Position numbers and translations under genes: made by a program. From a virus, in IMG/VR virus record IMGVR_UViG_3300025674_000143, positions 1 to 36,964 of that record: a stretch of DNA of 36,964 nucleotides. One strand, 5' to 3'. This document shows, in pieces, positions 1 to 36,964 of this stretch (positions within the stretch are counted from its first letter, which is position 1; each line of letters begins with the position of its first letter). A model generated the notes under the pieces. It saw nothing but the letters and a program-made list of their open reading frames with translations. It had not been told where the DNA came from and made no database searches.

Positions 1-738
1 GTAGTCTTCCACTTCCTCATCGGCATCTATGCATACATGGGTCGTGAGTGGGAACTGTCATACCGCCTGGGTATGCGCCCCTGGATCTGCGTAGCATACT
101 CTGCACCTGTTGCAGCAGCATCCGCAGTCTTCCTCGTCTATCCTTTCGGTCAGGGATCTTTCTCCGATGCTATGCCTCTTGGTATCTCTGGTACTTTTAA
201 CTATATGCTTGTGTTCCAAGCAGAGCACAACATCCTTATGCATCCGTTCCACATGCTCGGTGTTGCTGGGGTATTCGGTGGATCTCTTTTCTCTGCTATG
301 CACGGATCTCTGGTTACTTCTTCGCTCGTCCGTGAGACGACTGAAAGCGAGTCCCAGAACTATGGTTACAAGTTTGGTCAAGAAGAAGAGACCTACAACA
401 TCGTCGCCGCTCACGGTTACTTCGGTCGCCTGATCTTCCAATACGCTTCCTTTAACAACTCCCGTTCGCTGCACTTCTTCTTGGCAGCATGGCCTGTTAT
501 CGGTATCTGGTTCACCGCTCTGGGTGTGTCAACCATGGCATTCAACCTGAACGGTTTCAACTTCAACCAGTCAATCCTGGATGGTCAAGGTCGTGTCCTG
601 AACACCTGGGCAGACGTTCTGAACCGCGCTGGACTGGGTATGGAAGTCATGCACGAGCGTAACGCTCACAACTTCCCTCTGGACCTGGCAGCTGCTGAGT
701 CAACTCCTGTTGCTCTGACTGCTCCTTCTATCGGTTGA
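1..738 (+). CDS. psbA: Photosystem II D1 protein, 5' truncated by window edge
   Basis: This is the C-terminal 245 residues of D1, the PSII reaction-centre subunit that binds P680, QB and the Mn cluster in the thylakoid membrane. The frame is open from base 1, corresponding to about residue 115 of D1. Key residues are visible: Tyr161 (VYPFGQG), Asp170 (SFSDAMPLG), His190 and His198 (LMHPFHMLG), His215 (SAMHG), His272 (LHFF), and His332/Glu333/His337/Asp342/Ala344 ([14 protein letters not shown]), followed by a C-terminal extension that CtpA would remove. I see no intron or frameshift. Codons are rich in C- and G-ending forms (TTC, AAC, CTG), unlike psbD downstream. In cyanophages this gene replaces photodamaged host D1 during infection. 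Confidence 0.99.
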
Positions 739-757
739 TATAAAACTTAATACCTAA

Positions 758-765
758 GATAAATA
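758..765 (+). promoter_or_regulatory. Possible T4-type late promoter motif
   Basis: GATAAATA matches the NATAAATA form of the T4-like late promoter -10 box. It lies just after psbA and directly before a terminator hairpin, 26 nt upstream of the thioredoxin-like gene. A transcript from it would start within or just after the hairpin, so it may serve the downstream gene. It is a short motif and may be chance. Confidence 0.35.
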
Positions 766-790
766 AGAGGGTCTATGACCCTCTTTTTTT
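766..790 (+). terminator. Rho-independent terminator of psbA
   Basis: GAGGGTC (767-773) pairs with GACCCTC (777-783) around a TAT loop, with an extra A-T pair at the base, followed by seven T residues. It lies 28 nt after the psbA stop. The T tract runs directly into the ATG of the next gene at 791, leaving no room for a Shine-Dalgarno site. Confidence 0.9.
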
Positions 791-1072
791 ATGCTCTACT
801 TGTTTTCTAAGAAATCTTGTGGACCCTGTATGCTGGTTGACAAGTATTTGAATTCAATCAAAGACGATCGCAAAGAACATATCACTTATATTGATCTTGA
901 AGACGTAGGTTCTACACCGTCAGAAGAGAACCTTGAACTTGCGAGAAAGTATGCTGTAACAGCAACTCCAGTTCTCATCGCTGTGGACGATGAAGGTGAG
1001 TTTGAAACCTACATTGGTGGCATGTCGATCACTCAAAATATTCGTAAAGTTTACGACAAATATGTTAAATAG
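791..1072 (+). CDS. Thioredoxin-like protein (CGPC)
   Basis: A 93-residue small thioredoxin-fold protein. The redox motif CGPC is at residues 10-13 after a short beta strand (LYLFSKKS). The cis-proline region (TATPVLIAV) is near residue 58 and a conserved glycine follows (GGMS). It is shorter than bacterial TrxA (about 108 residues) and close to the small thioredoxins and glutaredoxins of T4-like phages. Likely roles are reducing ribonucleotide reductase or redox control of host Calvin-cycle enzymes; the true partner cannot be told from sequence. The start codon abuts the T tract of the psbA terminator. No ribosome binding site is visible. Confidence 0.85.
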   Translation: MLYLFSKKSCGPCMLVDKYLNSIKDDRKEHITYIDLEDVGSTPSEENLELARKYAVTATPVLIAVDDEGEFETYIGGMSITQNIRKVYDKYVK

Positions 1073-1098
1073 TAATGTAGTTGCAAAGCAGGTTCCTA

Positions 1099-1302
1099 AT
1101 GTATCGGGAACCACATCTCCAGAAAAAGTCGGATGAATGTGCAGAGCTTTGGGTCTGGTGGAAAGAATTATTTGATAAGGATCCAAGCAGTAAAGAAGCA
1201 AAAGATGCTAGGGAAAAATGGTGTAATTGTGTTACAGAATTTGGCAAAATGGTAAGTGAGGAAGTCAAAACAAATACCAGATATCACGGTATACGCAAGT
1301 AA
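1099..1302 (+). CDS. Hypothetical protein, 67 aa
   Basis: The ATG at 1099 is preferred over an in-frame TTG at 1081 because an AGG-type ribosome binding site (1089-1091) precedes it. The product is polar and charged, with Trp-rich segment ELWVWWKELF near residues 17-26 and two cysteines (residues 12 and 42); it is probably a small helical cytosolic protein. It lies between the thioredoxin-like gene and petE in the photosynthesis block. I do not recognise a family. Confidence 0.6.
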   Translation: MYREPHLQKKSDECAELWVWWKELFDKDPSSKEAKDAREKWCNCVTEFGKMVSEEVKTNTRYHGIRK

Positions 1303-1328
1303 TAGATAGGGTAGTCGCATAGGACTTA

Positions 1329-1652
1329 ATGAAGTTCTTTTTCGCTCTACTCGCCACACTGTTCTTTTCTGCACCTGCTTGGGCTGTAGATGTTCAAATG
1401 GGATCAGGTGGTAACTTGATTTTTGACCCAGCAGAGGTTACAATATCCGCAGGTGAGTCGGTTCATTTTGTGAATAACATGCTCCCTCCTCACAATGTCA
1501 TTGTTGAGGATCATGACGAACTTTCTCACGAGGCACTCGCATTGATGCCTGGTGAAGAGTTCGATGTCACCTTCACTGAAGTAGGTGATTACACATACTG
1601 GTGTGCTCCACACAAAGGCGCTGGTATGATTGGTACTGTACACGTTGAATGA
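1329..1652 (+). CDS. petE: Plastocyanin precursor
   Basis: A 107-residue type I blue-copper protein that carries electrons from cytochrome b6f to PSI in the thylakoid lumen. The first 19 residues form a signal peptide ending in the AxA motif SAPAWA, and the mature protein starts near VDVQMGS. Copper ligands are visible as His55 (LPPHNV), Cys92, His95 and Met100 (WCAPHKGAGM). An AGGA ribosome binding site lies 5 nt before the ATG. The gene overlaps talC at its stop codon. Phage petE probably sustains electron flow around or through PSI during infection. Confidence 0.96.
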   Translation: MKFFFALLATLFFSAPAWAVDVQMGSGGNLIFDPAEVTISAGESVHFVNNMLPPHNVIVEDHDELSHEALALMPGEEFDVTFTEVGDYTYWCAPHKGAGMIGTVHVE

Positions 1653-2296
1653 TGAAAATTTTTCTTGACACAGCTGATGTGTCTGATATCCGTAAAGGGT
1701 ATGAAACTGGATTGATTGATGGCATCACAACTAATCCCACTCTGATCATGCGGAGTGGGCGCAATCCTGAAGATGTTTATCAGGAACTCATTGATATGGG
1801 TATCCCAGACATCAGCATGGAAGTAGTTGGTGATGCTAATGAAATGCTCCAAGAGGGGTTGAGACTGTCTGATAAGTTCAATGGCGCTGCGACAATCAAA
1901 GTTCCTTGTACTCCTGATGGTCTCCTTGTCTGTAAGGAACTGCACAAAGCAAAAATCCGTACTAACGTCACTCTGATTTTCTCAGTAGCACAGGCGATTC
2001 TTGCTGCGAAGGCTGGCGCAACTTACGTGTCTCCTTTCGTTGGACGCTGCAATGACAACTCTTTCAGTGGCGTTGAATTGGTTCGTGCTATCTCTGGCAC
2101 TCTTCGTACTTGTGGATCCCCTACAGAGGTCCTGGCAGCGTCTCTGAGAGACGTTCACCACGTATCACGTTGCTTCCTGTATGGTGCTGGTGTGGTTACT
2201 ATGCCACCCAAAGTCTTCTGGAAGATGTACGATCATGTACTGACTCGTGAGGGTCTTGCACAGTTTGATGCAGACTGGGCAAACGTACAAAAGTAA
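1649..2296 (+). CDS. talC: Transaldolase, small TalC/FSA type
   Basis: A 215-residue (beta/alpha)8-barrel transaldolase of the short fructose-6-phosphate aldolase class. It begins FLDTADVSDI and has the ITTNPTL motif near residues 26-32. The Schiff-base lysine is in ATIKVPCT (Lys84), and TNVTLIFS and YVSPFVGR follow. Two consecutive ATG codons (1649, 1652) overlap the petE stop; starting at 1652 gives the usual MKIFLD start. It acts in the pentose phosphate pathway, and with the CP12 gene at 25105 it would favour NADPH and ribose production over the Calvin cycle. Confidence 0.96.
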   Translation: MMKIFLDTADVSDIRKGYETGLIDGITTNPTLIMRSGRNPEDVYQELIDMGIPDISMEVVGDANEMLQEGLRLSDKFNGAATIKVPCTPDGLLVCKELHKAKIRTNVTLIFSVAQAILAAKAGATYVSPFVGRCNDNSFSGVELVRAISGTLRTCGSPTEVLAASLRDVHHVSRCFLYGAGVVTMPPKVFWKMYDHVLTREGLAQFDADWANVQK

Positions 2297-2305
2297 AAAT
2301 ACTTA

Positions 2306-2334
2306 TTGACCTACACCTAACTTTGCATTACAAT
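2306..2334 (+). promoter_or_regulatory. Sigma70-type promoter for the psbD block
   Basis: TTGACC (2306-2311) and TACAAT (2329-2334) are separated by 17 nt in the talC-2359 intergenic gap. The predicted start, near 2341, leaves about 18 nt of leader before the ATG at 2359, with no clear Shine-Dalgarno site. This should drive the 80-residue ORF and psbD together. Confidence 0.8.
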
Positions 2335-2358
2335 ATATATTAAGAATCATTAAGTTTT

Positions 2359-2601
2359 ATGGTTGGAAAACTAGATCCGGAAGAACGGGTACTTGACTCA
2401 GTTCTTCCAGAATGGTTTGCACAAACGTCCGATGATCCTTACGATCGGCATAATTATCGTCTCCATTTTAAGAATGGTAAGTCTGCAGACTTCGATGATT
2501 ATATGAATGTGCAGGCTGCTTGGTTTCAATATGAGTCTAAGTTCCTTAGTCACATTGAGATTCTTGATAAAAAGAAAACTACAGGTGGAGGTTTTAAATA
2601 G
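2359..2601 (+). CDS. Hypothetical protein upstream of psbD, 80 aa
   Basis: An acidic and aromatic-rich soluble protein with no membrane segment and a basic glycine-rich C terminus (KKKTTGGGFK). It is the first gene after a strong promoter and its stop is immediately followed by the psbD ATG, so the two genes should be translationally linked. The tight linkage suggests a role around D2 synthesis or simple leader function, but this is inference. I do not recognise a family. Confidence 0.75.
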   Translation: MVGKLDPEERVLDSVLPEWFAQTSDDPYDRHNYRLHFKNGKSADFDDYMNVQAAWFQYESKFLSHIEILDKKKTTGGGFK

Positions 2602-3663
2602 ATGGTAACATCTACTATTTCACGACAACAATATCAACGGGGTTGGTTCGATGTCCTTGATGACTGGCTTAAACGAGATCGCTTTATCTTTGTGGGTTGG
2701 TCTGGACTCCTTCTTTTTCCCACTGCTTATATGGCAATTGGTGGCTGGCTTACTGGTACAACGTTTGCTACAAGCTGGTACACCCACGGACTCGCGAGTA
2801 GTTACCTTGAGGGTGCTAATTTTCTCACAGCGGCTGTGTCAACGCCTGCTGACGCTATGGGTCATTCTCTTCTTCTACTTTGGGGTCCTGAGTCTCAGGG
2901 AGATTTCCAACGTTGGATCCAACTTGGGGGACTCTGGAATTTTGTGGCGCTCCACGGTGCCTTCGCCCTAATTGGGTTTATGTTGCGTCAGTTTGAACTT
3001 GCACGTCTCATCGGAATCCGTCCCTACAATGCAATTGCTTTTTCGGGTCCTATTGCCGTATTCGTTAGCGTATTTCTCATTTACCCACTTGGACAGTCAT
3101 CTTGGTTCTTTGCACCGTCGTTTGGCGTGGCAGCGATTTTCAGATTCCTACTATTCCTTCAGGGCTTCCATAACTGGACGCTCAACCCCTTTCACATGAT
3201 GGGTGTTGCGGGTATCTTAGGTGGAGCATTGCTCTCAGCAATTCATGGTGTGACTGTGGAGAACACTCTTTATGAAGACGGTGAACAAGCGAATACATTC
3301 AAAGCATTTGACTCAACGCAAGAGGAAGAAACTTACTCCATGGTTACGGCAAACCGTTTCTGGAGTCAGATCTTTGGGATTGCATTCTCCAACAAACGTT
3401 GGCTTCATTTCTTTATGCTATTTGTTCCTGTTATGGGACTCTGGACATCCAGCATTGGCATCATCGGTCTTGCTCTTAACCTCCGTGCTTACGATTTCGT
3501 CTCTCAGGAGATCCGCGCAGCGGAAGATCCAGAATTTGAAACGTTCTATACAAAGAACATCCTACTGAATGAGGGACTTCGTAACTGGTTAGCACCAGTC
3601 GATCAACCACATGAGAAGTTCATCTTCCCAGAAGAAGTATTGCCTAGAGGAAATGCTCTCTGA
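2602..3663 (+). CDS. psbD: Photosystem II D2 protein
   Basis: Full-length D2 at 353 residues, partner of D1 in the PSII reaction centre. The N terminus [20 protein letters not shown] is family-typical. [15 protein letters not shown] contains the redox tyrosine [12 protein letters not shown] holds the P680 histidine, and [11 protein letters not shown] and RWLHFFML hold the non-haem iron and QA-site histidines. Five membrane helices are apparent. There is no gap to the upstream ORF and a GGAGG site (2586-2590) lies before the start. Codon use is less C-rich than in psbA. Confidence 0.99.
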
Positions 3664-3673
3664 CGATACTCCA

Positions 3674-3681
3674 TATAAATT
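3674..3681 (+). promoter_or_regulatory. Possible late promoter motif
   Basis: TATAAATT differs at one base from the T4 late box TATAAATA. It lies 11 nt after psbD and 14 nt before a 24-codon ORF. Short motif, uncertain. Confidence 0.3.
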
Positions 3682-3694
3682 AAGAATAATCATT

Positions 3695-3769
3695 ATGGAT
3701 ACTTGGCCTAACTTGTACCGTCCATCTAAGGATTGGAAACCACCAGTTGCCAACAAAAAGAAACCATGA
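3695..3769 (+). CDS. Possible microprotein, 24 aa
   Basis: An ATG-started ORF between psbD and its terminator, reading MDTWPNLYRPSKDWK and ending in a lysine- and proline-rich tail (VANKKKP). It has a TATAAATT motif upstream but no strong ribosome binding site. It fills the only gap between psbD and the hairpin at 3776. Its length makes chance possible. Confidence 0.4.
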   Translation: MDTWPNLYRPSKDWKPPVANKKKP

Positions 3770-3775
3770 TACACT

Positions 3776-3800
3776 CGGAGGGTTCACACCCTCCTTTTTT
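3776..3800 (+). terminator. Rho-independent terminator after psbD
   Basis: GGAGGGT (3777-3783) pairs with ACCCTCC (3788-3794) around a TCAC loop, followed by six T residues. The next ATG (3801) begins directly after the T tract, the same arrangement as at 790/791. Confidence 0.9.
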
Positions 3801-4331
3801 ATGTGGTTGACACGCATACAATTGTTATCAAGAGAAGAGTGTCAAACGATCTCTGATTTGATTTTAGAGAATGAGGAAATGGTGAAATCACTTGGTCCTG
3901 ATATTTACACAGGAACTGCAGAAAATTCTTTAACTGGTAGATTTTATCTCTTCAATTACTTAAACATTCCAGAAATCAATACGATACTGAAACCAAAACT
4001 TCAGAAACATTTTAAAGGATATATTCAGTGCTGGGCAAATACTATTAGAAAGGGTGAGTATATTAAATCTCATAGTCATTCTAATAATCCTAGAGATGAC
4101 TATCTCTGTGCAAATATATTTTTATCTGGAAATACTAAACCTGGAACAAAATATTATCTTGACAAACCTGAGACAGTTGAAAACAATCTGGGTGAGATGA
4201 TTGTATTTCACTGTCACTTGGTTCATGAAGTTCAAACTTATCAAGATGATGAAGTAAGAATTAGTATAGGAATGGATATACTTCGTGATGTTGCTGATCC
4301 AGACAACCTTGATAGATACCACATCATCTGA
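3801..4331 (+). CDS. Putative 2OG-Fe(II) oxygenase-like protein
   Basis: A 176-residue protein with the double-stranded beta-helix signature of phage 2-oxoglutarate/Fe(II) dioxygenases. A histidine-rich segment is at residues 91-95 (HSHSN), followed by ANIFLSGN, a GEMIVFHCHLVHEV strand with the distal His at 142, and an Arg at 153 (DEVRISIG) suited to bind 2-oxoglutarate. The first half of the metal triad is H-x-H or H-x-N, not H-x-D. An upstream in-frame start at 3747 is rejected because it would run through the terminator. Substrate unknown. Confidence 0.65.
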   Translation: MWLTRIQLLSREECQTISDLILENEEMVKSLGPDIYTGTAENSLTGRFYLFNYLNIPEINTILKPKLQKHFKGYIQCWANTIRKGEYIKSHSHSNNPRDDYLCANIFLSGNTKPGTKYYLDKPETVENNLGEMIVFHCHLVHEVQTYQDDEVRISIGMDILRDVADPDNLDRYHII

Positions 4332-4346
4332 TATACTAAATTGAAG

Positions 4347-4406
4347 TTTGATTCCAAAAAAGGTCGGAAAAAAATTCCGGCAAAATTTTGACCCCTTTAC
4401 TTTTTT
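4347..4406 (+). repeat. 60-nt structured intergenic repeat, copy 1
   Basis: The first 32 nt (4347-4378) are identical to 13091-13122 and the remaining 28 nt align with few changes. It contains an outer GGTC/GACC pair flanked by A and T tracts, an inner CGGAA-A5-TTCCG hairpin, a CAAAATTTTG palindrome and a T-rich end (TTTACTTTTTT). It lies between the oxygenase stop and the glutaredoxin ATG at 4411, in the same orientation as the gene. It could act as a branched terminator, an RNA processing site or a mobile element. Confidence 0.85.
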
Positions 4407-4410
4407 CAAA

Positions 4411-4644
4411 ATGTTTACAGTTTATTCAAAAGAAAATTGCCCCTTCTGTACTAAAGTAATTACAGTTCTCAAGTTGACTAAACAAGAATATGAAGTCAAA
4501 AAGTATGGGGTTGACTTTGATCGGGATGAGTTCTATGATATGTTTGGTGAGGGTAGTTCATTCCCACAAGTCAAATACCTAGAACAAAATCTTGGAGGAT
4601 CTGCTTCCACCATTAAGTTTTTAAGAGAGGAAAAATTCATCTAG
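4411..4644 (+). CDS. Glutaredoxin (NrdC-type)
   Basis: A 77-residue glutaredoxin with the dithiol motif CPFC at residues 10-13 after strand FTVYSKEN. A cis-proline segment SFPQVKY and the GG motif (NLGGSAS) that contacts glutathione follow. Size fits T4 NrdC-like glutaredoxins, which reduce phage or host ribonucleotide reductase. The ATG follows the structured repeat by 4 nt, and no Shine-Dalgarno site is seen. Confidence 0.85.
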   Translation: MFTVYSKENCPFCTKVITVLKLTKQEYEVKKYGVDFDRDEFYDMFGEGSSFPQVKYLEQNLGGSASTIKFLREEKFI

Positions 4645-4649
4645 CCCTA

Positions 4650-4657
4650 TATAAATC
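4650..4657 (+). promoter_or_regulatory. Possible late promoter motif
   Basis: TATAAATC differs in its last base from the T4 late box. It is 5 nt after the glutaredoxin stop and 19 nt before the ATG at 4677. Position is reasonable, but the match is imperfect. Confidence 0.35.
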
Positions 4658-4676
4658 GTGAACCAAAGTGGAATTA

Positions 4677-5018
4677 ATGAACGAGGAGGACTACGAAGTC
4701 GTTGAGAGGGCAGTAGATATGTCCTTTCAAGGCAAGTTCTTATTAAAATTCTATGACTATCTAAAGTATAGAAAGGCGAGAAAAATTGATGCTGATGCAT
4801 TCATTGATAGTGGGACAGCAAGTAACATTGCCTTGACTGTAGATCAATTAGAAAAATATACTTCTAAAAGATCTGATTCATACATGCGTGAAGCATATGG
4901 TTTTATCCCAAAGGCGAAAGCGAGGAAGATAAAAGAATATCTTAATTCAATTCTTGAAGATGCCCGGAGGTATAGTTATGATCGAAGACGTGGGAGGAGA
5001 AAGAAGCAAACTAAATAA
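4677..5018 (+). CDS. Hypothetical basic protein, 113 aa
   Basis: A soluble, helix-rich protein ending in a very basic tail (RRYSYDRRRGRRKKQTK), which suggests nucleic-acid or polyanion binding. A GTG at 4668 would add three residues. The gene's 3' end overlaps the ribosome binding site and first codons of the next gene, marking the start of a tight run of small genes. I do not recognise a family; the DNA-binding idea rests only on charge. Confidence 0.65.
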   Translation: MNEEDYEVVERAVDMSFQGKFLLKFYDYLKYRKARKIDADAFIDSGTASNIALTVDQLEKYTSKRSDSYMREAYGFIPKAKARKIKEYLNSILEDARRYSYDRRRGRRKKQTK

Positions 5019-5214
5019 AGCTGAATCCGATATGAATCGCGGATTCGAGTTACTACTTAGAAATAAAAAAAGGAGGAGAGTAGTCCAGCCCCCCAAAACT
5101 TTTCAAGTGAAGTTTGGAAATGCGATTACTCTCTTCGGTAGAGAGTTTCACATCTTCTTTGAATTTCATTTGAACGTCAAGAAGAAGCTCTCAGGAGGAG
5201 AGGAAAAATGTTAG
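4978..5214 (+). CDS. Hypothetical protein, 78 aa
   Basis: ATG 4978 is chosen because CGGAGG (4965-4970) sits 7 nt upstream. The protein has a basic middle (NKKRRRVVQPPK near residues 28-39) and an aromatic C-terminal half (FGREFHIFFEFHL). It overlaps the gene before by 41 nt and the gene after by 7 nt. No known family recognised. Confidence 0.65.
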   Translation: MIEDVGGERSKLNKAESDMNRGFELLLRNKKRRRVVQPPKTFQVKFGNAITLFGREFHIFFEFHLNVKKKLSGGEEKC

Positions 5215-5423
5215 CAGTAACACTGGTGTTTGGAACTTTAGTTTCCATCATGATGTTTTTTGTAGGAGGTGTGGTAGGATGGTTAGCGAAAGACCATGTT
5301 TATCAAACACAACCCATCTACACACATCCAGAGATGTTTGACGAGAATGGAAACATCCTCCCCGACGAAATTTTAGCAGTTCGATTTGAAAATGACTATG
5401 AGCCCGACGAAGACGAAGAGTGA
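5208..5423 (+). CDS. Small membrane protein, 71 aa
   Basis: One predicted membrane helix spans residues 2-26 (LAVTLVFGTLVSIMMFFVGGVVGWL), followed by a soluble acidic tail ending DYEPDEDEE. The N-terminal glycine-rich helix and lysine after it suggest an N-out or signal-anchor topology. A strong AGGAGG site (5192-5197) precedes the ATG, which overlaps the upstream stop. Role unknown; small membrane proteins are common in cyanophage accessory blocks. Confidence 0.7.
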   Translation: MLAVTLVFGTLVSIMMFFVGGVVGWLAKDHVYQTQPIYTHPEMFDENGNILPDEILAVRFENDYEPDEDEE

Positions 5424-5871
5424 GACTAAACTCCCACCCAATCCATTTATGAATGAAGTCCTTGAACTTGCTAGTAAGCAACGTTCTAAGGCAAAGAAGG
5501 CAGAGATCCTCAGAGAGTACTCCTGTGACGCCCTGAAGGCGCTTCTGATCTGGAACTACGATGATACGGTGATCTCTGTCCTCCCGCCCGGTGAGGTGCC
5601 TTACAAACCCAATGAGAACCCTCTTGGTACTGATCACTCATCCCTCCGTCGCGAGTGGAAGAACCTTTACAACTTTGTGAAGGGTGGGAATGATAGTCTT
5701 CCTTCTTTGCGTCGCGAAACCATCTTCATTCAGATTCTTGAGAGCCTTCATCCAACTGAAGCAGAAGTTCTCTGCCTCGTAAAGGACAAGCGTCTCACTG
5801 ATAAGTACAAACTTTCCCTAGACGTTATCAAGGAAGCATATCCTGATATCACATGGGGTAATCGTTCATGA
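5398..5871 (+). CDS. Conserved T4-like phage protein (DUF6433-like)
   Basis: A 157-residue soluble protein with motif ALKALLIWNYDDTVISVLPPGEVPY near residues 44-70, then LRREWKNLYNFV and RRETIFIQILESLHPTEAEVLCLVKD. These match my memory of a family found across T4-like phages, annotated DUF6433, with no assigned function. An ATG two codons upstream (5392) is an alternative start. The start overlaps the membrane-protein gene by 26 nt, and the stop overlaps the next ATG (ATGA). Confidence 0.75.
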   Translation: MSPTKTKSETKLPPNPFMNEVLELASKQRSKAKKAEILREYSCDALKALLIWNYDDTVISVLPPGEVPYKPNENPLGTDHSSLRREWKNLYNFVKGGNDSLPSLRRETIFIQILESLHPTEAEVLCLVKDKRLTDKYKLSLDVIKEAYPDITWGNRS

Positions 5872-6110
5872 AGTGGTTCTGTAAAGACTGTGATCTGGAG
5901 GTCGAGAATCGTCGCGACCTCCCAAGCAATACCTACGTAGTTGAATACAAAGACGAAGGGTCTGTAAAATACGATATTGTTCAACCACGAAAAACAATTG
6001 AAGTTTTTGACTATTACTGGGACAATTACAAGGAAAACTTGATCACTTTCTATCAAACAGAAGGTGTTGTCTCTCCCAAACTTTGGCGTGATCCTAAGGC
6101 TAAAAAATGA
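5868..6110 (+). CDS. Hypothetical protein with N-terminal CxxC, 80 aa
   Basis: The N terminus MKWFCKDCDLEVEN carries a single CxxC knuckle, as in half a zinc ribbon, but no second pair is present. The rest is acidic and aromatic (DYYWDNYKENLITFY). ATGA overlaps link it to both neighbours, so it is cotranslated in the 4.7-6.6 kb run ending with speD. Function unknown. Confidence 0.7.
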   Translation: MKWFCKDCDLEVENRRDLPSNTYVVEYKDEGSVKYDIVQPRKTIEVFDYYWDNYKENLITFYQTEGVVSPKLWRDPKAKK

Positions 6111-6307
6111 CTGACGGTTTTGGCAATGAAGAAAGTGGTGCTAAGATTGAAATTGAACTCAACAAAGAAGTAGTTCGCCGCATCACTAAAGAATATAAAA
6201 ACATCAAGAAGTACATGAAGTCTTCTCTGTATGCTGTGAAGCAAATGGACGGCACAGAGGATGTTGTTTCTAAACTTCTTAAAGAGGGTGAGGAGAATGA
6301 TGGGTAA
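6107..6307 (+). CDS. Hypothetical protein, 66 aa
   Basis: A small, charged, helical protein (IELNKEVVRRITKEYKNIKKYMKSSL) with no cysteine or membrane segment. It overlaps the previous stop by 4 nt and the speD start by 11 nt. The GAGGAG before speD (6289-6294) lies inside its 3' end. Family not recognised. Confidence 0.65.
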   Translation: MTDGFGNEESGAKIEIELNKEVVRRITKEYKNIKKYMKSSLYAVKQMDGTEDVVSKLLKEGEENDG

Positions 6308-6626
6308 ACATTATCTCCTTCAACTTTACGGAGTGGACTACGATAAACTTGATAACGAATCATACCTTCGTAATCTAATTGAAATTGCCGCTGAGACTAG
6401 TGGGGCAACTGTTATTCAAACCATCTCAAAGAAGTTTGATCCACATGGTGTTACTGCTGTCTCTCTTCTTTCCGAGAGTCATATTAGTATCCATACTTGG
6501 CCCGAAACTCGTGAGGCGGCAGTCGATATCTTCACTTGTGGCAAATGTGATCCTAAAATTGGTTGTGATGTTATGATTCAGCAACTTGAACCACAACTTC
6601 ATACACTCAGTTACATCGAAAGATAA
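6297..6626 (+). CDS. speD: S-adenosylmethionine decarboxylase proenzyme
   Basis: A 109-residue bacterial-type AdoMetDC, which makes decarboxylated SAM for polyamine synthesis. The hallmark LLSESHISIHTWPE is at residues 57-70; self-cleavage at Glu60-Ser61 would give the pyruvoyl cofactor. The catalytic Cys region FTCGKCDP follows. Two consecutive ATGs (6297, 6300) follow a strong GAGGAG-type site. Cyanophages often carry speD; polyamines may help condense DNA or stabilise PSII. Length is normal for the short class. Confidence 0.95.
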   Translation: MMGKHYLLQLYGVDYDKLDNESYLRNLIEIAAETSGATVIQTISKKFDPHGVTAVSLLSESHISIHTWPETREAAVDIFTCGKCDPKIGCDVMIQQLEPQLHTLSYIER

Positions 6627-6632
6627 TAAATA
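6625..6632 (+). promoter_or_regulatory. T4-type late promoter motif
   Basis: AATAAATA overlaps the speD stop and lies 23 nt before the ATG at 6655, a spacing seen for T4-like late promoters. It fits the NATAAATA form. Confidence 0.55.
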
Positions 6633-6654
6633 TCCTTCGAGGAGATAAAAACTT

Positions 6655-6969
6655 ATGCTATCTACCGCGTACAGACTTAGATTAGAATCTATCTGTAGAT
6701 GTATCGCCAATAAGGAACAAGTTCCACTGGAAGATATGATCTGGGCAGAGAAATTGGCGAAGGCACATACTACTGCTAGAGAATGGTTGCGTAAAGCACG
6801 TCGCCATGCGGCACAAGATATTGAAGAAGGTAGTATGGATGATTTTATGAATAAGATGGGATTAGGAGACCCCGACCCATCTAATTACAAAACGGGGTTT
6901 GATTCTGCAGATGAAATTGCAGACTGGTTCAAACAAGATAGACCTGATGATTGGAGACAACGTGACTGA
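6655..6969 (+). CDS. Conserved cyanophage hypothetical protein, 104 aa
   Basis: A helical N-terminal half (RLRLESICRCIANKEQVP..., then EWLRKARRHAAQDIEEG) and an acidic C-terminal half rich in Asp-Pro (GLGDPDPSNY...DRPDDW). A GAGGAG site (6639-6644) precedes the ATG. It has its own late promoter motif upstream. I recall similar proteins in cyanomyoviruses but no function. Confidence 0.75.
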   Translation: MLSTAYRLRLESICRCIANKEQVPLEDMIWAEKLAKAHTTAREWLRKARRHAAQDIEEGSMDDFMNKMGLGDPDPSNYKTGFDSADEIADWFKQDRPDDWRQRD

Positions 6970-7138
6970 TAGTGGATTTGAACCTTGGGAGGAAGAAACT
7001 AACAAGGTAATTGCTAGAGATCTCATTGAGAATATTGAAAAACTTCTAGGTGGTAAGGCACATTATTTCACCTGTTGCGACAAAAAAACTCAACACAAAA
7101 GAATCGTAATTGATTATGGACACAGCAGTAATCTATAG
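6962..7138 (+). CDS. Hypothetical protein, 58 aa
   Basis: GTG 6962 is preferred because GGAG (6953-6956) precedes it and it gives a short overlap with the previous stop; ATG 6947 would add five residues. The protein is acidic at the N terminus (DSGFEPWEEE) and carries adjacent cysteines (FTCCDKK). Family unknown. Confidence 0.6.
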   Translation: MTDSGFEPWEEETNKVIARDLIENIEKLLGGKAHYFTCCDKKTQHKRIVIDYGHSSNL

Positions 7139-7352
7139 TAATGGTAGTCAGGAGTGTGAGCGGATGTCCATGCTCCTTAAATCTATTGGTGGTGAGTTCC
7201 ACGAGTACTACTTGGGAAAAGACTTTAATGACGGTCAGTTCTTAGCTGAATTTGGTGACGAAGCAGAATACCCACAAGTTGCTATTGGAAACACTCACGT
7301 TGGTGGGATGAAAGATGCGCTGAGATATCTCGTTTGTAAAGAAATTATATAA
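7116..7352 (+). CDS. Glutaredoxin-like protein with altered active site
   Basis: A 78-residue thioredoxin-fold protein. YSNGSQECERMSMLL aligns with the active-site helix start of the 4411 glutaredoxin, so the first Cys of CxxC becomes Ser (SQEC) while the second Cys stays. EYPQVAIGNTHVGGMKDALRYL keeps the cis-Pro and the GG glutathione-binding motif. It may work as a noncanonical monothiol or regulatory glutaredoxin. It overlaps the previous gene by 23 nt. Confidence 0.75.
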   Translation: MDTAVIYSNGSQECERMSMLLKSIGGEFHEYYLGKDFNDGQFLAEFGDEAEYPQVAIGNTHVGGMKDALRYLVCKEII

Positions 7353-7376
7353 TTGTATAGCAAGTTACAAAAAAAC

Positions 7377-7405
7377 TTGACTAGATAGTACACAGGAGTT
7401 ATAAT
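7377..7405 (+). promoter_or_regulatory. Strong sigma70-type (early) promoter
   Basis: TTGACT (7377-7382) and TATAAT (7400-7405) with 17-nt spacing. The predicted start near 7412 leaves only about 13 nt of leader before the ATG at 7425, without a Shine-Dalgarno site. It starts the microgene cluster ending at the terminator at 8312. Confidence 0.88.
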
Positions 7406-7424
7406 ACTCCAGTACGTTCATCTC

Positions 7425-7625
7425 ATGCTCAGTATCCTACTGGCATTGACCCTTGCCCATCATGATGACGCTAATCCTTACGGGTGGCACATGTCTTGTG
7501 AAAGGTTCTTACAGAGACGAGTAGAAATCCAAGCAGATCCAAACCTTGATCTTCGGTCAAAGTTGAGTCTGATAGGGTATCTTAAGTCAAAAGTAGAAGG
7601 TCAGTGTGAAGGTACTTACACATGA
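7425..7625 (+). CDS. Small protein with hydrophobic N terminus, 66 aa
   Basis: It starts MLSILLALTLAHHDDANPYGW, which could be a short signal or membrane segment, though without basic residues it is weak. Two cysteines (residues 25 and 60) might form a disulfide if it is exported. It is the first gene after a strong early-type promoter, so it is probably made early in infection. Function unknown; host takeover is only an inference from position. Confidence 0.7.
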   Translation: MLSILLALTLAHHDDANPYGWHMSCERFLQRRVEIQADPNLDLRSKLSLIGYLKSKVEGQCEGTYT

Positions 7626-7650
7626 GACGCAAGTAAGTCGCGGAACGGAG
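7624..7650 (+). repeat. 27-nt imperfect repeat, copy 1
   Basis: GAGACGCAA, nine variable bases, then GGAACGGAG. The same design recurs at 7806-7832. Here it overlaps the stop of the 66-aa gene, and its GGAG serves as a likely ribosome binding site 10 nt before ATG 7661. It also contains a minimal ATG-AGA-CGC-AAG-TAA frame (7622-7636). Confidence 0.6.
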
Positions 7651-7660
7651 CGTTCATCCC

Positions 7661-7822
7661 ATGATTGATCTATTACTTTATTCGGGTATCGCCTGTGCAG
7701 ATGCTGATGCTATAATGCTTCGCATTCAAAAGCATGAGACTCTGAAAGCAGAGTGGAAACTCGAACTGGTAGAAACCATTAAGGATTCCACACCAGAATG
7801 TCCATGGGACGCAAACGACTGA
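7661..7822 (+). CDS. Conserved microprotein, 53 aa
   Basis: It begins MIDLLLYSGIACADADAIML, then a charged helix (RIQKHETLKAEWKLELVETI) and a short tail with a cysteine (STPECPWDAND). An N-terminal hydrophobic stretch ending near AxA could be a signal peptide. I recall similar ORFs in cyanomyoviruses. GGAG at 7647-7650 is the likely ribosome binding site. Function unknown. Confidence 0.65.
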   Translation: MIDLLLYSGIACADADAIMLRIQKHETLKAEWKLELVETIKDSTPECPWDAND

Positions 7823-7832
7823 AGGAACGGAG
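7806..7832 (+). repeat. 27-nt imperfect repeat, copy 2
   Basis: GGGACGCAA, nine bases, GGAACGGAG, matching 7624-7650 at both 9-nt ends. It again spans the stop codon of a microgene. Downstream, CTGC-GAAA-GCAG (7842-7853) forms a small hairpin with a GNRA-type loop. The next ATG (7889) is 57 nt away, so here it is not the ribosome binding site. Confidence 0.55.
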
Positions 7833-7888
7833 AAACGGATCCTGCGAAAGCAGAGAAGGTTAATTTCCATTCTTTTAGGTAACGACTA

Positions 7889-8053
7889 ATGAACACACTC
7901 AATCTCATCAAGAAGCAAATCGAAAAGGCAGCTGCACTGCATGATTCACAAATCGCTATGACATCCTATCGTGGTGTCAAGTGTGAAGTACATAAGTCTG
8001 GTAAGGAGTCTCACGGCACTTACTGCTATCGTGGTCGCACTTACGTTAAGTGA
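7889..8053 (+). CDS. DUF4278-like microprotein, 54 aa
   Basis: A small basic protein with two YRG motifs, SYRGVKCEV near residue 27 and CYRGRTYVK at the C terminus. Repeated YRGxxY units are the mark of DUF4278, a small cyanobacterial family with no known role. The N-terminal 20 residues form a likely helix (LIKKQIEKAAALHDSQ). Start chosen at ATG after an AGG site (7877-7879). Confidence 0.65.
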   Translation: MNTLNLIKKQIEKAAALHDSQIAMTSYRGVKCEVHKSGKESHGTYCYRGRTYVK

Positions 8054-8058
8054 TCGCC

Positions 8059-8154
8059 ATGGGAGCACTACAACTCACCGGGATCGTATCCCTAGGTTCT
8101 GTAGCATTCCTTTCTATTCTGTACGGTGAACTGAAGCTTCTGTACAAAAACTAG
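8059..8154 (+). CDS. Single-pass membrane microprotein, 31 aa
   Basis: Nearly the whole product is one hydrophobic helix (LQLTGIVSLGSVAFLSILYG) followed by a short basic tail (ELKLLYKN). It lies 5 nt after the previous stop, and its own stop overlaps the AGGAG site of the next gene. It resembles the tiny photosystem- or envelope-associated membrane peptides, but no specific family is recognised. Confidence 0.6.
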   Translation: MGALQLTGIVSLGSVAFLSILYGELKLLYKN

Positions 8155-8161
8155 GAGAAAA

Positions 8162-8323
8162 ATGCTGAAGATCAAAATTGAATATGATCTTCCAGTGTTT
8201 GATTCTGAAATTCACGATCCCGATAAAGTTTTTAGACTTATGACGTATCGTGGTGTAACGTATGCCAAATGGGTTTATTTAAAATCTAGAGGCATACAAA
8301 ACTGGAACGTTAGAGAGGGTTAA
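8162..8323 (+). CDS. DUF4278-like microprotein, 53 aa
   Basis: It carries one YRG unit, MTYRGVTYAKWVYLKSRG, near residues 27-44, after an acidic N-terminal half. This pairs it with the 7889 gene. AGGAG (8153-8157) lies 4 nt before the ATG. Its stop codon is inside the stem-loop of the terminator at 8312. Confidence 0.65.
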   Translation: MLKIKIEYDLPVFDSEIHDPDKVFRLMTYRGVTYAKWVYLKSRGIQNWNVREG

Positions 8324-8340
8324 CAACCCTCTCTTTTTTT
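8312..8340 (+). terminator. Rho-independent terminator ending the microgene cluster
   Basis: GAGAGGGTT (8313-8321) pairs perfectly with AACCCTCTC (8325-8333) around a 3-nt loop, with one further A-T pair, then seven T residues. The stem includes the last codons and stop of the 53-aa gene. Confidence 0.93.
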
Positions 8341-8388
8341 GTACTTTTGTATTAAAGATAACAAACTTAGTTAATTTGTGTGTCTTTC

Positions 8389-8417
8389 ATGACAATTTTC
8401 CTAGATAGTGGTAGAAT
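8389..8417 (+). promoter_or_regulatory. Sigma70-type promoter
   Basis: ATGACA (8389-8394) and TAGAAT (8412-8417), 17 nt apart, in the noncoding stretch 8341-8488. The leader to ATG 8489 would be about 65 nt and includes a GGAG site. Each box differs from consensus by one base. Confidence 0.65.
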
Positions 8418-8488
8418 TAGGAAGTAAACAAAGTGATCTGAAATTGCTCCACATTATGACTTGAACACCTTTATCCTTGGAGATTATC

Positions 8489-8671
8489 ATGCATAATCTT
8501 ATGTCGTATAATCAATTAGCAGGTTGGAAACAAAGTATTGCTAGACTAAATCGAACTCTAGATCGTAACATGGAAGAATCTGATGCGATTAATGATTATT
8601 ACAACTGCTTAATTGAATGTAATGATTCTCAGGCGACTTGTAAACGAATATGCAGGAGGATATTAAACTAG
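8489..8671 (+). CDS. Hypothetical protein, 60 aa
   Basis: A small protein beginning MHNLMSYNQLAGWKQSIARL and ending with a four-cysteine arrangement (YYNCLIECNDSQATCKRICRRILN), spacing C-x3-C-x6-C-x3-C. That pattern is typical of paired CX3C helices, as in small helical-hairpin disulfide proteins, or a metal site. GGAG (8479-8482) precedes the ATG. It is a single-gene unit between a promoter and a terminator. Confidence 0.7.
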   Translation: MHNLMSYNQLAGWKQSIARLNRTLDRNMEESDAINDYYNCLIECNDSQATCKRICRRILN

Positions 8672-8678
8672 TCATTTT

Positions 8679-8704
8679 GAGGGGTTGACTACCCCTCTTT
8701 TTTT
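8679..8704 (+). terminator. Rho-independent terminator with promoter -35 in its loop
   Basis: GAGGGGT (8679-8685) pairs with ACCCCTC (8691-8697), loop TGACT, then seven T residues. The bases TTGACT (8685-8690) at the stem top and loop are also a promoter -35 box. Confidence 0.92.
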
Positions 8705-8713
8705 GCGTATAAT
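8685..8713 (+). promoter_or_regulatory. Sigma70-type promoter nested in a terminator
   Basis: TTGACT (8685-8690) and TATAAT (8708-8713) with 17-nt spacing. The -35 box lies in the terminator hairpin top and the spacer contains the T tract. Start near 8720 leaves about 16 nt before ATG 8736, with no Shine-Dalgarno site. Confidence 0.85.
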
Positions 8714-8735
8714 TAGACATGAATACTTTTTGTTT

Positions 8736-8903
8736 ATGGATCGCGAGAAACTTAAACTGATTGTTCGCAATCTGGAATCACTGGTGGATGCATTGAAATC
8801 AGAGGTTCATTCGGATGTGAGTGCATACTCTTATGAGCAAATTGCACCACACATTCAAGATTATGATGAAATCTTTGAAGACGACGACGGATACCCAGAC
8901 TAA
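8736..8903 (+). CDS. Hypothetical acidic protein, 55 aa
   Basis: A helical N terminus (REKLKLIVRNLESLVDALKSEV) and a strongly acidic tail (YDEIFEDDDGYPD). The ATG at 8736 is chosen from the promoter position. Its stop is followed 4 nt later by thyX, so it is the first gene of the thyX transcript. I recall related small cyanophage ORFs but no function. Confidence 0.7.
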   Translation: MDREKLKLIVRNLESLVDALKSEVHSDVSAYSYEQIAPHIQDYDEIFEDDDGYPD

Positions 8904-8907
8904 ATCT

Positions 8908-9543
8908 ATGGCAGTAAGACTGATTAGCGTTACCCCAGACGCAGAAAAAACTATGGGGTATGTTGCCCGTGTTTCAAACCCCGCAAACCAAGAGAATCCT
9001 AACGTTGCAGGTCTTCTCAAGTATTGTGCGAAACATGACCACTGGAGCGTCTTTGAGCAGGCATTCATGACGCTTGAGATCGAGACTACTCGTGGCATCG
9101 CGGCTCAAATCCTGAGGCACCGTTCGTTCACATATCAAGAGTTTTCCCAACGGTATGCCGACAGTTCTATGTTGGCAGATACAATCCCTTTACCTGAACT
9201 ACGTCGTCAGGATACAAAGAATCGACAGAACTCTATCGATGATATTGATCCTTTCACAAGGCAAGAGTTTCAGATCAAGATGCAACAGCACTTCGCTGCT
9301 GGCATGAAACTCTACAAAGAGATGCTTGACGCTGAAATCGCAAAGGAGTGTGCTCGTTTTGTACTTCCTCTTGCCGTTCCAACAAAAATCTACATGTCCG
9401 GTTCAGTCAGATCATGGCTGCACTACATAAACTTGAGGTCTGCTAACGGAACTCAAAAAGAACACATGGAAATCGCTGAAGAATGTAAGAAAATCTTCAT
9501 CGAACAATTCCCAACCGTATCCGAAGCAATGGAGTGGTGCTAA
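8908..9543 (+). CDS. thyX: Flavin-dependent thymidylate synthase
   Basis: A 211-residue ThyX, converting dUMP to dTMP with FAD, NADPH and methylene-tetrahydrofolate. The family motif RHRx7Sx(R) appears as RHRSFTYQEFSQRY at residues 70-83. The C-terminal substrate-binding part includes YMSGSVRSWLHYINLR and a conserved Gln/His stretch. Length is normal. The start follows the preceding stop closely and no ribosome binding site stands out. It supplies dTMP for phage DNA synthesis. Confidence 0.97.
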   Translation: MAVRLISVTPDAEKTMGYVARVSNPANQENPNVAGLLKYCAKHDHWSVFEQAFMTLEIETTRGIAAQILRHRSFTYQEFSQRYADSSMLADTIPLPELRRQDTKNRQNSIDDIDPFTRQEFQIKMQQHFAAGMKLYKEMLDAEIAKECARFVLPLAVPTKIYMSGSVRSWLHYINLRSANGTQKEHMEIAEECKKIFIEQFPTVSEAMEWC

Positions 9544-9788
9544 TGCCAACTTATCCCGTAAAAAACTTAAAGACTGGAGAGACTGATACTCTCTACATGA
9601 CCATGACTCAATACTCTGAGTGGAAAGAAGCAAATCCTGATTGGGACAAAGACTGGAGCAAGGGTTGTGCTGGCGTTGGTGAAGTTGGTGAGTGGCAAGA
9701 GAAACTTGTGAAGAAGAATCCTGGTTGGAATGAAGTTCTTCGCAAAGCATCCAAGGCACCTGGCGCAACAGTTAAACCATTCTCATAA
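9543..9788 (+). CDS. Conserved cyanophage hypothetical protein, 81 aa
   Basis: It begins MPTYPVKNLKTGETDTLYMT and has EWKEANPDWDKDWSKG and a lysine-rich tail (NPGWNEVLRKASKAPGATVK). The first 40 residues resemble small zinc-ribbon FmdB-type phage proteins, but the usual cysteine pairs are missing; only one Cys remains. It overlaps the thyX stop (TAATG) and the next start in the same way. I recall it as conserved in cyanomyoviruses. Confidence 0.75.
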   Translation: MPTYPVKNLKTGETDTLYMTMTQYSEWKEANPDWDKDWSKGCAGVGEVGEWQEKLVKKNPGWNEVLRKASKAPGATVKPFS

Positions 9789-10324
9789 TGTATGAACACG
9801 TAGCAGATCTTCTAGACTCTGGAGAAATTGTTGCAATTTTTCAGGGAAGAATTGAAGCAGGACCCAGAGCTCTGGGAAATAGATCTATTCTTTATGATCC
9901 CAGAAGAAATGATGGAGAACGTATCAATAACATAAAGGGTAGAGAACCTTGGAGACCATTTGCTGCCTCTGTCATGTTAGAACATGCAAGAGATTGGTTT
10001 GACATGGCAACTCTCAAAGAGTCTCCTTACATGATGTACTCTATCCCCGTTAGAGATGAGGTTAAAGATCGTATACCCATTGTGGTAAGTGCTGATGGTA
10101 CATGTAGAATTCAAACAGTTACCAAGCAGCAGAATTACCACTATTACAATTTGATCAAGGCTTTCTACTCAAAAACTGGTGTCCCAATGGTGTTCAATAC
10201 TTCATTTAATCTTGCTGGTGAAGTGATTGTGCATACACTAGATCATGCAATTGATACGTTAAGTCGGTGTCAAATCAAGTACTTGTACCTTCCAGATAAG
10301 AATGAATTAAGATGTATATCTTAG
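9788..10324 (+). CDS. Carbamoyltransferase, C-terminal domain as separate protein
   Basis: A 178-residue product matching only the C-terminal domain of NodU/CmcH/TobZ-type O-carbamoyltransferases. It has GRIEAGPRALGNRSILYDPR near residues 20-39 and MVFNTSFNLAGEVIVHT near residues 137-153. The N-terminal Kae1-like domain is in the next gene, which overlaps it by 13 nt. The order is thus reversed relative to a normal single-chain enzyme. The two proteins probably assemble into one enzyme carbamoylating a sugar or other hydroxyl group. The start overlaps the previous stop. Confidence 0.85.
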   Translation: MYEHVADLLDSGEIVAIFQGRIEAGPRALGNRSILYDPRRNDGERINNIKGREPWRPFAASVMLEHARDWFDMATLKESPYMMYSIPVRDEVKDRIPIVVSADGTCRIQTVTKQQNYHYYNLIKAFYSKTGVPMVFNTSFNLAGEVIVHTLDHAIDTLSRCQIKYLYLPDKNELRCIS

Positions 10325-11337
10325 GAATTAACATTTCACATCACCCCTCAGTTGCTCTTCTTAAAGATGGTGAAGTAGTTTACTATTTGGAAGATGATAG
10401 ATGGAATAGAAAAAAGGAAGAAGAGTGGAGTGTCCCTATCATGTATGTGGGGGCACCTGCTTCTAGGTTTCAATCTTTGGAGGATATTAAAAGTTATACC
10501 AATCATGTTGATCATATAATTTTTGCTTCAGACGTAAATTTTTATCATGACAAGCAACTAATTGGTGGAATTTTAACCAAGTTAGATGAAATAAATCTTT
10601 CTTTTGATAAACTTCATTATTATCATGAACATCATTTGTATCATGCTTGTGGAGCATTCTATGCAACTGATTTTGATGAGGCAGCTGCATTAGTCATGGA
10701 TGGTGGTGGAGCAGATCTTATGGGTCACAAAGAATGTGAGTCTATGTATTATTTTAAAGATACTAAGTATGAAGTAGTCAAAAAAGTATATGGTAGCAAG
10801 TGCCAATTGGAGCACGAGCATAGATATACGATAAATGATGAGAAAATAATTTTAACTCCAAATATGAGTTGTGGAAGTGTATATGGGAGAGTTACTGATC
10901 GAATTAGGTTTGGTTCTCAACCAGGAAAAACTATGGGACTAGCGTCTTTCGGTGAATTAGATGATGATTCCGAATGGTTTCCCAACGGTTGTCAAGATGT
11001 TCAAGCAGTGAAGAAGTCTATAGAAAATAGAACCTCTGACAAAAATCTTGCCAAAAAGGCTCAGGAAGAAACAAAGAAGCATACAATCAATTTGATTGGT
11101 GAGTTGTTAGAAAAAACTGGAGCAAAAAATCTAGTTTTATCTGGTGGATATTTTCTAAACTGTACAAATAACTTCGAATATGTTAAAGTGTTCCCACAGA
11201 TCAATTTTTATGTTGATCCCATGGCACACGATGGTGGCACGTCAATTGGTGCCATCAAATACATTTGGCATCATGTTCTAAATAAGACACAAAGGCATTC
11301 GCTGCAATCTTTGTATCTTGGTCCTAATCTAAACTGA
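10312..11337 (+). CDS. Carbamoyltransferase, N-terminal domain as separate protein
   Basis: A 341-residue product matching the N-terminal domain of O-carbamoyltransferases. ILGINISHHPSVALLKDGEV opens the fold. HEHHLYHACGAFYATDFDEAA is the metal/ATP-binding HHxxH-type segment and LVMDGGG follows. GKTMGLASFGE, LVLSGGYFLNCTNN and DPMAHDGGTSIGAI complete the Kae1-like ATP site. It ends where a usual enzyme would continue into the C-terminal domain, which lies in the upstream gene. Codons are A/T-richer than thyX. Confidence 0.87.
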   Translation: MYILGINISHHPSVALLKDGEVVYYLEDDRWNRKKEEEWSVPIMYVGAPASRFQSLEDIKSYTNHVDHIIFASDVNFYHDKQLIGGILTKLDEINLSFDKLHYYHEHHLYHACGAFYATDFDEAAALVMDGGGADLMGHKECESMYYFKDTKYEVVKKVYGSKCQLEHEHRYTINDEKIILTPNMSCGSVYGRVTDRIRFGSQPGKTMGLASFGELDDDSEWFPNGCQDVQAVKKSIENRTSDKNLAKKAQEETKKHTINLIGELLEKTGAKNLVLSGGYFLNCTNNFEYVKVFPQINFYVDPMAHDGGTSIGAIKYIWHHVLNKTQRHSLQSLYLGPNLN

Positions 11338-11345
11338 CAAAATCT

Positions 11346-12104
11346 ATGGCAAGAGGAAGAGGTCGTAAAAATAGTGATAACTTGGTCGGTATCACTACTA
11401 GGGCGATGAGAAAGAACAAGAAAGCAATTAACCAAGACTTTCTTTTAGAGATTGATCCTCTCACTGACAATCAAGAGTTGTTGTATGATGCATATGATGA
11501 AGGTAAAAACATCGTTGCATATGGTGCTGCTGGAACAGGTAAAACTTTCATTACTCTTTGGAATGCACTCAAAGATGTTTTGAATGAGAATACTCCTTAC
11601 GAAAAGATTTACATCGTAAGATCTCTGGTTGCAACTAGAGAGATTGGTTTCCTCCCCGGTGACCATGAAGATAAGTCTTCTTTGTATCAGATTCCCTACA
11701 AGAACATGGTAAAATACATGTTCCAGATGGCAACTGACACAGACTTTGAAATGCTCTATGGTAATCTCAAAGCCCAGGGTACGATCAGTTTCTGGTCTAC
11801 ATCATTCATCCGTGGAACCACTCTCGATAATTGTATTATTATCATTGACGAGTTCCAGAACTTGAATTTCCACGAACTTGATAGTATCATTACTCGTGTT
11901 GGTGAAAATACTAAGATCATGTTCTGTGGTGATGCAACTCAGACTGACCTTCAAAAGACTAACGAAAAGAATGGTATTGTAGACTTCATGCGTATCATTA
12001 ATCAGATGCCTTCTTTCTCTACCATCGAGTTTGGTCTTGAGGATATTGTAAGATCTGGTCTCTGTAAAGAATACTTGATTGCAAAAGCAGAACTTGGATT
12101 ATGA
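11346..12104 (+). CDS. phoH: PhoH-like P-loop ATPase
   Basis: A 252-residue PhoH-type protein. Walker A GAAGTGKT is at residues 60-67, Walker B IIIIDEFQN has its acidic pair at 168-169, and ITRVGENTKIMFCGDATQTDL is typical of the superfamily-1-like core. The N-terminal 35 residues are basic. PhoH is very common in marine phages and was linked to phosphate stress; its function in phage is unresolved, with RNA-related activity suggested. Its stop overlaps the nuclease start (ATGA). Confidence 0.94.
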   Translation: MARGRGRKNSDNLVGITTRAMRKNKKAINQDFLLEIDPLTDNQELLYDAYDEGKNIVAYGAAGTGKTFITLWNALKDVLNENTPYEKIYIVRSLVATREIGFLPGDHEDKSSLYQIPYKNMVKYMFQMATDTDFEMLYGNLKAQGTISFWSTSFIRGTTLDNCIIIIDEFQNLNFHELDSIITRVGENTKIMFCGDATQTDLQKTNEKNGIVDFMRIINQMPSFSTIEFGLEDIVRSGLCKEYLIAKAELGL

Positions 12105-12778
12105 CCTTTGATCATGTTGATGTGAGTCTCCCCTCTCTTGAGCGGGAGACAATTGATGGAGTTAGATACTATAAAGTTCCTGACGAAGATGACATTCTAA
12201 AACTGGTATCGATCACTTCGATCACCAGTCATTATAATAAAGAAATCTTTGTTAAGTGGCGTAAGAGAGTTGGTGTAGAGGAAGCAGATCGGATTACCCG
12301 TAAGGCAACAAGCCGTGGGACCGATATGCACACTCTTACTGAGCATTATCTAAAGAACGAACAACTTCCTCAGGTACAACCAATATCTGATCATCTTTTT
12401 CGTATTTGTAAAAAGGATTTAAATCGTATAAATAATATTTGTGCTTTAGAAGGTGCCCTGTATAGCAAGTATTTGGGAATTGCAGGCACTGTTGATTGTA
12501 TAGCGGAATTCGATGGTGAACTTGCCATCATCGACTTTAAGACTTCCAAGAAACCAAAACCAAGAGACTGGATCGATCACTATTTTGTCCAGTGCTGTGC
12601 ATATGCATGTATGTTACATGAATTGACTGGTATTTCAGTCAAGAAGTTTGTTATTATCATGGCATGTGAGAATGGGGAGTCTGTAGTCTACGAAGAGCGA
12701 GACAAGCAAAAATATATTCGCCTTTTAACTCAGTACATTAAAAAATTCGTGAGTGACAAACTTGCGGAAGTTGCTTAA
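12101..12778 (+). CDS. PD-(D/E)XK nuclease, RecB/Cas4-like exonuclease
   Basis: A 225-residue nuclease. Motif GTVDCIAEFDGELAIIDFKTSK at residues 129-150 gives the catalytic Asp132 and D145-F-K147. A following QCCAYA helix at 164-169 matches the QxxxY-type motif of RecB-family nucleases, and RGTDMHTLTEHYL (72-84) matches motif I. It may trim DNA ends or degrade host DNA. It overlaps phoH by 4 nt. A perfect TATAAATA occurs inside it at 12427. Confidence 0.85.
   Translation: MTFDHVDVSLPSLERETIDGVRYYKVPDEDDILKLVSITSITSHYNKEIFVKWRKRVGVEEADRITRKATSRGTDMHTLTEHYLKNEQLPQVQPISDHLFRICKKDLNRINNICALEGALYSKYLGIAGTVDCIAEFDGELAIIDFKTSKKPKPRDWIDHYFVQCCAYACMLHELTGISVKKFVIIMACENGESVVYEERDKQKYIRLLTQYIKKFVSDKLAEVA
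12427..12434 (+). promoter_or_regulatory. Internal perfect TATAAATA
   Basis: An exact T4 late box inside the nuclease gene, 404 nt upstream of gp33. It could give late expression of gp33, gp59 and gp32, but the codon context (Arg-Ile-Asn-Asn) makes chance likely. Confidence 0.25.
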
Positions 12779-12790
12779 TTGTACTATAAT
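12762..12790 (+). promoter_or_regulatory. Probable sigma70-type promoter for gp33
   Basis: TATAAT (12785-12790) is perfect; the matching -35, TTGCGG (12762-12767), keeps only TTG but is at exactly 17 nt. It overlaps the end of the nuclease gene, and the leader to ATG 12838 would be about 41 nt. Confidence 0.55.
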
Positions 12791-12837
12791 GAATTCACTT
12801 GAGAGAAAAACCATTGTACGTAACTGTCTTAGGTCAC

Positions 12838-13095
12838 ATGGAAAAAGAACTAGAAAAGGTCATTGAGAACAAATTCTTTTGTCCATCTCGATTCGCTCAA
12901 GAGATTGAAGTGCTTGTTCGTGATAACAAGGAGATGAATTATATCGATGCCATCGTGTTCTTCTGTGAGCATAACAATATTGATATTGAGAGTGTACCTA
13001 AACTGATCTCCAAACCTTTGAAGGAGAAGATCAAGTACGAAGCAATGGAACTAAACTTCCTTAAGCGCACCAGCCGTGCCAAATTGGTCTTTTGA
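12838..13095 (+). CDS. 33: Late transcription co-activator gp33
   Basis: An 85-residue protein with the pattern of T4-like gp33: FCPSRFAQEIEVLV, then NYIDAIVFFCEHNNIDIESV and LKEKIKYEAMELNFLKR. Gp33 bridges the sliding clamp gp45 and host RNA polymerase flap for late-promoter transcription, with gp55. T4 gp33 is 112 residues, so this one is short. The linkage to gp59 and gp32 matches the T4 33-59-32 gene order. An upstream TTG (12799) could extend it. Its stop lies inside the repeat. Confidence 0.8.
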   Translation: MEKELEKVIENKFFCPSRFAQEIEVLVRDNKEMNYIDAIVFFCEHNNIDIESVPKLISKPLKEKIKYEAMELNFLKRTSRAKLVF

Positions 13096-13150
13096 TTCCA
13101 AAAAAGGTCGGAAAAAAATTCCCCAAAATTTTTGACCCTTTTACTTTTTT
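13091..13150 (+). repeat. 60-nt structured intergenic repeat, copy 2
   Basis: Copy of 4347-4406: the first 32 nt are identical. The 28-nt second half starts CC where copy 1 has GGC, and has TTTTTGACCC where copy 1 has TTTTGACCCC. It spans the gp33 stop codon and ends at the base before the gp59 ATG. The AAAAGGTC/GACCCTTTT arms are kept despite base changes, which hints at a conserved RNA fold. Confidence 0.85.
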
Positions 13151-13747
13151 ATGATGCCCTTTGACACTTACAAAACGTACCTTGCTCTAAAAAACCACTT
13201 TACGAAAGATAACTACGATTATCACAAATATTGCGGAAAGGTCCGAGCGTCAGTAGACTCATTCTACAAGCGTAAGGACCGTTTTTGGTTTGAGAGAGTT
13301 TCCCGCAACAAAACTGATAAAGAAGTTCTTAACTACTTTGTTTCGAACTTTGTTATGGCTGATGATCCTGGCAATCTGTGGATTGGAGTTATTCAGCGTG
13401 AAGGTGATCGAAATTATACTGCGTGGCAAAAGCGCGTACAATCGCTTACATACGTCTTTAAAGAAGAGACGAATGGAATGTTCAGTGAATTCAAAGTAGA
13501 CGAGTCTTTTGACTGTTCTGCTGGACACCCGCCCATTTTGCGGAAATATCTTGCTGGTCAAATTTCCCTAGAAACGTTCATTATCCTTGAGCGCATTCTT
13601 GGGTTCCAAAACAAGTTTGACAAGAAACTGCAAGATCCTGTGTGGGAAACCGTAAGCAAGAAAATGAAAAAATATTCACCCTTCCTAAATATTGACGTAT
13701 TCCGTTATAAAAAACTTCTTAAAGAAGTTGTGCTAGGAGATTCATGA
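13151..13747 (+). CDS. 59: gp59, loader of gp41 DNA helicase
   Basis: A 198-residue protein similar in layout to T4 gp59 (217 residues). The N-terminal segment TYLALKNHFTKDNYDYHKYCGKVR matches T4 YKLYLMIKQHMNGKYDVIKYN; FWFERVSRN..., LNYFVSNFVM, and LAGQISLETFIILERILGF then follow. Gp59 loads replicative helicase gp41 onto gp32-coated forked DNA. Two tandem ATGs begin it, directly after the repeat's T tract, with no Shine-Dalgarno site. It overlaps the next gene by 4 nt. Confidence 0.88.
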   Translation: MMPFDTYKTYLALKNHFTKDNYDYHKYCGKVRASVDSFYKRKDRFWFERVSRNKTDKEVLNYFVSNFVMADDPGNLWIGVIQREGDRNYTAWQKRVQSLTYVFKEETNGMFSEFKVDESFDCSAGHPPILRKYLAGQISLETFIILERILGFQNKFDKKLQDPVWETVSKKMKKYSPFLNIDVFRYKKLLKEVVLGDS

Positions 13748-14088
13748 GTTTTTTTGATTCTGAAGTTGTACGTGCCGAAATGGCAGAAATTAGTGAACTT
13801 CAGGAAGAAGTATATAAGAGCGTTTTCCTCTTTTTCGAGATGTCGAAGAAGGAGAAGATGGAGCATGTCGATCTTCTAGAGACACTTCTGAACAAGCAAC
13901 GTATTCTTTATACCCGTTTAAGCTTGTCAGATGACCCAGAAGCGATTACAATGAAAGAGCAGATCATTCAATCTGCACAGATGATGGGTCTGGGTCAAAG
14001 TGTCGATATGAACGTCATCTTCGGAAACATGGCAAAACTGGTCACTTCTATGAGAGATCAGATTGACAATTCCGAGTTGAGCGATTAG
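13744..14088 (+). CDS. DUF1825-like protein, 114 aa
   Basis: A helical protein matching the pattern of DUF1825, a cyanobacterial family: FFDSEVVRAEMAEISELQEEVY at the start, LLETLLNKQRILYTRLSLSDDPEAI in the middle, and a Met-rich end (MNVIFGNMAKLVTSM). Family function is unknown, and the family suggests acquisition from a cyanobacterial host. It sits between gp59 and gp32 and its stop codon forms part of the gp32 promoter. Confidence 0.8.
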   Translation: MSFFDSEVVRAEMAEISELQEEVYKSVFLFFEMSKKEKMEHVDLLETLLNKQRILYTRLSLSDDPEAITMKEQIIQSAQMMGLGQSVDMNVIFGNMAKLVTSMRDQIDNSELSD

Positions 14089-14091
14089 AAT
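14063..14091 (+). promoter_or_regulatory. Sigma70-type promoter for gp32
   Basis: TTGACA (14063-14068) and TAGAAT (14086-14091), 17 nt apart. The upstream gene's TAG stop is the first half of the -10 box. The leader to ATG 14136 would be about 38 nt and contains a GAGG site (14126-14129). Confidence 0.8.
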
Positions 14092-14135
14092 AACGGAGTC
14101 CACAAAGGCCAAATCCAACAAATACGAGGTATCTA

Positions 14136-15107
14136 ATGTCTTTCGCAAATCTGAAGAAGCAATCTTCACTCGGTTCTCTCACTGCCAAACTGGTCAAAGA
14201 GGTCGAGAAATCTAACAACGGTGGTTCTGGTGGAGCGGACGAACGCTTCTGGAAACCTGAGATGGATAAGTCCGGTGTCGGTTCTGCTGTCATTCGTTTC
14301 CTTCCTGCTCCCGAAGGTGAAGATCTTCCTTGGGTCAAACTGTACTCCCATGCCTTCCAAGGTCCTGGTGGATGGTACATTGAAAACTCTCTGACTACTC
14401 TGGGTCAGAAAGATCCTGTTTCTGAGCACAACCGTGAACTCTGGAACAGCGGAAACGATAAGGATAAGGAAACTGTTCGCAAGCAAAAGCGTAAACTGCA
14501 ATATTATGCCAACATCTACGTTGTAAAGGATCCCGCTAATCCTAACAACGAAGGTAAAGTGTTCCTGTACAAGTTTGGTAAGAAGATCTTCGACAAGATC
14601 CTCAATGCCATGCAACCTGAGTTTGAAGACGAGACTCCTATCAACCCCTTTGACTTCTGGCAAGGTGCAAACTTCCGCCTGAAGATCCGCAAGGTTGAAG
14701 GTTACTGGAACTATGACAAGTCTGACTTTGCTCCTCCGTCACCTCTTCTTGATGATGACGATGCACTGGAAGCAATGTGGAAGAAGCAAAACTCACTTGC
14801 TGCTCTGGTCGCTGAAGATCAGTTCAAACCCTATGAGCAACTTGAGAAGCGTCTGAAGATGGTTCTGGGACAAAAGTCCCGTCCCGTGGTTCGTGACGAG
14901 TCTTATGAAGATGAGAGCGAAGGTCGTGGTAACTTCACCCCGAACTTCAATAGCCCTGACATCACAGGTACTCCAGTTCCTCCCGCAATGAAGGAAGAAC
15001 TGAACGCTCTGTCGTCTAATCAACCCGATTGGGCACAACCTTCTGCATCAGCATCTGCTGAAGAAGATGATGCTCTGTCTTACTTCCAAAAACTGGTTGA
15101 CGACTGA
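14136..15107 (+). CDS. 32: gp32 single-stranded DNA-binding protein
   Basis: A 323-residue gp32. The basic N-terminal SFANLKKQSSLGSLTAKLVKEVEK corresponds to the LAST-type cooperativity region. The OB core includes RFWKPEMDKSGVGSAVIRFLPAPEGEDLPWVKLYSHAFQGPGGWYIENSL in two parts, RKLQYYANIYVVKDP and NPFDFWQGANFRLKI. The C-terminal tail is acidic (SASAEEDDALSYFQKLVDD). No Cys is present where T4 gp32 binds zinc. Codons are rich in CTG, AAC and GAC, as expected for high expression. It coats ssDNA and works with gp59 next door. Confidence 0.95.
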   Translation: MSFANLKKQSSLGSLTAKLVKEVEKSNNGGSGGADERFWKPEMDKSGVGSAVIRFLPAPEGEDLPWVKLYSHAFQGPGGWYIENSLTTLGQKDPVSEHNRELWNSGNDKDKETVRKQKRKLQYYANIYVVKDPANPNNEGKVFLYKFGKKIFDKILNAMQPEFEDETPINPFDFWQGANFRLKIRKVEGYWNYDKSDFAPPSPLLDDDDALEAMWKKQNSLAALVAEDQFKPYEQLEKRLKMVLGQKSRPVVRDESYEDESEGRGNFTPNFNSPDITGTPVPPAMKEELNALSSNQPDWAQPSASASAEEDDALSYFQKLVDD

Positions 15108-15776
15108 TTATTCGTAAAGTCTGATATTATTTCCTTTTTTCAAGGTGGGGTTCACATACTGATCTCCACCTTTTTTATATGTCATAATTTTTTCAATATC
15201 ATTCATAACGACGTTGAGATATTTACTCTTCAAAACGTAAATATTTCTTTTAGCATTTTCAATCTCCTCTTCATACTGTCTGTATGTTTGAGGTTCTGTA
15301 ATGTTTGAAGCAAGAATGTCTTGATCAAGTTTTGGATCAAAATAACTGATAGAATACGTCTGTGGGACTTCGATACCTTTCTTGACGATAACTACACCAT
15401 CAGTATTCTTTACTTCATTTGTCTTATAGCACTTAACAGCATTGCTGGCAGATACTGAACCATACTTAGAAATTAAGTAATCTTCAAAGGTATCTCCTGG
15501 TTTGGGCCACTCATTGTAAACATTCAGAATGTTATTGGACAAGAGAATAACCCAATCAAAGGAAGAGTCTCCATAAAACTTATACGAAACATAATCGGGT
15601 CTTTCGTCACCTTGGATAGTATATTTTTCAAAGAATGAAAGATCTGAAAAGATATCTTCTCTTAACTTGGCACGTTTAAAAAGATTTTTAATTGTATCAT
15701 AGTTTGATACATATTTTTCATCTTTTGCTCTACTAACGTACTGAAAGTCTGGTACGTATGAAAAATAGTTTGCCAT
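15108..15776 (-). CDS. 53: gp53 baseplate wedge subunit
   Basis: A 222-residue protein with the T4 gp53 pattern: YFSYVPDFQYVS, LFKRAKLREDIFSDLSFFEKY, and the conserved YKFYGDSSFDWVILLSNNILNVYNEWP (two parts), the LysM-like segment of the wedge. The C-terminal region is helical (YRQYEEEIENAKRNIYVLK) and then basic. It joins wedges into the hexagonal baseplate. It is the last gene of a reverse operon; its stop abuts the gp32 stop with no spacer, and its start overlaps the gp48 stop by one base. Confidence 0.9.
   Translation of the reverse strand: MANYFSYVPDFQYVSRAKDEKYVSNYDTIKNLFKRAKLREDIFSDLSFFEKYTIQGDERPDYVSYKFYGDSSFDWVILLSNNILNVYNEWPKPGDTFEDYLISKYGSVSASNAVKCYKTNEVKNTDGVVIVKKGIEVPQTYSISYFDPKLDQDILASNITEPQTYRQYEEEIENAKRNIYVLKSKYLNVVMNDIEKIMTYKKGGDQYVNPTLKKGNNIRLYE
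15142..15176 (+). terminator. Terminator for gp32 inside antisense gp53
   Basis: AAGGTGGGG (15142-15150) pairs with CTCCACCTT (15164-15172), one G-T wobble, 13-nt loop, then a T tract. It lies 34 nt after the gp32 stop, within the last codons of the oppositely oriented gp53 gene. On the reverse strand no T tract follows the hairpin, so it acts only for gp32. Confidence 0.75.
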
Positions 15777-17137
15777 TAGAATCCGATTTTAGACGTACCG
15801 TAACCATCTTCTTCATAATCTTCGATATAGACAGGATCAATTTCAGTAAACTGAAGTTGAATCTCATATCTAGTCATGGTTTTTTCCGCGTCATCATACG
15901 TGGAGTATGTTCCGGCAGGTGTGTATTGAGTATTTAGTGAAGTAAGAGCACATGTTTTGATCTTACCAATGGAACTATGATCTTCACCTGCTGCTCTATA
16001 TTTGATCTCAAAAACGTGTGGTGCTTTTAAGAATAGATCCTGCTTTTGCACTGCCATTGCTCTCTTGAAGAAACCAATGATTCCTTTAACTTGTTTTGCT
16101 TCTTTTTCACTTCTTGGAGAAAGACTGTAAGTAAAACTAAATGGTCTCAACTGAGGACCATTGAATAGAAGTTCAAGGTTATTGTTGACAACTGTTCCAG
16201 TCAGTCGTGAGGAGAGATTATTGATACCAACTGCTTTACCTGCTGCCCACTGAATCAAATATTTTCTCGCCTCATTATTAGTTGCCGATTTAAATACTTC
16301 ACTAAATTCTTCTTGACCAAAGGTAGAAGCAGCAGTACTTTGCAGATCGCCGTCTGTAATATTAATAACAGCTTTAACACCCAAAGCTTGGAGTGGATTA
16401 ATCGTACCATTAGTCCAGTCTGCTGTATTAAGATCTTGAATACCACCTTGAATTGGGAGGATACATCGACCCATTACTTCAGTCTTTAAACGATCCCCAG
16501 ACGTGAATGTATTCTTTTCTTTAACGTTTTTATAGTCTCTTGGTGTATATTTAAGTGCAGTAAACATGACATGATCCTGAGATTGTAAGGACATTTTCTC
16601 TGGATACTGCCATGGAGTATCGCCACCCTCAGGATTTAAGTAATTTTTTGTATTGGGTTTTGGTGTTTTTTGTGGTGATGCAGTATCAGCAATATCTTCA
16701 GCTGCATCAGTTAGGGGCGATGCATCTGGTGTATCTAAACCCAAAAGATTGGGCAAACTGATTCCTGTAGCACTACTAATAGCGTTCGACGCTTGTAGTG
16801 CTACATTATCTAACATGGAGGCTTTTCCACTATTTGCATCTGCTACCGCCCCCTTAATAAATGAAGACGCTTCTTTTGCTGCAGTCCAAATACCCGCAGC
16901 ATCTTGAAATGCTGATGGAAGAAGGTTTTTTCCTCCAAAGTTTACAGTTTGAGCTAATGAAAATGCAGTATCAGCAACAGTCTTTCCTTTTGCCAGACCT
17001 TCATAAAAAGTCAGAGACTTTTTGAGTAGTTGATTGCCATCTAGACTATAATCAGCTTTTACACGAGACGAAACGACCTGGCCATCGGCATCTCTTGTAG
17101 GAAATTCTTCAGAAGTAGTCGTTCCCGTTTTGCTCAT
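15776..17137 (-). CDS. 48: gp48 baseplate tail-tube cap
   Basis: A 453-residue protein. The N-terminal 150 residues are low complexity, Ala/Ser-rich. The C-terminal half has the T4 gp48 family pattern: KEKNTFTSGDRL..., NNLELLFNGPQLRPFSFTYSLSPRSEKEAKQVKGIIGFFKRAMAVQ (in order) and YEIQLQFTEIDPVY at the end. T4 gp48 is about 364 residues, so this is longer at the N terminus. It caps the baseplate hub and starts the tail tube with gp54. ACTAAATAAC upstream on the reverse strand weakly resembles a late promoter. Confidence 0.88.
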   Translation of the reverse strand: MSKTGTTTSEEFPTRDADGQVVSSRVKADYSLDGNQLLKKSLTFYEGLAKGKTVADTAFSLAQTVNFGGKNLLPSAFQDAAGIWTAAKEASSFIKGAVADANSGKASMLDNVALQASNAISSATGISLPNLLGLDTPDASPLTDAAEDIADTASPQKTPKPNTKNYLNPEGGDTPWQYPEKMSLQSQDHVMFTALKYTPRDYKNVKEKNTFTSGDRLKTEVMGRCILPIQGGIQDLNTADWTNGTINPLQALGVKAVINITDGDLQSTAASTFGQEEFSEVFKSATNNEARKYLIQWAAGKAVGINNLSSRLTGTVVNNNLELLFNGPQLRPFSFTYSLSPRSEKEAKQVKGIIGFFKRAMAVQKQDLFLKAPHVFEIKYRAAGEDHSSIGKIKTCALTSLNTQYTPAGTYSTYDDAEKTMTRYEIQLQFTEIDPVYIEDYEEDGYGTSKIGF

Positions 17138-17150
17138 TTTCGTCTTTCTG

Positions 17151-17531
17151 TTATTTAGTGATTACTTGGCGATAATCTAAGGATCTTAGGTAAGATATTT
17201 CATTATTGTATATTCTATGTAGGGCACCAGCGACCTCTTGCCAAGTATAGTTTCTGGACTCATCCCAGTGAAAGTTTATACCCCGAAATCCCCAAGGAAA
17301 AATATCAGTGACTGCAACCAAGGGATGCTGATCGTAATCTGTATTTGGAGTTTTCGCTTGGTATATGAAAGTGTAATAGTTTCCTACATCCGGAACATAT
17401 TCAACTTCTCTGAACACCTCCAAAATACTCATCATGATAAGTTCTGCATCTTCAGAACCATCCAACTTTCTTTTTAGTTGACTAATTCTTGAAGATGACT
17501 TCTGAATGTCCTGTCCAAAACCTTGTGCCAT
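17151..17531 (-). CDS. Conserved cyanophage structural/assembly protein, 126 aa
   Basis: A soluble protein with a distinctive aromatic core: YYTFIYQAKTPNTDYDQHPLV, AVTDIFPWGFRGINFHWDES and YTWQEVAGALHRIY. It is adjacent to gp4 (1-nt contact) and gp48, so a role in head completion or baseplate assembly is likely. I recall similar proteins in cyanomyoviruses but cannot assign a T4 gene number with confidence. Confidence 0.75.
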   Translation of the reverse strand: MAQGFGQDIQKSSSRISQLKRKLDGSEDAELIMMSILEVFREVEYVPDVGNYYTFIYQAKTPNTDYDQHPLVAVTDIFPWGFRGINFHWDESRNYTWQEVAGALHRIYNNEISYLRSLDYRQVITK

Positions 17532-17974
17532 TACTTGATTCCGAGTTCGTCTTCTGTGATAATCTTGAACTCAAGTCGATGATCTAAACACCATTCTCTA
17601 GCAGCTTTCCACTTTGCCTCATTCGTGGCATAAGTGTATACTTCGTTAATGTATGATTGAGTTTGCCTCTTTGGTTTTTTGGGTGGTGCAGTCTGCTTTT
17701 TGGGTTTCACTTCGATCAAATACTTTTTGATCTTTCCATTACTCTCCTGAACTTTAATGATAAAGTCTGGATAGTAAGTTCTCACTCTCTTTTTCACGGG
17801 ATCATAATATCTGATTCTGATTTCTTCAGAACCCCATGCTAAAATGTTTTCGTTTAGATCACACCATCTGCAAAAGATTCTTTCCCAACTGCTTCTACAG
17901 ATAATATTGTTAGGATCACCTTGATATTTGTTTGGATACGAAGGTTGATACCTACTCTTTATACTTTCTCCCAT
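17531..17974 (-). CDS. 4: gp4 head completion protein
   Basis: A 147-residue protein matching T4 gp4 (about 150 residues). YQPSYPNKYQGDPNNIICRSSWERIFCRWCD is the conserved start; ENILAWGSEEIRIRYYDP, RTYYPDFIIK and KKYLIEVKPKK form a PD-(D/E)XK-like nuclease core. Gp4 acts with gp50/65 after packaging, before tail joining. The first 16 codons of the longer frame are excluded because MGESIKSRYQ is the family-like start and the late promoter lies upstream of it. Confidence 0.9.
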   Translation of the reverse strand: MGESIKSRYQPSYPNKYQGDPNNIICRSSWERIFCRWCDLNENILAWGSEEIRIRYYDPVKKRVRTYYPDFIIKVQESNGKIKKYLIEVKPKKQTAPPKKPKRQTQSYINEVYTYATNEAKWKAAREWCLDHRLEFKIITEDELGIK

Positions 17975-18003
17975 TACGCATATACATAATATATAAGCAT
18001 CTC

Positions 18004-18011
18004 TATTTATG
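18004..18011 (-). promoter_or_regulatory. T4-type late promoter for the gp4-gp53 operon
   Basis: On the reverse strand this reads CATAAATA, 29 nt before the gp4 ATG at 17974. It fits NATAAATA and lies in the 41-nt divergent gap between gp4 and the forward tail operon. Confidence 0.65.
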
Positions 18012-18015
18012 CCTA

Positions 18016-18750
18016 ATGGCAAAATTTAAGAAATCGCTGAGTGATATCAAGCACCAACTATTACGTCCAGCGTTAACATCACATTATTATTGTGAGTTTC
18101 CTTTACCAGGCACAAGCGATATTCGCCAGTGGATTGGTAAGGGTATGCTTATGAATGACGGTCTTTCTGCAAATCCACTCCCTTCAGAATTGATTAGCGT
18201 CAATTGTGCTGAAGCGAGTCTTCCTGGTGCGTCTTTGTTGACTCATGAGTTGAATGATGATTTCTCAGGAGTTACTGAGAGACACGCATACAGAAGATCT
18301 TATGATGATAGAGCTGACTTCACTTTCTACGTTGACAGAGATTATAAGATTCTACTTCTCTTTAATCAGTGGATTAACTATATCGCTGGAGAAGGGACAG
18401 GTGCAGATAGAGAAGGAAGGGGTGGAAGTCCCACAGATGATAGTGCTGCTGGACTTAGTGAAAATACCAATTCTTCATTCAGGGCAAAATTCCCAGAAGA
18501 TTATGTGACTCAAAAGCTGTGCATCTATAAGTTTGAGAAAGATCAGGATGGACTTCATACTGGCGAATTAAAACTTGACTTAAATGCAACTTCGCATATA
18601 AAATATAACTTTATTAATGCATATCCAATCTCGATTAACTCTATTCCAGTAAGTTACGAGTCATCACAACTTCTGAAGGTTACAGTGTCCTTCAGTTATA
18701 GTAGATATTACATCACCAACGCTAATACAGATGGTGCGTTACCCGGATAA
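18016..18750 (+). CDS. 54: Tail-tube-fold protein, probable gp54 baseplate tube initiator
   Basis: A 244-residue protein with tail-tube features: LRPALTSHYYCEFPLPG, ISVNCAEASLPGASLLTHEL, GVTERHAYRRSYDDRADFTFYVDRDYKILLLF (in order) and YPISINSIPVSYESSQLLKVTVSFSYSRYYI at the end. These resemble gp19/gp54 family tubes. Longer than gp19 (163) and shorter than T4 gp54 (320). Position next to gp48 supports gp54. The ATG at 18016 is used; the upstream 28 codons are antisense to gp4. Confidence 0.7.
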   Translation: MAKFKKSLSDIKHQLLRPALTSHYYCEFPLPGTSDIRQWIGKGMLMNDGLSANPLPSELISVNCAEASLPGASLLTHELNDDFSGVTERHAYRRSYDDRADFTFYVDRDYKILLLFNQWINYIAGEGTGADREGRGGSPTDDSAAGLSENTNSSFRAKFPEDYVTQKLCIYKFEKDQDGLHTGELKLDLNATSHIKYNFINAYPISINSIPVSYESSQLLKVTVSFSYSRYYITNANTDGALPG

Positions 18751-18753
18751 ATA
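18746..18753 (+). promoter_or_regulatory. T4-type late promoter for gp26
   Basis: GATAAATA overlaps the stop codon of the gp54-like gene and ends 28 nt before the gp26 ATG. The spacing is ideal for a late promoter. Confidence 0.65.
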
Positions 18754-18781
18754 ATCACACTGAAATTTTCGTTAAAATATC

Positions 18782-19498
18782 ATGCCTTTACCAAAAATTT
18801 CTACTCCTGTTCACGAGTTAGAATTGCCTTCAACTGGTCAAACAATTAAGTACAGACCGTTTCTTGTTCGTGAAGAAAAACTTTTGATTCTTGCTCTTGA
18901 GTCTGAGGATCCGAAACAGATCACAACAGCAATCAAGCAAGTTATCAAGAGTTGTATTCAGACAAAGGGAGTCAAAGTAGAATCTCTTCCTACATTTGAC
19001 ATCGAATATCTTTTCTTGAATATTCGTGGTAAGTCTGTTGGAGAAGAAGTTGAGTTGCAACTTATTTGCCCAGATGATGAAGAAACTACGGTTCCTGTGA
19101 CTATCTTGATTGATGACATTAAAGTTGTCAAGAGAGATGATCATAACAACCAAATCAAAATCAATGATGAATTGATGATGGAGATGAAGTATCCATCTCT
19201 TGATGAGTTTATCAAATCTAATTTTGAAGTTGGAGAAACTAACGTTGACCAGTCTTTTGATCTAGTTGCTTCGTGTATTGACAAAGTATTCAGTGAAGAG
19301 GAAGTCTGGACATCAGCAGATTTTACAAAGAAAGAAATTAAAGAGTTCTTGGATCAAATGAATTCGTCACAATTCAAAGAAATCGAAAGTTTCTTCGAGA
19401 CGATGCCTAAGCTGACACATACAGTCAACATCACTAACCCCAAGACAAAAGTGAAGAGTAAGGTTACTCTGGAGGGTCTCTCAAATTTTTTCGGATAG
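18782..19498 (+). CDS. 26: gp26-like baseplate hub assembly chaperone
   Basis: A 238-residue protein of the T4 gp26 type. Characteristic are QTIKYRPFLVREEKLLILALES near residues 18-39, QITTAIKQVIKSC, and FDIEYLFLNIRGKSVGEEVEL near residues 72-92. It ends KVTLEGLSNFFG. Gp26 is a nonstructural factor for hub assembly. The slippery site in its last codons, with a downstream -1 ORF, makes this look like the G part of a G/GT tail chaperone pair. The late promoter GATAAATA precedes it. Confidence 0.83.
   Translation: MPLPKISTPVHELELPSTGQTIKYRPFLVREEKLLILALESEDPKQITTAIKQVIKSCIQTKGVKVESLPTFDIEYLFLNIRGKSVGEEVELQLICPDDEETTVPVTILIDDIKVVKRDDHNNQIKINDELMMEMKYPSLDEFIKSNFEVGETNVDQSFDLVASCIDKVFSEEEVWTSADFTKKEIKEFLDQMNSSQFKEIESFFETMPKLTHTVNITNPKTKVKSKVTLEGLSNFFG
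19483..19492 (+). promoter_or_regulatory. Putative -1 programmed ribosomal frameshift site
   Basis: In the gp26 frame the bases read tcA-AAT-TTT-TTC-GGA-TAG. Two heptamers of the X-XXY-YYZ form are in phase: A-AAT-TTT (19483-19489) and T-TTT-TTC (19486-19492). The zero-frame stop comes one codon later, while the -1 frame is open into the 19510 ORF. Confidence 0.7.
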
Positions 19499-19509
19499 GA
19501 CTCATCCAC

Positions 19510-19674
19510 ATGAATCTGGAGTCGTACTATCGACTCAATTTTTCCTTGATTCAGTACCATAAATACTCACTAACTGAGATTGAAAACTTGATGCCTTGGG
19601 AACGAGACATCTACGTCGCTTTATTACAACAACATCTTGAAGAAGAACAGTTAAAGCAACAACAAAATGGTTAA
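19510..19674 (+). CDS. Frameshift partner of gp26 / gp51-like small ORF, 54 aa
   Basis: It begins MNLESYYRLNFSLIQYHKYS, then LTEIENLMPWERDIYVALLQQHLEEEQLKQQQ. The pattern of a helical segment with an EIEN-x-x-PWE turn resembles C-terminal extensions of tail assembly chaperones. It is in the -1 frame of gp26, open from the slippery site; fusion would give a 297-residue protein. Independent start at ATG 19510 is possible, but no ribosome binding site is seen. It overlaps the tape-measure start by 8 nt. Confidence 0.75.
   Translation: MNLESYYRLNFSLIQYHKYSLTEIENLMPWERDIYVALLQQHLEEEQLKQQQNG
19558..19565 (+). promoter_or_regulatory. Possible late promoter motif inside the -1 ORF
   Basis: CATAAATA lies 102 nt before the tape-measure-like gene. 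It could add transcription of that gene, but a chance match is possible because it is inside coding sequence. Confidence 0.35.
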
Positions 19675-21547
19675 GACAGTCCAAGAATCTATTGACGAAA
19701 GAATCCTAAGAGTTCTTGGTCTGGAAGAAGTTTTCGATCTCGATTATGAGACATACAAGCAACTTCTTCTGGAGAAGATGGTTGCTGCCAGAATGTCTGG
19801 ATCAGAACTTGCTGCAGAAGAGGATGAGTTACTAAGGGACGAATATAAGAGAGTTAGAAATAAGGAAGAAGTTAGATTTAAGATTAAGAAGAAGAAAGTA
19901 AAAGTTGAGAATGTAACTAATCTGAAAAAACCTATTGCATTGCTTCCTGGCAAAGGTGGTGCGATTGTGCCTATGCAAAGTTCTTTAGCAACTATTGTTG
20001 AAGCAGTTGATGGTATCACTAAAGGTATTGAAGATCAGAATAAGTTAGAAAAGAAAGATGACGAAAGGGATAGAAAGAAAAAGGAAGATGATAGGAGAGA
20101 GAAGAGAGAAAATAAACTAGAGACAAATACAAAGAAACTCATTCAAAAAACAAGACAACTCTTTACTCCAACAAAGGGTATCTTGGATAAGATTTTTAAT
20201 TTCTTATTCTATACATTTCTTGCATCTGGAATCAATAAAGCATTCAAGTGGTTTGGAGACCCAGAAAATGCTGGAAAGGTTGATGCAATTAAAAAGTTCT
20301 TGTCAGACTTCTGGCCTGCTCTTTCTGGTGCTGCATTAATACTACTAACGCCTATAGGTGGATTGATTAAGGCGTTGGCAAGCACGTTGTTCTCTCTTGG
20401 TGGAGCACTTCTTTCTAACCCCATCATTGCTGCCGCAGCGGGTATTGGTATAGCATCAGCGATGTTGGTGGGTAGGAGTAAGACTGCTACAGAACAGCAA
20501 CTTAAAGAAAAAGGTTTAGAAGAAGCAGCACCAACAGAACAAGCAAAAGAACTATCTAAACCTGGGTCTATTCTGGAAACTCTTACCAGAATGATCTTGC
20601 CGTCGCTGAACACTCCAGCAAAGTCTGGTGGTGGAATGGTCAGTCCTGACACTGGTAGAAGAATTAGAGGTGCTGGACCAGATACGCAACTCACCGCGCT
20701 GATGCCTGGTGAAGTTGTTATGAATAAGGCTGCAGTATCTGCGATCGGTGCAAATAATCTGTTGGCAGCGAACAAGAAATTTGGTGGCGCAAATGCCAAC
20801 ATGGATAAGTTCGATGGTGGAATCCAATTTGCCCAAGGTGGTGGCATGGTTGGTGGATTTATGAATTGGTTCAACAAAGGTGCAAACACTCGTATTCCTG
20901 TAGAATCGAAAGCAAAGTTTGGTAATCCATTCTCGTATTTCCAGAAGAATCCAGATCCTACAACACTCTTTGGTGATGATGCTATCCAAAGAGGTCAGAG
21001 TAATAAAAACTTCAAAGCAGGTAAGAAACCTTCTGTATTTGGAAGACCAGATAGAGCAGTATTTGGAAGAGATCTTCTTGATTGGCATTCAAAACCTTCT
21101 CCTAGGAATCCAATGGGTGTACCTAGACCAAGGTATGTTCCTGCGAGCTTAGGTGGACCAGGGTCTGCACCAACACCAGTTACAAGAGAATTAATCAAGA
21201 GACCTATTCGTACAGCAAAGAGTTTTGGTCAGGCTAGTTTTGGAAATCCGCTTCTAATGTTAGCGGAAATGATCATCAATGATCTGATCAGCCCACAACC
21301 AACAGCAGTATATGATCAGGTCACTGGACCTAATGCATATTATAATGATCCAATGTATAAAGGTCCAATGCCAACTCCATTGGAGCGAGGATCTAGAACT
21401 GAAATTATCAGATTACCTTCTGTTGATGCATCAGCAGGATCTGTTCAACCAACTCAATCTCCATCAACATCTGTTCCTAGTTTTTCTGCTGTTGCTCCTG
21501 GCAATAGAAGAAGTGAGACTTCTCAAATTTACGGACTGGTTAACTAA
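19667..21547 (+). CDS. Probable tail tape-measure protein (gp29-like)
   Basis: A 626-residue protein. Residues 1-65 are helical and 120-165 form a very charged coiled-coil. Hydrophobic helices lie at 172-190 (ILDKIFNFLFYTFLASGI) and 215-268. Near residues 322-366, GGGMVSPDTGRRIRGAGPD, then LTALMPGEVVMNKAAV, is the glycine-rich PGE motif common to tape-measure proteins. The gene directly follows the gp26 and frameshift ORF, the normal place for a tape measure. T4 gp29 is 590 residues, a similar size. Confidence 0.75.
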   Translation: MVKTVQESIDERILRVLGLEEVFDLDYETYKQLLLEKMVAARMSGSELAAEEDELLRDEYKRVRNKEEVRFKIKKKKVKVENVTNLKKPIALLPGKGGAIVPMQSSLATIVEAVDGITKGIEDQNKLEKKDDERDRKKKEDDRREKRENKLETNTKKLIQKTRQLFTPTKGILDKIFNFLFYTFLASGINKAFKWFGDPENAGKVDAIKKFLSDFWPALSGAALILLTPIGGLIKALASTLFSLGGALLSNPIIAAAAGIGIASAMLVGRSKTATEQQLKEKGLEEAAPTEQAKELSKPGSILETLTRMILPSLNTPAKSGGGMVSPDTGRRIRGAGPDTQLTALMPGEVVMNKAAVSAIGANNLLAANKKFGGANANMDKFDGGIQFAQGGGMVGGFMNWFNKGANTRIPVESKAKFGNPFSYFQKNPDPTTLFGDDAIQRGQSNKNFKAGKKPSVFGRPDRAVFGRDLLDWHSKPSPRNPMGVPRPRYVPASLGGPGSAPTPVTRELIKRPIRTAKSFGQASFGNPLLMLAEMIINDLISPQPTAVYDQVTGPNAYYNDPMYKGPMPTPLERGSRTEIIRLPSVDASAGSVQPTQSPSTSVPSFSAVAPGNRRSETSQIYGLVN

Positions 21548-23817
21548 TGGCAATTTCAGCAGCAAAGTTACTTCCAGCAGCAGGTCAAACTGGAAAGGGT
21601 GGTGCGCTTGTAGTCGCATCCAAGAAAGTTGTTGATGCAAAAAAAGTATTTGCAGATAGAATCAAAGAGAAGAAGAAAGAAATCGTTGTAAAGAGAAAGG
21701 ATGAGGAGAATAAAGACAGAAAATTAAGAGAAGACAAATTAGAAAAGAAAAAGGAAGCTAAGAAGGTAGATAAGAAAAATCTACTACCATCTACAGGTCT
21801 GTTTGATACTGTAAAAACTTTCATCGGATATACTTTCCTTGGATACATGTTTGGAAAGCATAGCGAAAGTTTGAAGGAGATGGACAAACTTCTTCCCGTC
21901 CTTAAAGATGGTATCAATGTTGCATCAGATGTTCTGATTTCGACTATTGATTTTACTGCGTCCTTTATTAAAGGTGCATATGATCTAAATGATCAGATTT
22001 CTCAGGGACTTGAAAGTAGTCTTGGACCCGAATTTAGAAAGGGTTATGATAAGTTCATGGAGGGTGTGAAAGATTTCACCAACTCCGCATTGACTCTTGG
22101 TGTCTTCAGTGCTGATGCTTATAAAGAGGAACCAGTCCCTACAAAAAGTAGTGGTGGACTTGTTGGTGACAAGAGATATAAAGGTAAAGTAACAAGACGC
22201 ATTCGTGTCAATAGAGATAAACCAGTTATTATTACTCAACCACGCAAATCTGAACCCGGTCTTGATGTTGGTGGAAAACCAACTATTGAAAAACTTTTTT
22301 CAAATCCTGAGGATCTTAAGAAAAGAAATCCTCTAAGATCTTTGATGAATAGTGCTAAAGTACTGAAAAAAATTGGTGGTCTTGGACCCATTATGGGTGC
22401 CGGTGTTGATATCGCGATGGGTCAAAAACCGTCAGCAAGGTTATATGATAACTTTGCAAATCAAATTATCTCCCTTGTCCGTTCTAATGAAGGAATGGAT
22501 ATTGAGACGGTGATGAAAGCATATGCACAATCACTAAAATTCAAAACTCAGTCTAGAGTTGATGCTATTTTCAGTGAAATCAATGCTGAAATTGCAAAGG
22601 GTGTAGCAAGAACTCAATCGTATTCTCCTTCAATTCAACCTACGCAAGGAACCCAGACCAGAGTTGTTTCACAAATGCAAATTTTGAAAGCATCATATGG
22701 AAAATCTGGTGGACTTGGTGTGGTTGCAAATTTGATCAGACTTAGTGATCTTGATCCAGGATTTGAAGATCCAGCTAGAAGGAGATATGGTATCGCTGGT
22801 TGGCCTGAAGAAACATGGGAAAAGATTCAAGAATTTATTATTCGTAAAGGTAAAGATCCTATGAGTCTTGATGCTCAGATGGAGATGCTCATTGATACTA
22901 CCCCTTTGAAAGTTAGACAACAGTTATTAACATCTAAAGATTCTGAAGAAGCAGCAGAAATCTTTTATAATGGATATAAGATGGGAGACTACTTATATCA
23001 AAAAGACAAAATTGGAGACTTCAATCCCGATAATCCTCATATGCAAAGGATTCGGAGAATTATCTCTGGTCTTGGAGGACAATCATTTGTATACAAACCA
23101 CCAACACCTATTGAAGGTTTAAGAGTCACTGGTGTTTTTGGAGAAAAACGTGGACTGTTCAGAACTCATAAAGGTGTTGATATTGCAGCACCTTTAGGAT
23201 CTGAAGTAAGAGCACTGACAGATGGTGAGGTTATTGATTCTGGATTTGATAAAGATGGATGGGGTAATTTCTTAGTCTTTAAGGATGATAAAGGTAACGT
23301 TCACCTATATGCTCACTTGAGAGATACTGCTCGCATCACATCTGTCAGAAAAGGTGATGTTATTGGTATTGTTGGTATGACAGGTAGAACTAGTGGACCT
23401 CATCTACACTGGGAGACTGGTAAGGCTTGGGATGGATACAAACTTTTGGGTCATGTAGACCCTCTTTCCAAGTATGCTATAGATGCTCCATTTGGAACTG
23501 GTAGAAGTGAGTTTGATACAGTTAAACCAGAGGATTATCTGAAACTACCGCCACAGGCGACCGCACCAGTCACACCACCACCTGGGTTAACTATTCCCAC
23601 AGCACCTTATCAGACTCCTCTTCAAACAAAACCTTTGAAAGCGTCTGCACAGATACCAGATCTTGCACAATATCCATCATATGCTGATGGAAAATCAACT
23701 ATCTTTTTGTTAGATAGATATATTAGGGAACCTGCATCTGGTGAAGACAATATCAACTTCCCACAGTCAATAGATCTGGCATACTCCACACCTCCACTGA
23801 GAAGTAAAATCGGATGA
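21547..23817 (+). CDS. Tail protein with lysozyme-like and M23 peptidase domains
   Basis: A 756-residue protein. The N-terminal 80 residues are charged coiled-coil, followed by STGLFDTVKTFIGYTFLGYMF, like a segment of the previous protein. At about 381-480 a region (GVVANLIRLSDLDPGFED, YGIAGWPEETWEKIQEF) resembles phage tail lysozymes, with the usual catalytic Glu seemingly replaced. At about 528-650 an M23 (LytM-type) endopeptidase has THKGVD (H541, D545), HLYAHL and HLHWE (619-623) as zinc ligands. It probably digests peptidoglycan during DNA injection. It starts at the previous stop (TAATG). Confidence 0.85.
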   Translation: MAISAAKLLPAAGQTGKGGALVVASKKVVDAKKVFADRIKEKKKEIVVKRKDEENKDRKLREDKLEKKKEAKKVDKKNLLPSTGLFDTVKTFIGYTFLGYMFGKHSESLKEMDKLLPVLKDGINVASDVLISTIDFTASFIKGAYDLNDQISQGLESSLGPEFRKGYDKFMEGVKDFTNSALTLGVFSADAYKEEPVPTKSSGGLVGDKRYKGKVTRRIRVNRDKPVIITQPRKSEPGLDVGGKPTIEKLFSNPEDLKKRNPLRSLMNSAKVLKKIGGLGPIMGAGVDIAMGQKPSARLYDNFANQIISLVRSNEGMDIETVMKAYAQSLKFKTQSRVDAIFSEINAEIAKGVARTQSYSPSIQPTQGTQTRVVSQMQILKASYGKSGGLGVVANLIRLSDLDPGFEDPARRRYGIAGWPEETWEKIQEFIIRKGKDPMSLDAQMEMLIDTTPLKVRQQLLTSKDSEEAAEIFYNGYKMGDYLYQKDKIGDFNPDNPHMQRIRRIISGLGGQSFVYKPPTPIEGLRVTGVFGEKRGLFRTHKGVDIAAPLGSEVRALTDGEVIDSGFDKDGWGNFLVFKDDKGNVHLYAHLRDTARITSVRKGDVIGIVGMTGRTSGPHLHWETGKAWDGYKLLGHVDPLSKYAIDAPFGTGRSEFDTVKPEDYLKLPPQATAPVTPPPGLTIPTAPYQTPLQTKPLKASAQIPDLAQYPSYADGKSTIFLLDRYIREPASGEDNINFPQSIDLAYSTPPLRSKIG

Positions 23818-25100
23818 CAAAGACAGCTGAGACAGGAAATATTGGTAAGTTTGAAGTTTATTCGAACTATGGAGATCCTATTGATCTCTCTCATGGAACG
23901 GTGCAACTACAATACTTTGAAAGTATCTTAGATAATACTGTCAGAGCATCAATGATGGTTGTTGAAACTGGTGGTGGAGATAATCCTGCGTCATCAATGG
24001 ATTCTGATGGTGCCAATTTGACTGGTGGCGAAAAGGTTCATCTTAATATCTCAGATAATTATGAGAACACTTTAAAGTTTGAAGATGATAATCAGTTTCG
24101 TGTAAAAAGTATTCGCAATGTTACTGAAGAGGCAAACAAAGTTCAATATACATTAGATCTGTGGTCCAAAGAGTGTCAAGATAATGAACTCGTAGAAAAC
24201 CGTGTTAGTAAGAGATATGATGGTTTATTGTCGGATTCTGTAAAAAAGATTGTTAGTGATGTATTAAAAAGTCCCAAGGAAGTAACAGTTGATGATACGC
24301 AAAATACTCTGAGTTTCTTGGGTAGAGTAGCAAAACCATTCTATAAGTGTCATTGGTTGGCAAAGAGATCTGTGCCACAAGGGGTGAAAAGTGCTGGATA
24401 TTTTTTCTATGAAACATCTGATGGATATCAGTTCAGATCCATCGATAAGTTATTTGAAGAAGACGTGAAGAAAAAGTTTGTGTATACTAATAGTACGTTG
24501 CTTCCCGACGAATACGATGCTAAGATTTTAGCAAGTTCGTTTAGTAGTAATGTAGACGTAGAACAATCCCTGGTTACAGGATCTATTTTCAAGACCACTC
24601 TGAGAGCGACAAATCTATACGATAACAAACCAAGAGATAACGAAGCAGACAGCAAAGATCAACAGAATGAAGAAACAATGGGAGGCAAAGAGTTTCCTAA
24701 AATTGCATCTGATGTTGACCTTCAGTCAAAATCTAGTCGATTGGTAGTTAAGTATGATAAGAAGGGAGTTCTTCCTCCAGGAAAAGATCTGGAAGATCAA
24801 CTCAAGAATGCTAGAGAAGATGACTATGACATTGATAGTATCATTCGTCAGTCATTCATGAGGTATAATCAACTCTTCACAACAAAACTTTCCATCACAA
24901 TTGCTGGAGATTTTAGTTTGAGAGCAGGAGATATCGTACATTGTGATTTTCCTGAGGTTTCAGAAAAATCAACATCTCTAGTGAGCCAGAAGAAAAGTGG
25001 TCTATATATGATAGTAGATATGTGCCATTTGATTACTACTAATAAATCATTTACTAAACTGAACTTAGTGCGAGAATCAATCGGACGTAAACCATTCTAA
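23814..25100 (+). CDS. 27: gp27 baseplate hub subunit
   Basis: A 428-residue protein of gp27/gpD-type hub. It begins GKFEVYSNYGDPIDLSHGTVQLQYFESILD, then MMVVETGGG, GEKVHLNISDNY and RVKSIRNVTEEANKVQYTLDL, and carries a C-terminal half with FTTKLSITIAGDFSLRAGDIVHCDFPE, the beta-barrel seen in hub proteins. T4 gp27 is 391 residues. It forms a trimeric torus on gp5 at the baseplate centre. It overlaps the previous gene by 4 nt. Confidence 0.85.
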   Translation: MTKTAETGNIGKFEVYSNYGDPIDLSHGTVQLQYFESILDNTVRASMMVVETGGGDNPASSMDSDGANLTGGEKVHLNISDNYENTLKFEDDNQFRVKSIRNVTEEANKVQYTLDLWSKECQDNELVENRVSKRYDGLLSDSVKKIVSDVLKSPKEVTVDDTQNTLSFLGRVAKPFYKCHWLAKRSVPQGVKSAGYFFYETSDGYQFRSIDKLFEEDVKKKFVYTNSTLLPDEYDAKILASSFSSNVDVEQSLVTGSIFKTTLRATNLYDNKPRDNEADSKDQQNEETMGGKEFPKIASDVDLQSKSSRLVVKYDKKGVLPPGKDLEDQLKNAREDDYDIDSIIRQSFMRYNQLFTTKLSITIAGDFSLRAGDIVHCDFPEVSEKSTSLVSQKKSGLYMIVDMCHLITTNKSFTKLNLVRESIGRKPF

Positions 25101-25104
25101 CCTT

Positions 25105-25332
25105 ATGGAAAACATCGAAGCCCATATCGCGAAGGATAAAGAAATCCTTCAAGATCCCACAACATCTCCTCAACAGCGTCGTCATGTTGAAGAAGAACTG
25201 CGTGAATTAGAAATTTACGCAAAAAACCACAAAGACGAAATCGAAGCAGGCGATCACCACGATCCAAGTCCACTGGAATTGTTTTGTGAAGTAGAACCTG
25301 GCGCACCAGAGTGTAAAACCCACGATAACTAA
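25105..25332 (+). CDS. CP12-like Calvin cycle inhibitor
   Basis: A 75-residue protein with the CP12 C-terminal signature. SPLELFCEVEPGAPECKTHDN corresponds to the host xLExFCxxxPxxxECxxYDx motif that binds GAPDH, with both C-terminal cysteines at the normal spacing. The N-terminal half is helical (IEAHIAKDKEILQD) and lacks the N-terminal cysteine pair of host CP12, as in cyanophage CP12. It would tie GAPDH and PRK together and lower Calvin cycle flux. Its place between gp27 and gp5 puts it in the late operon. Its stop overlaps the gp5 start. Confidence 0.9.
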   Translation: MENIEAHIAKDKEILQDPTTSPQQRRHVEEELRELEIYAKNHKDEIEAGDHHDPSPLELFCEVEPGAPECKTHDN

Positions 25333-27779
25333 TGCCCAATCAGTTGTTCAACGCCGAAAACATTACCAATGAACCACTTTATTGGTGGTTCGGACAGATC
25401 GTTGACGACCTGACTTGGCGTGACAACGAGACTAGAGAGAAGTGGAAAGATTATGGAGACCTCAAAGGATGGGGATCTCGTTATAGAGTAAGGATATTTG
25501 GTCGAGATACTGGTGATATTCCAGACGAAAAACTGGATATGGCTGAAGTGCTATATCCCGTCACCGCTGGTTCTGGTCATGCCTCTAGTTGGCAATCTTC
25601 AAACCTAAGACAGGGTGCATATGTTGTCGGTTTCTACCGTGATGGTAGTGACATGGAAGATCCTGTCATTATGGGATGCTTCGCAAACCAAGATCAAACT
25701 AAACTATCGACAACTGTACCCGTTGCTCCGTTTGAACCCTTCAGTGGGTTTGCTGGCGGTCAAGGGGTGCCTTTTTATGCAATCACACCTAGTGGTTCTC
25801 CTACGCCTGCTAACGGCGATCCTTCAGCGATGGAGGGTGCTTCTGCTGCATCAACTCTGAGAACCTCCATGGATGATGTGGAGACTGAAGAAGATGCTCA
25901 GGTGACGAATCCCATTCAGTCAAAGTGTGAAAAGGTTGAATTAGAAGGTATTGGTATTACTATCAAAAACCTTATTAAAGATATTGAAAAGGCAAAGAAA
26001 ACGGCAAAGACCTGGGAGAACTCTATCATCAAGCCCATCAATTTTAAGGGCACTCAGATGGGAGTCTCTGACTATATTTCAATGAAAGTTGGTGCTGCAT
26101 CTGCAGATATTACCAAATTCTATAAAGAAATGGTCGATGGTATTCGTAAGAATACTACAGAAAAACTAAACAACTTATTCAAAGATACTTATTACAACTT
26201 ACTTCCAAACGCTAGACCTGATCTTAAGATTAAGGTTGAAAAAGCAAATGATTTGGTGGCATGTTTGTTTAATAATATTATTGGTAACCTGCTCAACACA
26301 GTTAGAAATGCCTTGCAGGGCATTTTAGATAAAGTTATTAATGTTGCATCATGTCTTGTTGAAAATATTATTGGTGCTATCACTGGAGCAATTAGTGGTG
26401 TTATTAATAAAGGACTCAACCTTGCTATCAGACCAATTGAAGCTGCGATTGGAGTAGCATTTGATATTGGAGATAGTGTTCTTGGATTCGTAGAAGGTTT
26501 CTTAAAAGGATTCCCAACATGTGAAGAGGATCTTACTTGTGGTGGTGGAAAAGCATGGGGTGCATTCGCTGGATCTCCAGTACCAAAGATTAAACTGAAT
26601 GTAGATAGCATCTTTAATAATGTTAAAAAGTTTTCAAAGATGTTTGAGTCCATTCTTAATATGGATCTCAGTGATTTGTTCGGCGGACTGCCTAATCTTG
26701 GTGGTTTGATTGCAGGAGCACAAGGATGCTTCTCTGGACCTTTTGCATGTGGACCACCAAACGTATCAATCTACGGTATGGGTGGTGGTGGATCACTTGC
26801 CAATGCTGTTGTTAGTGCAACTGGTGATGTTCTTGGTCTCGATATTATTGCAAGTGGATTTGGATTTAAGAAAGAACCAATAATTGCCCTAGAAGATTCT
26901 TGTGGCAAAGGAAAGGGTGCAGTAGTTAAACCAATCATGGGTGTAGTTGTACCCAAAGAAGACGAAGAAGGTAATATTGTATTTGAAGATGATGGTGTAA
27001 CACCCGTTTTTGTTCCATCTGATGATGGCAGAACAGTGGGACCAGGCTTTGGTGAACCTGGCGCTTTAGAAGATATGGGTCTGCCTGCAGATACTCAGAT
27101 TGGTGTTGTTGGTGCCGTTGTTATAGAACCTGGTTTTGGATATCTTCCCACACCTAACGGCGATCAGGGTGGTGATGGTCGAGTTTGGGCAGATAAATGT
27201 CAAACGACAGTGTTTAGACTGGATGGCACATATGATACGCCATATGATGAGGGAGAAGTAATTGATATTAAGATTGGTGATACTGTTAAGTTCCCAGGTC
27301 AACCTGAATTTGTCGCTATTGAAGATAAGTCAGTAACTGCTCCAGGTTGTCCACCAGAACCAGGTGATCCACTTGCTCCAGGAACTACGGCAACCACAGG
27401 TAGAGGTTCTTTACCAACAGAACCAAGCACCACATCTGATCAATATCCAGCAGTTCTGTATCTTTGCGAGATTTATGTATCAAATGGTGGAATAAATTAC
27501 TCCTCAGGTGATACAATTACAATTACACCTGATCTTGGTGCTGTTGCCAAACCTGTCGTTGGTCCGTTTGGAGTTATCGAACGTATCGATGTCATTACAA
27601 CTGGAACAGGATACAAAGAGAGACCTGATATTCGTATAGAAACTACTACAGGTTATAATGCAGAATTGAATCCTGTATTGTGTGTAAATAGAATCGGTGA
27701 TGCAACAGAAGAAGAACTGCTTGCAGCACAAGAAGGTGACAGAATTATTAGTATTGTTGATTGCGTCGGTAAGCACTAA
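25332..27779 (+). CDS. 5: gp5-like baseplate hub protein without lysozyme domain
   Basis: An 815-residue protein. Residues about 10-130 look like the gp5 OB fold (YWWFGQIVDDLTW, YRVRIFGRDTGDIPDEKL, GAYVVGFYRDGSDMEDPVIMGCF). No phage lysozyme domain is evident. Middle parts are helical and hydrophobic with repeated GA-rich segments (VENIIGAITGAISGVINKG). The C-terminal region has repeated turns (VIEPGFGYLPTPNGDQGGDGRVW, and VSNGGINYSSGDTITITPD, then TTGTGYKERPDIRI). The needle-like domain is a separate gene downstream. It overlaps CP12 and the next gene by 1 nt. Confidence 0.8.
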   Translation: MPNQLFNAENITNEPLYWWFGQIVDDLTWRDNETREKWKDYGDLKGWGSRYRVRIFGRDTGDIPDEKLDMAEVLYPVTAGSGHASSWQSSNLRQGAYVVGFYRDGSDMEDPVIMGCFANQDQTKLSTTVPVAPFEPFSGFAGGQGVPFYAITPSGSPTPANGDPSAMEGASAASTLRTSMDDVETEEDAQVTNPIQSKCEKVELEGIGITIKNLIKDIEKAKKTAKTWENSIIKPINFKGTQMGVSDYISMKVGAASADITKFYKEMVDGIRKNTTEKLNNLFKDTYYNLLPNARPDLKIKVEKANDLVACLFNNIIGNLLNTVRNALQGILDKVINVASCLVENIIGAITGAISGVINKGLNLAIRPIEAAIGVAFDIGDSVLGFVEGFLKGFPTCEEDLTCGGGKAWGAFAGSPVPKIKLNVDSIFNNVKKFSKMFESILNMDLSDLFGGLPNLGGLIAGAQGCFSGPFACGPPNVSIYGMGGGGSLANAVVSATGDVLGLDIIASGFGFKKEPIIALEDSCGKGKGAVVKPIMGVVVPKEDEEGNIVFEDDGVTPVFVPSDDGRTVGPGFGEPGALEDMGLPADTQIGVVGAVVIEPGFGYLPTPNGDQGGDGRVWADKCQTTVFRLDGTYDTPYDEGEVIDIKIGDTVKFPGQPEFVAIEDKSVTAPGCPPEPGDPLAPGTTATTGRGSLPTEPSTTSDQYPAVLYLCEIYVSNGGINYSSGDTITITPDLGAVAKPVVGPFGVIERIDVITTGTGYKERPDIRIETTTGYNAELNPVLCVNRIGDATEEELLAAQEGDRIISIVDCVGKH

Positions 27780-28369
27780 TGGCAAAAAGGAAGAATTATC
27801 ACACTATCCGATACGGAAATCGTGATGGTGATCTAAAGTTCGGTCACATTCACGAAGATAATCAGCTCTCTGCTGTGCAACTGAGAAGTGGATATGATCC
27901 TCGTCATTTTATGACGATGGATGCTACTGGCAATCAAGAACAAGGAAGAAAAGGTGGTACTATCAATAGATGTCCAGGAACTTATCAAATCAAGTGTGGT
28001 GACGATGTTATAAGTGATCCTGTTGACGGTATGCCCGCATTTTATGTGGAGTGTATCAACGGGGATATAATTTTTAGTGCAACTCGTGGTAGAATTAAGT
28101 TTCAGGCAGAAAACATTGAGTTTATTGCCAAGGGTAATGATAACCAGAATGGAGTTATTACTCTTAAATCAAACGAAAGAATCCAGATTGAATCCAAGAA
28201 CGTAGAAGTCAATGCCGGTACATCGGCAAAGTTTTTCTCTTCTGGAACATGTAAGATCGTTGGAAATGCTATCTTAGATCTATATGGTGGTCTAGCAGCA
28301 TGTGCAACTGGAGCAGCAAAGATCAGAAAATCTAAGTACGCAAGTACGGCAGAATCCGAAAACAACTGA
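27779..28369 (+). CDS. Needle/beta-helix virion protein (gp5C-like)
   Basis: A 196-residue protein. After a basic N terminus (KRKNYHTIRYG), residues 100-185 show alternating beta-strand repeats: GDIIFSATRGRIKFQAENIEFIAKG, GVITLKSNERIQIESKNVEVNAG, FFSSGTCKIVGNAILDLYGG. These recall the triple-stranded beta-helix of T4 gp5 C-terminal and VgrG needles. It directly follows gp5 with 1-nt overlap, so it may be the detached membrane-piercing needle. A coupled product is inferred. Confidence 0.65.
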   Translation: MAKRKNYHTIRYGNRDGDLKFGHIHEDNQLSAVQLRSGYDPRHFMTMDATGNQEQGRKGGTINRCPGTYQIKCGDDVISDPVDGMPAFYVECINGDIIFSATRGRIKFQAENIEFIAKGNDNQNGVITLKSNERIQIESKNVEVNAGTSAKFFSSGTCKIVGNAILDLYGGLAACATGAAKIRKSKYASTAESENN

Positions 28370-28379
28370 GGAACAACTA

Positions 28380-29201
28380 ATGCAATTTGATGACGTTGCC
28401 ATTGGCAAGAGACTTTTTGTCGGCGTAGGAGATCCAAAACTTCTTGGCACTGGTGAGAAAGAGATTCGTGGATCTGCATATATTGAGGCACCAGTCGTTC
28501 TAGGTACACCACCAGGTGAAGTAGAAGCAACTTTGATGGTGGGTAGAGATAAGAATAGTGATTCAAACAATCCGCCTCGCTCAGTTCATATTCGTGGTAA
28601 CGAAAGAATTGATGGTGATGATGGAACCGCCAATGCTCTATATGTGACGGGTGGTGGCACCGTCGATAGTCTTTATGTTGACGGTGACGTTTATGTCACA
28701 GGAAAAGTTGACTGTGATAATAAAGGAAGATTGGCTGCTAGATTTTCGTCAGCAGATGCTAGACCAAAACCATTCGATCTGAAGCACCCATCAAGAGAAG
28801 GATATCGTCTTAGATATGCATGTATTGAGGGACCTGAAGTTGGTGTTTATCATCGTGGTCGAATTACTAATTCAAAAGTTATCGAACTTCCATACTATTG
28901 GAAAGATCTTGTGCATGAAGATAGTATTACCGTTCAGTTGCAACCAATCGGATCTCATCAAGATATAATTATCAAGAGATGGGATGATGAGCGTGTATAT
29001 CTCCAATCAAAAGGTAACATGCCTATTGATTGTTTCTTCCACATCTATGCTGAAAGAAAGGATATCAATCCACTTATCGTAGAATATAAGGGAGAAACTT
29101 GTGAAGATTATCCAGATCCTAATCATCACACTATCCCAGAAGATGAGAGAAATTATAAGGATCCCGACTACGCAACAGAACAGAATACAAAGACTAGATG
29201 A
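28380..29201 (+). CDS. Tail-fibre-like virion protein, 273 aa
   Basis: The N-terminal 130 residues are beta-rich (GGGTVDSLYVDGDVYVTGKV). The C-terminal domain KPFDLKHPSREGYRLRYACIEGPEVGVYHRGR, VIELPYYWKDLVHEDSITVQLQPIG and CFFHIYAERKD matches a domain I recall at the ends of many cyanophage fibres. ATG 28380 follows a GAGG site (28368-28371). It is the last structural gene of the hub operon. Confidence 0.75.
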   Translation: MQFDDVAIGKRLFVGVGDPKLLGTGEKEIRGSAYIEAPVVLGTPPGEVEATLMVGRDKNSDSNNPPRSVHIRGNERIDGDDGTANALYVTGGGTVDSLYVDGDVYVTGKVDCDNKGRLAARFSSADARPKPFDLKHPSREGYRLRYACIEGPEVGVYHRGRITNSKVIELPYYWKDLVHEDSITVQLQPIGSHQDIIIKRWDDERVYLQSKGNMPIDCFFHIYAERKDINPLIVEYKGETCEDYPDPNHHTIPEDERNYKDPDYATEQNTKTR

Positions 29202-29812
29202 AAAAACTGATTTATGTTGAAGAAAAGTTTCTCGATCCTTTTCTTTGTGAACCATTCGTTAAACTAGCGAAGAAAAATAAAGATGAGATGCCATATGGAG
29301 ATGAGCATAGAGGTGGTGATACTTTTTTGACCACTGTTGATACCTCTAATCCAGATGAATCATTGGCAAAAGGAATGGATGTTCCAGAACCCGATGGTAA
29401 CTATGGGGCAATTTATCTCGGGGGAAATGTCGATCCCACTACAATTGAAGTTGATGATAATGAACTTTTTAAGACTGTAGTTCATGCAGTCACAAAGTTA
29501 TGCAAATCATTTGACAGTGAGATAGAACTCGATTATGTGGGTGTAGTTCGTTGGCCTGTTGGGACATATATGAATCCGCATGTGGATGATAATAACGTCC
29601 ACAACCCAGATGTATTCGCTGCGATGCTTTACTTGAATGAGGACTTTACGGGTGGTCACACTTTGTTTGAGAAGTATGATGTCCGACCAGAAACAGGTAA
29701 ACTAGTCGTGTTCTCCAACTCCCAACTCCTTCATTATGTCAGCGAAGTGAAGGACAGTGAAAGATTTGTCCTATCGTTCTGGTATAAGAGGTTGACACCC
29801 CCGTCAGACTGA
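29198..29812 (+). CDS. 2OG-Fe(II) oxygenase (prolyl hydroxylase-like)
   Basis: A 204-residue dioxygenase with all core residues: His128 and Asp130 in PHVDDN, distal His179 (SQLLHYVSEV), and Arg189 (SERFVLSFW) for 2-oxoglutarate. FTGGHTLFEKYDVRPETGKLVVF is the typical strand pair. It overlaps the fibre-like gene by 4 nt and its 3' end contains a consensus promoter. Substrate unknown; protein hydroxylation is a family role. Confidence 0.9.
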   Translation: MKKLIYVEEKFLDPFLCEPFVKLAKKNKDEMPYGDEHRGGDTFLTTVDTSNPDESLAKGMDVPEPDGNYGAIYLGGNVDPTTIEVDDNELFKTVVHAVTKLCKSFDSEIELDYVGVVRWPVGTYMNPHVDDNNVHNPDVFAAMLYLNEDFTGGHTLFEKYDVRPETGKLVVFSNSQLLHYVSEVKDSERFVLSFWYKRLTPPSD

Positions 29813-29820
29813 CCTATAAT
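29792..29820 (+). promoter_or_regulatory. Consensus sigma70 promoter in oxygenase 3' end
   Basis: TTGACA (29792-29797) and TATAAT (29815-29820), spacing 17: a full match to consensus. The upstream gene's stop lies between the boxes. Start near 29827 leaves about 17 nt before ATG 29844 and no Shine-Dalgarno site. Confidence 0.9.
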
Positions 29821-29843
29821 ACGTGGGTAATCAATCAAACGAC

Positions 29844-30026
29844 ATGACTGACGAGAAACTCTATCGTTGTGTAGTCAACGTTCAAGATCGCTCCTTCTAT
29901 CTCTATTCTGACCAAGGAAGCAAAAAGACGGTTGTCTGCGAAACGATGGAAGAATTCATGAACGTACTTGAAGTTGTTCGTGACCGTTGTGACGAAGATG
30001 CTCTTTCATATGCCAGCCCTAAATGA
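29844..30026 (+). CDS. Hypothetical protein, 60 aa
   Basis: It begins MTDEKLYRCVVNVQDRSFYLYSD and continues with an acidic helical part (ETMEEFMNVLEVVRDRCDED). ATG 29844 is used because the longer GTG start (29823) would precede the promoter's transcription start. It is the first gene of a new transcript, which suggests early expression. It overlaps the next gene by 4 nt. Family not recognised. Confidence 0.7.
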   Translation: MTDEKLYRCVVNVQDRSFYLYSDQGSKKTVVCETMEEFMNVLEVVRDRCDEDALSYASPK

Positions 30027-30175
30027 GACCTGAAACAAGAGAAGCAATGGAAATGCTGTTCACTGCAAAGTGGAATCTTCCTAAAGCAGCGTCACATTGT
30101 GGATTGACTAACAAGGAGATGAAAATCACCTTCAATGAATACTGTGCATTCCATCCACCCACATATTCCTTGTAA
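30023..30175 (+). CDS. Conserved small helical protein, 50 aa
   Basis: MRPETREAMEMLFTAKWNLPKAAS, then HCGLTNKEMKITFNEYCAFHPP. The AAxHCGLTxxEMK segment resembles a helix-turn-helix-like unit (a turn after a helix, then a recognition-like helix), and I recall this ORF from other cyanophages. ATGA overlap with the previous gene. Transcription regulation is only a guess. Confidence 0.7.
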   Translation: MRPETREAMEMLFTAKWNLPKAASHCGLTNKEMKITFNEYCAFHPPTYSL

Positions 30176-30176
30176 T

Positions 30177-30755
30177 ATGAATTACCAGATTTTCAATGAT
30201 CCATTTCCACATGTCATCATAGAGAATACCTTTGATGAGAATCAGTTAAGACTGATTTGGAGAGAGATTGAATTTCTTGGTGATAAACTAGAAGGACCAG
30301 AGAATTACTCTACTAAACAAGAAGATGGAACGTATCTGACAACAGCGGGAGCTCTGCAATTAGATAACGTTTATACTGAGCGTTGCTTTTCTGATATTCT
30401 AAGAATTACTCAGAAAGTTTTCTTTGATAATGAACAGTTATTCAAAGACTTACTTGAAGCAAATGAGTATTGGAAAACATATTGTCGTTCTAATCAAGAC
30501 GTTACAAAGATCAGAAGATACTATCCTGGTGAAGAATATAAACCACATGAAGATTGTCAGATTCATGTGATTATTAGTACCACATTTGGAGAAGATGCTG
30601 GAGGAAACTTATACTTTCCTAAGCAAAAATGTTTGATCGAAACAACTAACAACAAAACAGTTATCTTCCCAGGATGGATACAGCATTCCGTCACAAAGGT
30701 TTTCGAAGAGGATAGATATGCGATCACAAAATTTGTTCGATGTAATTGGGATTAG
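30177..30755 (+). CDS. 2OG-Fe(II) oxygenase
   Basis: A 192-residue dioxygenase with His124 and Asp126 (YKPHEDCQ), distal His170 (WIQHSVTKV) and Arg180 (EDRYAITKF). RRYYPGEEYKPHED and GGNLYFPK are typical. It begins 1 nt after the previous stop; the longer frame from 30135 would overlap and is not needed. Its stop is 4 nt before tRNA-Leu. Substrate unknown. Confidence 0.88.
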   Translation: MNYQIFNDPFPHVIIENTFDENQLRLIWREIEFLGDKLEGPENYSTKQEDGTYLTTAGALQLDNVYTERCFSDILRITQKVFFDNEQLFKDLLEANEYWKTYCRSNQDVTKIRRYYPGEEYKPHEDCQIHVIISTTFGEDAGGNLYFPKQKCLIETTNNKTVIFPGWIQHSVTKVFEEDRYAITKFVRCNWD

Positions 30756-30759
30756 TCTT

Positions 30760-30844
30760 GGGAGTATGGCGGAATCGGTAGACGCATCGGACTTAAAATC
30801 CGCTGACATTAACAGTCGTGAGAGTTCAAGTCTCTCTACTCCCA
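30760..30844 (+). tRNA. tRNA-Leu (UAA)
   Basis: An 85-nt class II tRNA. Acceptor GGGAGTA (30760-30766) pairs with TACTCCC (30837-30843). The anticodon loop CTTAAAA gives TAA at 30794-30796. A long variable arm and a T arm GAGAG-TTCAAGT-CTCTC are present. The anticodon stem has a T-C mismatch at its outer pair. The 3' CCA is not encoded. It decodes TTA and TTG, common in these A/T-rich genes. Confidence 0.95.
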
Positions 30845-30850
30845 TAAATA
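30843..30850 (+). promoter_or_regulatory. Late promoter motif overlapping the tRNA-Leu 3' end
   Basis: CATAAATA begins at the last acceptor-stem base of tRNA-Leu and ends 20 nt before ATG 30871. It matches the NATAAATA form with correct spacing. Confidence 0.5.
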
Positions 30851-30870
30851 CTCGCAGTTGATACTTAATC

Positions 30871-31134
30871 ATGTATCACCTTGATGCTTTTTACTGTTGG
30901 TTTGAGCGCGGTACTAGAATCGTGCTCATGTATTCCATAAACGGCATTCCTTTTACATTTGACGAATTGGAAGATTCGTGTTACGATATCATGGTTGCTG
31001 ACGAAGCAAATCAAGTTCCAAGTCTTGAACCAGAAGATCTTTATGAAAGCTCTTATTATTTGATTGCTGAACAATGTCATCCTCTTCTGTTCGACATTGA
31101 GGTAGAAAATCCAGAACTTCTACCCATTGACTAA
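30871..31134 (+). CDS. Hypothetical acidic protein, 87 aa
   Basis: It starts MYHLDAFYCWFERGTRIVLMYSINGIPFTF and ends in an acidic segment (ECxHPLLFDIEVENPELLPID, approximate). Glu/Asp-rich, soluble, three cysteines. It follows tRNA-Leu and precedes an oxygenase by 5 nt. No family recognised. Confidence 0.65.
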   Translation: MYHLDAFYCWFERGTRIVLMYSINGIPFTFDELEDSCYDIMVADEANQVPSLEPEDLYESSYYLIAEQCHPLLFDIEVENPELLPID

Positions 31135-31139
31135 ACCTT

Positions 31140-31730
31140 ATGAATCGTGATGTAATTGTCTTTGATAAAATTATTCCATCAACATATCAGAACTGGTTAT
31201 TTACTCTTGCAAATGATTCAGATCTTACCTGGTATCGTCGGGATAAATCAACCATAGACATTCCTAAGTTTGTTAATGATCCTCGTAATGGATTTGTTAA
31301 CTTGCACCACTTGTATGAGATTGAGAATGATCAAGAATCATACTGCTCAAAACTCACATATGGGTTTATGCCACTTGCCTTACAGTTCTTTGAGGCATTG
31401 GGTGCAAAACAACTATTGAGAATGAGAATAAATTCAGTACCTGCTATGGGTTCTAATCAGGTACAAATGCCACATGTTGATAGTTTTATTCCTAACTGTT
31501 GGAATATAATCTACTATCTAAATGATACTGATGGTGATACAATCATCTATAATGAGAGAACTCAAAATTCTTCTGAATTCATTTCATTCTTATCTAAAGA
31601 TACTTGGACCGAAAAACAACGGGTCACACCTAAAAAAGGTAGAGCAGTTGCTTTCAAAGGAGATTTGTTTCACAGTTCATCCTACCCAACAAAAGAACCA
31701 CGATTTGTGGTAAATATAAACGTTAGGTAG
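31140..31730 (+). CDS. 2OG-Fe(II) oxygenase
   Basis: A 196-residue dioxygenase with His112 and Asp114 (MPHVDSF), distal His178 (GDLFHSSSY) and Arg188 (KEPRFVVNINV). WNIIYYLNDTDGDTIIYNE and KGRAVAFKGDLFH are the usual core strands. This is the third oxygenase in 2.6 kb. Its sequence differs clearly from the other two, so they are not recent duplicates. Substrate unknown. Confidence 0.9.
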   Translation: MNRDVIVFDKIIPSTYQNWLFTLANDSDLTWYRRDKSTIDIPKFVNDPRNGFVNLHHLYEIENDQESYCSKLTYGFMPLALQFFEALGAKQLLRMRINSVPAMGSNQVQMPHVDSFIPNCWNIIYYLNDTDGDTIIYNERTQNSSEFISFLSKDTWTEKQRVTPKKGRAVAFKGDLFHSSSYPTKEPRFVVNINVR

Positions 31731-31738
31731 AAAAATTT

Positions 31739-31810
31739 GCCCTTGTAGCTCAGTGGTAGAGCAGTGCTCTTGTAAAGCGAAGGTCGTCTGTTCAAATCAG
31801 ATCGGGGGCT
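31739..31810 (+). tRNA. tRNA-Thr (UGU)
   Basis: A 72-nt tRNA. Acceptor GCCCTTG (31739-31745) pairs with CGGGGGC (31803-31809) with two T-G wobbles. D arm GCTC...GAGC. Anticodon loop CTTGTAA gives TGT at 31771-31773. T arm GTCTG-TTCAAAT-CAGAT. No encoded CCA. It ends 5 nt before the next ATG. It decodes ACA, frequent in these genes. Confidence 0.95.
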
Positions 31811-31815
31811 TCAAA

Positions 31816-32001
31816 ATGCAATTCACTACTATGAAAATCAATCTTTGGTATTCAGCAAATCAAAAAGAGTGGCGTTGGACTCTATGTGATGAAAAAGATG
31901 ACATGCGTCAAGAATCTGGTCAACAACCGTTTTTGCGCGATGCTATGAATGATGTTGCAAACACTGTAGAGTATATGCTTGACACTATGCAGCAAGAATG
32001 A
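31816..32001 (+). CDS. Conserved cyanophage hypothetical protein, 61 aa
   Basis: MQFTTMKINLWYSANQKEWR, then WTLCDEKDDMRQESGQQP and a helical end (LRDAMNDVANTVEYML). The ATG at 31816 is chosen because the longer frame overlaps tRNA-Thr. I recall close relatives in cyanomyoviruses. Its 3' end carries a consensus promoter. Function unknown. Confidence 0.75.
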   Translation: MQFTTMKINLWYSANQKEWRWTLCDEKDDMRQESGQQPFLRDAMNDVANTVEYMLDTMQQE

Positions 32002-32007
32002 TATAAT
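31979..32007 (+). promoter_or_regulatory. Consensus sigma70 promoter in 3' end of a gene
   Basis: TTGACA (31979-31984) and TATAAT (32002-32007), spacing 17. The upstream gene's TGA stop ends one base before the -10 box. A terminator begins only about 25 nt downstream. Confidence 0.85.
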
Positions 32008-32013
32008 ATAGTT

Positions 32014-32059
32014 TCCGTGTGAAGGAAGTGGAAAGGGACTCGATAGAGTCCCTTTTTTT
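32014..32059 (+). ncRNA. Candidate ~45-nt RNA between promoter and terminator
   Basis: The predicted start near 32014 and the T tract at 32053-32059 define a short transcript with no ORF. A purine-rich part (GAAGGAAGTGGAAAGGG) lies before the terminator stem, and TTTCC (32012-32016) can pair with GGAAA (32030-32034). The existence of the RNA is inferred from the two signals only. Confidence 0.4.
32032..32059 (+). terminator. Rho-independent terminator before the tail-fibre gene
   Basis: GGGACTC (32035-32041) pairs with GAGTCCC (32046-32052), loop GATA, with A/T pairs extending the base, then seven T residues. Confidence 0.93.
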
Positions 32060-32102
32060 ATGTCCTAAATAATCCATAACGGATATATCGAACTTTAATA
32101 AG

Positions 32103-35100
32103 ATGGGTCTCTCCAGATTAGATAATTTTCTGAAGTCAACTCGCGGGACTATCATTTACGTTGACCCAAATGCTTTGGATGCGACGGATAGTATTGAGAA
32201 CCAAGGAAATTCACTATCACGTCCTTTTAGAACAATCCAGCGTGCTCTCATGGAAGCCGCTAGATTTTCATATCAGAGAGGATTAGATAACGATAGATTT
32301 GCAAAGACAACAATCCTCATCTATCCAGGATTGCATGTCGTTGACAACCGTCCAGGTCTGATTCCTGACGGAACAAATAACTATAGAATGAGAAGTGGTG
32401 GTACTACTTCTGACTTTGGAGAATTCAGTTTAACAACTGATGTAGATCTAACAAGTCCTAACAATAATCTCTATAAGCTTAATAGTATCCACGGTGGTAT
32501 TATCGTCCCTCGTGGTACTTCCATCGTTGGTATGGACCTTCGTAAAACAAAGGTTCGTCCTCTGTATGTGCCTAACCCTGAGAACGATAATATTGAGAGA
32601 TCCGCGATCTTCAGGGTAACTGGTGCATGTTACTTCTGGCAGTTCTCCATGTTTGATGGAGATCCAAATGGAACTGTATATAAAGACTACACAACTAATA
32701 AGTTCGTTCCTAATTTCTCACACCACAAACTTGCATGTTTTGAATATGCAGATGGTGTAAACACCACCAAGATTGACGACGACTTCCAAACTTTCGAGAC
32801 TGCAAGAACAGATCTCGATATGTACTATGAGAAGGTCGGTATTGCATTCGGTCCTTCTTCAGGTAGACCTATTGATCCTGATTATCCTGCTGATGAGGAT
32901 ATCGAACCAGTAATCGATGAATTCCGTATTGTTGGTTCTCGTGGTGGATCTGTTGGTATCAGCAGCATTAAGTCTGGTGATGGTGCAACTGGCAACACAA
33001 CCATCACTGTTACTACGACTGACAGTTTCCCCAACCTGAGTGTTGACTCACCTATCAGAATTTCTGGTCTTCAGGCACAAGGATACAACGGACAATTTGT
33101 TGTCAGCTCTGTTGTAAGTGACACTCAGTTTACTTATCAAGTACAAAACACACCAGTAGAACTTCTTCCTTCAGTAACTGGTTCAAGTGTCAATCTTGCT
33201 GTTGATACTGTTACGTCAGCATCTCCATATATCTTCAACTGTTCTCTGAGATCAGTATTTGGTATGTGCGGTATGCTTGCTGATGGCAGCAAAGCATCAG
33301 GATTTAAGTCAATGGTCGTGGCACAGTTCACGGGTATTGGTCTTCAGAAAGATGATAAGGCTTTCGTCAAGTATGATTCGACCACCGGAACATACAAAGA
33401 TTCGACCGGATTCTCTAACCTGCATAGCGATTCACTCGCTAAGTTCAAACCAGAATATGAGAACTTCCACATCAGAGGCATCAATGATGCCTACATGCAG
33501 TTAGTTTCTGTTTTTGCTATTGGTTATGCTCAGCACTTTAGTGTAGAGTCTGGTGGTGACTTCTCCATCAACAACTCTAACTCTAACTTTGGTTCAAAAG
33601 CATTCCAGTGTTCTGGATTCAGAAATAGTGCATTCTCTCAGGATGACACTGGATATATTTCACATATCCTGTCACCTAAAGAAGTTGACACTACTGTCAA
33701 CAACATCAACTATCTGCCACTTGATACTTCAGTAACAGTATCTGTCGGTTCTACTGATAAACTCTACATTGCAGATGCAACGGATCAAAATAATCCTCCC
33801 GCAACTGTTGTTGATGGTTACAGAATTGGTGCTAAGACTAACGATAAACTGTATCTCTCAGTTGCTAACTCTGGTGTTAGTACAACTTATTCGGCAAGAA
33901 TCATTATGCCGAATACCCAGTACACTCATGAGGAAACAACCTCAGAGAAAGTACGTTATGTTGAAAGAGTCAATGATGTCAACAACATCAACTCTAATGT
34001 TATCAACCTGAGTGCTGGTCACCTTCTCACTAATGGAGAAAAGATTCGTATTGTTAGTGACAACGGTGAACTTCCAGATGGTCTGGAGAACAATAGCGTT
34101 TACTTTGCAATCACTAACGAAAAATCTGTTGGTCTGACGACTAGCCAGATTAAGATTGCACAAACTCTGAATGATGCTGTTAATGATTCACCTATCACAA
34201 TCAATGCGAAGGGTGGTATTCTTAAGGTCATCTCTAGAGTAAGTGATAAGAAAGTAGGTGAGATTGGTCACCCAGTTGGATTTGACACGTCACAAGGACA
34301 GTGGTATGTCAATGTTGCAACTGCTTCATCGGAGAATAGTGTATTTGAAGTACTGAACAATATTCCCCCAGGCAAAACTGCTAGAACATACTTCACTAGA
34401 ACTCCAGATACTAGAGGTCCTCTGGAGACAGTCTACAGATACAGATATGTAATTCCAAAGGATTCAACAACCTTTGCAAGACCACCTCTTGATGGATATG
34501 TTCTTCAAGAATCTAACAATGTTATCGGTGCAGGTAACACTGAGATTCAAAAGTACTTTGCTCCAGGTGGTGCAACTCTTACTAACTCTACAGAACTCAG
34601 AAACCCACGTTTCGTCAAGAGTGCAGAGTGGGCAGGTAATGTTGCCAAGATCAATACCGAACTTCCACACGATCTGAGTGTTGGAGCACAGGTTGAAGTC
34701 CTGAATGTTTCTTCTGCTAACAATGCCGCTGGTGTTGCAAGTACAGCATTTAACGGAACATTCACTGTTACTGGTATCAGCAGTACCAAACAGTTTAGTT
34801 ACACTCTGTCTCAAGATCCAGGAACATTTACTGGTGTAACTACAACCCGTAACTCTAATCTCCCATATTTTAGAAAGAAAAAGTACAACAATACTTTCTC
34901 AGTCTTCAAAGCAGAAGAACTTCAAAAGTATGTACAAAATGTCCAGGATGGTGTATATCACCTGACTGTTGTCAATACAAGTATCACTCCAGGTATTGCA
35001 CCATTCAATACCCTGAAACTGTCTCAGCCTCTTGATAATCTCTATCCACAAACCAATAGAGATAATCCAGCATCTGACCCAGTACCTGCAACTTCTTACG

Positions 35101-36964
35101 CTGATCAGGAGATTATTGGTAACGTTTACTCAAACGAACCACAAAACTCTGTCACCAAGGAAGCAGCAGAAAAAGCACAGATTGACTTCGCTAGTGGTAT
35201 CGGTCTGGTAGATATTAAGTCAACCAGCGGTATTGCACACACTCTTTATACTTCATATGACCATGGTCTGTGTGGTATTACTAGCGTCACCGTTACAAAT
35301 GCTGGTGCTGGATATACGACTGGAACCTACTATGGTGTCCGTTTGGGTGTATCAACCACTGGTGCAAATGCTAACGCAAGAGTAACTGTTGACGGAACAG
35401 GTGCTATCAGTGATGTAACCATCATGGATGGTGGTTCTGCATACGAGGTTGGAGACATCATCAGTCTGGTTGATGTTGGAACAACTGCACCTTCAACTCC
35501 CGCAGTTCTGAGAGTTCAGAACATTTACGACTGTGTTGGTGAGTGTATCGAAGTTGGTGGTGTCACCAGAAACGAATCACAAGCATATGATGAGTACAAC
35601 ACTCTGTATAAGATTACTAGTGTTGGTATTGATAACATTACAGTACAGTCTTCTGACACTATTGCATCATTCACCACAGCAGGTGTTGGTGTCACGATGA
35701 CAGCAAAGGCAAGAGCTACCAATACTGGTAGAACTGCTGGCATCTCTACTTTCCACTATCAAGCAAACACTGGTATTGCTACAGTTACATTCAGTGGAGC
35801 ACATGGATTTAGACTTGATTCTAAACTGAAGACATCTGGATTCGATTCCTCACTGTATAATGGCGAGTTCCTTGTAACTAAGGTCAATTCACCAACTCAA
35901 GTTGAAATCAAACCAGGTATTACTACCACTGCTCCTGCAACTGGCGGTAATGTTACTATCTACAGACCATCACTTTCATCTAACGGTGGTGATATTTCTG
36001 AGAGCAATGAGGCAATCTCAGGTCGCTTAGTTGCACAATATGCTGGTATCAGCACAACTCTTGGTGCAGCAATTAACTCAACCGATTCGGATCTGACTCC
36101 TATTGTTGTTGACAATGCAGAACTGAATGGTCTGAGACTTGGTGATTATCTGCAAATTGACGACGAAATCTTTAGAATTAAGGAGACCGTATCAGGTGAT
36201 TCACTGACTATCTTCAGAGGACTTCTTGGTACTAGAAGACAAGATCACGCACTGGGAACTCAGGTCAAGAAAGTTAAACCACTTCCAGTCGAACTGCGTA
36301 GAAACTCAATCATCCGTGCATCTGCACATACGTTTGAGTATCTTGGTTTCGGTCCTGGTAACTATTCAACAGCATTCCCAGAGAGACAGAACAGAATTCT
36401 TTCCGAGAAAGAGATTCTTAATGCACAAGCTCTGAGACTTGAAGGTGGTGTCACTAACTACAGTGGCATGGATGATAGAGGTAACTTCTATACCGCTAAC
36501 AGAAAACTGAGTACAGTTTCTGGTGATGAAGAGTCATACAACACTCCAATTCAAACCGTAACTGGTGAAGATGCTGGTCCATCTGATACAAAAGTTGGAA
36601 CAAATGGCATCAACATCTCTGACGCAAATGTCAGTGAGTTCATTAATGTTGAAGGTGGTCCAGCAAATGACATCATCTCAACATTCGATGGTCCAGTTGT
36701 ATTCAACCAGAAGATTGCATCCAAGTCTGATGAAGGTATTGAAACTAAGAATCTCTACATTCAAGGTGAAGCAGATGTAGCTCGTAAGCGCACTATTGGT
36801 GTTGGTTCAACTCCAACAGAAGCAGGAACTCCAGGTGACTTGGTATTCAAAGCAAGTCCAAAACTGGTTAATGATTATGCTGGTTGGATTTACACTGTTA
36901 ATAATGCATGGGAACCATTTGGATTCATTGGTACTCTGCCAACTGGATTGACGTTTGGTTCTGC
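32103..36964 (+). CDS. Giant tail-fibre-like virion protein, 3' truncated by window edge
   Basis: An open frame of at least 1620 codons, with no stop to the window end. It starts MGLSRLDNFLKSTRGTIIYV, followed by DPNALDATDS and SLSRPFRTIQRALMEAARF, the pectate-lyase-like N terminus common to cyanophage tail fibres. Long beta-rich stretches follow, with repeats such as GISSIKSGDG, TNAGAGYTTGTYYGV and MDGGSAYEVGDII. Near residues 1560-1600, GDLVFKASPKLVNDYAGWIYTV is like fibre-domain repeats. CTG and AAC codons are frequent. No clear ribosome binding site; CCTAAATAA (32064-32072) only weakly resembles a late promoter. A host receptor-binding role is likely. Confidence 0.9.
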   Translation, partial: MGLSRLDNFLKSTRGTIIYVDPNALDATDSIENQGNSLSRPFRTIQRALMEAARFSYQRGLDNDRFAKTTILIYPGLHVVDNRPGLIPDGTNNYRMRSGGTTSDFGEFSLTTDVDLTSPNNNLYKLNSIHGGIIVPRGTSIVGMDLRKTKVRPLYVPNPENDNIERSAIFRVTGACYFWQFSMFDGDPNGTVYKDYTTNKFVPNFSHHKLACFEYADGVNTTKIDDDFQTFETARTDLDMYYEKVGIAFGPSSGRPIDPDYPADEDIEPVIDEFRIVGSRGGSVGISSIKSGDGATGNTTITVTTTDSFPNLSVDSPIRISGLQAQGYNGQFVVSSVVSDTQFTYQVQNTPVELLPSVTGSSVNLAVDTVTSASPYIFNCSLRSVFGMCGMLADGSKASGFKSMVVAQFTGIGLQKDDKAFVKYDSTTGTYKDSTGFSNLHSDSLAKFKPEYENFHIRGINDAYMQLVSVFAIGYAQHFSVESGGDFSINNSNSNFGSKAFQCSGFRNSAFSQDDTGYISHILSPKEVDTTVNNINYLPLDTSVTVSVGSTDKLYIADATDQNNPPATVVDGYRIGAKTNDKLYLSVANSGVSTTYSARIIMPNTQYTHEETTSEKVRYVERVNDVNNINSNVINLSAGHLLTNGEKIRIVSDNGELPDGLENNSVYFAITNEKSVGLTTSQIKIAQTLNDAVNDSPITINAKGGILKVISRVSDKKVGEIGHPVGFDTSQGQWYVNVATASSENSVFEVLNNIPPGKTARTYFTRTPDTRGPLETVYRYRYVIPKDSTTFARPPLDGYVLQESNNVIGAGNTEIQKYFAPGGATLTNSTELRNPRFVKSAEWAGNVAKINTELPHDLSVGAQVEVLNVSSANNAAGVASTAFNGTFTVTGISSTKQFSYTLSQDPGTFTGVTTTRNSNLPYFRKKKYNNTFSVFKAEELQKYVQNVQDGVYHLTVVNTSITPGIAPFNTLKLSQPLDNLYPQTNRDNPASDPVPATSYADQEIIGNVYSNEPQNSVTKEAAEKAQIDFASGIGLVDIKSTSGIAHTLYTSYDHGLCGITSVTVTNAGAGYTTGTYYGVRLGVSTTGANANARVTVDGTGAISDVTIMDGGSAYEVGDIISLVDVGTTAPSTPAVLRVQNIYDCVGECIEVGGVTRNESQAYDEYNTLYKITSVGIDNITVQSSDTIASFTTAGVGVTMTAKARATNTGRTAGISTFHYQANTGIATVTFSGAHGFRLDSKLKTSGFDSSLYNGEFLVTKVNSPTQVEIKPGITTTAPATGGNVTIYRPSLSSNGGDISESNEAISGRLVAQYAGISTTLGAAINSTDSDLTPIVVDNAELNGLRLGDYLQIDDEIFRIKETVSGDSLTIFRGLLGTRRQDHALGTQVKKVKPLPVELRRNSIIRASAHTFEYLGFGPGNYSTAFPERQNRILSEKEILNAQALRLEGGVTNYSGMDDRGNFYTANRKLSTVSGDEESYNTPIQTVTGEDAGPSDTKVGTNGINISDANVSEFINVEGGPANDIISTFDGPVVFNQKIASKSDEGIETKNLYIQGEADVARKRTIGVGSTPTEAGTPGDLVFKASPKLVNDYAGWIYTVNNAWEPFGFIGTLPTGLTFGS

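Follow-up and report, generated by a model that had tools for sequence, protein, structure and literature searches.

A dispersed element at gene ends of T4-like cyanophages and its possible role as a boundary cassette

A sequence of about 72 nt that occurs twice in the virus record IMGVR_UViG_3300025674_000143 (IMG/VR; the whole stretch of 36,964 nt was analysed and is called the window here) recurs among large cyanophages, typically directly behind the end of a gene on the same strand. The sequence evidence makes it fairly probable that this element is a dispersed boundary cassette of T4-like cyanophages, which would act as a weak or partial terminator, or as a signal that forms or protects the 3' end of the upstream transcript, and would so separate it from the next unit. 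Its position at gene ends, orientation, conservation, use of several sites, adjoining late promoters and the gain and loss of accessory genes at its edge argue for this reading; against it, most copies are without a strong stem and the primary sequence is kept beyond what an intrinsic terminator needs.

The repeat and its surroundings in the window

The two stretches first noticed, 4347-4406 and 13091-13150, lie on the same strand with 8744 nt from start to start and are identical at 55 of 60 positions, with an exact run of 32 nt common to both. When the whole window was dinucleotide-shuffled 100 times, exact direct repeats reached a maximum of 13-18 nt per shuffle. Because none exceeded 18 nt a chance origin is excluded; the repeat described in the sequence-only reading is therefore real. 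The length of 60 nt given there needs correction, as a profile of relatives shows a bigger conserved unit of about 72 nt that starts about 10 nt earlier. The placement near start codons was correctly seen: copy 1 stops 4 nt before the glutaredoxin ATG at 4411, and copy 2 abuts the gp59 ATG at 13151. The scores of model R1 in the following list are partly by construction, because this model was built from 15 sequences with the window among them.

4337..4407, + strand: element copy 1 (model R1, 74.1 bits, E 2.3e-22), in the gap from the stop of the 2OG-Fe(II) oxygenase gene to the start of the glutaredoxin gene
13080..13151, + strand: element copy 2 (model R1, 69.2 bits, E 8e-21), sharing the final 16 nt of gp33 and reaching the start of gp59
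4363..4381, + strand: possible central hairpin of copy 1, arms 4363-4369 and 4375-4381 (MFE fold; alone not above shuffles)
4401..4406, + strand: T6 tract at the 3' end of copy 1 (read from the sequence)
13145..13150, + strand: T6 tract at the 3' end of copy 2 (read from the sequence), with the gp59 ATG directly next
3801..4331, + strand: 2OG-Fe(II) oxygenase-like gene, ending before copy 1 (phrog_81, E 6.7e-13; ORF open from TTG 3747)
4411..4644, + strand: glutaredoxin / thioredoxin-domain gene, after copy 1 (phrog_22, E 4.8e-12)
12799..13095, + strand: gp33, late promoter transcriptional regulator, ending inside copy 2 (phrog_254, E 2e-29)
13151..13747, + strand: gp59, DNA helicase loader, after copy 2 (phrog_269, E 6.1e-69)

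A canonical terminator hairpin with T6 occupies 3777-3800 and is followed by ATG 3801 of the 2OG oxygenase gene, the same layout as that of the repeat before glutaredoxin and gp59; we infer ATG 3801 as the preferred start of this gene because it comes after a terminator. Two other hairpins were observed in the window. At 8312-8340 a terminator-like hairpin of 10 pairs has T6 behind it, and at 8679-8713 a strong terminator hairpin is followed by T7, with a TTGACT hexamer inside the loop and TATAAT 17 nt later; this composite of terminator and promoter looks closer to the classical PeSL (see below) than the repeat itself does. The stop codons of gp32 and the convergent gp53 abut at 15107/15108 with no spacer, at a gap in which many relatives hold the element.

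The central hairpin of copy 1 is preceded by an A6 tract (4356-4361), equivalent to U6 in minus-strand RNA, and the minus strand of this copy was flagged as terminator-like at 4379-4365. The conserved A6 before the core would thus place U6 behind a minus-strand hairpin, an arrangement that may fit a two-way terminator between convergent genes. A sigma70-like promoter match (10/12) at 4309-4337 ends at the left edge of copy 1, with none listed at copy 2. It would make copy 1 a 5' leader of glutaredoxin, although such matches are near chance level in the window (50 found versus 31.0 +/- 7.1 expected).

Occurrence and position relative to genes

Absence from all relatives would have counted against the sequence-only reading, and the opposite was found: with model R2, 19 records were searched whole and all 17 large cyanophage genomes among them carried the element, the best scores being partly by construction as several of these genomes supplied model sequences. 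At E<1e-4 there were two copies in 11 of the 17, one in five (S-SKS1, S-PM2, P-TIM68, P-SSM2 and S-CAM22) and three in S-SM2, so that 12 genomes have at least two and more than three were never seen. All copies of one genome share a strand, with some 4 to 23 kb between them when some records are taken as circularly permuted; in Syn9 the element sites are near 3082 and 16118. The same model found no copy in the whole genome of T4 and none above noise in P-SSP7 (only a 12.6-bit partial match, E 0.006). S-PM2 (AJ630128) has degenerate copies only, at 164906-164970 (20.7 bits) and 162664-162712 (14.6 bits), and the stem-loops near the S-PM2 ORFanage, as given in the sections of PMC4503421 used here, lie away from them.

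BLAST with the consensus matched 61 of 50,697 named phage records at E<=0.1, which by name are Synechococcus phages (30), cyanophages (15), Prochlorococcus phages (10) and uncultured marine viruses (six); with the window copy at E<=10, weak chance-like matches in unrelated phages also appeared. A pattern search had supplied 16 large virus contigs, and 15 of them contain one or two matches at E<=0.001. Presence in cyanobacterial genomes was rejected as far as one strict pattern reaches: its three genome-contig matches include none that is cyanobacterial, and with the model one of them (L287) gives a partial match of 18.8 bits and the other two score nothing.

The sample comprises at least 272 matches, reduced to at least 190 unique cores and to 189 copies with flanks. 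Most loci were fetched with degenerate patterns from the core, and the copies found by BLAST are independent of these patterns. The exact 32-mer stands in two rows among the 189 copies, those of L003 and of one window copy; the other window copy, identical to L003 over the region compared, had been merged with it.

An ORF of at least 40 aa on the + strand ends within -30..+25 nt of the left edge in 179 of the 189 copies, with homologue support for 150 of these ORFs and without it for 29. The remaining ten copies are at contig edges (four) or have a + gene that ends further upstream (six). At the right edge there is a convergent stop in 49 copies, a + start region in 87 and neither within the limits used in 53. 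Genes were called as six-frame ORFs with homologue support, and the neighbour tables include several spurious small antisense ORFs. The gp32/gp53 gap, where the two genes converge on the element, accounts for 35 copies and thus the bulk of the convergent cases. Between codirectional genes, the element follows a phrog_662 gene and precedes a phrog_1308 gene (18 copies) or a tail fibre gene (nine), follows a phrog_275 gene and precedes one for a hemagglutinin-domain protein (17), follows gp33 and precedes the 2OG oxygenase (16) or gp59 (nine), and lies between GC334 and gp26 (five) or CpeT and gp5 (four); in four more it stands between U283 and the reverse gene D290. Genes for tRNAs are also found downstream. 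The small phrog_662 protein (60 aa), whose function is not known, is encoded upstream in 42 of the 189 copies (L010, L203, L238 and others), with several different genes following.

The downstream genes are unrelated, in 18 families of which some are spurious antisense ORFs. Truly divergent placement was not found among the 189 copies, since two candidates also have a + ORF ending there and L127, which had been flagged separately, is codirectional; the divergent gp48/gp4 gap, which is present in these genomes, never carries the element. That the repeat belongs to the gene behind it, as its place before two start codons had suggested, is therefore not upheld: the neighbour kept across relatives is the gene whose end precedes the element, and in 49 of 189 copies the following gene is reversed. 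A fixed gene end upstream with a variable partner downstream fits a 3' element and not a leader, and judged from the sequences the element is a 3'-end or boundary module. A coding role was rejected, in agreement with the earlier view, as no reading frame is open in all 189 copies (at best 161 on the reverse strand and 132 on the forward strand).

A T4-type late promoter (NTAAATA-type) lies directly behind the element, from a few bases to about 17 nt after the T tract, in 26 of 30 late-gene contexts (gp26 7/7, gp5 4/5, tail fibre 12/15, D17 3/3). It is rare elsewhere (gp53 0/37, phrog_1308 gene 0/22, 2OG 1/21, hn 0/18, gp59 2/12, D290 0/7, grx 1/5) and occurs in 9/37 of the unlabelled or small groups (none 5/19, tRNA-anti 1/6, D362 2/4, D33 0/3, D97 0/2, other 1/3). 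Late genes would be expected to have such a promoter in any case; the telling point is that the element lies directly against it. The window, P-SSM2 and Syn9 each have an element at the end of a 2OG-type gene, and among 45 gp33-linked matches, which were not dereplicated, the 2OG gene is present exactly between element and gp59 in 19 and absent in 21.

Folding and column conservation

The description of the repeat as structured stands only in a weak form. The folds of the two window 60-mers are not more stable than those of shuffles (z -0.81 and -0.02), and RNA folding with covariation, put forward earlier as a check, gave no support: RNAalifold found no consensus pair on 15 copies or on 104 copies, and mutual information is dominated by adjacent columns, including an AAAA to TTTT block change in which the A/T block is kept. 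Conserved RNA structure as the main signal was rejected on the shuffle folds, RNAalifold and covariation. Both window copies do retain the GGTC/GACC pairing, but just nine of 107 dissimilar copies form all four of its pairs. A flanking-stem model (CCCT/AGGG or AGGG/CCCT) was also rejected at the level of the whole set.

There is nevertheless some co-dependence in pairing. Taken together, the folds of the 107 dissimilar copies are slightly more stable than those of shuffles (mean z -1.30 forward and -0.97 reverse), and in a chimera test real halves pair better than chimeric ones: for segment 69/100/123 and for the core hairpin of the T subclass (TTTT at columns 98-101), 0/200 chimera sets were as stable (z -4.0 and -3.9), and the A subclass core (z -0.3) shows nothing. 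Region-level tests gave z 0.4 to 2.8, with one pair at -2.2, and later chimera folds -0.3 to -4.2, all of these pairing values, like those for the subclasses, being inflated by relatedness among the sequences. At the 3' T tract, 21% of the 107 dissimilar copies have a hairpin at least as stable as -10 kcal/mol, versus 7% of shuffles, leaving 79% of the copies without one. The core hairpin is found in 27% of the 48 T subclass copies (chimeras 11%) and in 26% of the 54 of the A subclass (chimeras 17%), the latter with no T run behind, and a plus-strand terminator hairpin (-5 or better at a T run) in 38% and 6% respectively. Copies L038, L250, L220 and L002 are near-perfect terminators, and most copies are otherwise.

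The ends of the element are A-rich and T-rich, and the terminal T tract has 77-93% T per column over the 189 copies. Column conservation is high outside any stem and exceeds the need of an intrinsic terminator, with an upward bias in the core because loci were fetched partly with core-derived patterns. Intrinsic DNA curvature, for which phased A tracts were suggestive, was rejected at z 0.01 versus shuffles, as calculated from wedge values. In Rfam 15 the window matches were two tRNAs only, the element region searched down to E 10 gave matches that all fell below threshold, and six relatives gave one tRNA.

Competing explanations, known systems and significance

The conserved letters themselves, and not a hairpin, might be the signal. 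A sequence-specific DNA or RNA site for a protein of the phage or the host, for example a roadblock, a factor-dependent terminator or a point of RNase entry or processing, is a possibility we hold at roughly one chance in four. It would account for the conservation outside any stem, although this is inflated by the fetching of loci with core patterns, and for the lack of consensus pairs with covariation among neighbours only and the A/T block kept. Copies within a genome are more alike than random pairs across genomes (mean 0.716 versus 0.653; 0/2000 as high; 11 genomes including the window), as a shared binding factor predicts, but gene conversion would likewise make them so; the pairing co-dependence in the chimera tests and the four near-canonical terminators also speak against a protein site. 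Somewhat more tentative is the specific proposal of a factor-dependent, sequence-specific 3'-end signal of T4-like cyanophages, present in one or two copies at the borders of early and late blocks and read by a phage or host protein; the hosts of these phages are not known to have Rho.

A site for replication or recombination (an origin, a packaging site or a small mobile element), for which a gene end is only a safe landing place, appears unlikely. The usual one or two copies on the same strand within one region would suit it, as would sites that differ among phages, with 89% identity between copies at different sites in S-SSM4 and S-ShM2, and the 36 changes of slot label on a tree. The same tree (56 columns, 120 rows; the 69 of 189 copies without both slot labels dropped) shows a shuffled mean of 76, however, so that the slot is partly inherited and the same site seems to be passed on often, though not always. 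An origin would not be expected to keep so strict an orientation relative to the gene upstream or to be missing from divergent gaps. The curvature does not exceed that of shuffles, and no single site is occupied in all genomes. Least credible, and in our judgement very improbable, is a 5' regulatory leader of the gene behind, riboswitch-like or for translational control: both window copies, and 87 of the 189 overall, have a + gene start near the right edge, but the 49 copies that face a convergent stop have no gene to lead, the genes downstream are unrelated, and neither an Rfam match nor a covarying structure was found.

The boundary cassette is thus the explanation that we prefer, and in our best reading it is terminator-like and resembles the PeSL (promoter-early stem-loop) cassettes, which Arbiol in 2010 and Comeau in 2014 reportedly described for T4-type phages. 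Both are short and intergenic, are dispersed over several sites that are points of gene gain and loss (here the 2OG gene and the phrog_662 gene with its varied partners), and have a terminator-like part together with a promoter in some copies. Similar dispersed copies within one genome, another trait of PeSLs, were seen in the 12 genomes noted above. Unlike in PeSLs, no early promoter was found inside the element or behind it, systematic scanning having covered the window; a promoter, where present, is of T4 late type, the stem is weak or missing in most copies, there are one to three copies per genome and not many, and the primary sequence is strongly conserved. Because a demonstrated early promoter and a uniform stem are lacking, it is not filed as a member of the PeSLs. 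S-PM2 is reported as poor in PeSL density in the parts of PMC4503421 used here. With intrinsic (Rho-independent) terminators the element shares the gene-end position, the orientation of the upstream gene, the 3' T tract and, in a minority, a clear hairpin; it differs in being a conserved 72 nt with a mostly weak stem, whereas those at 3777, 8312 and 8679 in the window are short GC-rich hairpins with T6. The manA, wcaG and PhotoRC-II motifs, leader-type RNA structures near metabolic or photosynthesis genes according to the portions of Weinberg 2010 (PMC2864571) used here, are likewise non-coding elements of marine cyanophages, but the element matches no Rfam family. No description of it was found in Rfam or in the literature searched, a set that had the key PeSL papers and the Syn9 transcriptome paper outside it.

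If the element is such a cassette, transcription of the upstream gene would end, fully or partly, inside it, and the next unit would be shielded from read-through or fed by it; a late promoter immediately after the element could drive that unit, or the unit could converge from the other strand. Full termination would silence the next gene wherever an ATG or a tRNA is directly behind the T tract, because there is no room for a new promoter. RNA 3' ends at the element, and the mechanism by which they would form, are predicted from its layout, and recombination between copies may help to move genes.

In the literature searched, the transcript ends of cyanophages and the separation of their early and late blocks are little described. 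One element that can be recognised in every large cyanophage genome tested offers defined sites for the mapping of 3' ends, and it gives a sequence handle on modular gene exchange, with accessory genes gained and lost exactly at its edge.

Follow-up and report, generated by a model that had tools for sequence, protein, structure and literature searches.

Background

In phage lambda, the long tail assembly chaperone GT is produced from the G gene by a -1 frameshift on the heptamer GGGAAAG. In the Escherichia coli dnaX gene, a -1 frameshift occurs at A_AAA_AAG, with an SD-like element about 10 nt upstream and a strong hairpin downstream. For T4-like phages, Vladimirov, Gautam and Davidson (Virology 2022, doi 10.1016/j.virol.2021.11.003) reportedly identified gp26 and gp51 as tail assembly chaperones. 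Two other papers credit Vladimirov et al. 2022 with poly-T slippery sequences in T4-like TAC-N genes (PMC12846349) and with T4-like phages in which one short and one long gene replace the frameshift (PMC10885494). A literature search for gp26/gp51 frameshifting by name returned nothing directly relevant. The original prediction for the locus described here was that it may be a new example of such a design. Given the poly-T sites credited to Vladimirov et al. in these papers, that suggestion of novelty falls away, and the T4-like cyanophage chaperone frameshift is a well-supported, unannotated case of a principle already known.

The locus and its reading frames

The window analysed is a stretch of 36,964 nt comprising positions 1 to 36,964 of IMG/VR record IMGVR_UViG_3300025674_000143. 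Based on sequence comparison, this is very probably the tail assembly chaperone locus of a T4-like cyanophage, which would yield a short and a long form through -1 slippage on T_TTT_TTC (Table 1). The gp26-like ORF ends with tcA-AAT-TTT-TTC-GGA-TAG, and its zero-frame codons are TCA at 19481, AAT at 19484, TTT at 19487, TTC at 19490, GGA at 19493 and TAG at 19496. These codons and their phase had been given in the original prediction and were found again on re-reading the sequence. It had also been claimed that the -1 frame runs without a stop through the ATG at 19510 into a 54-aa ORF, and this frame is indeed open from 19462 to 19674, flanked by a TAA at 19459-19461 and a stop codon at 19672-19674. 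These two stops leave a possible shift window of 34 nt. The -1 codon phase of the extension carries on from 19492, and the predicted fused product of 237 + 60 = 297 aa agrees with the size of ~297 residues first proposed. As was also proposed, the -1 ORF ends inside the following ORF, with which it shares 8 nt (ATG 19667).

Profile matches for both the short form and the C-terminal module indicate membership of the gp26/gp51 family (PF12322, phrog_150 and phrog_634). The -1 product matches phrog_634, annotated as 'baseplate hub assembly catalyst', and the C-terminal end of phrog_150, a profile that holds both modules within one chain.

Under decoding rules, the zero-frame codons TTT and TTC and the two TTT codons of the -1 frame could all be read by one tRNA-Phe. 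The majority of ribosomes would end at the TAG at 19496 and release the 238-aa short form. A fraction would slip back one base on T_TTT_TTC and read on as far as 19674, and the resulting long form of 297 aa would carry the gp51-type C-terminal module. We infer that such slippage takes place in cells, at a short:long ratio that favours the short form, and that the two forms act as chaperones. By analogy with lambda G/GT, they would coat the tape-measure protein and hold it during assembly of the tail tube.

Table 1. Features of the chaperone locus, in window coordinates
Feature	Position	Strand	Basis or remark
gp26-like ORF, 238 aa, predicted short tail assembly chaperone (TAC-N)	18782..19498	+	PF12322 E 8.5e-75, phrog_150 E 2.2e-78
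SD-like GGAGGG, candidate stimulator	19471..19476	+	GGAGG ends 10 nt before heptamer
A_AAT_TTT, other heptamer originally named, probably incidental	19483..19489	+	not conserved
T_TTT_TTC slippery heptamer, probable -1 shift site	19486..19492	+	conservation; 7-nt shift window in five lineages
-1 frame extension, 60 residues and stop after Phe237, gp51-type C-terminal module	19493..19674	+	phrog_634 E 2.9e-28, phrog_150 C-terminus
Zero-frame stop TAG, one sense codon past heptamer	19496..19498	+	read from sequence
Internal ATG of annotated-style 54-aa ORF, possible additional start	19510..19512	+	AGGA 9 nt upstream
GAGTCG-tactat-CGACTC hairpin, perfect 6-bp stem, particular to the window	19519..19536	+	RNA fold
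626-aa ORF in tape-measure position, first client candidate	19667..21547	+	weak tape-measure matches phrog_58 E 3e-4, phrog_1283 E 0.01

Conservation of the slippery heptamer

Relatives were gathered from phage records and through similarity searches with the window protein and with more distant gp26 proteins, giving 260 loci with a readable stop. The in-phase site is T_TTT_TTC in 242 of these, T_TTT_TTT in 16 and T_TTT_TTG in one, and is absent in one. The zero-frame stop lies one sense codon past the heptamer in 216/259 relatives and follows it immediately in 32. Removal of loci with more than 85% nucleotide identity left 148. In this non-redundant set, which is conditioned on the presence of the heptamer (one locus left out) and consists of related sequences whose counts are not independent trials, the first Phe codon of the site is TTT in 148/148 and the second is TTC in 140/148; pooled TTT use is 64%. 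The codon before Phe-Phe always ends in T, though it may encode Ser, Asp, Asn, Ala, Gly, His or Thr. Codon use is variable at the protein's other conserved Phe-Phe, positions 204-205 (TTC 111/142, TTT 118/136). On these codon counts, synonymous choice is frozen at the slippery site. In-phase T6Y heptamers number only 3 in the 6969 codons of the window's larger ORFs, as against 258/260 relatives at the slippery-site position, and the heptamer is conserved there more than by chance.

The original prediction had named two heptamers at the end of gp26. T_TTT_TTC is borne out by its conservation, and the -1 frame is open across the junction alignment, with the heptamer present in 259/260 loci. A_AAT_TTT occurs in a small minority of relatives and was rejected as a functional heptamer.

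Two further in-phase T6Y heptamers occur in other ORFs of the window, at 13749 and 24401. The sole relative without an in-phase T6N heptamer, and the one departure from the pattern of the junction alignment, is Vibrio phage K476 (L089, about 2200-2225), which reads AAT-ACG-CTT-TTT-GCG-TAA. Even without the heptamer, it keeps an open -1 frame of 61 codons; single-tRNA slippage or coupled initiation may operate in this phage.

Position of the shift and origin of the -1 product

In 148/148 non-redundant loci, the heptamer falls within the stretch bounded by the last -1 stop upstream and the stop of the zero frame. In five lineages this shift window is 7 nt, exactly the heptamer (e.g. GC-TGA-TTTTTTC-TAA), so the heptamer alone can serve there, and A_AAT_TTT is removed as a general site. 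The entropy just past the stop is 1.08, 0.68 and 1.44 at -1 codon positions 1, 2 and 3; the corresponding zero-frame values upstream are 0.96, 0.69 and 1.55. Immediately past the stop, variation is already patterned by -1 codons, as it is by zero-frame codons upstream.

An ATG ahead of the -1 domain core is kept in 96/143 testable lineages, and in the window the ATG at 19510 is preceded by an AGGA (Table 1). Phages with this ATG might make a free C-terminal module as well as the frameshift fusion. Such a double output is rather unlikely. No ATG precedes the core in the remaining 47/143 lineages, the codon may be kept elsewhere merely because Met is tolerated, and a free module has no known role.

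The same AGGA, 9 nt before the ATG, would also suit gp26 and the 54-aa gp51 as ordinary adjacent genes without a fusion, with gp51 beginning at 19510, perhaps through translational coupling after the TAG. Public cyanophage records (P-SSM2, Syn9 and S-N03) annotate two separate genes in this way. This arrangement is nevertheless very improbable, since 36/143 lineages have no ATG, GTG or TTG ahead of the -1 domain core, and an independent gene therefore cannot explain the -1 ORF. It would also leave unexplained both the frozen heptamer and the conservation of the -1 frame between the stop and the ATG, and T4 gp51 carries the module joined to a gp26-like domain. The frameshift reading corrects a habit of cyanophage annotation, by which gp51 is entered as a small gene of its own; the conserved product would be the fusion.

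In Synechococcus phage Syn9 (L084, 2271-2414), the annotated gp51-like gene begins within the conserved module because there is no upstream ATG, and it is probably a truncated annotation. In another relative (L073), about 22 residues (LALTEIENMM...) are missing from the -1 extension, which may reflect a faulty assembly or a true internal deletion.

Since six Ts stand in a row at the site, RNA polymerase could slip in place of the ribosome and give mRNAs with altered T counts. This is extremely unlikely: a six-T run is short for polymerase slippage, the run is no longer in relatives, and ribosomes agree better with the strict codon phase and with the SD-like motif upstream. That the heptamer is a chance result of a Phe-Phe conserved as protein, which T4 gp26 keeps without slippery codons, and that the open frame is accidental has negligible probability, because the codons are frozen at this site but not at Phe-Phe 204-205 and the -1 module is recognisable family-wide.

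Candidate stimulatory elements

A purine-rich SD-like motif is found upstream of the heptamer in 138/148 non-redundant relatives, mostly at near-constant spacing. The Glu231 codon, which contributes to this motif, is enriched for GAG (83/129, compared with 31% pooled). The RNA just 3' of the site folds somewhat better than shuffled sequences, with a mean z of -1.3 to -1.7, compared with about -0.65 for control stretches. RNAalifold detected no conserved downstream stem-loop over 67 close relatives. Both the SD-like motif and the downstream folding may stimulate the shift. The nearest group of relatives has a small hairpin, GGTCC-ATAT-GGACC, which is 80% paired versus 75% in shuffles (0/2000 reach 80%). 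This hairpin is incompletely formed in the window and is thus at most a lineage detail.

Predicted structure and gene neighbourhood

An AlphaFold2 model of the 238-aa protein, built with 55 sequences, has a mean pLDDT of 87.5. Its two best PDB matches are both to the HK97 tail assembly chaperone 2ob9, with 3fgx in eighth place, at E about 2; the match probabilities for 2ob9 and 3fgx, 0.38-0.63, are the highest among the matches listed. The structure 3fgx has been grouped with tail assembly chaperones (PMC9603447). With E values of about 2, the likeness of the modelled gp26-like protein to the TAC fold is suggestive only. Comparison of the model with predicted viral structures gave many 'baseplate hub' relatives. 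A profile search of solved structures returned a weak match to MtrB and no TAC.

The tail tube gene (phrog_45, 17932-18750) sits upstream of the chaperone locus and two large tail ORFs lie downstream. The chaperone gene adjoins tape-measure-like ORFs, namely the weakly matched 626-aa ORF and the next ORF, which has tape-measure peptidase regions. This second ORF (756 aa, 21547-23817) directly follows the first, and its type of peptidase domain also occurs in tape-measure proteins. Either of the two could be the true tape measure. Nearby genes include those for single-strand binding, helicase loader, baseplate wedge, tube cap and head closure, a set that appears consistent with a T4-like phage. 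The best named relatives in similarity searches are phages of Prochlorococcus and Synechococcus.

Comparison with known systems

The SD-like element about 10 nt 5' of the slippery heptamer is shared with dnaX. However, dnaX has a strong downstream hairpin, whereas no conserved hairpin was found in the comparison of close relatives here. The slippery site offers a good system for studying -1 frameshifting in cyanobacteria.

The locus is arranged, and would work, like lambda G/GT, with a short product and a -1 frameshifted long product encoded just before the tape-measure region. The G/GT-like design of the original prediction finds strong support in the conservation of the site, the minimal shift window of 7 nt, the lack of start codons in many relatives and the two-gene alternative in T4. 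The heptamer here is T_TTT_TTC, different from that of lambda, and the likeness described is one of arrangement and predicted frameshift. The TAC locus of Vandenendeviridae/Andersonviridae, among them phage Adele, has an invariant poly-T sequence, GTTTTT, near the end of TAC-N and an open -1 frame, and its site was deduced through a comparison similar to ours (PMC12846349). These phages belong to another family, and their GTTTTT differs from the in-phase TTTTTTC of the present site.

The closest counterparts are the T4-like gp26/gp51 chaperones, which belong to the same protein family (PF12322, phrog_150, phrog_634). T4 gene 26 encodes 208 aa on the minus strand and gene 51 encodes 249 aa on the plus strand. 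Both products match PF12322 and phrog_150 in profile searches, and the C-terminal module is present in gp51 only, where it is fused to the gp26-like domain in one chain. In T4 and its near relatives, gp26 ends in GLKEFFELL and the Phe-Phe is spelt TTC-TTT, which is not slippery. More distant T4-type gp26 proteins have FI or LF at this position, and the C-terminal module is again found in gene 51. One sequence (L270) has TTT-TTT at the Phe-Phe, but without an in-phase heptamer. At the locus studied here, the T4-type layout of separate short and long genes is replaced by one PF12322 gene with a -1 extension, a finding that covers this locus in a window that is part of a genome, where a second copy could lie elsewhere.

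In a phylogenetic tree, T4 gp26 and gp51 fall on the same side of a branch (89/74; unrooted, with long branches), which is consistent with, although not proof of, duplication of the chaperone gene within the T4 group. It is an evenly balanced possibility that, the T4-type group apart, T_TTT_TTC with a dnaX-like upstream SD stimulator is the ancestral TAC signal of almost every T4-like phage (cyanophages and those infecting Vibrio, Aeromonas, Rhizobium, Stenotrophomonas and Pseudomonas), and that duplication of the gene and loss of the slippery codons came later, in the T4-type group. T4 has two homologous genes, a short gp26 and a long gp51, and no frameshift, whereas the present phage has one gene with a -1 extension. 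This gives a clean evolutionary contrast, in which the same chaperone pair would be made through frameshifting in one branch and through two genes in T4.
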